DNA of 64,000 nucleotides from an uncultured Flavobacteriaceae bacterium. Lineage in GTDB: Bacteria; Bacteroidota; Bacteroidia; Flavobacteriales; Flavobacteriaceae. The notes beneath the pieces are model-generated. The model was given only the letters and a program-made list of their open reading frames with translations, had not been told where the DNA came from and made no database searches. Shown piece by piece: positions 1-64,000 of this stretch; positions within the stretch are counted from its first letter, which is position 1, and every line of letters starts with the position of its first letter. The stretch covers positions 194,560 to 258,559 of the forward strand of contig CANMFQ010000004.1 in assembly GCA_947497145.1 (NCBI GenBank), read 5' to 3'. A program made the translations under genes and the position numbers.

Positions 1-243
1 AGGTATTTTTAATATTGAACTCCTCTTGACTTTTTCTTTTAGCTGCAAATTATGCATTTTGCACCCTAATTTTATCATTTTTGAGTACAGCAGCTATGGC
101 TATGCAACACTAAAATTGGCTTTTTTACTCGTTTTATGCATTGCCACTTCATAATGAGCATAAATCTGGTTTAAAGCAACACCCTTTATAACAACGAAAA
201 GGACTTGCCTCCTACCGTTATTTATCAGTTTTCAGTATACTTC

Positions 244-275
244 AAAAAAAAGCCCCTTTCTTGCGAAAGAGGCTT
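244..275 (-). terminator. Rho-independent terminator downstream of the rpmB-rpmG-DUF4295 operon
   Basis: Hairpin agcccctttc-ttgc-gaaagaggct, followed on the minus strand by a T-run (plus strand aaaaaaaa). Confidence 0.7.
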
Positions 276-296
276 AGACACAACAGTTACTTGTTG

Positions 297-449
297 TTAT
301 TTTTTAGCGATCCACTCGTTTACCATTTCTGGTGGCATAACAGACTCAACGAATGTATATGCACCACTTTTGGGAGACTTAACCATTTTAATAGCTTTTG
401 TCAATCTTTTTGAACTTGTCTGTAAACTTGCTACGGTCTTCTTTGCCAT
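297..449 (-). CDS. DUF4295 family small protein (50 aa), not in the supplied ORF track
   Basis: Manual minus-strand translation: MAKKTVASLQTSSKRLTKAIKMVKSPKSGAYTFVESVMPPEMVNEWIAKK*; sits directly after rpmG, as is typical in Bacteroidota. Confidence 0.9.
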   Translation of the reverse strand: MAKKTVASLQTSSKRLTKAIKMVKSPKSGAYTFVESVMPPEMVNEWIAKK

Positions 450-485
450 AATTAATATACTTTAGCTTTCTGCTAATTGCAGAAA

Positions 486-668
486 TTATTTTATTTCTTT
501 ATGAACAGTCATTCGCTTTAAGATTGGATTAAATTTCTTTATTTCCATTCTCTCGGGAGTGTTCTTTTTATTTTTAGTCGTAATGTACCGTGAAGTACCT
601 GGCTGACCAGATGCTTTATGCTCAGTACATTCTAAAATAACTTGGATTCTATTTCCTTTCTTTGCCAT
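486..668 (-). CDS. rpmG: 50S ribosomal protein L33
   Basis: [48 protein letters not shown] is typical L33. Confidence 0.97.
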
Positions 669-688
669 TGTAATCTAAATTTTCTGGA

Positions 689-925
689 TTATTTCAACTT
701 TCCTTGCGCTTTCGCCTCCTTCATCACAGCCGAAATACCTTTCTTGTTGATTATCTTTAATGCCTTGGCAGAAACTTTTAAAGTTACCCAACGATCTTCT
801 TCAGGAATATAAAAACGCTTTTTAGAAAGATTTACATCAAATCTTCTTCTGGTTTTATTGATAGAGAAAGAAACATTGTTTCCAAACATTGCTCTTTTTC
901 CCGTAATTTCACAAACTTTTGACAT
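689..925 (-). CDS. rpmB: 50S ribosomal protein L28
   Basis: MSKVCEITGKRAMFGNNVSFSINKTRRRFDVNL is typical L28. Confidence 0.97.
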   Translation of the reverse strand: MSKVCEITGKRAMFGNNVSFSINKTRRRFDVNLSKKRFYIPEEDRWVTLKVSAKALKIINKKGISAVMKEAKAQGKLK

Positions 926-990
926 TGCGATGATTTTTTTTAACAGGATGCAAATTTATATCTTTTTTATGGTTCAGACAAAATTCTAGT

Positions 991-2241
991 TCAGAATTTT
1001 AAAATTTCTTTTCGCAGCATTTCAAACGCCTTATTTACAGCCTTTTGCACTACTCGCTCCCTATGATTACCCATCATGAATTTCTCAGAAAAAACACCCT
1101 TTGGCGATGCTACAGCAATATAAACTGTTCCTAGGTCGGCATCAGAATCACCTTTTGAAGGACCTGCATTGCCTGTAGTAGCAACCGCAAAATCTGTTTT
1201 CAATAAAGACTTAACGTTTTCAGCCATGGCTTCAGCTACTTGAGCACTAACTACCGAATGATCAGCAATAACGACCTCAGACACGCCAAGCACCTCTATT
1301 TTAGTTTGCGTAGCATAACTAACAACACCGCCTTTATAATAATTAGAAGCACCTGCTAAAGCCGTAATTTTTTTTGCAATTTCACCTCCGGTACAACTTT
1401 CAGCAGTAGCTAAAGAAAATTGCTTTTCCGTCATTAATTTAGCCACTACTTTCTCTAAGGTTTCATCATCTTCTATACCATAAATAAGATCTCCTATTAA
1501 AGGATATAGTTTTTGTATCTCTTGGTCAACTGCCTTCGCTATCAACTCCTTATCACCACCCTTAGCTGTTAAACGCAAGCGCACCTTTCCTAAATTTGGT
1601 AAGTATGCCAGTTTTATAAAGGATGGTAAATTGGTTTCCCAATGCTGAATTTTTTCGGCTATCGCACTTTCTCCAAGACCATAGGTAACTATGGTTTTAT
1701 GCAAAATATGCGGTCTTTTAAATGCGGTCATTATTCTGGGAATAACTTGATCACGCATCAAATTTTTCATTTCAAAAGGCACTCCAGGAAGCGAAACATA
1801 CACTACCCCTTCTTTTTGAAGCCACATACCTGGGGCTGTGCCATATTGATTATGTAAGGCAGTTGCCTTTGACAACACCAAGGCTTGGTCTCGGTTAACG
1901 TCTGAAATTTTGGTGTTTGTAATATGTTTTGCAAAAAGATTTTCAACATGCGCTAAAACTTTCTCATCACGCACTAAAGTATCATTAAAATACTCACAAA
2001 AAGTATGTTTGGTAATATCGTCTTTTGTTGGCCCTAAGCCGCCTGTCACAATTACGATTTGAGCTCTGGTTTTTGCGGCTGCAAGCGCTTCTAAAATATG
2101 CAATCGATCATCTTGTACCGAAGTAATTTGATATACTGAAACGCCAATTTTATTGAGTTCTTTGGCTATAAAAACCGAATTTGTATCTACAATTTGGCCG
2201 ATGAGAATTTCATCGCCAATAGTGATAATTTCTGCAAACAT
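991..2241 (-). CDS. cinA: CinA-family competence/damage-inducible protein (NMN deamidase)
   Basis: N-terminal MoaB-like domain ([19 protein letters not shown]) and C-terminal CinA domain ([16 protein letters not shown]). Confidence 0.93.
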
Positions 2242-2255
2242 AGATGCTTATAAAA

Positions 2256-2594
2256 TTAGAGCTTGAAATCATTTTTAAGCTCACCAACTACTTGAATAAT
2301 ATCGGTTTTCAATACCGGAAACACCTTTTCTATTTCCGCCATATTAGCTCGATTTTTACCCAAAGTTTCGATTTCTAAAGCAGCTGCTCGTGTTTGTTCC
2401 ATTCCCAAAAGATCTACATTTGGCTTAATTTTATGTGCCAATTGATATACTTGCTCGTAATTATTAGCCACCAAAGCCTGTTCTAAGCCTTCCAAATCTT
2501 GTGGAACTTCTTCTAAAAAAACAGAAATTACAGAGGTAATGAAATCTTCATCGCCTTCAGCCATTTCATTAATTTTATCTAAACTATATATCAT
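2256..2594 (-). CDS. Hpt (histidine phosphotransfer) domain protein
   Basis: 112 aa; LAHKIKPNVDLLGM matches the Hpt active-site helix (AHKLK). Confidence 0.75.
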   Translation of the reverse strand: MIYSLDKINEMAEGDEDFITSVISVFLEEVPQDLEGLEQALVANNYEQVYQLAHKIKPNVDLLGMEQTRAAALEIETLGKNRANMAEIEKVFPVLKTDIIQVVGELKNDFKL

Positions 2595-3206
2595 TTATTT
2601 AATTTTAACAGTAAATATTGTTTGCCCCTCTAAGACACCTGTAAGATAGTCATTTGCTACAATTCTACCAACACCTGAAGGCGTTCCTGTAAAAATAATA
2701 TCACCTTTTTTTAATGTAAAAAACATAGAAATGTAAGAAATTAACTCGTCAATACGCCATAACATAAGACTTGTATTACTTTTTTGCACTTCTTTTCCGT
2801 TTTTAATGAGAGAAAAATTTAATTCATTTAAATCCTTAAAATTTGATTTATGCACCCAATTTCCAACAACAGCAGCGCCATCAAAACCCTTAGCTTTTTC
2901 CCATGGGAGTCCTTTTTCTTTTAACTTGGCTTGCAAATCACGTGCCGTAAAATCAATTCCTAAGCCTATTTCATCATAGTAATTATGGGCAAATTGCTCA
3001 TTAATATGTTTACCCACTTTTTTAATCTTCACCAAAACCTCTACTTCATAATGCACATCATTTGAGAATTCTGGTATATAAAAATCTTGTTCCTTAGGAA
3101 GTATTGCCGAATCAGGCTTTATAAAAACCACTGGTTCTTCAGGGCGTTCATTTGCCAATTCTTCTATATGCGCCGTATAATTACGACCTATACAAATGAG
3201 TTTCAT
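2595..3206 (-). CDS. Fumarylacetoacetate hydrolase family protein
   Basis: MKLICIGRNYTAHIEEL...EEPVVFIKPDSA...GDIIFTGTPSGVG is characteristic of the FAH family. Confidence 0.92.
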   Translation of the reverse strand: MKLICIGRNYTAHIEELANERPEEPVVFIKPDSAILPKEQDFYIPEFSNDVHYEVEVLVKIKKVGKHINEQFAHNYYDEIGLGIDFTARDLQAKLKEKGLPWEKAKGFDGAAVVGNWVHKSNFKDLNELNFSLIKNGKEVQKSNTSLMLWRIDELISYISMFFTLKKGDIIFTGTPSGVGRIVANDYLTGVLEGQTIFTVKIK

Positions 3207-3297
3207 ATGTATATTTTTTTATTTATTTCAGTATTTTCAAGCCTTTTACGCAAAAACCTCTTGCAACGACTCTATTTTAAAGTGGCAGAAATATAAA

Positions 3298-4074
3298 CTA
3301 ACGCTGCTTCGTATTTAATTTATTAAGTTTTATTTGCGTCAGCACTTTTTTCGTGTATAATGGAAAATCAGCATTCAGAATCCAACTAAAATAACCAGGT
3401 TCTTTTTCAAGTACATCATTAACCTTTTTTCCTTTATGCTTTCCAAAAGCAAACATTTCTTCATCATCTTCATCCCAAACAATAAAACCTGCAAAGTCTA
3501 CCGTACGTTTGTGCGACGAAAATTCAGCTAATTTTTTGACGTCATTTTCCAATTCGGGATAACGATCTAATTGAGACAAAAGAACCTCATAGGTGGCATT
3601 GGTATCTGCTTGCGCACTATGTGCATCTTTTAATTCCTTATCACAGTAAAATTTGTAGGCTGCACCGAGTGTACGTTTTTCCATTTTATGAAAAATAGTT
3701 TGCACATCAACAGAAGCCATTTTTTTCATATCAAAATCTACTCCTGCCCGCAACATCTCTTCAGCCAACAAAGGGATATCAAATCGATCAGAATTAAAAC
3801 CACCCAAATCACTATCTTTTATCATCGTGTAAATTTCTTTGGACAATTCTTTAAAAGTAGGTTCATTGGCCACCTGCTGATTAGAAATACCATGAATGGC
3901 CGTAACTTCATCAGGTATAGGCATTTCAGGATTCACCAACCATGTTTTGCTTTCTTTATTGCCATTGGGAAATATCTTTAAAATCGCAATTTCCACAATA
4001 CGATCTTTAGCAACATTGGTACCCGTTGTTTCTAAATCGAAAAAACATATTGGTCTTGTAAGCTTTAATTCCAT
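3298..4074 (-). CDS. DnaQ-like 3'-5' exonuclease
   Basis: ICFFDLETTGTNVAKDRIVEIAI (ExoI DEDD motif) and AHSAQADTNATYEVL (ExoIII). Confidence 0.9.
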   Translation of the reverse strand: MELKLTRPICFFDLETTGTNVAKDRIVEIAILKIFPNGNKESKTWLVNPEMPIPDEVTAIHGISNQQVANEPTFKELSKEIYTMIKDSDLGGFNSDRFDIPLLAEEMLRAGVDFDMKKMASVDVQTIFHKMEKRTLGAAYKFYCDKELKDAHSAQADTNATYEVLLSQLDRYPELENDVKKLAEFSSHKRTVDFAGFIVWDEDDEEMFAFGKHKGKKVNDVLEKEPGYFSWILNADFPLYTKKVLTQIKLNKLNTKQR

Positions 4075-4207
4075 CTTTCTTGTCGTTGTTTAGGCAAATA
4101 TAATTAGAAGGATGGCAATTTCTTTTTATAATTTAGCTTTATTGTTGCGATGCTTCAAAAAACATCAATTTCATGACAAAAATCTATCACCTCAACTACA
4201 TATTCTT

Positions 4208-5023
4208 ATGAATCGTTTTTATCTTTCAATCTTGTTAATACTATTCTCTTGTAACCAACAACACACCACAACGCTTCATTACAGCACAAAGTCAGCGAAA
4301 GCACTTCATCTATATAACAAAGGCTGGGAACAAATTATGGACGAAGGTCGCTACGCCGCTGCCGAAGATTCGTATCGTAAAGCCCTTGAATACGACCCCA
4401 ATTTTTTAATCGGCAAAAGTGTTTTAGCCAGATTAACGCTAAATTTAGAAGAGCGCTTAGCTCTTTTTAAAGCACTAGAAAATGAAGCTTCAGAAATTCA
4501 TGGCGATGAAAAGCGTATTCTTGAAGTCTATACTGCTTTTACAAACTACACCAATCTACGCGATATGGGTAGCCAAAATGCAGGCGATGTTTTACAAAAC
4601 GCATTACAACTAGGCGAAGAAAACCTACGAAAAATAACCCATAAATATCCTGAAGAAATTTACCTAAAAGCAGAATATATTGAAATGCTACATGCCTTAC
4701 ATGGACCAGAAAAAGCGCTCGACTCTTTAGATGTATTAACTACGGCAACCCAAAAAGAAAATCCATTTCTTTTGGGCTATTTTGCAACTATGAAAGCCGA
4801 ATTGGGAGATTACAAAAGTGCCTTGGCAGCAGCCTATCGGTTAAAAGAAAAAACAGTAGATACAACAATTCCAAAACCCTATGTGGTTTTAGCCGATGTA
4901 TATTTCAAAATGAACCAATTAGACAGTGCCAAAAGCAATGTCGACAAAGCATATGGTTTAGACCCAAGAAATTTAGATGCCAGTAGATTGAAGCAGAAAA
5001 TAGCTAAAAAGACTGCACAATAA
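4208..5023 (+). CDS. Tetratricopeptide-repeat lipoprotein
   Basis: Start chosen at MNRFYLSILLILFSCNQQH (lipobox-like LFSC); TPR-like helices and C-terminal NVDKAYGLDPRNLDA. Confidence 0.7.
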   Translation: MNRFYLSILLILFSCNQQHTTTLHYSTKSAKALHLYNKGWEQIMDEGRYAAAEDSYRKALEYDPNFLIGKSVLARLTLNLEERLALFKALENEASEIHGDEKRILEVYTAFTNYTNLRDMGSQNAGDVLQNALQLGEENLRKITHKYPEEIYLKAEYIEMLHALHGPEKALDSLDVLTTATQKENPFLLGYFATMKAELGDYKSALAAAYRLKEKTVDTTIPKPYVVLADVYFKMNQLDSAKSNVDKAYGLDPRNLDASRLKQKIAKKTAQ

Positions 5024-5075
5024 AAAAGTACTTTTGGAGTATTAGGTATTTAAAAATGGTAAAAACACACTCTTA

Positions 5076-6350
5076 TTACAACCTAGTATTAATGATACTG
5101 TTAAAAGCAGAGCCAAACGTATAACTTAGGCCAACACTAAAACTCACCTCAAAATCGGTAGCGATTTGTTTTTGTTGCAATAGCACATCTTCAATAGAAG
5201 CAGTTCCACTAGGCAGATTTATCTGGTCACCTATAAGCTCCATTTTTCCTGAAAACTTTGCTGCAAGCCCTTTAAAAACACGTACTGAAACACTACTAAA
5301 AAACTGCGCTCTATTCTTTTGAAAATCACTTAAAAATGTAGACGCTCTTAAACGCGAATACAAATTACCCCACGGCTGCCTAAAACGCACTTGTACATCT
5401 AAAGAATGATTAAAAATACCTTCAGTCATTTTTCCAAAAATGGTAGGTTCAATATAATCATTATGAAAGTATCCTATTTTATAGGCAAAAACAATTTCGC
5501 GGCGCAACACCTCATGATAAGGAAAGATATTATATTCAAGTGCTGGCGTAAAATAGTATTTAAAGTCTAAATTGGTAAAGGTATCATGTCTTGCGCCTCC
5601 AAAAATACCTGTTGACCAATGGTCTGAAATACTTCTGACAATACTTCCATCTCCCGAATACCTGAAACGCTTACTTATAAAGGTCTCATCATCTCTTAAA
5701 AACTCGCTAGTCGCCTGACTCAATACAACATCGGTACGGATGCGTATTTTTTCGGTCACCCTATCACTTTCAAAACCTACCTTATATTCAAATTCTTTAC
5801 GGCTAGATTCTTTTTTCAACTTTGCTTGACCAAACACCTCAAAAATCCAATTATTCCAAGGGTCATCAAAATCAATATCTTGTTTTTCTGCCAATCCGGC
5901 GCTTGTAATACGATACCTAATATTATCAGCTAAATCTGAAGCCATTACGTAGGGCAATAAACCAGATTTAATAGCCCTCACGAGCCCTTTTCGAATATTA
6001 TCAGTTGACATATTCGCATTGGTATCGTAAGAACGTTTCTCATTAATATCGGCATAATCACCCGCCCCCTTAAAATCTAAATTATATATTCTACCCCCAC
6101 CGCCTTTGGCTATATCATAGATGAATAATTGAACGTTTGCTAAACCTTGGTCACGCACATGACTAGCGAATTTAATTTCTTGACGCACAAAATTTTTATC
6201 ACAATTACAGTCAATATATAATTTTATAGCTCCTTTGTCTTCCTCATTGTTTACAGTTTTTTGTGAAACCAATATGAATGAAGATAGAAAAAACAAACAA
6301 AAGAAAAGCGTATGTATTATGCGGTATAACAGTCTTTGAAATGCAAACAT
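5076..6350 (-). CDS. Hypothetical secreted/outer-membrane beta-barrel protein
   Basis: Signal-like N-terminus, repeated amphipathic strands, C-terminal FSVGLSYTFGSAFNSIINTRL; no confident family. Confidence 0.6.
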   Translation of the reverse strand: MFAFQRLLYRIIHTLFFCLFFLSSFILVSQKTVNNEEDKGAIKLYIDCNCDKNFVRQEIKFASHVRDQGLANVQLFIYDIAKGGGGRIYNLDFKGAGDYADINEKRSYDTNANMSTDNIRKGLVRAIKSGLLPYVMASDLADNIRYRITSAGLAEKQDIDFDDPWNNWIFEVFGQAKLKKESSRKEFEYKVGFESDRVTEKIRIRTDVVLSQATSEFLRDDETFISKRFRYSGDGSIVRSISDHWSTGIFGGARHDTFTNLDFKYYFTPALEYNIFPYHEVLRREIVFAYKIGYFHNDYIEPTIFGKMTEGIFNHSLDVQVRFRQPWGNLYSRLRASTFLSDFQKNRAQFFSSVSVRVFKGLAAKFSGKMELIGDQINLPSGTASIEDVLLQQKQIATDFEVSFSVGLSYTFGSAFNSIINTRL

Positions 6351-6675
6351 TGGTGGTTATATATACCCGTAAATATATACCCATTAAACAAATGTAAATG
6401 TTAGCAAACTGTTAATACCAAAGTTGATAATTTGTCACTTATATTTTTATCAAAACCCCAATTTATTCCGTAAAAATTAAGAAATATACAAATCAAGCTG
6501 TAGTACATGGATTAGAAAAGGTATATAGCCTCACAAAATCATTTCAAAACAAAACGTTGCGTAACTTTTTTAAATTTACCCATAGCGACATCAAACCAAA
6601 AAACATCTTGCTTCACTATGCTTTAAATCACAAAAGGAAATTCATCAATACAAATGGAGTAACGACAAAGTTTGG

Positions 6676-8034
6676 CTACACCTCTCTATTTACGTCCCAA
6701 GCCTCAAGATAATCGGCTATATATTTTGCAAACATACTACCTAAAGCGCCGTTCACAACACGGTGATCGTAACTATGCGATAGATACATTTTGCTGCGAA
6801 TACCAATAAAATCACCTTCACTAGTTTCTATAACCGATGGTATTTTACGAATAGCACCCAATGCCAATATACCTACTTGAGGCTGATTGATAATTGGCGT
6901 ACCAAAAACACTACCAAAAGTACCCACATTGGTTACCGTATAGGTACCGCCTTGAATTTCATCAGGCTTTAATTTATTCTCGCGAGCCCTTTTTGCTAAA
7001 TCATTAACCACTTTTGCCATGCCTACCAAATTCAATTGGTCTGCATTTTTGATTACAGGAACAATTAAATTACCATCAGGAAGGGCAGCAGCCATACCAA
7101 CATTGATATTTTTTTTCTTGATTACCGTATCACCATTTACAGAGATATTCATCAACGGATATTTCTTTAATGCCTTAGCTACAGCTTCCATAAAAATGGG
7201 AGTAAATGTGAGTTTTTCTCCTTCTCTTTTAGCAAAAGCATCCTTTACCTTATTACGCCAATTTACCACATTGGTTACATCAACTTCAATAAAGCTTTGC
7301 ACATGAGCAGATGTTGAAACGCTATCTACCATATGTTTGGCTATCAATTTACCCATACGGGTCATTTGTATAACCTCGTCGCCATCTGCAACCTGAATTT
7401 TTGCTTCTTCATTAGCAATACTATCCGGTTTTACTACTGGTTGCTCAACCACTTGTTTTTTCTCAGCGATAGGAGCTGTTGGCGTTTTCACCTCAGCTAC
7501 AGGAGCTGGCGATTTCTTTTCTCCTTCAATAAAAGCTAATATATCATTTTTGGTAACACGTCCTTCTTTACCTGTACCCGGAATAGTATCTAAAGTAGCC
7601 AACGAAATGCCTTCTTGTTTGGCAATATTTTTGACTAAAGGCGAATAAAATCGTTCGGTGCCTGAATAATCTTGAACAGCCGTCGATGTCATTTCTTTTG
7701 CGATAACAACCGTATCTTCAACCGCAGCAATAGTTTCTTCTGACAAAGTATCTTCTGTCGTAGCTACTAAAGCCTCATCAGCAGTAGCGCCATTCTCAAC
7801 TTCAATAATAGCAACTGTTTGACCAACGCGTATTACATCATCAACATTGAACAGTTTTTCTACTAAAACCCCTGTTACCTCACTAGGCACTTCTGAGTCT
7901 ACTTTATCTGTAGCTATTTCAAAAACAGGCTCATCCATTTCAATGGTATCACCAACCTCTTTTAACCAAGTAGTTAGTGTCGCTTCAGCAACACTCTCTC
8001 CCATTCGCGGTAATTTTAGTTCAAATTTTGACAT
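6676..8034 (-). CDS. 2-oxo acid dehydrogenase E2 (dihydrolipoamide acyltransferase)
   Basis: Lipoyl domain (FEIATDKVDSEVPS), peripheral subunit-binding domain, catalytic SYDHRVVNGALG. Confidence 0.95.
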   Translation of the reverse strand: MSKFELKLPRMGESVAEATLTTWLKEVGDTIEMDEPVFEIATDKVDSEVPSEVTGVLVEKLFNVDDVIRVGQTVAIIEVENGATADEALVATTEDTLSEETIAAVEDTVVIAKEMTSTAVQDYSGTERFYSPLVKNIAKQEGISLATLDTIPGTGKEGRVTKNDILAFIEGEKKSPAPVAEVKTPTAPIAEKKQVVEQPVVKPDSIANEEAKIQVADGDEVIQMTRMGKLIAKHMVDSVSTSAHVQSFIEVDVTNVVNWRNKVKDAFAKREGEKLTFTPIFMEAVAKALKKYPLMNISVNGDTVIKKKNINVGMAAALPDGNLIVPVIKNADQLNLVGMAKVVNDLAKRARENKLKPDEIQGGTYTVTNVGTFGSVFGTPIINQPQVGILALGAIRKIPSVIETSEGDFIGIRSKMYLSHSYDHRVVNGALGSMFAKYIADYLEAWDVNREV

Positions 8035-8126
8035 ATTGTTATTTAAATACTATTTCGTGTGTATTTTTCGCAAAAATACTAAAATTAATATCCAATTTTT
8101 AAATTTAACGCAATATTTAAAGCGCC

Positions 8127-8747
8127 TTAATTTGCTTTAAGCGAGCCTTCAAAAGGAATTCTATTTAAAATACTTCTTCCTAAGGTAATCTCATCTGCAT
8201 ATTCTAACTCATCACCTACCGCAATTCCTCTTGCTATTGTAGAGGTGCTTATGCCCAATCCATCTAATTGTTTATAAATATAAAAATTAGTTGTATCACC
8301 TTCCATAGTTGAGCTTAACGCAAAAATAAGTTCCTTTATTTTCCCTTGCTTCGCTTTATTCACCAATGACATAATAGTTAAGTCCTGTGGCCCTACACCC
8401 TCCATTGGCGATATTTTACCACCCAAAACATGATACAATCCCTTAAATTGCCCCGTGTTTTCTATAGCCATTACGTCTCTTATATCTTCTACCACACAAA
8501 CTACGCTTTCATCCCTTTTAGGGTTGGCACAAATCTCACATAGCTCAGTATCTGAAATGTTATGACAGCTGGAACAGAATTTTATAGTGCTTCTCAGTGT
8601 TTCTAAGGCCTGTGCCAATCGTTGCGTTTGCTCACTAGGTTGTTTTAACAAATGTAAAACCAATCGAAGTGCTGTGCGCTTGCCAATACCTGGCAGTTGC
8701 GACATTTCGTAAACAGCATTTTCTAAGAGTTTTGATGAAAAATCCAT
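8127..8747 (-). CDS. recR: Recombination mediator protein RecR
   Basis: [12 protein letters not shown] HhH, CxxC zinc finger, Toprim [12 protein letters not shown]; start chosen at MDFSSKLLE. Confidence 0.95.
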
Positions 8748-8805
8748 AAATACAAAGTTACACACTATTTTTACTTTTTGTAATTTGCTTTCAAATCATT
8801 TATTT

Positions 8806-10272
8806 ATGACGCCCACTAATATTTTATTTCTTATTGCTGGTTATTTTGTACTACTGCTTCTAATCTCTTATTTTACAGGCAAAAACGATTCAAACATCGA
8901 TTTTTTTAAGGCAGGCAAAAAGTCGCCTTGGTATTTAGTAGCATTCGGTATGGTAGGGGCTTCTCTTTCGGGAGTCACCTTTATTTCAGTGCCTGGTTGG
9001 GTAAAAGCATCAGAATTTAGCTATATGCAAGTGGTTTTTGGCTATTTTGTAGGGTATCTGATAACTGCCTATGTGCTTTTACCTATATACTACAAACAAA
9101 ATGTAACTTCTATTTACGAGTATTTAGATAGCCGTTTTGGATTTGTCAGTTACAAAGTGGGAGCCATTTCGTTTTTTATATCACGTGTTTTAGGCGCTGC
9201 CTTTCGTTTATTTCTGGTTGCTATTGTGTTGCAACAATTCGTTTTTGATGCGCTTGATATTCCTTTTGAAATAACCGTAATTATTTCTGTATTATTAATT
9301 TGGATATATACTTTTAGAGGTGGAATAAAGACCATTGTATGGACAGACACCCTACAAACTCTTTTTATGTTAATCTCTGTAGGCCTTTCCATCTATTTTA
9401 TTTTAGACAAATTAGATTGGACGTTCACTGAATTTTTAGCTTCCAATGAACTATCACAATATAATCAAGTACTATTTACAGATGATTTTTTCGCTAAAAA
9501 CCACTTCATAAAATCATTTTTGGGTGGTATGTTTGTTACCATTTGCATGACAGGGTTAGACCAAGATATGATGCAAAAAAATCTTACTTGTAGCACCCTT
9601 AAAGACGCCCAAAAAAACATGTTAAGTTTTAGCGTTGTACTGGTTGCTGTTACCTTTGTTTTTATGCTACTAGGCGTATTATTATTCATTTATGCTGATA
9701 AAAATGGTATATCGCTTCCGCTTATGGATGGCAAGGCCAAATCAGACCTGCTTTTTCCTCAGATTGCATTAAACAGTGATTTAGGCTTAGGCGTTGCCAT
9801 TACATTCATGCTCGGACTTATAGCCGCTGCATATAGTAGTGCTGATAGTGCCCTTACTTCCTTGACCACTTCTTTTTGTGTAGATTTTCTTGAAATAGAA
9901 AAAAAACCAGCACCTCAGCAAAAAAAATTACGTAAAATGACCCACATTGGGATGAGCGTATTACTAATTCTGGTAGTAATTGCTTTCAAACACATTTTAG
10001 ACACCAATGTTATCGACGGACTTTTACAAGTGGCCGGATATACTTACGGACCGCTATTAGGCCTATTCACCTTCGGAATTTTCACCAAATACCAAGTAAA
10101 AGACCACTTTGTGTGGCTAGTTGCCATTATACCTGTAATTCTTGTTTATACCTTAGGAAAAATACCTCCAGAAAATTTAGGAGGATACAATTTTGGCTAT
10201 GAACTTTTACCACTCAATGGACTACTAACTTTCTTGGGGTTATGGCTCATTAGAGAGAAAAAAAGCGCTTAA
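8806..10272 (+). CDS. Sodium:solute symporter family protein
   Basis: Multi-TM SSS-family signature ([49 protein letters not shown]); start chosen at MTPTNILFL. Confidence 0.9.
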
Positions 10273-11035
10273 GCGGTATTCTAAAATAGAAAATCTATTA
10301 TATCGTAAAATTGCTTCAAAATAAAATGTACTGTTGGGTTTCTTAATTCAACCATAGCAATCAGGATACTAACATTAAGAAAACTCTTTATGCTACCATG
10401 CTTTTAAATCTCATCATAAAACTCTATTGTACAAAGCGGGTTTAAACACTATTTTTTGAGTAGGCAAAACACCCAAAACATCGATATATGGAATTTAAAT
10501 ATGTTAAATTTATGTAAGTATATTCTTATATTTAACTTATCTTCATAACACTATACTAAAGCAAGTAACCGTATTATCACCAAAAACAAATTATCACCAA
10601 CAATACTGTTTTTAAAGGCTTTACACGACTAAAAAGTTTTAATGACATGTATCAAAAAGAACAATCATTATTTATTTTTACGTAAAATATCAATCCCCAT
10701 AAAAGCCAACATAGTGCAACTGCAACAATGGCTATAGTGTTTATGTAAACAAAAACTTGTAATTTAGTATAATTATGTCCTAAACAGATTCTCTTTTACC
10801 AAAAATTCTAGTATTTATATTACTATCAATAATTTAGGTTAAATTGACCATGGTAAAACGTCATAAAGAAAATGCGGTTTATCGAATACCTATTTAAGAC
10901 AACAAGAATACTGTAATAAATATAGATATATACCGACCATATGACTCAATACAGTTATATACGGAATCTTTAAGTTGTTGACAATGCTATATGTTTATAG
11001 TTAATGGTTAGTGTTTAGTGTAGCTGAATCGACAA

Positions 11036-11070
11036 CAGAAACCCCAATCTTTGATTGGGGTTTTGTTTTT
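11036..11070 (+). terminator. Rho-independent terminator, plus orientation
   Basis: accccaatc-ttt-gattggggt followed by tttgttttt; lies about 770 nt past the nearest plus-strand stop codon. Confidence 0.75.
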
Positions 11071-11117
11071 ATAAGACAAAATAGATTTACGCAAATAAAT
11101 GATGTAAAAACAGCGTT

Positions 11118-12356
11118 TTACTCAAATTTAATTGCCTTTACAGGAGTGATTTTTGTTATTATATACGAAGGCAGTAGGAGCATTAATAAACAAAGTGCCA
11201 AAACTCCTATATTTAATACAAAAACAGTAATTACATCGATATGTACAGGAATATAAGCGATGTAATATTCTTTAGCATTAGGAAATTTAAACGTTTGATA
11301 TGTGTTTTGAAACCAAATAATTCCTAAACCAATACTGTTGCCCCACAAGAGACCTATAGCAATTAAATAAGCTGCGTTGTACAAAAACACCTGACGAATG
11401 CTCCAGTTAGACGTACCGAGCGCTTTCAGAATCCCTATCATTTGCGTGCGCTCTAAAATAAGCACCAGCAATGCTGTTATCATATTAATACCCCCCACAA
11501 TAATAAGAATACCTATTATGAGGGCTGTATTAAAATCAAAAAGGCTAATCCATTCAAAAATATAACCATATTTATTGGTAATATTTTGAGTGTCAAGGGT
11601 TGCCACTGTTTCACCGTGAATTTCATTAGTTTTTTCTTCAATATCATCAAAATCATGTAAAAAAACCTCAAAATTACCAACTTCGTTAGGCTGCCATTTA
11701 TTCATACGTTGTATGTGGCGAATATCGGTAAAGAGATAGAGTTCATCAATTTCTTCAAAACCACTATCATACAATCCTACAATTTTAAATTTGCGTTGGT
11801 TAGGCACAGCTTTGGTATCTTCTTTAAGAAAAATAGTCATAAAGCTATCCCCTATTTTCAATTGCAGTCTACTCGCCATAATAGTAGACATCAACACTTC
11901 ATTATTGAGCTCGCCAGTATAATTTGGCAAACGCCCTTTCACCACATATTCTTTAAAAACATTCCAATTATAATCTTTACCAACCCCCTTTACTATAGCC
12001 GTTTCAAAAGTCTCCTCTGTTCTTATCACACCCGCTTTTGAAGCCACAGCTTGAACATGAGATATACCCGTAATTGTTTTAAACTGAGGATAAAAATTCT
12101 GCTCTAAAGAAACAGGTACTACAGAAACTTCTGAACTATTATTATCATAATTGTATATTTGTATATGTCCATTAAATGCTGCTACTTTTTCACGAACTTT
12201 ACGTTTAAGCCCATCACCTGTTGCAATAGCAATCAACATTATAACAACCCCTAATGCCACAGCTGTAATTGCTATTTTTATTATTGGAGCAGAAATACTA
12301 ATTTTATGCGTATTTCCCGTAATTAGTCTTTTGGCTATAAAATATTCTAAATTCAA
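11118..12356 (-). CDS. ABC transporter permease, FtsX/LolC-E like
   Basis: MNLEYFIAKRLITGNTHKISISAPIIKIAITAVALGVVIMLIAIATGDGL; FtsX-like C-terminal TM bundle. Confidence 0.9.
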   Translation of the reverse strand: MNLEYFIAKRLITGNTHKISISAPIIKIAITAVALGVVIMLIAIATGDGLKRKVREKVAAFNGHIQIYNYDNNSSEVSVVPVSLEQNFYPQFKTITGISHVQAVASKAGVIRTEETFETAIVKGVGKDYNWNVFKEYVVKGRLPNYTGELNNEVLMSTIMASRLQLKIGDSFMTIFLKEDTKAVPNQRKFKIVGLYDSGFEEIDELYLFTDIRHIQRMNKWQPNEVGNFEVFLHDFDDIEEKTNEIHGETVATLDTQNITNKYGYIFEWISLFDFNTALIIGILIIVGGINMITALLVLILERTQMIGILKALGTSNWSIRQVFLYNAAYLIAIGLLWGNSIGLGIIWFQNTYQTFKFPNAKEYYIAYIPVHIDVITVFVLNIGVLALCLLMLLLPSYIITKITPVKAIKFE

Positions 12357-12359
12357 TCT

Positions 12360-13571
12360 ATGCCTGTTTTATATATAATCAAAAATACAGTTTTCATTTG
12401 GTTTTTTGCGTTATCTTCATGCGGAAACCAACCCAAAACAGCATGTTCTATCTATAAAACTATGGCTAAGCCAGTTATCGTAGGTGCTAATCAAACAGAA
12501 AACTACTTGCCGCTATTGAGTAATAAATCTGTGGGTATTGTTGCCAATCAAACTAGTGTGATTTTTAAAGAAGAAAAACATACGCATTTAGTAGATTCAT
12601 TACTATCACTAGGAGTGTCAATTAAAAAAGTATTTGCCCCTGAACATGGTTTTCGCGGACAAGCTGATGCTGGTGAAAAAGTAAAGGATGGTGTAGACAC
12701 CAAAACTGGTCTTCCTATAATTTCCCTGTACGGCAAAAACAGAAAACCTAGCAAAGAACAATTGCAAAATTTAGATGTGGTAGTTTTTGACATACAAGAT
12801 GTGGGCGTTCGGTTTTACACCTACATTGCCACTTTACAACTAGTTATGGAAGCTTGTGCTGAAAACGATATCCCCATAATAGTCTTAGACCGCCCAAACC
12901 CTAACGCACATTATGTTGATGGGCCTACCATGGAAGAAGCGCATACGGGCTTTTTAGGAATGACCCAGATACCACTGGTATACGGTATGACCATTGGCGA
13001 GTATGCCCTAATGATTAATGAAGAAAGATGGCTAAAAGACCATAAAAAAGTTAATTTAAAAGTGATACCACTGCAAAACTGGAATCATAAGACAGCTTAC
13101 CATCTTCCTATACGTCCTTCTCCCAATCTACCTAATGATGTTGCTATTAACCTATATCCTAGTTTAGGACTTTTTGAAGGTACTAACATCAATGCCGGAA
13201 GAGGTACTAATTTTCAATTTCAGCGATATGGCGCGTCTTTTCTTGATGATTCACAGTATAATTTCACCTATACTCCAGCACCAAATTTTGGCTCGAAACA
13301 CCCTAAAGAAGAAGGAAAAAAAGTTTTTGGAAAAGACTTGTCTATAATCCCAACAATGAGTGAAGTAACCCTTGTTTGGTTAATTGATGCCTATACAAAT
13401 GCAACTGATAAAACCCGTGTATTTAATGAAGAAAGTTTTACCAAACATGCGGGCACAGCAAAATTACAACAGCAAATTGAAGCTGGACTCTCAGAAGAAG
13501 AAATCAAAGCTACTTGGCAACCCGATTTAATAAAATTCAAGAAAATAAGAGCCAAATATTTGATGTATTAA
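12360..13571 (+). CDS. DUF1343 / exo-beta-N-acetylmuramidase NamZ family protein
   Basis: KSVGIVANQTSV, FAPEHGFRGQADAGEKV, VVFDIQDVGVRFYTYIATL, PSPNLP motifs of DUF1343. Confidence 0.92.
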   Translation: MPVLYIIKNTVFIWFFALSSCGNQPKTACSIYKTMAKPVIVGANQTENYLPLLSNKSVGIVANQTSVIFKEEKHTHLVDSLLSLGVSIKKVFAPEHGFRGQADAGEKVKDGVDTKTGLPIISLYGKNRKPSKEQLQNLDVVVFDIQDVGVRFYTYIATLQLVMEACAENDIPIIVLDRPNPNAHYVDGPTMEEAHTGFLGMTQIPLVYGMTIGEYALMINEERWLKDHKKVNLKVIPLQNWNHKTAYHLPIRPSPNLPNDVAINLYPSLGLFEGTNINAGRGTNFQFQRYGASFLDDSQYNFTYTPAPNFGSKHPKEEGKKVFGKDLSIIPTMSEVTLVWLIDAYTNATDKTRVFNEESFTKHAGTAKLQQQIEAGLSEEEIKATWQPDLIKFKKIRAKYLMY

Positions 13572-13646
13572 ACTCGTATTCAAAGACATTCTTCACAATA
13601 ACGATACACTAGGCTAAAAAGAAGCGTCAAAAAATACGACACACCG

Positions 13647-14483
13647 CTACTCTACATCCACCGTGGTAGGTTTTCTGTAGCGATGAAAAGGTTGTTTCAA
13701 AAGCACATTAATCTTTCCATTTGCTTCGGCATTGGGAAAAGTATCAACACCAAAAACAATTTTCTCCCTATCAAGCTTCATGAAAGTACCAAAAAGCCGA
13801 TCCCAAATAGCAAAAATATTGCCGTAGTTTGAATCGGTATACGGTAGCACATAATGGTGATGCACCTTGTGCATATCAGGTGAAACAACAACCCAACTCA
13901 ATAGTTCATCAACTTTTTTGGGTAACCTAATGTTTGCATGGCTAAATTGTGAAAATAGTAATGAAGCAGATTGATATATCATTACCACACCAATGGGAGC
14001 TCCCACAATAAAAACACCAAATAACGTAAAGATAAAACGTATCATGCTTTCCAGCGGATGATGCCTATTTGCTGTTGTGGTATCTACATTATGATCGGTA
14101 TGATGTACTAAATGTACCATCCACAATACTTTCACCCTGTGTTCAACCCAATGCGCTGTGTACCCACCAATTAAATCTAGCAACAACACACCAACAAAGG
14201 CATATAACCATAATGGCATTGATGGCAGCCAATTTAAAATTCCGAAGTTATTTTCCACTGTCCAATTTGCCGTTTGCAATAACAAAAAAGCGAGTAAAAA
14301 GTTTATCACTATGGTTGTTATCGTAAAAAATAGATTGGGTAATGCATGTTTCCATTTATTATATCGGAACTTCATTAAGGGTAAAATACCTTCTAAAAAC
14401 CAAAAAAAAGTAATGCCTCCCACCAATAGCAACGATCGATGTAAAGAGGGGATATTTTCAAAATAATTGAGTACGGCTTCCAT
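13647..14483 (-). CDS. Sterol desaturase/fatty acid hydroxylase superfamily protein
   Basis: Histidine boxes HWVEHRVKVLWMVHLVHHTDHNVDTTTANRHHPLE and HKVHHHY. Confidence 0.92.
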   Translation of the reverse strand: MEAVLNYFENIPSLHRSLLLVGGITFFWFLEGILPLMKFRYNKWKHALPNLFFTITTIVINFLLAFLLLQTANWTVENNFGILNWLPSMPLWLYAFVGVLLLDLIGGYTAHWVEHRVKVLWMVHLVHHTDHNVDTTTANRHHPLESMIRFIFTLFGVFIVGAPIGVVMIYQSASLLFSQFSHANIRLPKKVDELLSWVVVSPDMHKVHHHYVLPYTDSNYGNIFAIWDRLFGTFMKLDREKIVFGVDTFPNAEANGKINVLLKQPFHRYRKPTTVDVE

Positions 14484-14598
14484 GTTAGTAAATATACAAA
14501 AGTTTGCATATTACATAACAAGGAACAACTAGGGTACAAGAAACTTCATACAGCTATTTACTAACATACGAGACTAAGGCTGATTTCAATTTAGCCAC

Positions 14599-15096
14599 CT
14601 ATTTCAATCGAATATTCTTTTTCATCGCTTCAACAATATTAAACGCAGCAGGACAAATGGCTACATTCTTTAAAGTGAGGTTACTTATTTGCTGAAATTT
14701 TTTGCGATCTGTATGCGGAAACTCTCTACATGCCTTAGGCCTAACATCGTAAATACTGCAATAATTATCGGCTCCTAAAAAAACACAGGGCACCTTTTGT
14801 AAAACATAATCTTGCTCTTCATCAATACGTAAATAAGTTGCAATAAATTTTTGAGGCTTCAATCGTAAATATTTTGCAATACGCTCAATATCTGCATTTG
14901 TAAACAATGGACCGGTAGTTTTACAACAATTAGCGCAGTGTAAACAATCCGTATTTTCAAACTCATCTTCATGCAACTCTTGCATTACATAGTCTAAATT
15001 TTTGGGTGGTTTTTTACGAAGTTTTGTAAAGAACTTTTTGTTTTCTGCACTTTTTTCTAGTGCTTTTTTTGGCAACTCTTTTAAAATATCGTCCAT
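14599..15096 (-). CDS. YkgJ-family cysteine cluster protein
   Basis: CLHCANCCKTTGPLF...CVFLGADNYCSIYDVRPKACREFP. Confidence 0.92.
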   Translation of the reverse strand: MDDILKELPKKALEKSAENKKFFTKLRKKPPKNLDYVMQELHEDEFENTDCLHCANCCKTTGPLFTNADIERIAKYLRLKPQKFIATYLRIDEEQDYVLQKVPCVFLGADNYCSIYDVRPKACREFPHTDRKKFQQISNLTLKNVAICPAAFNIVEAMKKNIRLK

Positions 15097-15097
15097 A

Positions 15098-15622
15098 TTA
15101 CTCTTTCAAAAGACTAACGGCTGTTTCATATAAATCACGACTCCAATTTTCAGAAATTGAAGCAATTGCCTGAGTCAATATTTCTTGTTTTGATATAATT
15201 TTTTGTCCCGTAGCACTTGTATAAAAATCGTTTAATTCTTCTTTTTGAGCTGCTGTCATTTGCGAACGATCATTCATCAACTGCTTCGCTGTATCGCTTT
15301 GGTAAAAAGTATTCATTTCGCTTACCTCCGATGGTTCAAAATGCTCTTCATAAACAGGTATTAAGTCCTTCTTAATAGCCCCTAATGAAATTGTTTTATT
15401 TTTTTTCTCAAGATAAGCCCAAGCTTTTGCTGTTTTTTCAGATTTGGGATACTGTTTTTCTAACATTTTCAACAGTTCTTCATACGCATATTCATATTGC
15501 TGCATGGTACCGTTATGATCTAAATAGGTAGAAACTTCTTCTGAAAAATCAGCGTTTTGAGCATATACACTCCCAGAAATCATCAGAAAAAAACAAAAAA
15601 ACAGTTTTATAGTACGCATCAT
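15098..15622 (-). CDS. DUF2059 domain secreted protein
   Basis: Signal peptide, MNTFYQSDTAKQLMNDRSQM...FYTSATGQKIISKQ pattern of DUF2059. Confidence 0.75.
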   Translation of the reverse strand: MMRTIKLFFCFFLMISGSVYAQNADFSEEVSTYLDHNGTMQQYEYAYEELLKMLEKQYPKSEKTAKAWAYLEKKNKTISLGAIKKDLIPVYEEHFEPSEVSEMNTFYQSDTAKQLMNDRSQMTAAQKEELNDFYTSATGQKIISKQEILTQAIASISENWSRDLYETAVSLLKE

Positions 15623-15679
15623 AATCTAATTAATAGGTCAAAAAGTGCCATTTTTGCACAAAGTACAAATTTTAATGCA

Positions 15680-16381
15680 ATGGATGTTTTTGGAGCCGCG
15701 CTATTAGATTATCAAAAAGGAAAATACACAGAAGATATCGCCACCTATTCTTCTTTAGACGAGCATGACACCATGCCCCTACCCTACCTATTTAGAGCGT
15801 ATAAAGATATGCCACCCATAGAACACCAAGCCTTACAACTTTGCATAGGTAACATACTAGATATTGGATGCGGTGCCGGAAGTCATAGTTTGCATTTACA
15901 ACAAAAAGGCTTTACTGTTACCGCACTCGATTATTCAAAAGGAGCTATAGAAACCTGCCAACTACGAGGTATTAAAAATTGTATCCATTCTGATATTTAT
16001 GATTTTAAAGATGAAAAATTTGACACCCTTCTGCTTCTTATGAATGGTATTGGCGTGGTAGGTAAACTACAGCAGTTAGATAGGTTTTTTAAACACCTTA
16101 AAACGTTATTAACGCCAAACGGACAAATTTTACTAGATTCTAGTGACATAATTTATATGTTTGATGAGGATGAAGATGGCGGTAGATGGTTGCCAGCAAC
16201 TACCAATTATTATGGAGAAGTAACATTTACACTAGCCTATAAAAGCAAAAAAAGTAAGCCTTTTTCATGGTTGTATATAGACCCCAATACCCTCAAAAAT
16301 GCTGCAAACGCAAACCAACTAAATTGCGAAATTGTAAGAAAAGGAGAACATTTCGACTATTTAGCCAGATTAACCCTTTAA
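15680..16381 (+). CDS. Class I SAM-dependent methyltransferase
   Basis: Motif I NILDIGCGAGSHSLHLQQKGFTVTALD; start at MDVFGAALLDYQKG (upstream ORF extension overlaps the divergent gene). Confidence 0.9.
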   Translation: MDVFGAALLDYQKGKYTEDIATYSSLDEHDTMPLPYLFRAYKDMPPIEHQALQLCIGNILDIGCGAGSHSLHLQQKGFTVTALDYSKGAIETCQLRGIKNCIHSDIYDFKDEKFDTLLLLMNGIGVVGKLQQLDRFFKHLKTLLTPNGQILLDSSDIIYMFDEDEDGGRWLPATTNYYGEVTFTLAYKSKKSKPFSWLYIDPNTLKNAANANQLNCEIVRKGEHFDYLARLTL

Positions 16382-16556
16382 ACCTGATGATGCACAAAAA
16401 ATATAATAGGTCTTAAAGTCACTTTAAATAAAAACACTTTATTTTATTGTATTTTTAAGCCGATATCGCCAAGTAATGTAGCCTCCATCAAAAACCTGCG
16501 AAAAACAGGCATACTAGAAAAGCTATTATTTACGTTATCATAAAAAGCTCGTAAGA

Positions 16557-17423
16557 ATGAAAAAATCACCATTGCTGTCTGTGTTATTATGTCTTTTAAT
16601 ATTAGCTACAGGATGCTCAAAAAAAAAGAACACAGAAGAACCGGTTGACAAACAAGAAAATCTATTGGCTGCGGGTAAATCTGCTAATGATATTTTATCA
16701 AACGCAAAATTCACAAAACTTAAAATTGAAATCGCCTATGTTACTGGTTTTAGACCAACGGAGGAAGCATTGACGGAATTTGTCAACTACCTACGAACAT
16801 ACACTTTCAAAGAAGATATTGAACTTGTTTACAAAGAATTAGATTCGCCAGACGAAGAGGATCTTACGGTTCAAGAAATTGCCGATTTAGAGAACGACAA
16901 TAGAACCGCCTATAACAATGGCGAAACACTAGCTATTTATATCTATTTTACAGATGCTCCTGCTTCAGAAGATGAACCAGAAGAAGATTTGGTAACTCTT
17001 GGAGCGGTATACAGAAACACTTCGATGGTTATTCATGAAAGAACTATTCGTGATTTGGCCAATCAAAGCAGATCTATTTCAAATGCTGATGTAGAAATTG
17101 CTACTTTAAATCATGAATTTGGGCATCTATTTGGTTTGGTAAACTTAGAGTCTACCCCTGTAAATGACCATGAAGATACTCAATCAGAACATCATTGTAA
17201 TGTTGAAGGTTGCTTAATGCGTGCTGAACTACAGTTTAATCGTTCTGGCAAGCATGCTATTTCAGGAAAAAGTGTTACAGCATCAGCTATTAAAGTAGGT
17301 TGTAGACTTAGCGGAAAGAGTGTGCTACGTATGCTTGAAAGCCATACCGCAAAAGGACGCTTAAATGCCGTACCACTTGATGCAGAATGTATTTTAGATT
17401 TACGCTCAAATGGTGGTCGCTAA
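16557..17423 (+). CDS. Lipoprotein, metzincin-like zinc metalloprotease
   Basis: Lipobox LATGCSK; zinc motif NHEFGHLFGLVNLE followed by HHCNVEGCLM (Met-turn-like). Confidence 0.75.
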   Translation: MKKSPLLSVLLCLLILATGCSKKKNTEEPVDKQENLLAAGKSANDILSNAKFTKLKIEIAYVTGFRPTEEALTEFVNYLRTYTFKEDIELVYKELDSPDEEDLTVQEIADLENDNRTAYNNGETLAIYIYFTDAPASEDEPEEDLVTLGAVYRNTSMVIHERTIRDLANQSRSISNADVEIATLNHEFGHLFGLVNLESTPVNDHEDTQSEHHCNVEGCLMRAELQFNRSGKHAISGKSVTASAIKVGCRLSGKSVLRMLESHTAKGRLNAVPLDAECILDLRSNGGR

Positions 17424-17564
17424 CCAGCTAGTTTTCCTAATACTACAGAGAGCAGAGAGCTGATTTAAGAAACAGGACTATTGGAAATTAACACCCATGA
17501 AAAACAAGAAATTAACAACTAAAAACGGTCAACGATAATCAGGACATTCAGTCTTGTTTCCTGA

Positions 17565-17640
17565 CTCTTGCAGCGCAGCGTTCTCTATTCTTTGTTCTAA
17601 CAGCGCAGCGGTCTTTTTTCTTGCAGCGCAGGGGTTTTTA
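17565..17640. repeat. Degenerate short tandem repeat, core cagcgcagcg x3
   Basis: Cores at 17570-17579, 17600-17609 and 17623-17630 within c/t-rich linker. Confidence 0.7.
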
Positions 17641-17719
17641 GTAAAAATTCCTATAGTAACGCATCGTTTCTAACACCAAGTTAGATGGTATTATACGCCA
17701 AAGCAAAGACCTTATAAAT

Positions 17720-18352
17720 CTACGGTATATTCAAATATTTATGTGTTTGCAAAGACACCTTCCATTTGGGGTGCTGCATCACATAATCAACAATAAGTGG
17801 TGTCACCTTGTCTCTTACACTCCATTCTGGTTGCAGATATAAAATACAATCCTTGTTGGTTTTGGCAGCTTGTTCTTCAGCAAAAACCAAATCATGCTTG
17901 TTATAAACAATAACTTTTAGCTCGTGGGCTTTGTCATAAACTTCTCCAAAAGGGAGTTTGTTCTTTTTGGGTGACAGGCAAATCCAATCCCAAATACCAC
18001 TTAATTTATAGGCTCCAGAAGTTTCAATATGCGTTTTCAACCCTTTTTTATTTAGCGCTTGGGTCAAAGGCTTCATATCCCACATTAAAGGTTCTCCACC
18101 AGTAATGACAATAGTATCAGAATATTTAGCTGCATTAGTCACAATGTGGTCTATGGCAGTTGGAGGATGCAACTCAGCATTCCAGCTTTCTTTAACATCA
18201 CACCAATGGCACCCTACATCACACCCACCTATTCGAATAAAATAAGCCGCTGTACCCTTATGAAAACCTTCACCTTGAATGGTATAAAACTCTTCCATTA
18301 ACGGAAGCATCAATCCCTTTTCTACAAGCCCTAAAACCTCACTATTAACCAT
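17720..18352 (-). CDS. queE: 7-carboxy-7-deazaguanine synthase (radical SAM)
   Basis: EEFYTIQGEGFHKGTAAYFIRIGGCDVGCHWCDVKESWN. Confidence 0.93.
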   Translation of the reverse strand: MVNSEVLGLVEKGLMLPLMEEFYTIQGEGFHKGTAAYFIRIGGCDVGCHWCDVKESWNAELHPPTAIDHIVTNAAKYSDTIVITGGEPLMWDMKPLTQALNKKGLKTHIETSGAYKLSGIWDWICLSPKKNKLPFGEVYDKAHELKVIVYNKHDLVFAEEQAAKTNKDCILYLQPEWSVRDKVTPLIVDYVMQHPKWKVSLQTHKYLNIP

Positions 18353-18608
18353 TATGCAAAGATAGGTCGCTACTTAGTTTCAAACAAGCAGAAGCCCTAT
18401 CTTCTTCCGTCTCCTTTTTTTACCTGATTATAATTTGGGGTTCACAATTACAAACAATATCGTCACGTACACCCCCATAGTAGCAGCATATTGAATTCAT
18501 CTGATTAGAAAAAACCCATGTCATTGAATACTAATTTTATGATAATCTTGTCACCTACACCCCTATTAAACCATAAAATTCCATTATTTTTATCCCAAAT
18601 TTTACCAA

Positions 18609-20114
18609 ATGAGTACTACAGAAGAATTCTTTTCGCACATTGAAAAAGGCTATACAACCAAAGGAGATTTCATCACTATTGGCGCTGCTATGCTTGATGG
18701 CGAAGCCGTTACCAATGCACATGTAAAAATCCCGTTGAAGACCTTAAACCGTCACGGACTTATTGCTGGCGCTACAGGAACAGGAAAAACAAAGACACTT
18801 CAAGTACTTGCAGAAAATTTATCGGAGAAGGGTATACCTGTTTTGCTGATGGATTTAAAAGGTGATTTAAGTGGTATTGCACAACCTAGCCCAGGGCATC
18901 CTAAAATTGACGAACGTCATGCAAAAATTGGACTTCCTTTTGAGGCCAAGGGCTTTCCTGTAGAAATATTATCCTTATCAGAACAAGATGGGGTAAAATT
19001 AAGAGCTACAGTATCAGAATTTGGTCCTACCCTACTCTCACGTATTTTAGATCTTAGCGAAACGCAAGAAGGTATTGTTGCGGTGGTTTTTAAATATTGT
19101 GATGACAATAAACTTCCGCTGTTAGACCTAAAAGATTTCAAAAAAGTACTCCAATACGCCACTGGAGAAGGCAAAGCTGAATTCACCAAAGATTATGGGC
19201 GTATTTCAACAAGCTCTACAGGAACAATCCTCAGAAAAATCATAGAACTAGAACAACAAGGTGCTGATTTATTTTTTGGCGAAAAATCTTTCGAGGTTGA
19301 TGATTTAACACGGATTGATGAAAATGGTAAAGGCTATATCAATATTATTCGCCTAACCGACATACAAGATCGACCCAAATTATTTTCTACCTTCATGTTG
19401 AGTTTATTAGCGGAAATATACACTACTTTCCCTGAACAAGGAGACAGTGATCGCCCTGAGTTAATTTTATTTATTGATGAAGCCCATCTTATTTTTAAAG
19501 AAGCTTCAAAAGCCTTGTTAGACCAAATTGAGAGCATTGTAAAACTAATTCGATCAAAAGGTATTGGACTTTATTTTGTTACGCAAAACCCAACTGATGT
19601 ACCCAATGAAGTATTGGCACAACTGGGTTTAAAAGTACAACACGCCCTTCGCGCTTTTACGGCTCGCGATAGAAAAGCTATAAAATTGACAGCTGAAAAC
19701 TACCCCGAATCTGAATTTTACAACACCAAAGAAGTGCTCACCTCTTTAGGTATTGGGGAAGCCTTAGTTTCTGCTTTAGACGAAAAAGGAAGACCCACAC
19801 CATTGGCTGCGACATTACTAAGAGCACCCATGAGCCGTATGGATGTGCTTACCGAAGGAGAATTAGATGCCGTAATTACAAAATCAAAACTGGTTCGTAA
19901 ATATAGTGACGTTATAGATCGTGAAAGCGCTTATGAGATTCTCAATGAGAAAATTGAAAGCGCTGAAAAAGAAGCTGAAAAAGAGAAACAAAAACCAGCC
20001 CCAAGACGAACTACACGAAGAACTAGTACACGACAAAACCCTATTGTAAAAGTTTTAACCAGTGCTACCTTTATAAGAGGTGTACTGGGTATTTTGAAAA
20101 AAGTAATGCGATAA
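18609..20114 (+). CDS. HerA-like ATPase / DUF853 family protein
   Basis: GLIAGATGTGKTKTLQVLAENLSEKGIPVLLMDLKGDLSG; LFIDEAHLIF; FVTQNPTDVP. Confidence 0.93.
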   Translation: MSTTEEFFSHIEKGYTTKGDFITIGAAMLDGEAVTNAHVKIPLKTLNRHGLIAGATGTGKTKTLQVLAENLSEKGIPVLLMDLKGDLSGIAQPSPGHPKIDERHAKIGLPFEAKGFPVEILSLSEQDGVKLRATVSEFGPTLLSRILDLSETQEGIVAVVFKYCDDNKLPLLDLKDFKKVLQYATGEGKAEFTKDYGRISTSSTGTILRKIIELEQQGADLFFGEKSFEVDDLTRIDENGKGYINIIRLTDIQDRPKLFSTFMLSLLAEIYTTFPEQGDSDRPELILFIDEAHLIFKEASKALLDQIESIVKLIRSKGIGLYFVTQNPTDVPNEVLAQLGLKVQHALRAFTARDRKAIKLTAENYPESEFYNTKEVLTSLGIGEALVSALDEKGRPTPLAATLLRAPMSRMDVLTEGELDAVITKSKLVRKYSDVIDRESAYEILNEKIESAEKEAEKEKQKPAPRRTTRRTSTRQNPIVKVLTSATFIRGVLGILKKVMR

Positions 20115-20244
20115 AACACATAGTATAGCTAATTAAACCGCGAGAAGAATACGTGCTAAAAACGGCTTCTTCATTAGGATGCTTTAGGCTCAAACGCAAT
20201 CATTATCATCAAACAAATCAATTCGTTAACTTAAACTTATTCGT

Positions 20245-20799
20245 GTGAAAAACACCATTATAGCAATTTTAATTTGTGCCGCTTTTATATTGACACAATG
20301 TCAAGGAAACAAAGACAAAACATTTTTAATTACAAAAAACAGCATCGGAAGACTAGAAAAAACCAGCCTTGCAAGAGATTTAGCTGTTATTTTTGACCAA
20401 GATTCTATTGTTAAAGACTCAACCACAATAATAAGGGGTTTTGATGCAAAAAAAATAGACATTTATGAAAAAGGAGGCAGCCACCTACTTACATTAACAA
20501 CAAGTTCTGATAGTATTCCTACCATTGAAAACGTACGCATTCAAGACCCCAGATTTGAGACAGAAGAAGGCATTGGACTAAATAGTACTTTCAAAGACGT
20601 AAAAGAAAAATACACCATTAGTAAAATAGTTACGTCAATCAACAATGTTATTGTTTTTATAAAAGACAGTGATTTGTATTTTACTATAGATAAAAAAGAA
20701 CTTCCTTCGAATGTCAAATACCGATCAGATGTTCAAATTGAAGAAGTACAAATACCCGACAATGCAAAATTGAAATATATGATGTTAGGATGGAAATAA
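20245..20799 (+). CDS. Hypothetical lipoprotein (GTG start)
   Basis: Signal peptide ending LTQCQGN; no confident family. Confidence 0.65.
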   Translation: MKNTIIAILICAAFILTQCQGNKDKTFLITKNSIGRLEKTSLARDLAVIFDQDSIVKDSTTIIRGFDAKKIDIYEKGGSHLLTLTTSSDSIPTIENVRIQDPRFETEEGIGLNSTFKDVKEKYTISKIVTSINNVIVFIKDSDLYFTIDKKELPSNVKYRSDVQIEEVQIPDNAKLKYMMLGWK

Positions 20800-20830
20800 T
20801 GCACTACATCTTAATAGTACCAACTCACGT

Positions 20831-21661
20831 ATGTTAAAAAAGCTACTCGCAAAAATTTATGGATTAGCACTCAATATACTCGCTTTTTTTTCAAAAAAAA
20901 CAGCTGGAGAAAAAGCATTTTTGGTTTTTTGCACTGTACGCAAAGGGAGGGTGTTACCACATCAAACAGCTTTTTTAGACGCTGCTAAAAGTGAAGTACG
21001 CACAATTTTAGAGCATGACATACAAACCTATCATTGGCCAGGAAAAAAAGATACCGTTTTATTAATACATGGCTGGGAGAGCAATGCTTATAGATGGCGC
21101 AAATTAATAGAAAAACTAAAGGCCGCAGAATTTAATATTATTGCTTTTGACGCGCCTGCTCATGGGTACTCATCGGGGAAGGTTTTACATGTACCCTTAT
21201 ATGAAAAAATAGTACAAGATCTAAGAACCACCTACCAACCTTCATTTATAATTGGTCATTCTGTGGGTGGCATGACCCTCATGTATCACCTGCATTTACA
21301 TAAAGACGCTGACCTAAAAAAGGTTGTAACCATTGGAGCACCATCAGAATTTTATGAAATAATTAGCCATTACCAAACATTATTAGGCTTAAACCATAGG
21401 GTGATGTCTGCTCTTGAATTGTACATCAAAAACACCTTTGGGTTTGGTTTTAAAGCTTTTTCAACCTCAAAATTTGCAAAAGAAAACACCAAAACAGGCT
21501 TGCTTTTACATGATAAATTAGATACCATCACGCCTTACCATTGTTCTGAACAAGTACATGCCAATTGGAAAAACAGCACCTTAATAAGTACTGAAGGCTT
21601 AGGACACTCGATGCATCAAGATGAAATAAATAATAAAATTGTACAATTTTTAGAGTCCTAA
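20831..21661 (+). CDS. Alpha/beta hydrolase
   Basis: LLIHGWESNAYRWRKLI, IIGHSVGGMTLMYHL, GLGHSMH catalytic elements. Confidence 0.92.
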   Translation: MLKKLLAKIYGLALNILAFFSKKTAGEKAFLVFCTVRKGRVLPHQTAFLDAAKSEVRTILEHDIQTYHWPGKKDTVLLIHGWESNAYRWRKLIEKLKAAEFNIIAFDAPAHGYSSGKVLHVPLYEKIVQDLRTTYQPSFIIGHSVGGMTLMYHLHLHKDADLKKVVTIGAPSEFYEIISHYQTLLGLNHRVMSALELYIKNTFGFGFKAFSTSKFAKENTKTGLLLHDKLDTITPYHCSEQVHANWKNSTLISTEGLGHSMHQDEINNKIVQFLES

Positions 21662-21746
21662 GAAAGCGGTAATTTAGTGAAGTAATTACGTGCTCTTTTA
21701 GCAGTAGTTTTTCAAATTAAAATTAATCTGAATTAAAAAATAAAAG

Positions 21747-22172
21747 ATGTCTAACATAACACCCTTTCATATTGCTATACCAGTTCATAATCTTGCCGAA
21801 TGCAGAAAATTTTACCGTGATGTTTTAAACTGCGAAGAAGGTCGTAGTAGCGACCATTGGGTAGACTTTAATTTATTTGGGCACCAATTGGTTATTCACT
21901 ACAAACCAAAAAAAACTACTGAAGATTTGCATCACAACCCTGTAGATGGGCATGATGTACCTGTGCCGCACTATGGTGTTGTACTTCCTTGGGATACTTT
22001 TCAATCTTTTGCAGCCACACTAAAAACGAAAGGAGTTTCATTTGTAATAGCACCATATATTCGTTTCGAAGGACAGGTAGGCGAGCAAGCCACCATGTTC
22101 TTTTTAGACCCTGCTGGCAATGCACTAGAGTTTAAATCATTTAAAGACATGACTCAGCTATTTGCCAAGTAA
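21747..22172 (+). CDS. VOC (glyoxalase/dioxygenase) family protein
   Basis: [29 protein letters not shown]...[15 protein letters not shown]. Confidence 0.93.
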
Positions 22173-22222
22173 TAATATCAGCAAAAAACCTACTAAACAC
22201 ACTCTTACTTTAAAACAGCTCC

Positions 22223-23194
22223 TTATTGCGACCAAGCTGTTGGTATTCTATCCCAGCGGTGAGCTCGTAGTTTTTGATGTATTGTATTAGTCAAGCCTTT
22301 ACCGTCGCTCACAGCCGTATTTGCTAAAACATTTCTTTCTTTACGCATTCCGGGTATTACTGTACTTACGGTTTTATTCGTCAAAATAAAACGCAATGCC
22401 ATTTCGGCCATCGTCATGCCTTCTGGCACCAAAGGGCGTAAAGCATCGGCATGTGCCACACTAGCATTCAAATTCTCAGGCACAAAATAGGTGCCACGCC
22501 AATCGCCTTCAGGGAACGTGGTTTCTTTAGTTATATTTCCTGTTAAAGTACCTTCATCAAATGGCACTCTTGCAATAACACCAATATTCAGTTTTTCACA
22601 CAACGGAAACAAAACATCCTCTGGGTTTTGATCAAAAATATTATAAATAACCTGTACAGCATCAAGCATACCAGTCTTCAATGCTTCTATTCCATTTTCT
22701 GGCTCCCATCTATTTACACTTATTCCCATAGCAGCAATCTTACCCGACGTTTTTAAATCTTCAATAGCACGCTGCCACTCTTCACGGTGACTCCATCCAT
22801 CATCCCAGGTATGAAACTGCATCAAATCAAGCTGCTCTAATCCTAAATTTTTAAGTGTTTTTTCTGTATAAGTTTTAATATGTGCCGTTGGATATGACTC
22901 CTCAAAAGTATATTCAGGTTTTGCCGGCCACTGAAAATTTTTAGGAGGTATTTTACTAGCCGTGTACAATTTTTTCAACGGATGCCTTCTTACCAAGGCA
23001 CCCAACAATTTTTCACTATGACCTTCACCATAACCCCAGGCCGTATCAAAAAATGTAACACCCCTTTCAACAGCAAGATCCAAACTCTTTGCTGATTGAA
23101 TGTCGCTACTCTCCGTCCAACCAGCCATTCCCCACATGCCATATCCTACCTCACTTACTTGCCAATTTGTTTTACCAAAATTTCTATACTGCAT
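22223..23194 (-). CDS. Aldo/keto reductase
   Basis: GYGMWGMAGWT...FFDTAWGYGEGHSEKLLG...TVIPGMRKERNV. Confidence 0.95.
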   Translation of the reverse strand: MQYRNFGKTNWQVSEVGYGMWGMAGWTESSDIQSAKSLDLAVERGVTFFDTAWGYGEGHSEKLLGALVRRHPLKKLYTASKIPPKNFQWPAKPEYTFEESYPTAHIKTYTEKTLKNLGLEQLDLMQFHTWDDGWSHREEWQRAIEDLKTSGKIAAMGISVNRWEPENGIEALKTGMLDAVQVIYNIFDQNPEDVLFPLCEKLNIGVIARVPFDEGTLTGNITKETTFPEGDWRGTYFVPENLNASVAHADALRPLVPEGMTMAEMALRFILTNKTVSTVIPGMRKERNVLANTAVSDGKGLTNTIHQKLRAHRWDRIPTAWSQ

Positions 23195-23229
23195 TTTTTT
23201 ATTCTTTATTAATGGTGATTTTTACCTTA

Positions 23230-24087
23230 TTAATGTTGATGAAAGGCATCTGAAACAAAACCTAACACATCAGGTAATGCATCGCGCCAATAGGTCCAAC
23301 GGTGACCGCCATCACGCACTCTATATTCATGAGGAATTTCTTTTTTTCGCATGGCTATGTGCACCAAACTATTTCCTTCGTAAAGAAAATCATCATCACC
23401 GCAATCAATATACCAGCGTACAGACTTCACATCATCAATCGAAACCGTTTTCAATAATTCTAAAGCACTATGTTGTTTAAAATATTCATTTATTTCTGCT
23501 TGTGAATATGTTACATCGCTTTTTTTCAAACGTTCTTTTAAAGCCGCAATGGTAAGCGGACCAACATAAGCACTCAACGGGCAGGCCGATGAAAATAATT
23601 CAGGATGATGCAAAGCATACATAAAAGATCCTCCTCCACCCATAGATAAACCAGCAACCGCGCGGTATCTTTTTTCTGATTTTATACGATATTTTTGTTC
23701 TACATAAGGCATAAATTCTTCAAAAAAGAAATCTTCATACCGCCAATCAGCACCTTGATTAAAATACCCCATTTTTCCCGTATCGGCATCAGGCATTATA
23801 ATAATCATTGCCGTAGCATTACCCGCTTTTATCTCACGGTCGGTTATCTGCAAAACCTCACCAAATTGCACCCAACCTGTTTGATCATCGGTAGCGCCAT
23901 GCAATAAATACAATACAGGGTAACTACGTGCTGAGGTCTCATAATCTGGCGGCAAATACACTGCATACTTACGCTCACCTTTTAAAATTTTGCTCGTCAT
24001 GGTCAGTTCATCATAAACTTTACCTGTTTGTGCAAAAGACGCGGCAATTAGAAAACATAAAATACAAGTACTAATTATTTTTTTCAT
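23230..24087 (-). CDS. Secreted esterase family protein (alpha/beta hydrolase)
   Basis: YPVLYLLHGATDDQTGWVQFG, AGLSMGGGGSF, DGGHRWTYW; start chosen at MKKIISTCILCFL signal peptide. Confidence 0.92.
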   Translation of the reverse strand: MKKIISTCILCFLIAASFAQTGKVYDELTMTSKILKGERKYAVYLPPDYETSARSYPVLYLLHGATDDQTGWVQFGEVLQITDREIKAGNATAMIIIMPDADTGKMGYFNQGADWRYEDFFFEEFMPYVEQKYRIKSEKRYRAVAGLSMGGGGSFMYALHHPELFSSACPLSAYVGPLTIAALKERLKKSDVTYSQAEINEYFKQHSALELLKTVSIDDVKSVRWYIDCGDDDFLYEGNSLVHIAMRKKEIPHEYRVRDGGHRWTYWRDALPDVLGFVSDAFHQH

Positions 24088-24271
24088 GGTTTTAAGGATA
24101 TAGTTGGAATAAATAGAACAGCCACAAGATAACAAAAGAAGCTTATATTTACAGTCTTAAATATGAAGTCTTCATACATAAACTGGGCTCAAAAAATAGC
24201 ATCACCCCCACTACCGTAATAAGCAGACCAAAATGAATCAACAGGGCACGCATATAAAATTTGCAAAGTCA

Positions 24272-24301
24272 TTGTTAATTTCAATAATTGAAGTATATTT
24301 G
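24272..24301 (+). promoter_or_regulatory. Bacteroidota-type promoter for rpsP-rimM
   Basis: TTG (24272-24274), 19-nt spacer, TATATTTG (24294-24301). Confidence 0.75.
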
Positions 24302-24372
24302 CACCCCTTTTAGGGACAAAAGTTTAAAATGAATTAATAATCAGGGTCGGGCACCCTACAAATTAATGTGAT

Positions 24373-24912
24373 ATGCCAGTTAAAATTAGATTACAGAGAC
24401 ACGGAAAAAAAGGAAAACCATTTTATTGGATCGTTGCAGCAGATGCACGTGCTAAAAGAGATGGTAAATTCTTAGAAAAATTAGGCATCTACAATCCTAA
24501 CACCAACCCAGCTACAATTGACTTAAAATTAGATAACGCCGTACAATGGTTACAGAATGGTGCTCAACCAACTGATACCGCAAGAGCGATTTTATCATAC
24601 AAAGGTGTTTTATTAAAGCATCACTTACTAGGTGGGCTTCGCAAAGGCGCTTTAACCGAAGAGCAAGTTGAAGAAAAATTCAATGCGTGGTTAGAAGAAA
24701 AAGAAAAAACAGTTGCTGCTAAAGTAGGTGGATTAGACAAAGCTAAAGCCGAAGCTAGAGCTGCTGCTTTAAAAGCTGAAAAAGAAGTTAATGACAAACG
24801 TGCATTAGCTGCTGCTGAGGCTGCATTGCCAGAAGCTGCTGAAGGTGAAGCTGCTGCGGAAGCGACTACTGAAGAAGCTCCTGCTACCGAAGCATCTACA
24901 GAAAAAGAATAA
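24373..24912 (+). CDS. rpsP: 30S ribosomal protein S16 with long Ala/Glu-rich C-terminal extension
   Basis: [42 protein letters not shown]. Confidence 0.97.
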
Positions 24913-24927
24913 TAAACTATAGAAGCG

Positions 24928-25455
24928 ATGCGAAAGGAAGACTGTTTCTACCTAGGCAAAATCGTTTCTAAATATAGTTTCAAGGGTGAGGTACTTGTAA
25001 AAATAGATACCGACGAACCTGAATTATACGATAATATGGAATCAGTTTTTGTTGCCTTGCGCAATAATCTGGTTCCATTTTTTATTCGTAAATGCCGCCT
25101 GCATAAATCTGCTTTATTACGTATTGACTTTGAAGATGTAACCTCAGAAGATGATGCTGATAAAATCATAGGATCCGAATTATACCTTCCCCTTTCCTTT
25201 TTACCCAAGCTAACAGGAAATAAGTTCTATTTTCATGAAGTAATTGGCTTTACTGTTATCGATGAAGCACATGGCAACATTGGCAATATTCAAAGCGTAA
25301 ACGATACCACCTCTCAAGCATTATTTGAAATCTTGAAAGGTGATAAAGAATTATTGATTCCTATCAATGACGATATTATCACCCGCGTTGATCGAGAAAA
25401 TAAAACCATCCACGTACGTACACCAGAAGGTTTGGTTGATTTATATCTATCATAG
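24928..25455 (+). CDS. rimM: Ribosome maturation factor RimM
   Basis: YLGKIVSKYSFKGEVLVKID...EVIGFTVIDEAHGNIGNI; adjacent to rpsP. Confidence 0.95.
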   Translation: MRKEDCFYLGKIVSKYSFKGEVLVKIDTDEPELYDNMESVFVALRNNLVPFFIRKCRLHKSALLRIDFEDVTSEDDADKIIGSELYLPLSFLPKLTGNKFYFHEVIGFTVIDEAHGNIGNIQSVNDTTSQALFEILKGDKELLIPINDDIITRVDRENKTIHVRTPEGLVDLYLS

Positions 25456-25462
25456 GATAGTT

Positions 25463-26509
25463 TTATTTCAATGCTTTTTCACAAAACGCCAAGCACTTTT
25501 TAACTTCTTCAACTGCATTAGAACCTTTAGGAACTTCATACTCCAATTCTATAGTACCCGGATGTGTGTATTTATTATTTCGCATTAATTGCAGTGCTTG
25601 AGCAATGGGTGTATCGCCTTGACCCCATGCTAAATTACCTTTACCATTTTCTGGTGTTTGCCTATCCTTTAAATGCATACTTTTTATACGGTCATGCTTT
25701 GCAATGATTATTTCTAATGGTTTAGAATTACCAGCCGCCACATAATGCCCCAAATCGAGATTTAAAGCATTGTAATTTGATTGTTGCAAAGCCGTATCCC
25801 ATAAGGTTGGCGTCTGCTGTTCATGCCCGTGGTAGCCAACATAAATACTATTCTTTTTGGCTAAAGCGCCTAATCTTTGAGTGTGCTTATCATCACTAGG
25901 GTGCTCTACAGTAACATGGCTAGCTCCCAACAACTTACCTGCCTTCATTCCCCATTCAATATCAGCATCAGTATTGTCTTTCCCAAATGTATTTCTTGGT
26001 TTAAAAGCATAAATATTCACCCCAGCATCATTATACATTTTTCTGAATTTAGTAAACTTATCCATAGACATTGATGCACGCCAATCGGCTACCTTTTTGT
26101 TGTATGCCAGTTGCGCTTCCTGCAATGCTGCCAATTCCTTTTCCTCATCTTCAGTAAGCTGTCCATCACGTTTTTTGCGTCCCAAAGTATAGAAAGTCTT
26201 CATATCAACTGTACTTTTTGGTTTTCCAGCAAAATTCTCTGCGGGGTCTCCTATCAATTCTATAGCGTTAATACCACAGTCTAACACATACTTTAACGTA
26301 GCCTCAGCACTTTGATCTTCCATACTTCTAAACGAATAGGTAATCACCCCAATCTGCACGCCATTAAAAACAGAATTTGGCTTTTTGTAATGTTTAAGTA
26401 TAGCTGGAGCTCCAAAAAGTGAAGGCCCTATAAGAGCAGTGCCAGCTGCTGCAACTGCTGATTTTTGAATAAATTTTCGTCTATTAAAATGCGTGTCTTT
26501 TTTTTTCAT
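25463..26509 (-). CDS. Sugar phosphate isomerase/epimerase (AP endonuclease family 2), Tat-like signal
   Basis: MKKKDTHFNRRKFIQKSAVAAAGTALIG; GVITYSFRSM, NLDLGHYVAAG, HLKDRQ. Confidence 0.9.
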   Translation of the reverse strand: MKKKDTHFNRRKFIQKSAVAAAGTALIGPSLFGAPAILKHYKKPNSVFNGVQIGVITYSFRSMEDQSAEATLKYVLDCGINAIELIGDPAENFAGKPKSTVDMKTFYTLGRKKRDGQLTEDEEKELAALQEAQLAYNKKVADWRASMSMDKFTKFRKMYNDAGVNIYAFKPRNTFGKDNTDADIEWGMKAGKLLGASHVTVEHPSDDKHTQRLGALAKKNSIYVGYHGHEQQTPTLWDTALQQSNYNALNLDLGHYVAAGNSKPLEIIIAKHDRIKSMHLKDRQTPENGKGNLAWGQGDTPIAQALQLMRNNKYTHPGTIELEYEVPKGSNAVEEVKKCLAFCEKALK

Positions 26510-26616
26510 GGAACAGCTTGTTTTTGGATTTTTAAATTTAAAGAAAGGTAATTTACAATTTTTATGCATTCAAGTCGTATTCATCTTCATTTTTTATGGC
26601 AATGCACAGCCTCGTT

Positions 26617-26663
26617 AAGAAACAAGAAATAGGAGTAAAAAAATGGCTTTGTTCTTGTTTCTT
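26617..26663. repeat. Inverted repeat in intergenic repeat element (copy B)
   Basis: AAGAAACAAGAA (26617-26628) and TTCTTGTTTCTT (26652-26663), perfect 12-bp arms. Confidence 0.8.
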
Positions 26664-26831
26664 CATAGAAAGTGGTCTTTATAATACAACATATTAGTTT
26701 GTAACTGGCAGTTAGATGACATTAATTGAAAAATCTATTATGTGTTAAAATGCACTAATTGCAACTTCAATCCTAAAAATTTAAAGGAGTTCTGTATCTT
26801 TATCTTTCGATTGCAATTCAACAACCCAACT

Positions 26832-28268
26832 ATGAAAATACGCATTATTCTACTCGCTCTGTTTTGTTTTTATGCTTGTAAAGAAGAAAAAAAACAACCT
26901 CAACCAGAAAAAACCAGCACTCCCCCTAATGTTGTACTGATTTTCACCGATGACCAAGGCTACCAAGACGTAGGTGTTTTTGGCGCCGATGATATTGCTA
27001 CGCCTAATTTAGATAAAATGGCTGCAGACGGCATCAAATTAACCAGCTATTATTCGGCTCAAGCAGTTTGCTCGGCCTCAAGAGCAGGTATTCTTACAGG
27101 CTGCTACCCCAACCGCATTGGCATTCACAATGCACTAGGGCCAGATAATACCCATGGTATTAATGACTCAGAAACTACCATTGCCGAAATACTTAAAGCC
27201 AAAGGCTACAAAACGGCTATTTTTGGCAAATGGCACTTGGGACATCACAAAAAGTTTTTACCAACAAGACACGGGTTTGACGAATGGTTTGGCATACCAT
27301 ATTCTAATGATATGTGGCCTTTTCACCCGCAACAAGGGCCTATTTTCAATTTTCCCGACTTACCCTTGTACGAAAACGAAACCGTAATTGATACGCTTAT
27401 AGAACAATCACAATTAACCACCCAAATTACAGAGCGCAGCGTTGATTTCATCAACAGAAACAAAAACAACCCTTTCTTTTTATACGTACCGCATCCCCAA
27501 CCGCACGTTCCTTTATTTGTTTCCGATAAATTTAAAGGCAAATCAAACCGGGGGCTCTATGGCGATGTAATCATGGAAATAGATTGGTCTGTAGGCCAAA
27601 TAATAGCCGCCCTAAAAGCAAACGGATTGGAAGAAAACACCATAATTATTTTCACTTCTGATAATGGCCCTTGGTTATCTTACGGTAACCATGCAGGTAG
27701 TGCTTTTCCGCTTAGAGAAGGCAAAGGAACAGCTTGGGAAGGCGGACAGCGCGAACCTTTTATCATGAAATACCCTAAAAAGCTAAAAGCTGGAAAAGTA
27801 GTAGACACCCCCGTAATGGCTATTGATATGCTTCCTACCATTGCAGAGGTGACTGACGCAGAACTTCCTCTAAAAACTATAGACGGAAAAAGCGTATGGA
27901 AAGTGTTGACAGGTGAAGCAACAAAAAGTCCGCAAGAAGCGTATTTTTTCTATTACAGAGTTAATGAATTGTTTGGCGTGCGCTATGGAAAATGGAAACT
28001 GTACTTTCCGCATCGCTACCGCACCATGAACGGACAAACACCCGGCAAAGATGGGTTACCAGGAAATTACAGAATGGTAGACCTTGAAGACATTGAACTT
28101 TATGACCTTGAAAATGATATTAGCGAAACCACCAATGTTGCAGCGGCCAATCCTGAAATTGTAAATAAAATAAAAGTATTGGCAAATGATATGCGTTCAC
28201 GTTTAGGAGATTCATTACTAGAACTTGAAGGTTCAGAAACACGAAAGCCCGGAACTTTAGATGAGTAA
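26832..28268 (+). CDS. Sulfatase family protein (lipoprotein)
   Basis: Sulfatase signature CSASRAGILTGCYPNRIG with C-S-A-S-R formylglycine site; FTDDQGYQDVG; start at MKIRIILLALFCFYACKEE. Confidence 0.93.
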   Translation: MKIRIILLALFCFYACKEEKKQPQPEKTSTPPNVVLIFTDDQGYQDVGVFGADDIATPNLDKMAADGIKLTSYYSAQAVCSASRAGILTGCYPNRIGIHNALGPDNTHGINDSETTIAEILKAKGYKTAIFGKWHLGHHKKFLPTRHGFDEWFGIPYSNDMWPFHPQQGPIFNFPDLPLYENETVIDTLIEQSQLTTQITERSVDFINRNKNNPFFLYVPHPQPHVPLFVSDKFKGKSNRGLYGDVIMEIDWSVGQIIAALKANGLEENTIIIFTSDNGPWLSYGNHAGSAFPLREGKGTAWEGGQREPFIMKYPKKLKAGKVVDTPVMAIDMLPTIAEVTDAELPLKTIDGKSVWKVLTGEATKSPQEAYFFYYRVNELFGVRYGKWKLYFPHRYRTMNGQTPGKDGLPGNYRMVDLEDIELYDLENDISETTNVAAANPEIVNKIKVLANDMRSRLGDSLLELEGSETRKPGTLDE

Positions 28269-28974
28269 ACCATTCAGATTTAAACAATTTACCATTCAAC
28301 AAGATCAATGCGCCATGAAAATAGGCACTGATGGTGTTTTACTAGGTGCATCAGCACCCATTTCGGAGCAAACAAATAGTATTTTAGATATTGGCGCAGG
28401 CACAGGCGTAATTGCGCTCATGCTTGCACAAAGAAGTGCAGCTGAAACTATTGAAGCGCTTGAAATTGACGACCCAGCTTACGAGCAATGTGTACACAAT
28501 TTTGAAGCATCACCATGGGCTGATCGGCTTTTTTGCTACCATGCTGGCTTGGATGAGTTTGTAGCAGAATTGGATGAACCTTATGACTTAATTGTATCAA
28601 ACCCTCCCTTTTATGCGGAGCAGGTATCTAGCGGCAATACTGCACGAGATATGGCGCGACAAAATCAATCACTACCTTTTGATGAACTCTTGGAAGGTGT
28701 TTCACAATTGCTTGCTGAGGATGGTTTGTTTGCTACCATAATCCCTTTTAAAGAAGAAAAAGATTTTATTGTTTTGGCCAACGCTTTTAAACTAATCCCC
28801 CACAAGATTGTACACGTCAAAGGAAATCCAACATCCGAATTTAAACGAAGCCTGTTAACTTTTGGTTTTCAAAAAAAGAAACTTATTACAGAAACACTCA
28901 CTATTGAACTAGAAAGACATAAATACACTACCGCCTACAAAGAATTAACAAAGGAATTTTACCTTAAAATGTAG
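28261..28974 (+). CDS. tRNA1(Val) (adenine(37)-N6)-methyltransferase
   Basis: MKIGTDGVLLGASAP, LDIGAGTGVIALMLAQR, YDLIVSNPPFY; overlaps the upstream stop by 8 nt. Confidence 0.88.
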   Translation: MSKPFRFKQFTIQQDQCAMKIGTDGVLLGASAPISEQTNSILDIGAGTGVIALMLAQRSAAETIEALEIDDPAYEQCVHNFEASPWADRLFCYHAGLDEFVAELDEPYDLIVSNPPFYAEQVSSGNTARDMARQNQSLPFDELLEGVSQLLAEDGLFATIIPFKEEKDFIVLANAFKLIPHKIVHVKGNPTSEFKRSLLTFGFQKKKLITETLTIELERHKYTTAYKELTKEFYLKM

Positions 28975-29127
28975 TGATGGTATTAGTTGAACCCGAGTAT
29001 TGAATATAAAAACAACAAATAACAATAGATCTAGAGCATACATTTAGCAGCGTATTGTTTGTTTTGAAACAATAATCAATTCTATTGTTATATTTTTTTG
29101 ATTTATCTTTGATTAAAATTTCCATAT

Positions 29128-30306
29128 ATGAGACCTGATTTGTTTGAAGCACCTGACTACTACAACCTTGATGATTTATTATCTGAAGAGCATCTTTTGG
29201 TACGTGATGCCGCACGCCAGTGGGTAAAGCGAGACATTACTCCAATTATTGAGGAATATGCCCAAAAGGCTGAATTTCCAAAACAAATTATAGGTGGATT
29301 AGCAGAAATTGGTGCGTTTGGCCCTTATATTCCTGAAACATACGGAGGCGCAGGTTTAGACCAAATTAGCTACGGCCTTATCATGCAAGAAATTGAGCGT
29401 GGTGATAGCGGTGTTCGTTCAACAGCCTCTGTGCAATCTTCATTGGTAATGTATCCTATTTACACCTATGGCAATGAAGAACAGCGCAAAAAATACCTCC
29501 CCAAATTAGCCTCTGGAGCATGGATGGGATCCTTTGGATTGACAGAACCTAACCACGGTTCTAACCCTAGTGGTATGGAAACCAAATACAAAGATATGGG
29601 CGACCACTACCTTTTAAATGGTGCAAAATTATGGATATCTAATTCTCCTTTCTGTGATATTGCTGTAGTATGGGCAAAAAATGAAGAAGGGCGTATTCAC
29701 GGGCTTATTGTAGAGCGTGGTATGGAAGGTTTTTCTACACCCGAAACACATAATAAATGGTCACTACGTGCTTCTGCTACCGGTGAACTAATCTTTGATA
29801 ATGTAAAAGTGCCTAAAGAAAATCTCCTTTCTGGAAAAACTGGATTAGGAGCACCACTTGGCTGCCTTGATTCTGCTAGATATGGCATCGCGTGGGGAGC
29901 AATTGGCGCAGCAATGGATTGCTATGACACTGCCTTACGTTACGCTAAAGAACGCATACAATTTGGCAAACCTATTGCCGCCTTTCAATTACAACAAAAG
30001 AAACTTGCCGAAATGATTACCGAAATCACCAAAGCGCAATTGTTAGCCTTTAGACTAGGACAGTTGAAGAATGAAGGCAAAGCAACAACGGCACAAATAT
30101 CAATGGCAAAAAGAAACAATGTAGATATGGCTCTTAAAATTGCTCGTGAAGCTCGACAAATTTTAGGAGGGATGGGTATTACTGGTGAATATAGCATTAT
30201 GCGTCATATGATGAATTTAGAAAGCGTCATCACCTATGAAGGTACACACGATATTCATTTACTAATTACAGGTAGTGACATTACGGGTATTCCTGCCTTT
30301 AAATAA
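29128..30306 (+). CDS. Acyl-CoA dehydrogenase, glutaryl-CoA dehydrogenase-like
   Basis: GSFGLTEPNHGSNPSGMETKY, RQILGGMGITGEYSIMRHMMNLESVITYEGTHDIH. Confidence 0.92.
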   Translation: MRPDLFEAPDYYNLDDLLSEEHLLVRDAARQWVKRDITPIIEEYAQKAEFPKQIIGGLAEIGAFGPYIPETYGGAGLDQISYGLIMQEIERGDSGVRSTASVQSSLVMYPIYTYGNEEQRKKYLPKLASGAWMGSFGLTEPNHGSNPSGMETKYKDMGDHYLLNGAKLWISNSPFCDIAVVWAKNEEGRIHGLIVERGMEGFSTPETHNKWSLRASATGELIFDNVKVPKENLLSGKTGLGAPLGCLDSARYGIAWGAIGAAMDCYDTALRYAKERIQFGKPIAAFQLQQKKLAEMITEITKAQLLAFRLGQLKNEGKATTAQISMAKRNNVDMALKIAREARQILGGMGITGEYSIMRHMMNLESVITYEGTHDIHLLITGSDITGIPAFK

Positions 30307-30353
30307 TGGCTCCCCTTGCAAAAGGGATTACTTGCGTTAAACCTACTTGGAAT

Positions 30354-32651
30354 TTATACCTTGTGAATACGCACCTTTATTGACTTACTTATTGGTGTTT
30401 TACTTTTGTCTGCAAAATGATTGTAAGGCACCAATACATTAGTCTCAGGGAAATACGCCGCCAAATCGCCCTTAGGAATTGCATACGGAATCACCTTAAA
30501 TTTATAGGCTTTACGTTCTACACCGTCATACGTACTGGTGATATCAACAACATCTAACTTTTTCAAGTGCAGGGTTTCCATATCTTCTGCGTTCATAAAC
30601 AAAACCCTTCGCTCATTATAAACACCCCTATACCGATCATCAAGCCCGTAAATGGTGGTATTAAATTGATCATGAGAGCGTATGGTCATCAGCATATATT
30701 CATCTGATTTTAACTCATGCTTTGGTGTTTTATTAATGGTTAATTGTGCCTTTCCGTTGGGCAGTTTACTAAAATCGAGCTCACGCACATTGTTTGGCAA
30801 ATAATATCCCGCACCTTTTGCGCGCTCTTCGGTATTTTCAAAACCCTTAATTACCAAATCTATCTTTTCACGAATAAGCTCATAATCTGCACCTAATGCT
30901 TGCCAGTCTACTGAATGTTTTCCTTCAAAAAAAGTATGTGCTAATTCAGAAATAATATCCGGTTCACTTTTAATAGTATCAGCAATGGGTTTTAACAAGC
31001 CCCGTGACTTACGTACTTGCCCCATACTATTCTCTACCGTAATACGTCGTAATTTACCTGCTTTTATATCCTTTTCAGAACGCCCGTAAGTGGGTAGCAT
31101 CAATGCCGTTTTCCCAGTAACAAGATGTGACCGATTTAACTTGGTACTAATTTGTACCGTAAGATCACAATTTTCAATGGCCTTAGCCGTATATTCTGTA
31201 TCTGATGCTGCCATCAAAAAGTTACCTCCCAAACACATAAAAAACTTCGCATCATCTTCATACATAGCTTTCATAGCTCCCACGGTATCATAACCCTCCT
31301 TTGACGGCGGTGTAAAACCCAAGTATTTTTCTATTCGCTTATTCAATGCCTCATCTACAAAATGCATAATTCCCACACTACGGTCACCTTGCACATTACT
31401 ATGCCCTCTAACTGGGCAAGTACCCGCATTGGGCTTACCTAGCGCACCTTTCAACAACAACAAATTGACATACTCCTGAATATTTGCTACGCCATTTTTA
31501 TGCTGCGTTAACCCCATGGCCCAACAAACCACAATTTTAGATTTTTTCGCCAACAAACGAACGGCAGTATTCACCTGATCGACAGCCACTCCACACTGCG
31601 CTAATAATTCATTTTCATCATAGGTTTTTAAATCTGCAATTAGCGCCTCGTAACCATCAACATAATCCTTAATAAATTCATGATCAAAGATGTCATTTTG
31701 CAAAGCATCTAAGGTGGCTAGTTTTTTTAGTATCAATTTCATCAAGGGAATGTCTTGATTGATTCTTACAGGAAGATGCAAATCGGTAATAGCTACTCCT
31801 TTACCTACCCATCCTTCTACATGCTGCGGGTTTTTAAACGTAACAAGCCCTGATTCTTCTAAAGGATTAATACTGATTACCTTCCCTCCATTTTCTTTGC
31901 ATTTTGCCAAAGCAGCTAACATTCTTGGATGATTGGTGCCTGGGTTTTGCCCCGCAACAATAACCACCTCAGCATCATACAAATCTTCCAATTTTACCGA
32001 TCCTTTTCCAATACCCAAAGTTTCACTTAAAGCCACACCGCTAGACTCGTGACACATATTGGAGCAGTCAGGCATATTATTTGTACCAAAGGCACGAATA
32101 AACATGCCGTATAAAAAAGCTGCCTCATTACATGACCTTCCTGAGGTATAAAAAATAGCTTCATCAGGTGAATTAAGTGCTTTTAGTTGATGTGCAATCA
32201 CGCTATAGGCTTCCGACCATGCTATTGGCTCGTAATGTACACTACCAGGTCGTAGTATCATAGGCTCAACAAGGCGTCCAAAGGTATTCAACTCATAGTC
32301 TGACAATTGCGAAAGTTCTTCAACAGAATGTTTTTTAAAAAAAGCTGCATCTATAGTAGCCGTAGTAGCTTCATCTGCCAATGCTTTTGCACCATTCTCA
32401 CAATATTCGGCAATTTTAGACGGCTTTTCAGGGTCTGGCCATGCACAACTAGGGCAGCTAAAGCCCTCTTGTTGGTTCATATCTAAAAGTGCCGTCATCG
32501 AACGCACAACACCCATTTCTTTAAAACTATGACGTAAAGCCTCTTTCACTCCCAACACCCCAGCAGCAACACGTACGGGCTCTTTAACCACTATGTCTGA
32601 AAATTTCTGACTCCCTCTTACTGATACCTTACGTTGAAACGCTTCTTTCAT
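30354..32651 (-). CDS. FdhF/YdeP family molybdopterin oxidoreductase
   Basis: FSCPSCAWPDPEKPSKIAEYCENGAKALA; NMCHESSGVALSETLGIGKGSV; VRGHSNVQGDRSVGI. Confidence 0.93.
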   Translation of the reverse strand: MKEAFQRKVSVRGSQKFSDIVVKEPVRVAAGVLGVKEALRHSFKEMGVVRSMTALLDMNQQEGFSCPSCAWPDPEKPSKIAEYCENGAKALADEATTATIDAAFFKKHSVEELSQLSDYELNTFGRLVEPMILRPGSVHYEPIAWSEAYSVIAHQLKALNSPDEAIFYTSGRSCNEAAFLYGMFIRAFGTNNMPDCSNMCHESSGVALSETLGIGKGSVKLEDLYDAEVVIVAGQNPGTNHPRMLAALAKCKENGGKVISINPLEESGLVTFKNPQHVEGWVGKGVAITDLHLPVRINQDIPLMKLILKKLATLDALQNDIFDHEFIKDYVDGYEALIADLKTYDENELLAQCGVAVDQVNTAVRLLAKKSKIVVCWAMGLTQHKNGVANIQEYVNLLLLKGALGKPNAGTCPVRGHSNVQGDRSVGIMHFVDEALNKRIEKYLGFTPPSKEGYDTVGAMKAMYEDDAKFFMCLGGNFLMAASDTEYTAKAIENCDLTVQISTKLNRSHLVTGKTALMLPTYGRSEKDIKAGKLRRITVENSMGQVRKSRGLLKPIADTIKSEPDIISELAHTFFEGKHSVDWQALGADYELIREKIDLVIKGFENTEERAKGAGYYLPNNVRELDFSKLPNGKAQLTINKTPKHELKSDEYMLMTIRSHDQFNTTIYGLDDRYRGVYNERRVLFMNAEDMETLHLKKLDVVDITSTYDGVERKAYKFKVIPYAIPKGDLAAYFPETNVLVPYNHFADKSKTPISKSIKVRIHKV

Positions 32652-32840
32652 ATAAACTACTTTCTGTTAGCTCTAAAATTAAGTTTTATTTTAAGAACTG
32701 GCTTATTTTTCTCTGCTATTTACCCTCATTATAATTATCAAAAAAAAGAAACTAAAACACTATCTATAACAAAAATAAGGCGCACACCACAGTTTTAACA
32801 TACTACACATCATTTCTTTTTAATAACTGTAGTAACTATA

Positions 32841-32848
32841 TATCTTTG
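32841..32848 (+). promoter_or_regulatory. -7 box of candidate small RNA copy 1
   Basis: TATCTTTG (TAnnTTTG); same box and flanks (…tatctttgaagtgt) in copy 2. Confidence 0.65.
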
Positions 32849-32852
32849 AAGT

Positions 32853-32934
32853 GTTATTAAAAACGAGTAAAATTTTTCATTTTCATATAGTGTTCTAGCA
32901 AAAGAGCTCCGATCGAAAGACGGAGCTTTTTTTA
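32853..32934 (+). ncRNA. Candidate small RNA, copy 1 of a duplicated unit
   Basis: Promoter box 32841-32848, body attttcattttcatatagtgttct shared with copy 2, intrinsic terminator 32901-32934; no ATG in transcript. Confidence 0.7.
32901..32934 (+). terminator. Terminator of candidate small RNA copy 1
   Basis: aaagagctccg-atcgaaaga-cggagcttttttt. Confidence 0.85.
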
Positions 32935-33031
32935 ATTGGTAAAAACGCTAGTTTCAACCACATTTCTTTTACGGTATTCTCCAAACATGTTAAAACGTTA
33001 ATGCTAAGTCGAAAGAAATATAGCCTAGCCT

Positions 33032-33493
33032 TTAACTTTGGTTATTAGTTGAAATACATCTGAAAAGAATTGATTTCTTCTTGTATTCCAATCGTACCTC
33101 ACTTGCCTTGCCTTTTTGTATGTAATCAATGTCACTTTTTCCTATTACAAAACTAATTTTAGTCATCCAACGATTGGAAACATTTGAATAGTCCGATTCT
33201 ATTTCTGTAATATCGGATTCCAAAATAAGATTCTCGCTTTCACTCTTAAAAATTAACTTTGCTCCCTTAAAGGTCTTTATATTCTCTCTACTTAAAATAA
33301 TAGCTTCAAGAAAATCAAAACCTGCTAATTCTTGAAAATCAACCCAAAGTTGCCCATCTACAGACTCGGCAATTTTTTTCCCTTCAATATTGGTCATTAG
33401 CTTTTCTGTATAGGTGTCTACATGCATACGCTCTAAAGCTCGTATGTTTCCAAACGCGCCTAATACCTTATCTATCTTTCTAAATATGCTCAT
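33032..33493 (-). CDS. Hypothetical protein located between two copies of a candidate small RNA
   Basis: 153-aa ORF MSIFRKIDKVLGAFGNIRALERMHVDTYTEKLM...; no confident family. Confidence 0.65.
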   Translation of the reverse strand: MSIFRKIDKVLGAFGNIRALERMHVDTYTEKLMTNIEGKKIAESVDGQLWVDFQELAGFDFLEAIILSRENIKTFKGAKLIFKSESENLILESDITEIESDYSNVSNRWMTKISFVIGKSDIDYIQKGKASEVRLEYKKKSILFRCISTNNQS

Positions 33494-33663
33494 AATTTGG
33501 TTATTGGTTGCTCAATATAAAGAAGAAAAAAATAACCTTCAACTAAAGTGCAAAATTCAGCTTTACTAATCTTAAATAAAAGACGTAAAAACAAAATAAT
33601 GGGTTTTCACCACAGTTTCATATCGTTACACATCATTTCTTTTTACAAACTGTAGTTACTACC

Positions 33664-33671
33664 TATCTTTG
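33664..33671 (+). promoter_or_regulatory. -7 box of candidate small RNA copy 2
   Basis: TATCTTTG (TAnnTTTG), conserved with copy 1. Confidence 0.65.
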
Positions 33672-33675
33672 AAGT

Positions 33676-33770
33676 GTACTTAAACAAGTGCTTTTAATAC
33701 AAGTATAAATTTTCATTTTCATATAGTGTTCTCGTAAAAGAGCTCCGTCATTTGACCGGAGCTCTTTTTA
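33676..33770 (+). ncRNA. Candidate small RNA, copy 2 of a duplicated unit
   Basis: Promoter box, shared body attttcattttcatatagtgttct, terminator 33736-33769; no ATG in transcript. Confidence 0.7.
33736..33769 (+). terminator. Terminator of candidate small RNA copy 2
   Basis: agagctccg-tcatttgac-cggagctct followed by T-run. Confidence 0.85.
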
Positions 33771-33825
33771 GTTTTAGCCCCTTTTCTATATAGGTATCAT
33801 GCACCCACGTTTACAATAAAGCATA

Positions 33826-36800
33826 TCAAACCTTAGGTTTTTCTTCTAAAACAGGGGTATTCTTTCGCACAAACCCCAATGTTCTAGTCGCCGTTTTCAT
33901 ATCGGCATACCTAGGGTCAGAGACATAATCTTCCTTTTTCATTTTAATTACCTCAATACTCAAAAACCCAAATTCACTAACTACTTTACCATAAAACCGA
34001 TATACCCCCCTAGCCCGAAACCCATATTTGGCAGCTACAGGAGGAAACAATACAACATCAAAAACAGCTCCTTGCTGATCTACAAAAGTGCCAAAATGCA
34101 TTTGTTTTCCATTATGAGTACGCGTATTTTTCACAGCAACCATATAACCATATATATCTATATGCCTATTGAGATATAGCGCTAAATCTTTAGTTACTGT
34201 GGCATTCATTGGCGGATTGGCAAGTAACTCAAACGGACTACACAAACAAAAACCCAATAGTTCTAACTGTGTAAAAGCCATTTCTAAATCGGTACTATAC
34301 AACTGCGGTATTTTAAAATTTTGATGCCTCGGTTTAAATAACTTAGGGTGGTCAATTTTGTTACTTTTACTTAAAACCAAATGCGCTTTCCATAACAACT
34401 CATGTTTATTTGTATTAGTAAAACGAAAAGCGTCAATACGAATGAGAATACTAACCTGATCTACAGAGATAAGTACACGATCTAAAAAATCTTCTAACGA
34501 ATTAAAATCTCCGTTTGCTATACGCTCTTTTACTATACGCGCTACAACCCTTGCTTCAAGTTCTTTTAAATACATAAAACCCAAATACAATTGTTTCCCA
34601 TAAATACAATTCACAGCAAAACTATTATTGATACATGGCGCATGTATGGTAGCACCAAGCATACGTGCTTCATGAATATAAAACTCAGCCCTATAGAAAC
34701 CTCCTCCATTATTAAGCACCGCTACCATATACTCTAGAGGAAAATAAGCCCGTAAAAACAAGGTTTGGTAACTCTCAACTGCATACGAAGCTGAATGTCC
34801 CTTAGCAAATGCATAGCCCGCAAAACTGGCCACTTGATTCCATATTTCAAAAATGAGCTTATCATCATAGCCTTTTTTTCTACAATTATCAATAAATTTC
34901 TGTTCTACTCTTTTAAACTCTTCTCGCGAACGAAACTTACCACTCATACCACGGCGCAACACATCTGCCTCACCAAGATTAAGCCCTGCAAAATGATGCG
35001 CCACCTTAATGACATCTTCTTGATATACCATAACACCATAAGTATCTGGCATAATATCTAGCATTACAGGATGTGATTTTTCTTTAGCTCTATCAGCATT
35101 TCGATGTCGTAAAATATACTCTCGCATCATACCACTTTTGGCTACTCCTGGACGAATAATAGAACTAGCAGCAACTAAACCAAGATAATTATCGACTTCT
35201 AGTTTCTTTAAAAGCATACGCATTGCTGGAGATTCTACATAAAAACACCCCATACACTGCGCACTTTTTATTAAAGCATTGACTGCGCTATCTGCTTTTA
35301 GTGCTGTGATATTATGAATATCAAAAGTATCTTTCTTTTCAGGTTGGTTGTAGGCTATAATATCTAATGCCTCTCGTACTTTTGCTAATCCACGCTGCCC
35401 TAGAATATCAAATTTATAAAGTCCCACATCTTCGGCAATTACCATATCAAATTGTGTTGTAGCAAATCCCTTGGGAGGCAAATAGGTTGCCGCAAACCAA
35501 TGAAGTGGTTTTTCGCTAATTAAAATACCTCCTGCATGAATACTTAAATAGTTAGGCATACCCTCTAAAAGCTGTGTATACTTAACCACCAAAGCTGCTA
35601 TTGTATCTAATTGAGAAACCTGAAAATTACGATTGCAAAGCCTATCGATTTCATCGTTGGGCAAGCCAAAAACCTTACCCAATTCACGTATCATACCCCG
35701 CCATTTAAAGGTTACATAAGTACCCAACAAAGCAACATTTTTAAAACGTTTGAAAATATATTGTGTTATTGCAGGACGATCACGATGTGAAAAATCAATA
35801 TCAAAATCGGGCGGATTGGCACGATATAAATTCATGAAACGTTCAAAATACAAGTCTAGCTCCATAGGGTCTACATCGGTAATACGCAACAAATAAGCTA
35901 CAATACTATTAGCACCGCTACCACGCCCTACATAAAAGAATTTTTGTTTGCGCGCATAGGAAACAATATCCCAATTAATAAGAAAATAAGAAACAAAACC
36001 CATAGCGTTAATGAGTTGCAATTCTTTATCTAAACGCTCCTCAACCGCAACACTTCTATTAGGATAGCGGTACGACAGTCCTTCTTCGCATAAGTCTTTA
36101 AGCAGTGTTGCATCTTCTTCTTGGCTACCCAAATACGTTTTTAAGTTTTGCGGTTTTCGCCCTTCAGAAAAATCAAAATGAATAGAGCAATCATTCATTA
36201 ACCGCTCTGTGTTTTCTAGAATAAATGAATATTCAGAAAAAGCATTCGCTAAATTTTGCACAGGAAACATCTTCTCATCCTCTCTTGCCTGTTCTGTAGT
36301 AGATAGTTTGCTCAATAAGGTATTATTGGCAATAGCACGTAATAATCTATGTGCATTAAAATCACGTTTCCCACGAAAAGTAACTGGCTGTTGTACTACC
36401 AATTTATCTTTAAACTGCAGCAATCTTGAAAATGGTAGTCGCCTTAAATCGGCAATAGAAATTCCTATAAACTCATAATCGGCAAAACTTAACATTTCAT
36501 TTTCCAACACTTTTTCAAAAGGATAAATGACATAAGCATGCTTAAATTTTGGAGCGATTGTTGAAAATTTTTTGTTTTGATGAAGGTGTTCTGAGAGAAA
36601 ATCATTCAATTCCAAATACCCTTCATTGTTTTTTGCAATACCAACGAAACAAGGTGTTATTCCGTTTCTAAAATCGACTCCCAAAATAGGTTTAATTGCA
36701 AATTCTGGCGCTTTTCTAACAAAATTTAATGCTGCAGAAGTTGTATTTATATCTGTAAGCGCCAATTGACCTACATGATTTTCTTGTGCCAACTGCAATA

Positions 36801-36861
36801 ACTCCAACTCTGAGAAAGTACCGTAGCGAAGGCTGTAATATGTATGACAGTTTAAATACAA
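33826..36861 (-). CDS. DNA polymerase III alpha subunit, short DnaE2/ImuC-like form
   Basis: PHP domain N-terminus (NCHTYYSLRYGTFS), PDFDIDFSHRDRPAI catalytic motif, 1011 aa, follows a Y-family polymerase gene. Confidence 0.93.
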   Translation of the reverse strand: MYLNCHTYYSLRYGTFSELELLQLAQENHVGQLALTDINTTSAALNFVRKAPEFAIKPILGVDFRNGITPCFVGIAKNNEGYLELNDFLSEHLHQNKKFSTIAPKFKHAYVIYPFEKVLENEMLSFADYEFIGISIADLRRLPFSRLLQFKDKLVVQQPVTFRGKRDFNAHRLLRAIANNTLLSKLSTTEQAREDEKMFPVQNLANAFSEYSFILENTERLMNDCSIHFDFSEGRKPQNLKTYLGSQEEDATLLKDLCEEGLSYRYPNRSVAVEERLDKELQLINAMGFVSYFLINWDIVSYARKQKFFYVGRGSGANSIVAYLLRITDVDPMELDLYFERFMNLYRANPPDFDIDFSHRDRPAITQYIFKRFKNVALLGTYVTFKWRGMIRELGKVFGLPNDEIDRLCNRNFQVSQLDTIAALVVKYTQLLEGMPNYLSIHAGGILISEKPLHWFAATYLPPKGFATTQFDMVIAEDVGLYKFDILGQRGLAKVREALDIIAYNQPEKKDTFDIHNITALKADSAVNALIKSAQCMGCFYVESPAMRMLLKKLEVDNYLGLVAASSIIRPGVAKSGMMREYILRHRNADRAKEKSHPVMLDIMPDTYGVMVYQEDVIKVAHHFAGLNLGEADVLRRGMSGKFRSREEFKRVEQKFIDNCRKKGYDDKLIFEIWNQVASFAGYAFAKGHSASYAVESYQTLFLRAYFPLEYMVAVLNNGGGFYRAEFYIHEARMLGATIHAPCINNSFAVNCIYGKQLYLGFMYLKELEARVVARIVKERIANGDFNSLEDFLDRVLISVDQVSILIRIDAFRFTNTNKHELLWKAHLVLSKSNKIDHPKLFKPRHQNFKIPQLYSTDLEMAFTQLELLGFCLCSPFELLANPPMNATVTKDLALYLNRHIDIYGYMVAVKNTRTHNGKQMHFGTFVDQQGAVFDVVLFPPVAAKYGFRARGVYRFYGKVVSEFGFLSIEVIKMKKEDYVSDPRYADMKTATRTLGFVRKNTPVLEEKPKV

Positions 36862-36894
36862 ATTATTGATTTTTATTCAGCAACCATTACGTTA

Positions 36895-38109
36895 CTACTG
36901 CTTACGATGCGCTAATACTACTGGCGGCATACCATTAAAAGGATTATGCATTCTACCAATAGTTTTGGCTGCCATTCCCGAAGCTCTTAGTACGCTTTTA
37001 TCACCATATCGTTTGCGAATGGTATCCATAGCATTATATAGGTTGATGATTTCTTCTGTATCTTCAAAAAGATTAATTTGATAATTACCTGATACCAAAT
37101 GACTAAAACGAATACCTATTAAGCGAACCAACAGTCGCCTGTTGTATAACAATTTGAATAAATCTAAAATTTTAGGAATCAAAATATGATCAGCACTGGT
37201 GTACGGTATTCGCAATTGTTTGGAATAGGTGTTAAAATCAGCATACCTAATTTTCACTGAAATACAAGCTGTTAACTTCTCACCCCTTCGAAGTTGGTAG
37301 GCCAAATTTTCGGTCATTGCAATAAGAATACCGCGTAGTTTTACCACATCAATAGTATCACGATTAAAAGTACGCTCAGTAGAAATAGACTTTCGTTCGC
37401 AAAAAGGAATTACGGGTGTATTATCAATGCCATTTGATCTTTTCCAAATAATAGCTCCGTTTTTACCCAGTACACGTTGCATAACATCTATAGGCATTTC
37501 TTGAATAGTCTGCACTTTTCGCAAGCCCAAATTGCGAAGGGTTTGATACGTTTTATCACCAACCATAGGTATTTTTTTAATAGAAAGCGGCGCTAAAAAA
37601 GATTTCTCCAAACCCTTATCTACTAGTAATCTATTATTGGGTTTTGCCTCATTGGTAGCTACTTTAGAAACTACTTTATTACCTGAGAGTCCGAAAGAGA
37701 TAGGCAAACCTGTTTCTTTAATAATGCGATCTCGCATTTCTGAAGCATACTTGTACGTGCCAAAAAAACGATCCATACCCGTAAGGTCTGCATAAAACTC
37801 ATCAATACTTGATTTTTCAAAAATCGGCACCTGTTCTTTTATAATTTCAGTCACCATATCAGAGTATTTACTGTACGTTCCTGCATTACCGCGAATTATG
37901 TATGCTTCGGGGCAAAGTTCGCGTGCCATTCGCATTGGCATTCCTGAGTGCACGCCAAAACCTCGGGTCTCATAACTACAAGCTGCCACTACACCTCGAT
38001 CTCCTGTGCCTCCAACAAGCAAAGGTTTGTTTTGCAACTCTCTATTCAATAACCGTTCTACAGATACGTAAAAGGTGTCAAGGTCAATATGAAGTATAGT
38101 TTTATTCAT
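36895..38109 (-). CDS. dinB: DNA polymerase IV, Y-family
   Basis: ILHIDLDTFYVSVERLLNRELQNKPLLVGG; SSIDEFYADLTGM; GLSGNKVVSKVATNEAKPN. Confidence 0.95.
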   Translation of the reverse strand: MNKTILHIDLDTFYVSVERLLNRELQNKPLLVGGTGDRGVVAACSYETRGFGVHSGMPMRMARELCPEAYIIRGNAGTYSKYSDMVTEIIKEQVPIFEKSSIDEFYADLTGMDRFFGTYKYASEMRDRIIKETGLPISFGLSGNKVVSKVATNEAKPNNRLLVDKGLEKSFLAPLSIKKIPMVGDKTYQTLRNLGLRKVQTIQEMPIDVMQRVLGKNGAIIWKRSNGIDNTPVIPFCERKSISTERTFNRDTIDVVKLRGILIAMTENLAYQLRRGEKLTACISVKIRYADFNTYSKQLRIPYTSADHILIPKILDLFKLLYNRRLLVRLIGIRFSHLVSGNYQINLFEDTEEIINLYNAMDTIRKRYGDKSVLRASGMAAKTIGRMHNPFNGMPPVVLAHRKQ

Positions 38110-38134
38110 TAGCTATCTATAAAAAAGGGGAAGC

Positions 38135-38172
38135 TAATTTATGGAATATTTCCTAATTTATGGATTATTTCC
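38135..38172. repeat. Tandem 19-bp direct repeat at the dinB 5' region
   Basis: taatttatggaatatttcc immediately followed by taatttatggattatttcc (one mismatch). Confidence 0.85.
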
Positions 38173-38257
38173 ATTTTTATTTTTTTTAGTAGTTGTTTAA
38201 AAAGATGGGTAAGGCAACCTCCTTTTTTTTAAATTGAAAAGGATTGTAACTTTAGTT

Positions 38258-38410
38258 ATGAACCGAAAAGTAGTATGGAAGCCCAATGATTAAGACTAAC
38301 TTAGTCTTCTCTCACCAAGTTATGATGATTTAGTTCCAAAGAATCATCCCGTACGTATAGTAAATACGATTAGACCAGGTAGATTTAAGTATTTTAGATG
38401 GCCTCATTGA
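38258..38410 (+). pseudogene. Decayed N-terminal remnant of an IS1182-like transposase
   Basis: One frame reads MNRKVVWKPND*D*LSLLSPSYDDLVPKNHPVRIVNTIRPGRFKYFRWPH*; resembles IS1182-type N-termini (…LLPPSYDDLIPKNHPVRIVN…) with in-frame stops and the rest missing. Confidence 0.75.
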
Positions 38411-38453
38411 ATCATAATTTACCTTTTATTACACTTTCAGGCGCTTATTATTA

Positions 38454-38502
38454 AACTCATTTTGACTTTTTGTTTGGAACAAAGAGAAAGTCAAGATGAG
38501 TT
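38454..38502. repeat. Long inverted repeat / hairpin
   Basis: aactcattttgactttttgttt-ggaac-aaagagaaagtcaagatgagtt; about 20 paired positions including G-T pairs. Confidence 0.85.
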
Positions 38503-38572
38503 CATTAAGAATATAGCATTTTTTGGCATAAAAAATTAAAAATATTTTTTTATTTAATCAAATCTATTCTTA

Positions 38573-38616
38573 TATTCGTTAACGTACACAAAAAGCAATG
38601 TGTACGTTAACGAATA
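38573..38616. promoter_or_regulatory. Perfect palindromic operator candidate upstream of susC
   Basis: TATTCGTTAACGTACACA-aaaagcaa-TGTGTACGTTAACGAATA (18-bp perfect arms). Confidence 0.8.
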
Positions 38617-38824
38617 CAATAAGTCTATTTATTGTATTGGTTTTGTTAAAATCATTCATGGTTACGAAATCATGCCTATTTCTTTCTATGAATACAAACC
38701 ATGTTCTAACTAAAAAACCAAAAATATGCTACTCACAAATAATAGCCCGTAATTCTTTGTAATAGAATACTAATACCTGTACCCTGTTTAAATTTTAAAC
38801 TACTCAACGAACAAAACTAACAAT

Positions 38825-41800
38825 ATGAAAAAACTATATTTAAAAAAGCTAAGGCTTAAAGCAAAAATCTCTCTGCTATTGGCTATGTTACTGAGCATTG
38901 GAATATCCAAAGCAAATGGAAGTAATATTGCAATAACTACCCTTAACACCGATGCAATATTTCAATCTACCATTACAGGCACCATCAATGATGAAAACGG
39001 AATTCCATTAGCTGGAGCAAGTGTGGTCGTAAAGGGAACTACCACTGGAGCCGTTGCCGATTTTGACGGCAATTATACTATTCAAGCCCCATCTAATGCT
39101 ACTTTAGTATTTAGCTATGTAGGCTACAAAACGATAGAAATTGACATCAATGGAAAATCAACCATTAATGCAAATATGCAAGAAGATGCCAGCCAATTAG
39201 ACGAAGTAGTTGTAGTAGGTTATGGTACGCAAAAGAAAGGCGAAGTGACAGGTTCCATTTCTACCATTGGAGCAAAAGCTATTGAAAAAATCGCCACATC
39301 AAGTAGTATCGACGCTATTAAAGGACAAATTGCCGGTGTTGATATTCAAGCCAATGGTGGTAGACCTGGCGAAAACTCTACCGTACGTATACGAGGAAGA
39401 AGGTCTATTACAGCATCTAACGACCCTTTATATGTTATCGATGGAATTCCTCAAATTAGCGGATCAGCATCTGTTGCTGATATCAATCCTCAAGATATTG
39501 AGTCAATGAACGTGCTAAAAGATGCTGCTGCAACAGCTATTTATGGATCAAGAGGTTCGAACGGGGTTGTTCTTATTACTACAAAAAGAGGTCGTGTTGG
39601 TGACACAAAAATAACATATAGCTCTCATTATGGAGTAACTTCTGCCACTCGTTTGGTAGATATGATGGACGGAGTTCAATTCGCAAATCTAAAACGTGAA
39701 TCAAGAAGAAGAGGTGCTAATGAAGGAGATCCAAATTGGAATGGTACAATTCCTAGTGACAATATCGTTTTTGACGATCCTATTGAATTAGAATCACTTG
39801 CACTAGGCAGGTCTACTAACTATCTAGATTTAGTCTTAAACAATGGTACTCAAACCAATCATCAAGTAAGTGTAAGTGGGGGCTCTGAAAAAACTAATTT
39901 TAATACCTCAGTAGGCTATTTTAATGAGCAAGGTATTATTAAAACTATGGATTTTGAACGATTTACTGGTAGACTAAACCTCGATCATAAAATAAGTGAT
40001 GTTTTCAAAATTGGCATGTCATTTACCATTTCTCATTCTATTCAAAACTTTGGTTCTAATGCGGTGATGGGCGAAGCACTATCAAACAATCCCCTAGGCG
40101 TTCCTTATGATGCTAATGGCGCTCCTATATTTTTACCTACCAATGATGGAATTCGCACTAACCCTTTAAGTGAATTGGTTGATGGCGCCTATGTTGATGA
40201 GCGTAAAGTTACTCGGGTTTTTGCTCCTGTTTATTTAAATATCAATATTGCAGAAGGATTAAAATGGACAACAAATTTTGGTCCTGATATTAGATATTAC
40301 AGACAAGGAGAGTTCAGAGGTAGCCTGACCAATGACAACCGTGGCGGACCTGGTGACGCAGAAGTTGAAAACATCCAAAACTTTGGGTACACCCTTGAAA
40401 ACATATTAAATTACAACACCTCAATTGGCGACAAGCATAATATTGGCGTAACCTTGCTACAAAGTATTCAAAGTTCAAGAGAAGAACGATTCAAATCTGA
40501 AGTATCAAATTTACCATACGAAGAGCAACAATTTTATAATTTAGGTACTGCATCAACTAAAGGTCCCATAACCTCAAGATTAATAGAATCATCATTAGCT
40601 TCATTTATGGGAAGAGTAAACTATGATTTTGAAGGCAAATATCTGTTTCAAGCTTCTCTAAGAGCTGATGGCTCTTCAAGATTAGCTCCTGGATCGCAAT
40701 GGGATTACTTTCCAGGTGTTTCGGCAGGTTGGCGTGTTTCTGAAGAAGCCTTTATGGAAAATTCTAACTTTATATCTGACCTAAAGCTAAGACTATCTTA
40801 TGGAGAAGTTGGCAACCAAGCTATTGACCCCTACAAAACTCAAGGTGCATTAGGTGCTTCTGACTACGCCTTTGGAGAAGAAGCTGCGCTCGGCTTCATA
40901 CTTAGAGACATCCCCAATGATGCTTTAAAATGGGAGGTTTCTAAAACAATTGATTTTGGCTTCGACTATGGCGTTTTAAATAACCGAATAAGTGGCTCAT
41001 TAGACTATTTTTCTACAAAAACTAATGACTTACTTCTCAATGCTAGTCTTCCTCCAACATCGGGCTATGAAAGTGCCTTATTAAACGTGGGTAATACCGC
41101 AACAAAAGGTATTGAATTTAGTATTAATGGTGATATTATTCGCAACCCCGAAGGTCTTAATTGGAATGTTGCTTTCAATATTGCCAGTTACAAAGAAGAA
41201 ATTATTAAAGTTAACCTAGTGGATGAAAACGGAAACCCAGCTGATGATATTGGCAATAAATGGTTCATAGGTCAGCCATTAAATATATTTTATGACTATG
41301 AAAAAATTGGTATTTACCAAACCAATGAAGCTGATTTAGCTGCTTCGGCAGAAAATAAAGTACCTGGTGAAATTAAATTAAAAGACCAAAATGGCGATGG
41401 TATAATAACCGATGCAGACCGAATTATTCTAGGCACTGACACTCCAGATTACTATGGAGGTATCACAAATACTTTTGAATATAAAGGTTGGGATTTAAGT
41501 TTTTTCTTTTACTTCCGTCAAGGACAATTGATACGGTCTCGTTTTCATGATAGCAATAATGCATTGTTTGGTAGGTATAACAATTTAGATGTAGACTACT
41601 GGACACCAGACAATCCTACCAATGCTTACCCAAGACCTAATGAAAATCAAGAACGTCCTAAAAATTCATCCACACTATCCTATTTTGACGGTAGCTATGT
41701 AAAACTTAGAAACTTACAATTAGGGTATAATTTCCCAAGCAAACTTACTGAAAAGCTAAAAATTTCAAACCTACGACTATATTTAGCTGGACAAAACTTA

Positions 41801-41932
41801 TGGTTTATTTCGGATTATGACACTTTTGACCCAGAGGTTTCAGAAGAAAATGACAATGGCGGTGAAGGTGTATCTAGTAGCACAGTACCGAGCACCAAAA
41901 TGTTCTCTGTAGGCTTGAACGTAACTTTTTAA
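38825..41932 (+). CDS. SusC/RagA family TonB-linked outer membrane protein
   Basis: Carboxypeptidase-like domain (GTINDENGIPLAGASVVVKGTTTGAVADFDGNYTI), plug LDEVVVVGYGTQKKGEVTGSIS, C-terminal MFSVGLNVTF. Confidence 0.97.
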   Translation: MKKLYLKKLRLKAKISLLLAMLLSIGISKANGSNIAITTLNTDAIFQSTITGTINDENGIPLAGASVVVKGTTTGAVADFDGNYTIQAPSNATLVFSYVGYKTIEIDINGKSTINANMQEDASQLDEVVVVGYGTQKKGEVTGSISTIGAKAIEKIATSSSIDAIKGQIAGVDIQANGGRPGENSTVRIRGRRSITASNDPLYVIDGIPQISGSASVADINPQDIESMNVLKDAAATAIYGSRGSNGVVLITTKRGRVGDTKITYSSHYGVTSATRLVDMMDGVQFANLKRESRRRGANEGDPNWNGTIPSDNIVFDDPIELESLALGRSTNYLDLVLNNGTQTNHQVSVSGGSEKTNFNTSVGYFNEQGIIKTMDFERFTGRLNLDHKISDVFKIGMSFTISHSIQNFGSNAVMGEALSNNPLGVPYDANGAPIFLPTNDGIRTNPLSELVDGAYVDERKVTRVFAPVYLNINIAEGLKWTTNFGPDIRYYRQGEFRGSLTNDNRGGPGDAEVENIQNFGYTLENILNYNTSIGDKHNIGVTLLQSIQSSREERFKSEVSNLPYEEQQFYNLGTASTKGPITSRLIESSLASFMGRVNYDFEGKYLFQASLRADGSSRLAPGSQWDYFPGVSAGWRVSEEAFMENSNFISDLKLRLSYGEVGNQAIDPYKTQGALGASDYAFGEEAALGFILRDIPNDALKWEVSKTIDFGFDYGVLNNRISGSLDYFSTKTNDLLLNASLPPTSGYESALLNVGNTATKGIEFSINGDIIRNPEGLNWNVAFNIASYKEEIIKVNLVDENGNPADDIGNKWFIGQPLNIFYDYEKIGIYQTNEADLAASAENKVPGEIKLKDQNGDGIITDADRIILGTDTPDYYGGITNTFEYKGWDLSFFFYFRQGQLIRSRFHDSNNALFGRYNNLDVDYWTPDNPTNAYPRPNENQERPKNSSTLSYFDGSYVKLRNLQLGYNFPSKLTEKLKISNLRLYLAGQNLWFISDYDTFDPEVSEENDNGGEGVSSSTVPSTKMFSVGLNVTF

Positions 41933-41969
41933 TAGAAACAGTATTGTTAAAAAATATAAATAAAACATT

Positions 41970-43604
41970 ATGAAAGTAAAAAAATATACCTTCTTGCTAC
42001 TAGTACTGCTATTTACACTACAGTCTTGCGAGAAATTTTTAGAAGAAGAATTAGTATCTGATGTTTCATCAGGAACCTATTACACAACAGAAGCTGGCTT
42101 AGAAGACGCTATAGATGGCACCTATTCTTGGTTAAAACCATTTTATGGCCCAGAAATAGGCTTTACAATGACCGCTTTTGGCACAGATATTTTCACCAAC
42201 GGGTCTGATGGAGGTCATAAAAGAATTAATTTTTATGATGGCTCATTCAATGCAACCGAAAGTTTTGTCAATCAAGCATGGCGCGATTGGTATAAGGGAA
42301 TCAATCAAGCCAATGCTGTTATAAACAGATCGGCAGAAGTTGAAATGGACGAGGCTAAGAAAACCTTACGATTAGCAGAAGTGCGCTGGTTAAGAGCATT
42401 CTTTTATTTTGACATTGTTAGAACCTATGGTGATGCCCATTTAAGCTTAGAAGAAACCGAAGGAGTTGAAGTAGAAGCTAACAGAACCCCTGCCTCTGAA
42501 ATTTACACACAAGCCATTATTCCCGATTTGGAATTTGCAATAGCCAATCTACCTAATGCTCAAGATGAATACGGAAGAGCAACCAAAGCCGCAGCCGAAT
42601 TTTTATTAGGTAAGGTATTACTAAGACGTAGTTATACCTCCTATGCTGCTAGTGATGATGCTTCAAGAGCAGAAACACTTTTCAGTAACGTCATAAACAA
42701 TTATGGCTTTGAACTATTGGATGATTATGGCGATTTATGGGATATCAACAACCAGCAAAATTCTGAAATCATATGGAATTTAACGATCTCAAAAGCAGCG
42801 GTAGACGATGGTACAGACGCAGAAGGTCACAGAGGACATCTCTATTTCCTTATGGAATATGACAAACAAAGAGGCATGACTAGAGACATCACCAATGGGA
42901 GACCTTGGAAAAGATTTAGACCCACTCCCTTCCTACTAAGTTTATGGAATAGAGATGTAGACACTCGCTACGATAAAGGTTTTAAGCATGTCTGGTATGC
43001 CAACAAAGAAGTAAGTGATGAACGTGGAAATCTTGTGGTTGGTGACACCGCTCTATTTATTCCAGGTCCAGGAAAAGACGTTAACTGGCCGGAAGACCGA
43101 AAAGACGCAGCTCCGTATGTTGTATATACTGCTGATGATTATTCAGAACGTATATTTCCCTCTATGAACAAATGGATTGATGCAACCCGACCCGATCGCC
43201 AAAAAGTTCAAGGACAACGCGATGTTGTTTTAATGCGTTTGGCAGATGCTTATTTATTTAGAGCAGAAGCCCGATTACAACAGACCAATACTTCTGGAGC
43301 TGCGGATGACATCAATGTAGTCAGAACAAGAGCTGCCGTTGATGGCATGGAAGCAGCCATACAAATTACAGCTAGCGATGTCACCCTTGATTTCTTACTC
43401 GATGAAAGAGCTAGAGAAATGTATGGCGAACACGCTAGATGGTGGGATTTAACACGTACTGGAAAATTAGCAGAACGGGTACGTCTTCACAACCCTCAAG
43501 GGGCTGCAAACGTACAAGATTACCATATGCTTAGACCTATTGGTCAAGATCAAATAGATAGAACTTTAGGTGGTTATCCCCAAAACCCAGGTTATCCTCA
43601 ATAA
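41970..43604 (+). CDS. RagB/SusD family nutrient uptake lipoprotein
   Basis: LQSCEKFLEEELVSDVSSGTYYTTEAGLEDAIDGTYSWL; C-terminal LLDERAREMYGEHARWWDLTRTG. Confidence 0.97.
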   Translation: MKVKKYTFLLLVLLFTLQSCEKFLEEELVSDVSSGTYYTTEAGLEDAIDGTYSWLKPFYGPEIGFTMTAFGTDIFTNGSDGGHKRINFYDGSFNATESFVNQAWRDWYKGINQANAVINRSAEVEMDEAKKTLRLAEVRWLRAFFYFDIVRTYGDAHLSLEETEGVEVEANRTPASEIYTQAIIPDLEFAIANLPNAQDEYGRATKAAAEFLLGKVLLRRSYTSYAASDDASRAETLFSNVINNYGFELLDDYGDLWDINNQQNSEIIWNLTISKAAVDDGTDAEGHRGHLYFLMEYDKQRGMTRDITNGRPWKRFRPTPFLLSLWNRDVDTRYDKGFKHVWYANKEVSDERGNLVVGDTALFIPGPGKDVNWPEDRKDAAPYVVYTADDYSERIFPSMNKWIDATRPDRQKVQGQRDVVLMRLADAYLFRAEARLQQTNTSGAADDINVVRTRAAVDGMEAAIQITASDVTLDFLLDERAREMYGEHARWWDLTRTGKLAERVRLHNPQGAANVQDYHMLRPIGQDQIDRTLGGYPQNPGYPQ

Positions 43605-43632
43605 CCTCTTATAAATTTGAGTTAGTTTTTTT

Positions 43633-43673
43633 AACCCTTCTAGTTATTTTAAAAATAACTAGAAGGGTTTTTT
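43633..43673 (+). terminator. Rho-independent terminator after susD (possibly bidirectional)
   Basis: aacccttctagttatttt-aaaaataactagaagggttttttaa. Confidence 0.9.
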
Positions 43674-43691
43674 AATCATCATAAACATGGG

Positions 43692-44726
43692 TTACAAACA
43701 ACAAAAATGCTCTTTCACCATAATCTCCACAGGAATATCAAGGCGAAGCTCAGCTGTATCTTGTTTGGTCAATAAGCTAAAGAGCCCCTTTATAGCAACA
43801 TAACCTTGATATTTAGGTTGTTGATTAATTAAAAAATTAATCTTATCCTTTTTTAAATAATCTAGGTTTTTCATATTCAAATCAAAACCCATTAAAAAAG
43901 TATTACTTACTTTGAATTCTTCAAGAATTTCAGGAATCAAATGTGCTCTTGAATTGGTAACAAAAATCCCTTTTGGCTCATCTCCTTTAAACCAATTTCG
44001 CATCTCATCAGTCACCTCAAAAGTATCATTCAAAGGGTGATTTATAGTATTGATACTTACTTCTTGCCCTATAGATTTAAAAAACGCTCTAAACCCATCT
44101 TCTCTCTGCTTATTATTTACTTGAATACCTTCATCATTCAAGATGTTTACCAGAAAATACTTGCCTTTATTACCCACCAACCCATGTAATAGTCTTCCTG
44201 CTACCATACCTGCCATATGTGAATTTTGGCAAATAAAATGTGCTTTTTCTGCCAAGGATATTTGGGTATCTAAAAATACCACAGGAATATCCCTTTCCTT
44301 AGCTTTTCTTAATAAGTTATTGCATTCCTTTTCAAAAAAAGGAACGGTAATTATGGCATCATAGTTGCCCTCAAAAATTTGCTGACTTGCTTTTCCAAAA
44401 GAAGATGATGAGCCTGAAAATCGATAATAATCAACCTTAACACCTAAGTCTTTCAACTCATCTACAGCCTTAGAAATACCTTTTTTTGGCAACTTCCAAT
44501 AACTATATTTATCTTTTGTTTCAGGTATTAAAACTGCAAAATTTATTTTTTTTACGGCAGCTAGTTTTAGCCTACTAGCCATCATATTTTTTTGATAGCC
44601 CGTTTCTTTAATAATTTTCAAAACTCTGGCTTCAGTCTCTTTAGAAACTCCTCCCCTCTTATGCAATACCCTATCAATGGTACCTATAGAGACGTTTGCC
44701 AATTTTGCAATTTGTTTTATTCCCAT
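43692..44726 (-). CDS. LacI family transcriptional regulator
   Basis: MGIKQIAKLANVSIGTIDRVLHKRGGVSKETEARVLKIIKETGYQKN HTH plus periplasmic-binding-like domain. Confidence 0.95.
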   Translation of the reverse strand: MGIKQIAKLANVSIGTIDRVLHKRGGVSKETEARVLKIIKETGYQKNMMASRLKLAAVKKINFAVLIPETKDKYSYWKLPKKGISKAVDELKDLGVKVDYYRFSGSSSSFGKASQQIFEGNYDAIITVPFFEKECNNLLRKAKERDIPVVFLDTQISLAEKAHFICQNSHMAGMVAGRLLHGLVGNKGKYFLVNILNDEGIQVNNKQREDGFRAFFKSIGQEVSINTINHPLNDTFEVTDEMRNWFKGDEPKGIFVTNSRAHLIPEILEEFKVSNTFLMGFDLNMKNLDYLKKDKINFLINQQPKYQGYVAIKGLFSLLTKQDTAELRLDIPVEIMVKEHFCCL

Positions 44727-44871
44727 AGCCTTCTGCTATTTGTGGTTAGTTAAGTGTTTGGTCAAAAATACCAAAAATTAAATTTGCTTCTTTTAGACCA
44801 GACACTATTTAAGGCTGCAAGTTACTCTCTTTCAACGGGACTTTGAAAATTAATAGACCTATATCTCCTTC

Positions 44872-45498
44872 TTATAATTTTGCTATAACTACGTTTTTAA
44901 ACTGAATAGACATATCTCTATTGGGGTGTAACTGAATACCAATAGGCCCTTTGAGGTTTGCATCTTCCAATGTATAATTCATCACTTCTTTTCCATTAAG
45001 CCACACCTTATAGGTATTTCCTACCGCCATGGCTTTTATGGTATTCCATTCATTGGGTTTCAAAATGTCTTTAATTCCCGTTGCCTCTACTGGATAACCT
45101 TGTTTGGGCACATAGGGCGAAGCAGTCATATCTCGTTTCAGCGAACCAGATTCACCAATTTGTATTTGCGGATTTCTTGCATCATCACCACGCATAAAAA
45201 CACCAGAATCAATAGTGCCTTCGCCAAATTTAAAATCTAACTGCACTACAAAATCTTTGTATTTTTTCTTTGTCCATAATATCGATCCTTTTTTATCAGG
45301 ATCACTTTTAGCCCACAAAACACCATCATCAATAGACCACCAAACATTGTTTTTAGGAATTTGCCAATGTTTCAAATCATCTCCATCAAAAATAGCTTTC
45401 ATTTTAGGTGTGCGCTCTTGTCCAGAAACACTAAAAGCTAAAGCAAACATGAAAACTAATAAAAAAAATCGTTGCATAACTGTAGTTTTACTAGCCAT
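44872..45498 (-). CDS. DUF1080 (3-keto-disaccharide hydrolase family) secreted protein
   Basis: AIFDGDDLKHWQIPKNNVWWSIDDGVLWAKSD...FKFGEGTIDSGVFMRG...PIGIQLH. Confidence 0.92.
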   Translation of the reverse strand: MASKTTVMQRFFLLVFMFALAFSVSGQERTPKMKAIFDGDDLKHWQIPKNNVWWSIDDGVLWAKSDPDKKGSILWTKKKYKDFVVQLDFKFGEGTIDSGVFMRGDDARNPQIQIGESGSLKRDMTASPYVPKQGYPVEATGIKDILKPNEWNTIKAMAVGNTYKVWLNGKEVMNYTLEDANLKGPIGIQLHPNRDMSIQFKNVVIAKL

Positions 45499-46574
45499 TA
45501 TAATGCATTAAAATCACCTACAGACTCTGCTATAGCACTCTTAGAAAGCGTAGAACCATTATGTATCATTATGCGATACTTAAAAGTAACAGACTCACCC
45601 TTTACCAATTTAAAATCTAAGGTCTTTTCTCCATTAGAAAAAATAGCTTGACCTAAGGGGTTAGCAGCAAAAAGACCGTAGCCCCTTGCATGCCAATAGG
45701 TAGGGTATCCAACATTTTTTTGATGATCTATCATGGTAATTGAAACTGTTTCGTTTTCCATTGTACCTTCTAGTTTTACCCATTTATTTCGGGTACCCCA
45801 AACATCATTCCCTGTAGCTCCTTCACTAGCAAAATAATTACCATTTACGCCTTCATTATTCAACGCTTTTACTTCGGTGAGGTTACCTTCAGCATCAGTA
45901 TACATTGCAGGCTTATCTGATGGCATTTCCAATTCTCTTGCAACACGTATACCTATCATCCCTTCTTTGTTGTCTTTAAAAGAAACATCCTCCAATGCCT
46001 TTAAGGTTGTTATTCGATCAATAAATCTGGTTGTACCTTCTTCATGAAAAATAAATTCCGTTGTTTCCTCTAAAAGATTTACATCTTTTGGTGATTGCCA
46101 CATCGCTTTAATTGTTAATGCTCCTTTTTCCTCATCAATCTTTACTATTTCTTGATGATAAATAGTACCGTATTTATGTTTCTCTTCTTCAGGAATTGCA
46201 TACGAATTATTCCAAAAATCCAACCCATTAACATCTCCATAATTAAACCAAAGTCCTGCATGATGTGGATGATCAACACGTTCATTAGGGCGTGGTTCAT
46301 ACGGAAATCCCCTTGTTACTATCTTCCCACTCTTGGTTTTAACAGGAAACAATATAGGTTTTGGTGTTTTGCCATCATAAACATAACTAGTAAAATGCTC
46401 ACCATGAATTTGCACGTCAATTTTCTTATGTGCTGTATCACTAATAAATGTAACACCCGAACTAGGTGCTACCTCATTTCCTACAACATTCACCTCTTTA
46501 GCTTCTTTTTTCTCCTTACAAGATCCAAAAAATAACGCAACGCTTATTACGCAAAATACAATCCTTTTTATCAT
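45498..46574 (-). CDS. DUF6807 (PmoA-like) family lipoprotein
   Basis: PRPNERVDHPHHAGLWFNYGDVNGLDFWNNS; start chosen at MIKRIVFCVISVALFFGSCKEK. Confidence 0.88.
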   Translation of the reverse strand: MIKRIVFCVISVALFFGSCKEKKEAKEVNVVGNEVAPSSGVTFISDTAHKKIDVQIHGEHFTSYVYDGKTPKPILFPVKTKSGKIVTRGFPYEPRPNERVDHPHHAGLWFNYGDVNGLDFWNNSYAIPEEEKHKYGTIYHQEIVKIDEEKGALTIKAMWQSPKDVNLLEETTEFIFHEEGTTRFIDRITTLKALEDVSFKDNKEGMIGIRVARELEMPSDKPAMYTDAEGNLTEVKALNNEGVNGNYFASEGATGNDVWGTRNKWVKLEGTMENETVSITMIDHQKNVGYPTYWHARGYGLFAANPLGQAIFSNGEKTLDFKLVKGESVTFKYRIMIHNGSTLSKSAIAESVGDFNAL

Positions 46575-46584
46575 AACTACATTA

Positions 46585-47943
46585 TTAATATTGAAACACC
46601 TTACCACCGGCTAACACATTCTGAGTAGCCTCATCAAACGTAGCTTTAAGCCCTGTTCGCAATGCTGCCGTAGTCATGATATTAGCAATAGAATGGTTGT
46701 AACCAGCTTCTATTGGTCCATTCGTTTTTTTGCGACTTCGTATACATTCCATCCAATTGAGCATGTGTAAAGAGGTCATATTGTCTGCACCTGTATTGGC
46801 AGAAGTTACTACCTTAGGTGCATTGTCTGCAAGGTTAAAAGGCATTAATCTATTGGGAGACATACCCATTGCTTTTGCATGCTTTTCAACCAAACCACCA
46901 TTATCACTGACCTTATTTGTATCTAGATTTAATTCGCCTCCATTTGAATAATAAATTTCTTTAGTACCTCCAGCAGAATTTGTAAATCTTGAAGAGTAGG
47001 TTACTTGAAAACCAGAACTCATATCATCGGCAGGACCATAATCAAAAACTGCCGACATAGTATCAAAGTTTTTTCTTCCATCTTTCCACAAATAAATACC
47101 TCCATTAGCGGCAACACTTCTTGGATGATTTAAACCTGAAAACCAATGAACAGTATCTATTTGATGTGACATCCACTGACCTGGTATACCTGAAGAATAA
47201 GGCCAAAACAACCTGTATTCTAAATATTTTCTAGGATCCCATGCCGCTTCTGGGCGATTCATTTGATACCGTTTCCAATCGGTATCTGATTCTCGTATCT
47301 CTTTGGTTAATTGTGGCAAACGCCATCTTCCCGGTTGGTTTACATTCCAGGTCATTTCAACCATAACAATATCTCCAAATTTACCTGATTTAATATAATC
47401 ATTTGCTGCGTGGTAGTTGGCGCCACTACGTCGCTGTGATCCTATTTGAAAAACAATACCCGATTCTTTAACAGCTTTTATACCTATGCGAGCATCTGCC
47501 ATAGTCTCGGCAAAGGGTTTTTCACAATACACATCTTTCTTTGCGTTGGCTGCTTGTACGGTATGTAATGCATGCTGAAAATCGGCTGTAGAAATAATTA
47601 CAGCATCAATTTTATTCTTATCATACATTTCTTCATTATTGCGCCATTGCTTTATCTTATTACCTGTTTTTTCTTTTATATAGGCTGCCCCTTCATCACG
47701 TCGACGATTCCAAATATCAGACACACCAACAATTTCAAAATTCTGCGCCTGAGAATGTCCATTAAAAGCAGGTATCAAAGCTCCTTTTGCTCGGTTTGAA
47801 AAACCTACAATACCTACACGAACACGATCATTTGCACCTAATATTTTTCTATAGCTCTTTGCACTCATAGCATTTGCTCCTAAAACGATTCCGCCAGATG
47901 CCAAGGCTGTTTTCTTAATAAAATTACGTCTTGCTTTTTCCAT
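46585..47943 (-). CDS. Gfo/Idh/MocA family oxidoreductase with Tat signal
   Basis: ARRNFIKKTALASGGIVLGANAM; RVGIVGFSNRAKGA; CEKPFAETMADAR. Confidence 0.94.
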   Translation of the reverse strand: MEKARRNFIKKTALASGGIVLGANAMSAKSYRKILGANDRVRVGIVGFSNRAKGALIPAFNGHSQAQNFEIVGVSDIWNRRRDEGAAYIKEKTGNKIKQWRNNEEMYDKNKIDAVIISTADFQHALHTVQAANAKKDVYCEKPFAETMADARIGIKAVKESGIVFQIGSQRRSGANYHAANDYIKSGKFGDIVMVEMTWNVNQPGRWRLPQLTKEIRESDTDWKRYQMNRPEAAWDPRKYLEYRLFWPYSSGIPGQWMSHQIDTVHWFSGLNHPRSVAANGGIYLWKDGRKNFDTMSAVFDYGPADDMSSGFQVTYSSRFTNSAGGTKEIYYSNGGELNLDTNKVSDNGGLVEKHAKAMGMSPNRLMPFNLADNAPKVVTSANTGADNMTSLHMLNWMECIRSRKKTNGPIEAGYNHSIANIMTTAALRTGLKATFDEATQNVLAGGKVFQY

Positions 47944-47955
47944 AATTAGTGTTTT

Positions 47956-49329
47956 TTAAAATTCTCTTACTTTAATGCTTTTAAAAGAAACTTTATCTCC
48001 GTGATCTTGTAACAAGATTAAACCCTGAGGTAGGCGACCAAAATTCTTCCATTTTTCATATTTACTTTTCTCAACAAGTGCTTTAAAAATTTGACTAAAT
48101 CGATCAAATTCAACCACCTTCACATGATTCAACCAATGTTCTACATGACCATTACGCACTACAATTCTGGCGTTATTCCATTTATTTACTCCCTTAAAGT
48201 TCTTACCTCTAGAGCTTCCGTTATTTTCGGCACGTATTAAATCATACAAAGAACCTACTGTTCGGTTTCCGTTCTTTCCTTTTTTAGCATCGGGGTGTTT
48301 TTTGTCATCTAAGATTTGAAATTCTAGACCAATAGCAGAGCCTTCCCCTTTATTCAATTCAGAATCTACAAAATACTTAATACCGCTATTAGCGCCTTCT
48401 GTCATTTTAAAATCGACACTCAATTCAAAATCACTAAAAGCATTCAGCGTCACTATGTCACCTCCATTACGAGATTCTGCTCCACCAGAAGACAATACGG
48501 TAAGTATGCCATCATTCATTTCCCATCCTTTTTGTGGAAATGTATCAGCCTTAGCCCCACGCCACCCATTGGTAGTTTTTCCATCCCAAAGTAAACGCCA
48601 ACCTGTACGCATTTCACTTTCTGTAAGCTGGTTCTTTAAATAGCTAATCTCAGGAACTTCCGGATCTACTTCTTTTCTGGCATTTTCTAAATTGGTTGTC
48701 AATATTTTAATATTTTTCCAACGTACCTTTTTTCCCTCTAAACTTTCATCATGAATACCGTGTACTTGAAAAGCAATAAAACCTTCAGCAGTAGTATCAT
48801 CAACTAAATTAGCACATTGGACATCGTTAATCCAAGTACGGATATTTGCACCGATAGCCTCAATTCTATAATGATTCCATTGCCCTCGCACAAACGCATT
48901 TTGCCCTTTAGGATTTCTTGATAATGGGTACAGCCAGCCATTTCTTGCCTCATCATACACTCCACCTGCCCACTTTCTGTTACTCGTTTCTATTTCACAT
49001 TGATAACCGTGCACTCTTCCATCCATATAATCAGGTGAACTTAGGCTTCTAAACTGTACGCCAGAATTTAATCCGTTTTCTACAAACACATCAAACTCCA
49101 ATATAAAATCACCATACTTCTTTTTGGTTGCCATAAAACTATTTGGCGTATTCAACCTAGATGTGCCAATAAGCTCTTGGTTTTTAATTTCATATTTGGC
49201 GTTCCCGTTTAATTGTTCAAAATTTTTCAAATCCTTTCCATTGAACAAGATTTCCCAATTCTCCTGAGCTGATAAGAATGCAGTTGATAAGCATGCTGCT
49301 ATTAGCAACAGTGTATTCATTTTTTTCAT
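47956..49329 (-). CDS. Secreted protein with two DUF1080 domains
   Basis: Two copies of the pattern: ENWEILFNGKDLKNFEQL... and GWRLLWDGKTTNGWRGAKADTFPQKGWEMNDGIL. Confidence 0.9.
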   Translation of the reverse strand: MKKMNTLLLIAACLSTAFLSAQENWEILFNGKDLKNFEQLNGNAKYEIKNQELIGTSRLNTPNSFMATKKKYGDFILEFDVFVENGLNSGVQFRSLSSPDYMDGRVHGYQCEIETSNRKWAGGVYDEARNGWLYPLSRNPKGQNAFVRGQWNHYRIEAIGANIRTWINDVQCANLVDDTTAEGFIAFQVHGIHDESLEGKKVRWKNIKILTTNLENARKEVDPEVPEISYLKNQLTESEMRTGWRLLWDGKTTNGWRGAKADTFPQKGWEMNDGILTVLSSGGAESRNGGDIVTLNAFSDFELSVDFKMTEGANSGIKYFVDSELNKGEGSAIGLEFQILDDKKHPDAKKGKNGNRTVGSLYDLIRAENNGSSRGKNFKGVNKWNNARIVVRNGHVEHWLNHVKVVEFDRFSQIFKALVEKSKYEKWKNFGRLPQGLILLQDHGDKVSFKSIKVREF

Positions 49330-49407
49330 TTAAAAATAGATTCTGGTTTATAGTTGTTTTTCTAGATCTACAAACATTATTTCCTATAAATCTAGAAAAT
49401 AATCTGC

Positions 49408-49424
49408 GTGAACGTTAACGAATA
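49408..49424. promoter_or_regulatory. Operator half-site candidate matching the susC palindrome
   Basis: GTGAACGTTAACGAATA, matching GTGTACGTTAACGAATA of 38600-38616 at 16 of 17 positions. Confidence 0.65.
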
Positions 49425-49519
49425 TAAAAAATATTTTTAACTTTCCATCGAAAACAAACAGTTTCTTGCATGTATTTTATATAAATTGCGACGATTTTAA
49501 TGGCCTTTAAATTATTCAT

Positions 49520-50926
49520 ATGAACCAACCAACAAAATTTATACACGATAATTTTCTACTTGAAAACAAATATGCCCAAGAGCTTTATCATGACTATGCT
49601 CGTGATATGCCCATTATTGATTACCACAATCACTTGAATACCCAAGAGATTGCTGAAAACAGAGTTTTCAATAATATTTCTGAGATATGGATTCATGGTG
49701 ATCATTATAAATGGCGAGCAATGCGAAGCCTTGGTGTAGCTGAAAAATACATTACAGGTTCGGCTTCAGATCTTGAAAAATTTGAAAAATGGGCGTTCAC
49801 CGTTCCGTATACCATGCGAAATCCATTGTATCACTGGACGCATATGGAACTGTATAGATACTTTGGCATAAGCGAACTTTTAACACCCAAAAGTGCAAAA
49901 TCCATTTACGCCGAAGCTTCTGAAAAATTGCAGACACCAGCATTCAGCTGTCAAAATTTATTATCAGGAATGAACGTAGATGCTTTATGTACTACCGATG
50001 ACCCTATTGATTCTTTAGAACACCATCAAAAACTTGCCAAAAGTGATTTTAAAACAAAAGTAAGCATGTCTTTTAGGCCAGATAAAGCCATCTTTATAGG
50101 TCTAGACTCCTACAATCCCTATATCCAAAAATTGGCACAAGCTTCTGGTATTACAATTGATTCTTATGATAGCCTTTGTGATGCGTTACGTAATCGTATT
50201 ACCTATTTTCATGACAATGGCTGCCGTGTTTGCGACCATGGTTTAGAACACTTATACGCCGAAGATTTTACAGAAAGTGAGGTGAAATCGATTTTTAAAA
50301 AGAAACAAGAAGGACAAGCACTAACCCAAAACGAAGTTTTTAAATTTCAAAGCGCAGTACTACTTTATCTTTCAGAATTATATCATGAGTTTGGTTGGGT
50401 ACAACAATTTCACTTGGGTGCTTTACGTAATAACAATAGTAGAATGCTAGCCCAATTAGGACCAGACACAGGTTGGGATTCTATTGGCGATTTTAAACAA
50501 GCACAAAGTCTTTCTAAATTTCTTAATACCCTAGACAGTAAAGACAAACTAACCAAAACCATCATTTACAACCTAAACCCAGCTGATAACGAAATGATGG
50601 CTGCTATGATTGGTAATTTTAATGACGGAAGCATTAAAGGTAAAGTGCAATTTGGTTCTGGCTGGTGGTTCTTAGACCAAAAACAGGGTATGATTGACCA
50701 AATGAATGCCTTGTCTAATATTGGCCTTATCAGTTGTTTTGTAGGTATGCTCACCGATTCTAGAAGCTTTCTTTCTTTTCCTAGACATGAGTATTTTAGA
50801 CGTATTTTGTGCAATCTATTTGGAAAAGATATTGAAAACGGCGAATTACCAAACGATATGGAATGGATTGGCAAGCTTACGCAAGATATTTGCTATAACA
50901 ATGCTAAGGAGTATTTTGATTTTTAA
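49520..50926 (+). CDS. uxaC: Glucuronate isomerase (uronate isomerase)
   Basis: MPIIDYHNHLNTQEIAENRVFNNISEIWIHGDHYKWRAMRSLGV; QFGSGWWFLDQKQGM. Confidence 0.97.
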   Translation: MNQPTKFIHDNFLLENKYAQELYHDYARDMPIIDYHNHLNTQEIAENRVFNNISEIWIHGDHYKWRAMRSLGVAEKYITGSASDLEKFEKWAFTVPYTMRNPLYHWTHMELYRYFGISELLTPKSAKSIYAEASEKLQTPAFSCQNLLSGMNVDALCTTDDPIDSLEHHQKLAKSDFKTKVSMSFRPDKAIFIGLDSYNPYIQKLAQASGITIDSYDSLCDALRNRITYFHDNGCRVCDHGLEHLYAEDFTESEVKSIFKKKQEGQALTQNEVFKFQSAVLLYLSELYHEFGWVQQFHLGALRNNNSRMLAQLGPDTGWDSIGDFKQAQSLSKFLNTLDSKDKLTKTIIYNLNPADNEMMAAMIGNFNDGSIKGKVQFGSGWWFLDQKQGMIDQMNALSNIGLISCFVGMLTDSRSFLSFPRHEYFRRILCNLFGKDIENGELPNDMEWIGKLTQDICYNNAKEYFDF

Positions 50927-51055
50927 TCCGCTATATGTTTTAAATATGGGGTCTAAGACATTTTTTTACTGCACTTAAGAGAGAAGAGAGATTCAGAAAG
51001 ATTCGGGAAACAAAAAACAAGAGCCAAGAAAAAGAGTCTTGTCTTGAGAGCTCAA

Positions 51056-51117
51056 TGGTCTTTATACTCCTATTATTTCAAGTAAACGGTAGTTTTTAGA
51101 TGGCAGTTAGATGACAT
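51056..51117. repeat. Dispersed intergenic repeat segment (copy C), matching 26673-26722
   Basis: tggtctttata and tggcagttagatgacat present in both 26673-26722 and 51056-51117. Confidence 0.8.
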
Positions 51118-51129
51118 GCATTAAAAAAT

Positions 51130-53289
51130 CTACTCCTCCAACAAAATTTCAAGTAGCTCAATAGCGGCATCGCTAATTTTTGTTCCAGGACCAAAAATAG
51201 CGGCAGCACCAGCATCAAACAGGAATTGATAGTCTTGTTTTGGTATCACACCGCCTACAATGACCATGATGTCTTCACGCCCGTATTTTTTCAATTCTTC
51301 AATTACGGCAGGCACTAATGTTTTATGACCGGCTGCCAAAGAGGAAACCCCCAAAATATGCACATCATTTTCTACTGCTTGTTTCGCCGCCTCTGCCGGC
51401 GTTTGAAATAAAGGGCCAATATCTACGTCAAAGCCTAAGTCTGCATACGCTGTTGCCACTACTTTAGCACCTCGGTCATGACCATCTTGTCCCATTTTGG
51501 CAATCATAATACGTGGTCTACGTCCATCGTATTCTGCAAATTGGTCTGCCAAATCTTTTGCTTTTTGAAAACTCTCGTCGTCTTTTATTTCTTTTGAATA
51601 CACCCCTGAAAATGAATTTATTATCGCTTTATGCCTACCAAAAACAACTTCTAAGGCAGTGCTTATTTCGCCTAATGTTGCTCTGGCTCTGGCCGCTTTT
51701 ACAGCTAAAGCTAGCAAATTTTTATCTGGAGACAAATTTTCATCTCCAGCATTTATTTTCAATTGCGCTGCAGCGGTTAATTGCTGTATGGCTTCTGTAA
51801 CTTCCTTTTCATTTCTATTTTTTCGAGTTGCTTCCAACCGAGCTAACTGCTGCCGTCGCACCTCTTGATTGTCAACTTCTAAAATATGAAGCTCTTCCTC
51901 CTCACGCAACTGAAACTTATTAACGCCCACAATTACATCAGTATTACTATCAATACGTGCCTGTTTTAGCGCTGCTGCCTCTTCAATGCGCATTTTAGGA
52001 ATTCCAGCTTCTATCGCTTTGGTCATCCCTCCTAAATTCTCAACCTCTTCAATTAACGCCCATGCTTTATGCGCCAATTCATCGGTCAGCGATTCCACAT
52101 AAAAACTACCAGCCCAAGGGTCTACGGTTTTTGTTATTTTAGTTTCCTCTTGTAAAAACAATTGTGTTTCCCGTGCTATTCGTGCTGAAAAATCAGTAGG
52201 TAAGGCAATAGCTTCATCCAAGGCATTGGTATGTAAGCTTTGTGTTCCTCCAAAAATAGCCGCCGTAGCTTCTATAGTTGTTCGGGCTACGTTATTAAAA
52301 GGGTCTTGCTCTGTTAAACTCCATCCACTAGTTTGGCAATGAGTACGCAATGTCAGCGATTTATCATTTTTTGGATGAAATTGCTTTACCAGTTTTGCCC
52401 ACAACATTCTGGCAGCCCGCATTTTAGCAATTTCCATAAAATGATTCATACCAATACCCCAGAAAAAGGATAAACGCGGCGCAAAATCATCAATTTTCAA
52501 GCCGGCTTTAAGGCCCGTTTTAATATACTCCAAACCATCTGCTAAGGTATAAGCCAGCTCAATATCAGCAGTTGCTCCTGCCTCGTGCATATGATACCCA
52601 GAGATACTTATACTATTGAATTTAGGCATAAACTGACTTGTATATTCAAAAATATCAGCTACCAACTGCATGGATGGTTTTGGTGGATAGATATAGGTAT
52701 TGCGCACCATAAACTCCTTTAAAATATCATTTTGAATAGTTCCTGACAACGCTTTTAAAGGGACACCTTGCTCTTCAGCTGCTACAATATAAAATGCCAT
52801 GATGGGCAATACAGCTCCATTCATGGTCATTGAAACCGACATTTCACCTAACGGAATTCCATCAAACAATATTTTCATATCCTCAACAGAATCAATTGCC
52901 ACGCCTGCCTTACCTACATCACCAATCACCCGCTCATGGTCACTATCATAACCACGATGCGTAGGCAAATCAAAAGCCACGGATAACCCTTTCTGTCCTC
53001 CTTTTAAGTTTCTTCTATAAAAGGCATTACTTTCTTCTGCTGTAGAAAAACCTGCATATTGCCTAATAGTCCATGGTCTACGTACGTACATGGTAGAATA
53101 AGGGCCTCTGAGATACGGGGGTATTCCTGCTGCAAAATTGAGGTGTTCAAAAGTCTGTATATCTTCAGTGGTATACCGCTGTTTTACAGCTATTTTTTCT
53201 GCTGTTTCAAAAGAAGCGACAGTGCTTTTGTTAGCGGTTTTGCCTTGATGGTTTAGCACCAAATGCTGTACATTCTTTCTACTCATCAC
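51130..53289 (-). CDS. scpA: Methylmalonyl-CoA mutase large subunit
   Basis: [34 protein letters not shown]12 motif [30 protein letters not shown]. Confidence 0.97.
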
Positions 53290-54646
53290 CTAATCTTTTT
53301 TGTTCTACTTCTTCTGCCAACCGCTTTTCTAGAATAGGTTGAATCAAGGTTTTTCGAGCATTTATTTTTAAAAAAGGATACAGTTCGATGGTATCTTTCA
53401 TTTTATCATTTGGGTTTTGATAGCGATTTGTACCCACCAAAACCTCATCACCTGCCAAAAACCTCAGCTGTTCTTTTTTTGCGCTTTCTTGAATTTTTTT
53501 CTGAATAATATGCGCTTTCAATTGCTTTAAAAATCCACCTCCACTTTCAATTGATTTGAATAATTGCAATGCCTTTTCAGCCAATTGTTGGGTTATCGAT
53601 TCAATATAATAAGCTCCTTCGGCGGGGTTTTCAACTTTATCAAAATAGCTTTCGTTTTTCAATACCAATAGCTGGTTTAAAGCGATGCGCTCACCAAACT
53701 CATTATTTTTATGATAAATGGCATCATAAGGCATATTTATAACCGTATCAGCACCACCTAAAACGGCAGCCATACATTCGGTTGTTGTGCGTAACATATT
53801 GGTGTTATAATCATATAAAACCTTATTCCGTTTTGTTGGAATAGCGACAATATGGCAATTGGGTGATTGTTCATATTCAGTAGCCAAAGTATGCCATAAA
53901 AGGCGTAAAGCTCTAATTTTTGCGACTTCAAAAAAATAATTGGTTCCCACAGACACTTTAAAACACATGGGTGCCATTCCAATTTCACCACTTGCAAAAG
54001 TGTGTAAATATTCATGTGCATGTGCTATAGCATACCCCAATTGCTGCACTATGTCAGCACCTGCATTTTGGTATAACGAAAGGTCAACGCATAAAGCATG
54101 AATTTGTTTTCCAACAATACTATCGAGCAAGCTAAAATCATTTTTTAAACTCGAATACCAATTTCCTGTTCGTGCCAAATGCCCTATAATATCAATATTG
54201 AAATAAATATTCCCTAGGGCACTCCCAACATAATCTATTATAGATTGCACATAGCCCTCATCTATAAATTCAAACTCTAGATAAACTGGCGTTTCATTAA
54301 GATTGATATGCTGAAAAAGGATCTGAATTTTAATTTCTTTGGACGGAATAACAAACTGCACACTTTCTGCTCCTCGTGACAATGCTTTCAAAGCCTTCTC
54401 ATTTGCCTTTACCGCATTGCCTGCATAAATAGATTGCCCAATTCTCCAACCTTCATTCGTTTTCAAATTTGCGAATACTTCAACAGCATCATCAGCATGA
54501 TAAAAAGGTTTTACTTTGATTCCTTCGGGAGATTCCCAAACCAATGTTTCATTATAATCAGCACCTTTTAAATCATAGTGTATTTTCTGCTTCCACTGTT
54601 TAGCAGAAACGGGATGAAATTCATCAAACAAAGGAATATGGTTCAT
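53279..54646 (-). CDS. mutA: Methylmalonyl-CoA mutase small subunit
   Basis: [13 protein letters not shown]-like N-terminus, mutase barrel homology without the DGHDRG B12 motif; overlaps scpA. Confidence 0.92.
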
Positions 54647-54657
54647 ATTTAATGGTA

Positions 54658-56199
54658 TTATAAAGGAATATTTCCGTGCTTCTTCTTAGGCAAGTTAACT
54701 ACTTTATTTTGAAGCATAGCAAAGCCCTTTATCAAAATTTTTCGCGTATCCTTAGGAAGAATAACAGCATCAATAAATCCTCTTTCTGCGGCACTATACG
54801 GATTAGCAAATTTTGCTGCATAAGCTGCTTCCTTTTCTGCCAACTTTGCTGCTGGGTCATCTGCCGTGCTAATTTCTTTTCTAAAAATAATTTCACTAGC
54901 CCCCTTTGCCCCCATTACCGCAATTTCGGCAGCGGGCCATGCATAATTTAAATCGGCGCCAATATGCTTAGAATTCATTACGTCATAAGCGCCGCCATAG
55001 GCCTTTCTGGTAATTACGGTAACTTTTGGTACTGTAGCTTCACTTAAGGCATACAGTAATTTGGCTCCATTTGTAATAATCCCATTCCATTCTTGGTCAG
55101 TACCAGGAAGAAAACCAGGCACATCAACTAATACCAAAAGAGGAATATTAAAACAATCGCAAAAACGAGTAAAACGCGCTGCTTTTTTAGAGCTATCCAC
55201 ATCTAAAACCCCCGCCAATACCATAGGCTGATTGGCAACAACACCAATACTTCTTCCTGCTAATCGAGCAAAGCCAACTACAATATTCTCGGCATAAGCT
55301 GCGTGAATTTCAAAAAAACTATCCGCATCTATAATTCCATTGATTACATGTCGCATATCATACGGCTGGCTCGCATTTTCTGGAACAATAGTTTCTAAAT
55401 TTTCACGAATTTCATCCGTTAAGGTATACGGTATAGCTACTGGTGAATCTTCACAATTTTGCGGCATATAATCAATCATTTTTTTTATTTGATTGATGCA
55501 TTGTATGTCATTGGTGGCAGTTACATGTGTCACGCCAGATTTGGTAGCATGCGCTAAAGCCCCGCCCAATTCTTCAGAAGTTACTGTTTCATTGGTTACT
55601 GTTTTGACCACATTGGGTCCTGTGACAAACATATAACTTGAATTTTCAACCATGAGCGTAAAGTCTGTCATTGCTGGCGAATATACTGCTCCCCCAGCAC
55701 AAGGCCCCATAATAGCTGATATTTGAGGAATAACCCCAGAAGCCATCACGTTTCTATGAAAAATATCGGCATACCCACCTAGAGAGCGCACCCCTTCTTG
55801 TATGCGCGCTCCCCCACTATCATTTAAGCCAATTACGGGTACGCCAATTTTGATAGCCATATCCATAATCTTGCATATTTTTTCTGCATGCGTTTCTGAA
55901 AGGGCGCCACCAAAAACGGTAAAATCTTGTGCGAATACACACACCTGCCTACCATTGATAGTACCGTAACCCGTAATTACGCCATCACCATAAAAAATCT
56001 GCTTTTCCATACCAAAATCTTTGGTACGATGCGTTACCAAAGCTCCCATTTCTTCAAAAGAACCTTCATCTAACAGAAAATGCACCCGCTCACGGGCTGT
56101 CAACTTTCCTTTAGCATGCTGTTTATCAATACGCTCTTGACCACCTCCAAGTTGAGATTGCGCTAATTTATCTGCTAGTATTTGCTTTTTGTTCTTCAT
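54658..56199 (-). CDS. Acyl-CoA (propionyl-CoA) carboxylase beta subunit
   Basis: [78 protein letters not shown]. Confidence 0.96.
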
Positions 56200-56221
56200 G
56201 GTAAATCACTTTCTATTCTTA

Positions 56222-57697
56222 CTACCCCCTCCTATTCTGTTGCCAATTAGAGTCCTCCAACTGCGCTGGTTTTACTATTTTTTGATTTTCTAAATACAAC
56301 CGCAAACCAACATGTGCCGCTATGCTTCGTTCCGTTTCATATATTGCCTCAAGCTGTTGCAAGGAATAGTGGTTTTTGACAAAATGCGTATCGAAATCAC
56401 CTGATATAAAGGCTTCGTGTTCGCAAACAAATTTTCCAAATGGCAGGGTTGTTGCTACACCCTCAATGTGATATTCATCAATCGCTTTTATCATTCGGTG
56501 CAAGGCCTCTTGCCTATCTTTTCCGTAGGTAATTAATTTTGATAACATAGGGTCATAATAAACAGACACCTCCATACCCTCTTCAAAACCATCATCTAAA
56601 CGCACCCCTACTCCTTTGGGTCTTTTATAAGTAGACAAAGTTCCCATGCTCGGCATAAAATCGGTCAACGAATCTTCGGCATACACACGAACCTCTACAG
56701 CATGCCCGTTTATTTTTAAATCGTTTTGTGTAAAGGTCAATTTTTCGCCTCTAGCTATTTTTATTTGTGCTTCAACAAGGTCGATACCTGTTATCATTTC
56801 GGTTACAGGATGCTCTACTTGCAGCCGCGTATTCATTTCTAAAAAATAAAATTTCTTTTCTGCATCCAATAAAAATTCTACGGTGCCTGCACCAACATAA
56901 TTACAAGCTTTGGCAACTTTTATAGCTGCTTCACCCATAGCTGTTCTTATTTCAGGAGTAAGTACAACAGAAGGCGCTTCTTCTACCACTTTTTGATGCC
57001 TACGTTGAACACTACACTCACGTTCAAAAAGATGTACCACATTACCATGGGTATCTGCCAAAATTTGAACTTCTATATGCCTTGGCGCACTCACATACTT
57101 TTCTATAAAAACCGCCCCATTACCAAAAGCAGCTTCTGCTTCGCTTATTGCTCGTTTCATCTGTTCAGGAAGCGCTTCTGGTGCATCTACAACACGCATA
57201 CCTTTACCTCCCCCACCAGCAGAGGCTTTTATTAAAATAGGGAAGCCAATTTCTGCCCCTATTTTTTGAGCCAAAGCAACGTCTGTAATTGCTTTTTCAA
57301 TACCAGGTACCATAGGAATATCATACCCACTTACCGCTTCCTTTGCAGCCAATTTATCACCCATTATCTCTATTGCATGCGGATGCGGCCCAATAAAAAC
57401 AATACCATTATCCTCAACCAATTGCGCAAAAACGGCATTCTCACTCAAAAAACCATATCCGGGATGAATGCCATCTGCCGCTGTTTGTTTTGCAGCATCA
57501 AGCACCTTTTGCATTACCAAATACGACTCTGAAGAAGGTGCCTCACCCAAACAAACAGCTTCATCAGCAAACTTCACATGTGGAGCATTACGGTCTACTT
57601 CTGAATAGACTGCAACGGTACGTATACCCATTTTTTGGGCAGTCTTCATAATTCTAAGGGCAATTTCACCACGATTGGCTACGAGTATTTTTTTCAT
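56222..57697 (-). CDS. Acetyl/propionyl-CoA carboxylase biotin carboxylase subunit
   Basis: MKKILVANRGEIALRIMKTAQKMGIRTVAVYSE; ASAGGGGKGMRVV; FLEMNTRLQVEHPVTE. Confidence 0.96.
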   Translation of the reverse strand: MKKILVANRGEIALRIMKTAQKMGIRTVAVYSEVDRNAPHVKFADEAVCLGEAPSSESYLVMQKVLDAAKQTAADGIHPGYGFLSENAVFAQLVEDNGIVFIGPHPHAIEIMGDKLAAKEAVSGYDIPMVPGIEKAITDVALAQKIGAEIGFPILIKASAGGGGKGMRVVDAPEALPEQMKRAISEAEAAFGNGAVFIEKYVSAPRHIEVQILADTHGNVVHLFERECSVQRRHQKVVEEAPSVVLTPEIRTAMGEAAIKVAKACNYVGAGTVEFLLDAEKKFYFLEMNTRLQVEHPVTEMITGIDLVEAQIKIARGEKLTFTQNDLKINGHAVEVRVYAEDSLTDFMPSMGTLSTYKRPKGVGVRLDDGFEEGMEVSVYYDPMLSKLITYGKDRQEALHRMIKAIDEYHIEGVATTLPFGKFVCEHEAFISGDFDTHFVKNHYSLQQLEAIYETERSIAAHVGLRLYLENQKIVKPAQLEDSNWQQNRRG

Positions 57698-57765
57698 AAA
57701 TGCTTGCTTTATTTTCACCACGCCCCTTACAAAGACGCCTTAACTAGGACACTAATTCATTTTGC

Positions 57766-58245
57766 CTATTCCATTTCAATAATAAGCTGTCCTTTTTCTA
57801 CAGCATCATCTTTTTTTACAGCGATATTTTTTACTACACCCTCACCCTGAGAAAGAATCACATTTTCCATTTTCATAGCAGAGAGCACCAACAAAGGCGT
57901 GCCTTCTGTCACAGCCTGCCCCGCCTTCACTAAGATATCAATAATAAGACCAGGCATGGGAGCTTTAATTTCATTTACTTTGACAGCTGTAGTTGCCAAA
58001 AGTCCCATTTTTTTTACCTGTAGGTCATATTCATCTTCGATAGCAACATCATAAATGTTTCCGTTGACAGAGATTTTTAAGGTTTTCGCCAAAAAATCAG
58101 ACTGCAATACTTCTACCTTATACCCTTGATGCTTGTAAAGGAGATGAAAATTGGTGTCGTTTACCGCAATACAATCCATATTTTCTGCTTCGGTCTTCGT
58201 TACCGGAATCTCTTGGTTGTTTACCGTAATTAAAAAATTGTCCAT
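57766..58245 (-). CDS. Biotin carboxyl carrier domain protein
   Basis: C-terminal biotinyl motif VLSAMKMENVI; lies at the operon 5' end. Confidence 0.93.
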   Translation of the reverse strand: MDNFLITVNNQEIPVTKTEAENMDCIAVNDTNFHLLYKHQGYKVEVLQSDFLAKTLKISVNGNIYDVAIEDEYDLQVKKMGLLATTAVKVNEIKAPMPGLIIDILVKAGQAVTEGTPLLVLSAMKMENVILSQGEGVVKNIAVKKDDAVEKGQLIIEME

Positions 58246-58286
58246 AATCGTTTTTAAATAAGCTATCTAATTTGGTTAAATCAAAA

Positions 58287-59048
58287 CTACCGAACAAAAA
58301 CAGGCTGATTTTCTTTTAAAGTATGTGCTTGACTAAACTCATAACCGTCTTTATCAAAACATTTTATATCGTCTAAGGTTTGCGCATTAGTATCAACAAT
58401 ATACCGCACCATTGAACCCCTTGCTTTTTTTGCATAAAAACTAACTATCTTAAGTTTGTCATTTTTCCAATCTTTAAAAACAGGGGTGATAACAGGCACT
58501 TTTAGCGCTTTTTCATCAACAGCACTAAAATATTCGTTACTTGCTAAATTCACAAAAAGCTCATCGTCTTTTAACTCTGAATTCAAATATGAAGTAAGTT
58601 CACTTTTCCAAAACTCATACAGGTTTTTTTTGCGACCTACTTTTAATTGTGTCCCCATTTCAAGGCGATAGGGCTGTATTAAATCTAATGGTTTTAAAAC
58701 ACCATAAAGACCAGAAAGTATGCGCAGCGTTTCTTGCAGCTGACCAAGTTTATCTGCTGTTATGGAATACGCATCCAAGCCTTGATATACATCACCGCTA
58801 AATGCAAATACCGCAGGTCTAGCATTTTCAGGAGTAAAAGGAGTATGAAAATCTTGATTTCGCTGCCAATTTAATTGGGCTAGTTTATCAGAAATATGCA
58901 TTAAATCAGACAAATCTTTGGGTTTCTTCTTTTTTAAAACTTTATTCAATTTTTCTGACTGCTCTAAAAAAGATGGCTGGGTATATTTTGAAGTGGGTAA
59001 TTTAGATTCAAAATCTAGCGACTTCGCTGGTGATATAACAATTTTCAT
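58287..59048 (-). CDS. yaaA: Peroxide stress protein YaaA
   Basis: [44 protein letters not shown]. Confidence 0.95.
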
Positions 59049-59527
59049 GTATTCAAATTTTGTTAGTAAGCCTGTTATAAAGTAATATCTAGATTACGCC
59101 AATTATCAACTAATCAGCATAAATTAACGAGCACTAAAAACGAGCTTAATTAAGTTTAACATCATAATTCATTTTTGAAAAACATCAAAAATGGAACTAA
59201 AAATAACACCTATTTTTTGAATTGCATAAATTGATGAGAAGTAGTTCTCAATACCATTATTACAAAAATTGATATCAGCTGTTTTAACCCTTGTTAAATA
59301 ACTTGCAACAACCACTATTTACATCAGTTTTTTTACATGAAAAATATAGCATAAACCTTGGGCTTAATAAATTATTTCACAACAGTTCTTACATTAACAA
59401 AATGGACTTTAGTGAACGAGATAAGCTTCGTAAAAAACACTTATCATCAAGGCAAATCTACTTGAACGCAAGCCTTGAATATCGCCCTGCGATTAAAATT
59501 GATTTCGCAATCGCCAACCTAAAGGTA

Positions 59528-60562
59528 CTATTGGCTATGTTTTGAATAGTGTCGCCACTTTTCAATACAGTTCGCCATATCCGCTGGCAATTCTGAATCA
59601 AATCGCATCATTTCACCAGTAACAGGATGAACAAAACCCAATGTTTTAGCATGCAGTGCTTGTCTTGGTAAAACTTTAAATGCATTATCTACAAACTGTT
59701 TATATTTCGTAAACGTAGTACCCTTTAGTACTTTTTCTCCACCGTAGCGTTCATCATTAAACAGGGTATGACCTATATACTTCATGTGTGCACGAATTTG
59801 ATGGGTGCGACCTGTTTCTAGTTTACAAGAAACTAAGGTAACATAGCCCAAACGCTCAATAACCTTATAATGCGTTACAGCTTCTTTTCCTTGCTCGCCC
59901 TCAGGAAAAACATGCATCTGTAACCTATTTTTTGGATGTCGCCCAATATGCCCTTCTATCGTACCTTCATCATCTTGCATATTTCCCCAAACAATAGCTA
60001 CATATTCTCTTTCTGAAGTTTTATCAAAAAATTGCTTTGCCAAATGTGTCATTGCGGCTTCCGTTTTTGCTACTAGCAGTAAACCCGACGTATCTTTATC
60101 AATACGATGCACAAGACCAGGTCTTTCATTACTATTTACTGGAAGATTTTCTATGTGATATATCAGTGCATTAATTAATGTGCCCGAATAGTTTCCATGT
60201 CCAGGATGAACCACCATTCCTGCTGGTTTATTCACTACCAACAAAACATCATCTTCATAAACAATATCTAAATCGATGTTCTCAGGCACTAACAAAAACT
60301 CATGAGGAGGATGCTCAAACATCACTTTTATCACATCGCCAGCTTTCACCTTATAGTTTTGTTTTACCACCACATCATTCACCCAAACTTGGCCTTTCTT
60401 TGCCGCTTGCTGAATTTTATTTCGGGTAGCGTTTTCAATAAAGTTCATCAAAAACTTATCGATTCTTAGTGGCTCTTGCCCCTTAGAAGCAATTATTCTA
60501 TGATGCTCATAAAGCTCATCATCTTCTTTTAGCCCTTCAGGGCCATTTTCAGCATCTGTCAT
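59528..60562 (-). CDS. rluD: RluA/RluD family pseudouridine synthase
   Basis: S4 domain, RPGLVHRIDKDTSGLLLVAKTEAAM, CKLETGRTHQIRAHMKYIGHTLFNDERYGG. Confidence 0.95.
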   Translation of the reverse strand: MTDAENGPEGLKEDDELYEHHRIIASKGQEPLRIDKFLMNFIENATRNKIQQAAKKGQVWVNDVVVKQNYKVKAGDVIKVMFEHPPHEFLLVPENIDLDIVYEDDVLLVVNKPAGMVVHPGHGNYSGTLINALIYHIENLPVNSNERPGLVHRIDKDTSGLLLVAKTEAAMTHLAKQFFDKTSEREYVAIVWGNMQDDEGTIEGHIGRHPKNRLQMHVFPEGEQGKEAVTHYKVIERLGYVTLVSCKLETGRTHQIRAHMKYIGHTLFNDERYGGEKVLKGTTFTKYKQFVDNAFKVLPRQALHAKTLGFVHPVTGEMMRFDSELPADMANCIEKWRHYSKHSQ

Positions 60563-61150
60563 TTATTCTGAATCTGTGTTTACCTGCCCACGATCGCCAA
60601 TGCTACCGTTACCACAGACCAATTCTAACTTTGAAGTTTTCGGAAGTTTATCTCCTGGTGACACCTGCTTACCTTTGTATTTCACATAGTACACCATATC
60701 TTTTCCTATTTGGTCAATATACGTGGTACGTTGCACATCAAGACCTACAGCGCGTAACATTGAAGTTGCATTACGCTGTGTAACTTGAATAACATTGGGC
60801 ACAGTAACCTTTTTATATCCCGAAGGATTTACTGTAAAATATATTTTTCTATTCTCTTTAACCTTATTACCGGCTGGTGGGTTTTGGTCAATTATTGAAA
60901 AACGAGGATAATCTGGATTAAAATTTGCTGAGTCTAGCACCTCATAACGCAAACTTGCCTCTTCAACTGCCTTACGCATTTCCATAACCGACATTTTTGA
61001 GAAGTCGGGCACTTCAACGTACTCTCCATGATTTGTAGTATTGTCCAACCATCGCAACAAAACAAAAGCCAACACTATCACCGCTAAGAGTGCTAAGCCT
61101 ATTTGAATTAAAAATGTACGACTAAATAAAAACCGAAAAAAATTTCTCAT
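60563..61150 (-). CDS. PASTA domain membrane protein
   Basis: Single TM plus PASTA-like repeats (EVPDFSKMSVMEMRKAVEEASL; VPNVIQVTQRNATSMLRAVGL); start chosen at MRNFFRFLF. Confidence 0.9.
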   Translation of the reverse strand: MRNFFRFLFSRTFLIQIGLALLAVIVLAFVLLRWLDNTTNHGEYVEVPDFSKMSVMEMRKAVEEASLRYEVLDSANFNPDYPRFSIIDQNPPAGNKVKENRKIYFTVNPSGYKKVTVPNVIQVTQRNATSMLRAVGLDVQRTTYIDQIGKDMVYYVKYKGKQVSPGDKLPKTSKLELVCGNGSIGDRGQVNTDSE

Positions 61151-61306
61151 AGCTACTGAATATCCTAGCAAATATAGGAAATGAACAGCTATTTACACAC
61201 TCCTAATAGCTGGCATTCAAAAAAATTACGATGTACACAATGAAACCCATCACTTTTTCTTTACTTTGATGCTATACTTTTACGAAACCATTACTTATAT
61301 ATAAAA

Positions 61307-62290
61307 ATGAAAAAAAATATTGCGGTCATCATGGGGGGCTACTCTAGCGAGTACAAGATTTCTTTAAAAAGCGGTAATGTAGTGCACCAATATTTAGACG
61401 CTGAAAAATACACATCGTATCGGATACATATTTTAAAAGACAAATGGGTATATGTTGATAAAAATGACCACGAATATGAAGTAAATCGTCATGATTTTTC
61501 AGTAAATATAGAGGATAAGACAATACGTTTTGATTGTATTTTTAACGCTATTCATGGTACACCAGGCGAGGATGGTTTGCTGCAAGCATATTTTGAGTTG
61601 TTACACATTCCGCAAACCTCATGTGATTACTATCAGTCTGCACTTACATTTAATAAGCGTGATTTATTAAGTGTTTTAAAACCTTATGGCATAAAATCAG
61701 CAGCCTCTTTTTACCTCAATCTTGGCGACCCTATTGATGAAGACAGCATTGTTAAAAGCGTTGGCTTACCTTGTTTTGTAAAAGCCAATAAAGCAGGAAG
61801 CAGTTTTGGTATTTCAAAAGTATACGAAAAAGAACAATTAAAACCAGCTATTGAAAATGCCTATAAAGAGGATGATGAAATTATTATCGAAGCTTTTTTA
61901 GACGGTATTGAGGTTTCTGTTGGGGTAATAAAGTTTAAAGGAGAAACCAAAGTCTTACCAATTACTGAAATAGTCTCAGAAAACGACTTTTTTGATTATG
62001 AAGCCAAATATGAAGGTAAATCAAAAGAAATCACACCTGCCAGAATCTCTAAAGAACAAGAAAAAAAGGTAACACTAGCGGCAAAAAAAGCCTATGATGT
62101 TTTAAAAATGAGCGGATTTTCAAGAAGTGAATTTATTTTTATTGATAATGAACCTTATATGTTAGAAATGAACACCACCCCAGGACTTACAGAACAAAGT
62201 ATTTTACCAGAGCAAGCTGCTATAGCAGGCATATCACTTTCGCAATTGTTTGAAAATGCAATTGAAGAAGCTTTACTTAAAAAAAATTAA
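61307..62290 (+). CDS. ddl: D-alanine--D-alanine ligase
   Basis: NIAVIMGGYSSEYKISLKSG; ATP-grasp; MLEMNTTPGLTEQSILPEQA. Confidence 0.95.
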   Translation: MKKNIAVIMGGYSSEYKISLKSGNVVHQYLDAEKYTSYRIHILKDKWVYVDKNDHEYEVNRHDFSVNIEDKTIRFDCIFNAIHGTPGEDGLLQAYFELLHIPQTSCDYYQSALTFNKRDLLSVLKPYGIKSAASFYLNLGDPIDEDSIVKSVGLPCFVKANKAGSSFGISKVYEKEQLKPAIENAYKEDDEIIIEAFLDGIEVSVGVIKFKGETKVLPITEIVSENDFFDYEAKYEGKSKEITPARISKEQEKKVTLAAKKAYDVLKMSGFSRSEFIFIDNEPYMLEMNTTPGLTEQSILPEQAAIAGISLSQLFENAIEEALLKKN

Positions 62291-62315
62291 CTTTACCACT
62301 AATCAACTTTTTTAA

Positions 62316-62771
62316 ATGAGACGCGCAATTTTTCCCGGTTCTTTTGATCCCCTTACCCTAGGTCACTCTGACATCATAAATAGAGGCATCACCTTATTTG
62401 ATGAGCTCATAATTGCTATCGGAATTAACTCCGATAAAAAGTATATGTTTTCACTTGAAGAACGCAAGCAATTCATAACTGAAGCATTTAAAGATGAACC
62501 CAAAATAAAGGTTCTTACCTATAAAGGATTAACAGTAGACTTCTGCAAAAAAGTAAATGCTGATTTTATTTTAAGAGGATTGCGAAACCCTGGAGATTTT
62601 GAATTTGAAAAAGCCATTGCGCACACCAATCGTAAGCTTTCTGAAATAGAAACCGTATTTCTGCTAACTTCCTCAGGAAAGTCATACATAAGTTCATCCA
62701 TTGTAAGAGATGTAATTCGTAATGGCGGTGATTACACGGGGCTAGTGCCAAGTACCGTTATAGTCAAATAG
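62316..62771 (+). CDS. coaD: Pantetheine-phosphate adenylyltransferase
   Basis: MRRAIFPGSFDPLTLGHSDIINRGITLFDELIIAIG; ISSSIVRDVIRNGGD. Confidence 0.97.
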   Translation: MRRAIFPGSFDPLTLGHSDIINRGITLFDELIIAIGINSDKKYMFSLEERKQFITEAFKDEPKIKVLTYKGLTVDFCKKVNADFILRGLRNPGDFEFEKAIAHTNRKLSEIETVFLLTSSGKSYISSSIVRDVIRNGGDYTGLVPSTVIVK

Positions 62772-62973
62772 ATTATTCTTAGCAAGAGCATGTTTTCTTC
62801 CATTACTATGATTTTTTCATAGGTGCACATGTAAGAAAAAATATGCTAAAAACAACAATAAATCTGCTATCATTCTCCATAAATAAGCGATAACACCACT
62901 ACAATTCATCTATTCACAACAAAATTTACCCTTACATTTATTTTCAACATATCATTGTAGGAAATAAAGCTTC

Positions 62974-64000
62974 ATGACCAAAGCAACCAAAAAATTGTCC
63001 CAAAACAATTACCTCATCAAACAGTTACCAAAAGCTACTGCTTATGTGAATAAACGCATGCAAATTGTTTTTGCATCTGATCGATGGATTTCTGATTTTA
63101 ATTTTGCGGACAGCAACGTCTTAGGCAAAACGATTACAAAGCTATTTAAAAACGACAACAAAGCATGGCTTAACATTTTTAAAGAGCGTTTAAAATACCC
63201 TATCGACAAAGTGTCTACTGAACTTTACATAGACGGTAATGGCACTAAAAAATGGTTTGAAGTACAATCTATTCCTTGGCATGATGAAGAAGAAAATGTG
63301 ATTGGCACCATCCTACAAACCGAAGACGTAACAGAAAAAATCTCAAACGAAGACAAGCTAAAAAAACTCAAAATCATTTCAGAACAAATGTCTGATGTTG
63401 CCGAAATAGGTTTTTGGGATTACAACGCCGTAAAAGATGAAGTTTTTTGGTGCAACAAAACAAAAGCTATTCATGAGGTTGACATGAATTACAAGCCCAA
63501 CATCATTGATGCTACAAATTTCTATAAAAACGGCTATAGTAGAAATACTATTTTAATGACGCTAAATAAAGCAGTACTTGAAGAGTCACATTTTCTTGAA
63601 AAACTACAATTAATAACCGCAAAAGGAAATGAAGTATGGGTTATCGTTTCTGGCAAGCCTGTTTTTGAAAACGGAAAATTTATCGGTGTGATTGGCACCA
63701 TACAAAACATCAACAAACTTAATATTGCAGAGACAAAACGACGAGAGAATGAACATTTATTAAGAACCTTAATAGACAACTTACCTTTAAATGTCTTTAT
63801 TAAAGATTTAGAATCAAGAAAAATACTGATAAACAAATCTGAACTTGAATTTTGTGGAGCAACGGATGAAAGTGAAGTACTAGGCAAGGATGATTTTGCT
63901 TTCTTACCTGAAGATATAGCCAGAGCCTCACGAGAAGATGACTTAACAGTCATGCGTGATTTAAAACCAGTTTTAGGAAGAGAGCTCACCTCTACCTACA
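62974..64000 (+). CDS. PAS domain signalling protein (partial, runs off the window)
   Basis: Open frame from ATG 62974 to the window end: MTKATKKLSQNNYLIKQLPKATAYVNKRMQIVFASDRWISDFN...GTILQTEDVTEK; absent from the ORF track because no stop is reached. Confidence 0.85.
   Translation, partial: MTKATKKLSQNNYLIKQLPKATAYVNKRMQIVFASDRWISDFNFADSNVLGKTITKLFKNDNKAWLNIFKERLKYPIDKVSTELYIDGNGTKKWFEVQSIPWHDEEENVIGTILQTEDVTEKISNEDKLKKLKIISEQMSDVAEIGFWDYNAVKDEVFWCNKTKAIHEVDMNYKPNIIDATNFYKNGYSRNTILMTLNKAVLEESHFLEKLQLITAKGNEVWVIVSGKPVFENGKFIGVIGTIQNINKLNIAETKRRENEHLLRTLIDNLPLNVFIKDLESRKILINKSELEFCGATDESEVLGKDDFAFLPEDIARASREDDLTVMRDLKPVLGRELTSTY

Follow-up and report, generated by a model that had tools for sequence, protein, structure and literature searches.

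What are the two similar, apparently non-coding units that lie about 823 nt apart in the genome of an uncultured Flavobacteriaceae bacterium, and on what would they act? We analyzed a 64,000-nt stretch of this genome (hereafter, the window) together with related genomes. A repeat search returned a 77-nt direct repeat of 82% identity (32785 and 33608, offset 823) and a 55-nt direct repeat of 87% identity (32857 and 33693, offset 836). The units are collinear apart from an insertion of 13 nt that lengthens the unit 2 body, which explains why the promoter and body offsets differ. The initial annotation had described duplicated units of this spacing and architecture; the promoter box TATCTTTG, the 23-nt block, and the terminator stems all lie where it had placed them, and the terminator loops differ between the copies as it had claimed. 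On the plus strand, unit 1 comprises an operator with direct half-sites CACCACA (32785) and CACATCA (32806) at a 21-bp period (32785–32814), a −7 box TATCTTTG (TAnnTTTG; 32841–32848), a predicted sRNA of ~81 nt with an approximate start (32853–32933; covariance-model match, 103.6 bits), a pairing core TTTTCATTTTCATATAGTGTTCT (32874–32896), and an intrinsic terminator (32900–32933). Sequence comparison places the same parts in unit 2, also on the plus strand: the operator at 33608–33637 (CACCACA at 33608, CACATCA at 33629), the −7 box TATCTTTG at 33664–33671, a predicted sRNA of ~94 nt, again with an approximate start, at 33676–33769 (89.3 bits; fold z-score −4.3), the core TTTTCATTTTCATATAGTGTTCT at 33710–33732, and the terminator at 33736–33769, which also faces the 3′ end of a convergent dnaE2-like gene. 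Each unit thus has a promoter and an intrinsic terminator of its own, and the terminator hairpin was the sole stable structure in the fold of unit 1. Judged from sequence, the units are paralogous sRNA genes. In each, a direct-repeat operator precedes a flavobacterial −7 box, and the body has little structure up to the intrinsic terminator.

The units are unlikely to encode a conserved small protein. Neither predicted transcript contains an ATG, in agreement with the initial annotation. Unit 1 contains a 15-codon GTG frame, but related copies read GTG-TAA at the same place, so this frame is not conserved. Among the sRNA copies scored, box-to-core distances were spread over all three frames and an ATG occurred in only six transcripts, which argues against a conserved reading frame.

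The units belong to a larger family. The similarity exceeds chance: BLAST with unit 2 recovered unit 1 (E = 6.5e-28) and, elsewhere in this genome, a third full copy on contig C22 (E = 1.6e-15); a fourth, diverged copy with the core CACATTATGTTCTTG lies on C11. All 15 genomes of the genus gave BLAST matches, and the 23-mer TTTTCATTTTCATATAGTGTTCT was invariant in the 29 genus copies so recovered, with indels in the 5′ part and drift in the terminator loop. A covariance model gave strong matches (E below 5e-7; the E-values are rough) in 45 of 251 Flavobacteriaceae genomes, or 42 of 231 genera, these genomes being related and hence not independent. The 42 genera form the Maribacter/Arenibacter/Allomuricauda/Cellulophaga group, and sRNA-positive genomes mostly carry 2–5 copies, often in tandem, that have one pairing region in common. 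The 23-mer was also present in 30 covariance-model loci, a reading that took in the best locus per genome and lower-scoring copies only partly. Named records recovered by a scan with an exact pattern, whose loci for that reason do not bear on invariance, include Maribacter, Pseudozobellia, Arenibacter, Cellulophaga, Allomuricauda/Flagellimonas, Robiginitalea, Eudoraea, Croceitalea, Kriegella, Euzebyella, and Muriicola. When samples of the whole order and phylum were scanned (395 phylum genomes), scores came only from Flavobacteriaceae.

Across 96 distinct aligned copies, the terminator helix was 99.4% paired; 7 of its 12 pairs had changes on both sides, double-sided changes numbered 139 (29 in shuffles), and the covariation score was 0.451 (0.243 in shuffles). 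Selection on specific blocks of a non-coding unit, as first annotated, is supported by this covariation and by conservation in ~42 genera, well beyond the genome of origin. Neither unit matched any of the 4227 families of Rfam 15 at the gathering threshold, which agrees with the proposed novelty; at relaxed thresholds the best weak matches, far below, were PsrR1 (25.9 of 42 bits) and csRNA. Streptococcal CiaR-dependent csRNAs (RF02379) are sibling sRNAs under a response regulator, but cmscan gave 22.3 bits, where the gathering score is 57. A literature search found no papers on sRNAs of the Maribacter/Arenibacter/Allomuricauda/Cellulophaga group. On these sequence data, the units are two copies of a previously undescribed multicopy family of small regulatory RNAs. 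The small RNA units of the initial annotation hold at this level, and its pair gives way to a multicopy family whose copies share an operator and whose pairing partner can be identified.

The partner emerged from an opposite-strand BLAST match in the window genome, a site AGCTCTTTTACTTGAACACTATATGG in the 3′UTR of a 55-aa DUF6747 gene (PF20532), and this site is conserved in the genus. DUF6747 was present in 45 of 45 sRNA-positive genomes but in only 5 of the 206 others, a co-occurrence that is partly owed to shared ancestry. When 251 whole genomes were searched by pattern for the 20-mer CTCTTTTACTTGAACACTAT with at most one mismatch, there were 20 matches, one per genome and all in sRNA-positive genomes, whereas the reversed control gave none. 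All 20 lay past the end of a DUF6747 match, at a distance of ~10–25 nt (175 nt in the window genome). Other sRNA-positive genomes, such as L229, L370, L373, and L376, have sites beyond one mismatch, and a clear 3′UTR site was missing in a few (L231, L232, and L372).

DUF6747 genes differ in their complementarity. The sample of NCKP-type genes comprised 23, 8 of them within the genus and 15 outside it, and 21 had a 3′UTR complement with a duplex energy of −21 to −35 kcal/mol, equalled by none of 300 dinucleotide-shuffled cores per duplex. In most 3′UTR sites, two mismatched nucleotides are conserved at the center of the duplex, and cofolding the site with the sRNAs of the window genome gave a net gain of 15–20 kcal/mol over the separate folds. 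A second, weaker site overlaps the start codon of DUF6747 genes and is moderate to strong in many species; in L231, L223, and L373 no shuffle of 300 was as good, and L231 has a perfect AGAACACTATATG there instead of the 3′UTR site. The 3′UTR site is the stronger and better conserved of the two. Most MK-type paralogues have neither site; the exceptions are L041, L276, and G013 (L342), with a GAACACTAWATGAAAA-type or similar site in the 3′UTR, and a few start sites. Matches to GAACACTATATG elsewhere in the genus were considered as extra targets and rejected, being mostly scattered coding matches (EHYMK, QHYMK). The sRNAs thus have conserved complementarity to unlinked mRNAs, and very probably act by pairing with the mRNA of this tiny membrane protein. 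A literature search found no paper mentioning DUF6747.

Upstream of the promoter, the initial annotation had pointed to an apparent inverted repeat, CCACAGTTT...AACTGTAGT. This repeat is not conserved in relatives, and we discarded it as the operator; what is conserved instead is the direct repeat CACCACA-N14-CACATCA with its 21-bp period. Both half-sites scored 12/14 or better in 181 of 185 distinct upstream regions, exactly 21 bp apart in 170, and only 3 of 185 shuffled regions scored as high; the −7 box TAnnTTT[A/G] was present in 149 of 185 sRNA copies. A pattern scan of the 15 genus genomes found 207 operator sites against 26 for the reversed control. A looser pattern in the window genome alone gave 20 against 15, so individual weak sites there may be due to chance. 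Behind the better sites are the sRNAs, MKN-type DUF6747 genes, 34–35-aa peptides, an Hpt-like protein, secreted and surface-type proteins, and a PAS histidine kinase. Among MK-type genes the operator was detected at only a part, not including that of the window genome. A period of 21 bp, as found at the sRNA operators, suits LytTR or AraC-type dimers. No transcription factor that might serve as the activator was found among the genes read behind operators. Overall, the gene family, the operator class, and the pairing partner are well supported by the comparisons made here.

Several other features accompany these operators. In the window, a third operator, CACCACTA...CACAACAA (62894–62922, plus strand), lies directly upstream of the PAS histidine kinase gene (617 aa, from 62974 onward), which is followed by a receiver-only response regulator; the operator and kinase are arranged in the same way in another species, G011 (L332). 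At L334 789–1990 (window genome C5:200591–201551), there are three tandem units of ~465 bp, each with an operator, a TACCTTTACACTGTAATTAAG promoter, a predicted transcript of ~230 nt without a long ORF, and a terminator. Similar tandem operator arrays occur in other genus genomes, and we regard the units as a candidate RNA family, the second uncatalogued one in the regulon of these operators. The array is beside a gene for a gliding/T9SS-type protein and near a Flavo-1 RNA (RF01705; 57.5 bits, L334 185–262, minus strand). In L272, L277, and L285, genes for 34–35-aa MESQMNAPTRDEVQVYKNDYFSGMMLLMKRLFML-like peptides (~1620–1730 on the matching strand) follow the operator, and in some cases a GNAT-like acetyltransferase gene comes next. 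An operator variant, CACAACAAAAA...ACACAACAA, accompanies genes for a conserved ~390-aa secreted protein with a ~340-nt leader (L266, L267, L269, L270, L283, L288, and L297).

Related species have one type-A sRNA gene in the interval from dnaE2 to fdhF. The window genome has two copies there, separated by a 153-aa gene (33032–33493, minus strand). This ORF is without a Pfam match, and one relative (L102) has a homolog close to this locus. Convergent with unit 2, at 33826–38109 on the minus strand, are genes for a dnaE2-like polymerase and an impB/mucB-family polymerase, a cassette of the SOS-mutagenesis type. We do not propose a functional link between the sRNAs and this imuB/dnaE2 cassette, since the other copies, and those of most other genera, are located elsewhere. 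The window also contains an S16-Flavobacteria ribosomal protein leader (RF03138; 52.8 bits, 24333–24367, plus strand).

These observations can be combined into a model. A putative dimeric activator would bind CACMACA-N14-CACAWCA upstream of a flavobacterial sigma-A promoter and switch the sRNAs on. Their single-stranded core of ~33 nt, UUUUCAUUUUCAUAUAGUGUUCUCGUAAAAGAG, would then pair without Hfq with DUF6747 mRNAs, over 20–25 bp at the conserved 3′UTR site CUCUUUUACnnGAACACUAUAUG adjoining the terminator; a weaker pairing would span the start codon (GAACACUAUAUGGGAACACUA). A search for Hfq was negative in all nine sRNA-positive genomes examined and positive in 5 of 14 controls. The likely outcome would be blocked initiation, faster decay, or both, of NCKP-type DUF6747 mRNA; repression is the direction that we infer, because the second site overlaps the start codon and by analogy with FopS sRNAs. 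The same operator would drive MKN-type paralogues, and activation would then swap DUF6747 isoforms. The swap would not be general, as some sRNA-positive genomes have NCKP-type genes only and the operator is at only part of the MK-type genes. Transcription of the sRNAs, the identity of the activator, repression, and the isoform swap are what we infer from this arrangement, and we consider the model as a whole (redundant activator-induced sRNAs, Hfq-independent pairing with DUF6747, repression, and isoform swap) to be probable. A wider version is a tentative proposal that we hold with less than even confidence: a clade-wide regulon in which one putative activator, through 21-bp direct-repeat operators, would induce the redundant sRNAs, DUF6747 paralogues, the second tandem RNA family, the ~34-aa peptides, surface proteins, and the PAS kinase, while the sRNAs would silence housekeeping DUF6747 through the start-codon and 3′UTR sites, giving an RNA-driven isoform swap of a membrane microprotein.

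The better conservation and greater strength of the 3′UTR site suit a sponge no less than a repressed target, and this is the main rival to our model. The DUF6747 3′UTR would then be a decoy that titrates the sRNAs, whose true targets would be other AUGAAAA starts, to which the UUUUCAUUUUCAU half of the core is complementary. This half, the complement of an AUG-AAA-AUG-AAA start, is invariant yet only partly paired in the DUF6747 duplexes, and the strongest complement does lie within a terminator-bound 3′UTR. However, beyond the sRNAs and DUF6747 3′UTRs, CATATAGTGTTC complements in the 15 genus genomes were mostly scattered coding matches with no recurrence at starts, and many species have complementarity at the DUF6747 start itself; we therefore regard a sponge as unlikely. 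The complementary start-codon site, which would block initiation, also makes it improbable that pairing next to the mRNA terminator shields the DUF6747 mRNA end from decay so that the sRNAs raise DUF6747, even if the operator common to the sRNAs and some paralogues could let both rise together.

Slightly less probable again is an arrangement like a type I toxin–antitoxin system, with DUF6747 as a toxic membrane peptide and the sRNAs as trans-encoded antitoxins. DUF6747 is small and hydrophobic (~55 aa, one hydrophobic helix), its genes are multicopy, sRNA complementarity is located at the start codon and 3′UTR, and co-occurrence is strict; but the sRNAs are not linked to their target genes, many of the MK-type paralogues have the sRNA operator without a pairing site, and the sRNAs appear activator-controlled from their sequence, unlike the usual constitutive antitoxins. 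It is hardly credible that the units specify no functional RNA and are repeated terminators, protein-binding sites on DNA, or short minus-strand genes (MKMK...). The reverse strand does read AGAACACTATATGAAAATGAAAA, a plausible start region, but its frame is unconserved past MKMK and breaks at differing points between copies, the −7 box, body length, and T-run all suit the plus strand, and a site complementary to the RNA recurs 3′ of one gene family. We retain sRNA-mediated repression of DUF6747 as the preferred reading.

Comparable systems are known. In the available text of their report, the FopS sRNAs of Bacteroides block susC translation from a start-overlapping site (PMC11697453), and they resemble the present family in belonging to Bacteroidota and in being multicopy siblings (65–70 nt) whose conserved pairing region binds at translation starts. 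The same text describes 12–15 copies, a 5′-end seed, SusC-like transporter targets, and canonical sigma-A promoters, and within it no 3′UTR site is described (PMC11697453); the family here has 2–5 copies, a core inside the transcript, a direct-repeat operator, and DUF6747 as its partner, and scored only within Flavobacteriaceae. LhrC1–5 of Listeria are likewise redundant multicopy sRNAs under one regulator, the LisRK two-component system, and impede translation by pairing with mRNAs directly and independently of Hfq (PMC4132741), but they differ in phylum, CU-rich pairing motifs, and target class, and no Rfam relation was detected. Rfp18 of Flavobacterium psychrophilum is also a flavobacterial trans-acting sRNA, with a deletion phenotype, but is strongly structured, its third stem-loop being predicted to pair with metalloprotease mRNAs (PMC9723704). 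We rejected Rfp18 as a homolog, as the family was found in none of the listed genomes of g127, a genus of many species that is probably Flavobacterium, and unit 1 is stable only at its terminator hairpin.

To our knowledge, regulatory RNAs are poorly known in Flavobacteriia, and a conserved 3′UTR pairing site is unusual among bacterial sRNAs. The family described here is large and clearly delimited, and its strongly conserved pairing partner was recovered by an unbiased search, so that target, site, and mechanism can be tested together. It also provides the first functional lead for DUF6747 and exposes a candidate regulon common to many marine genera.
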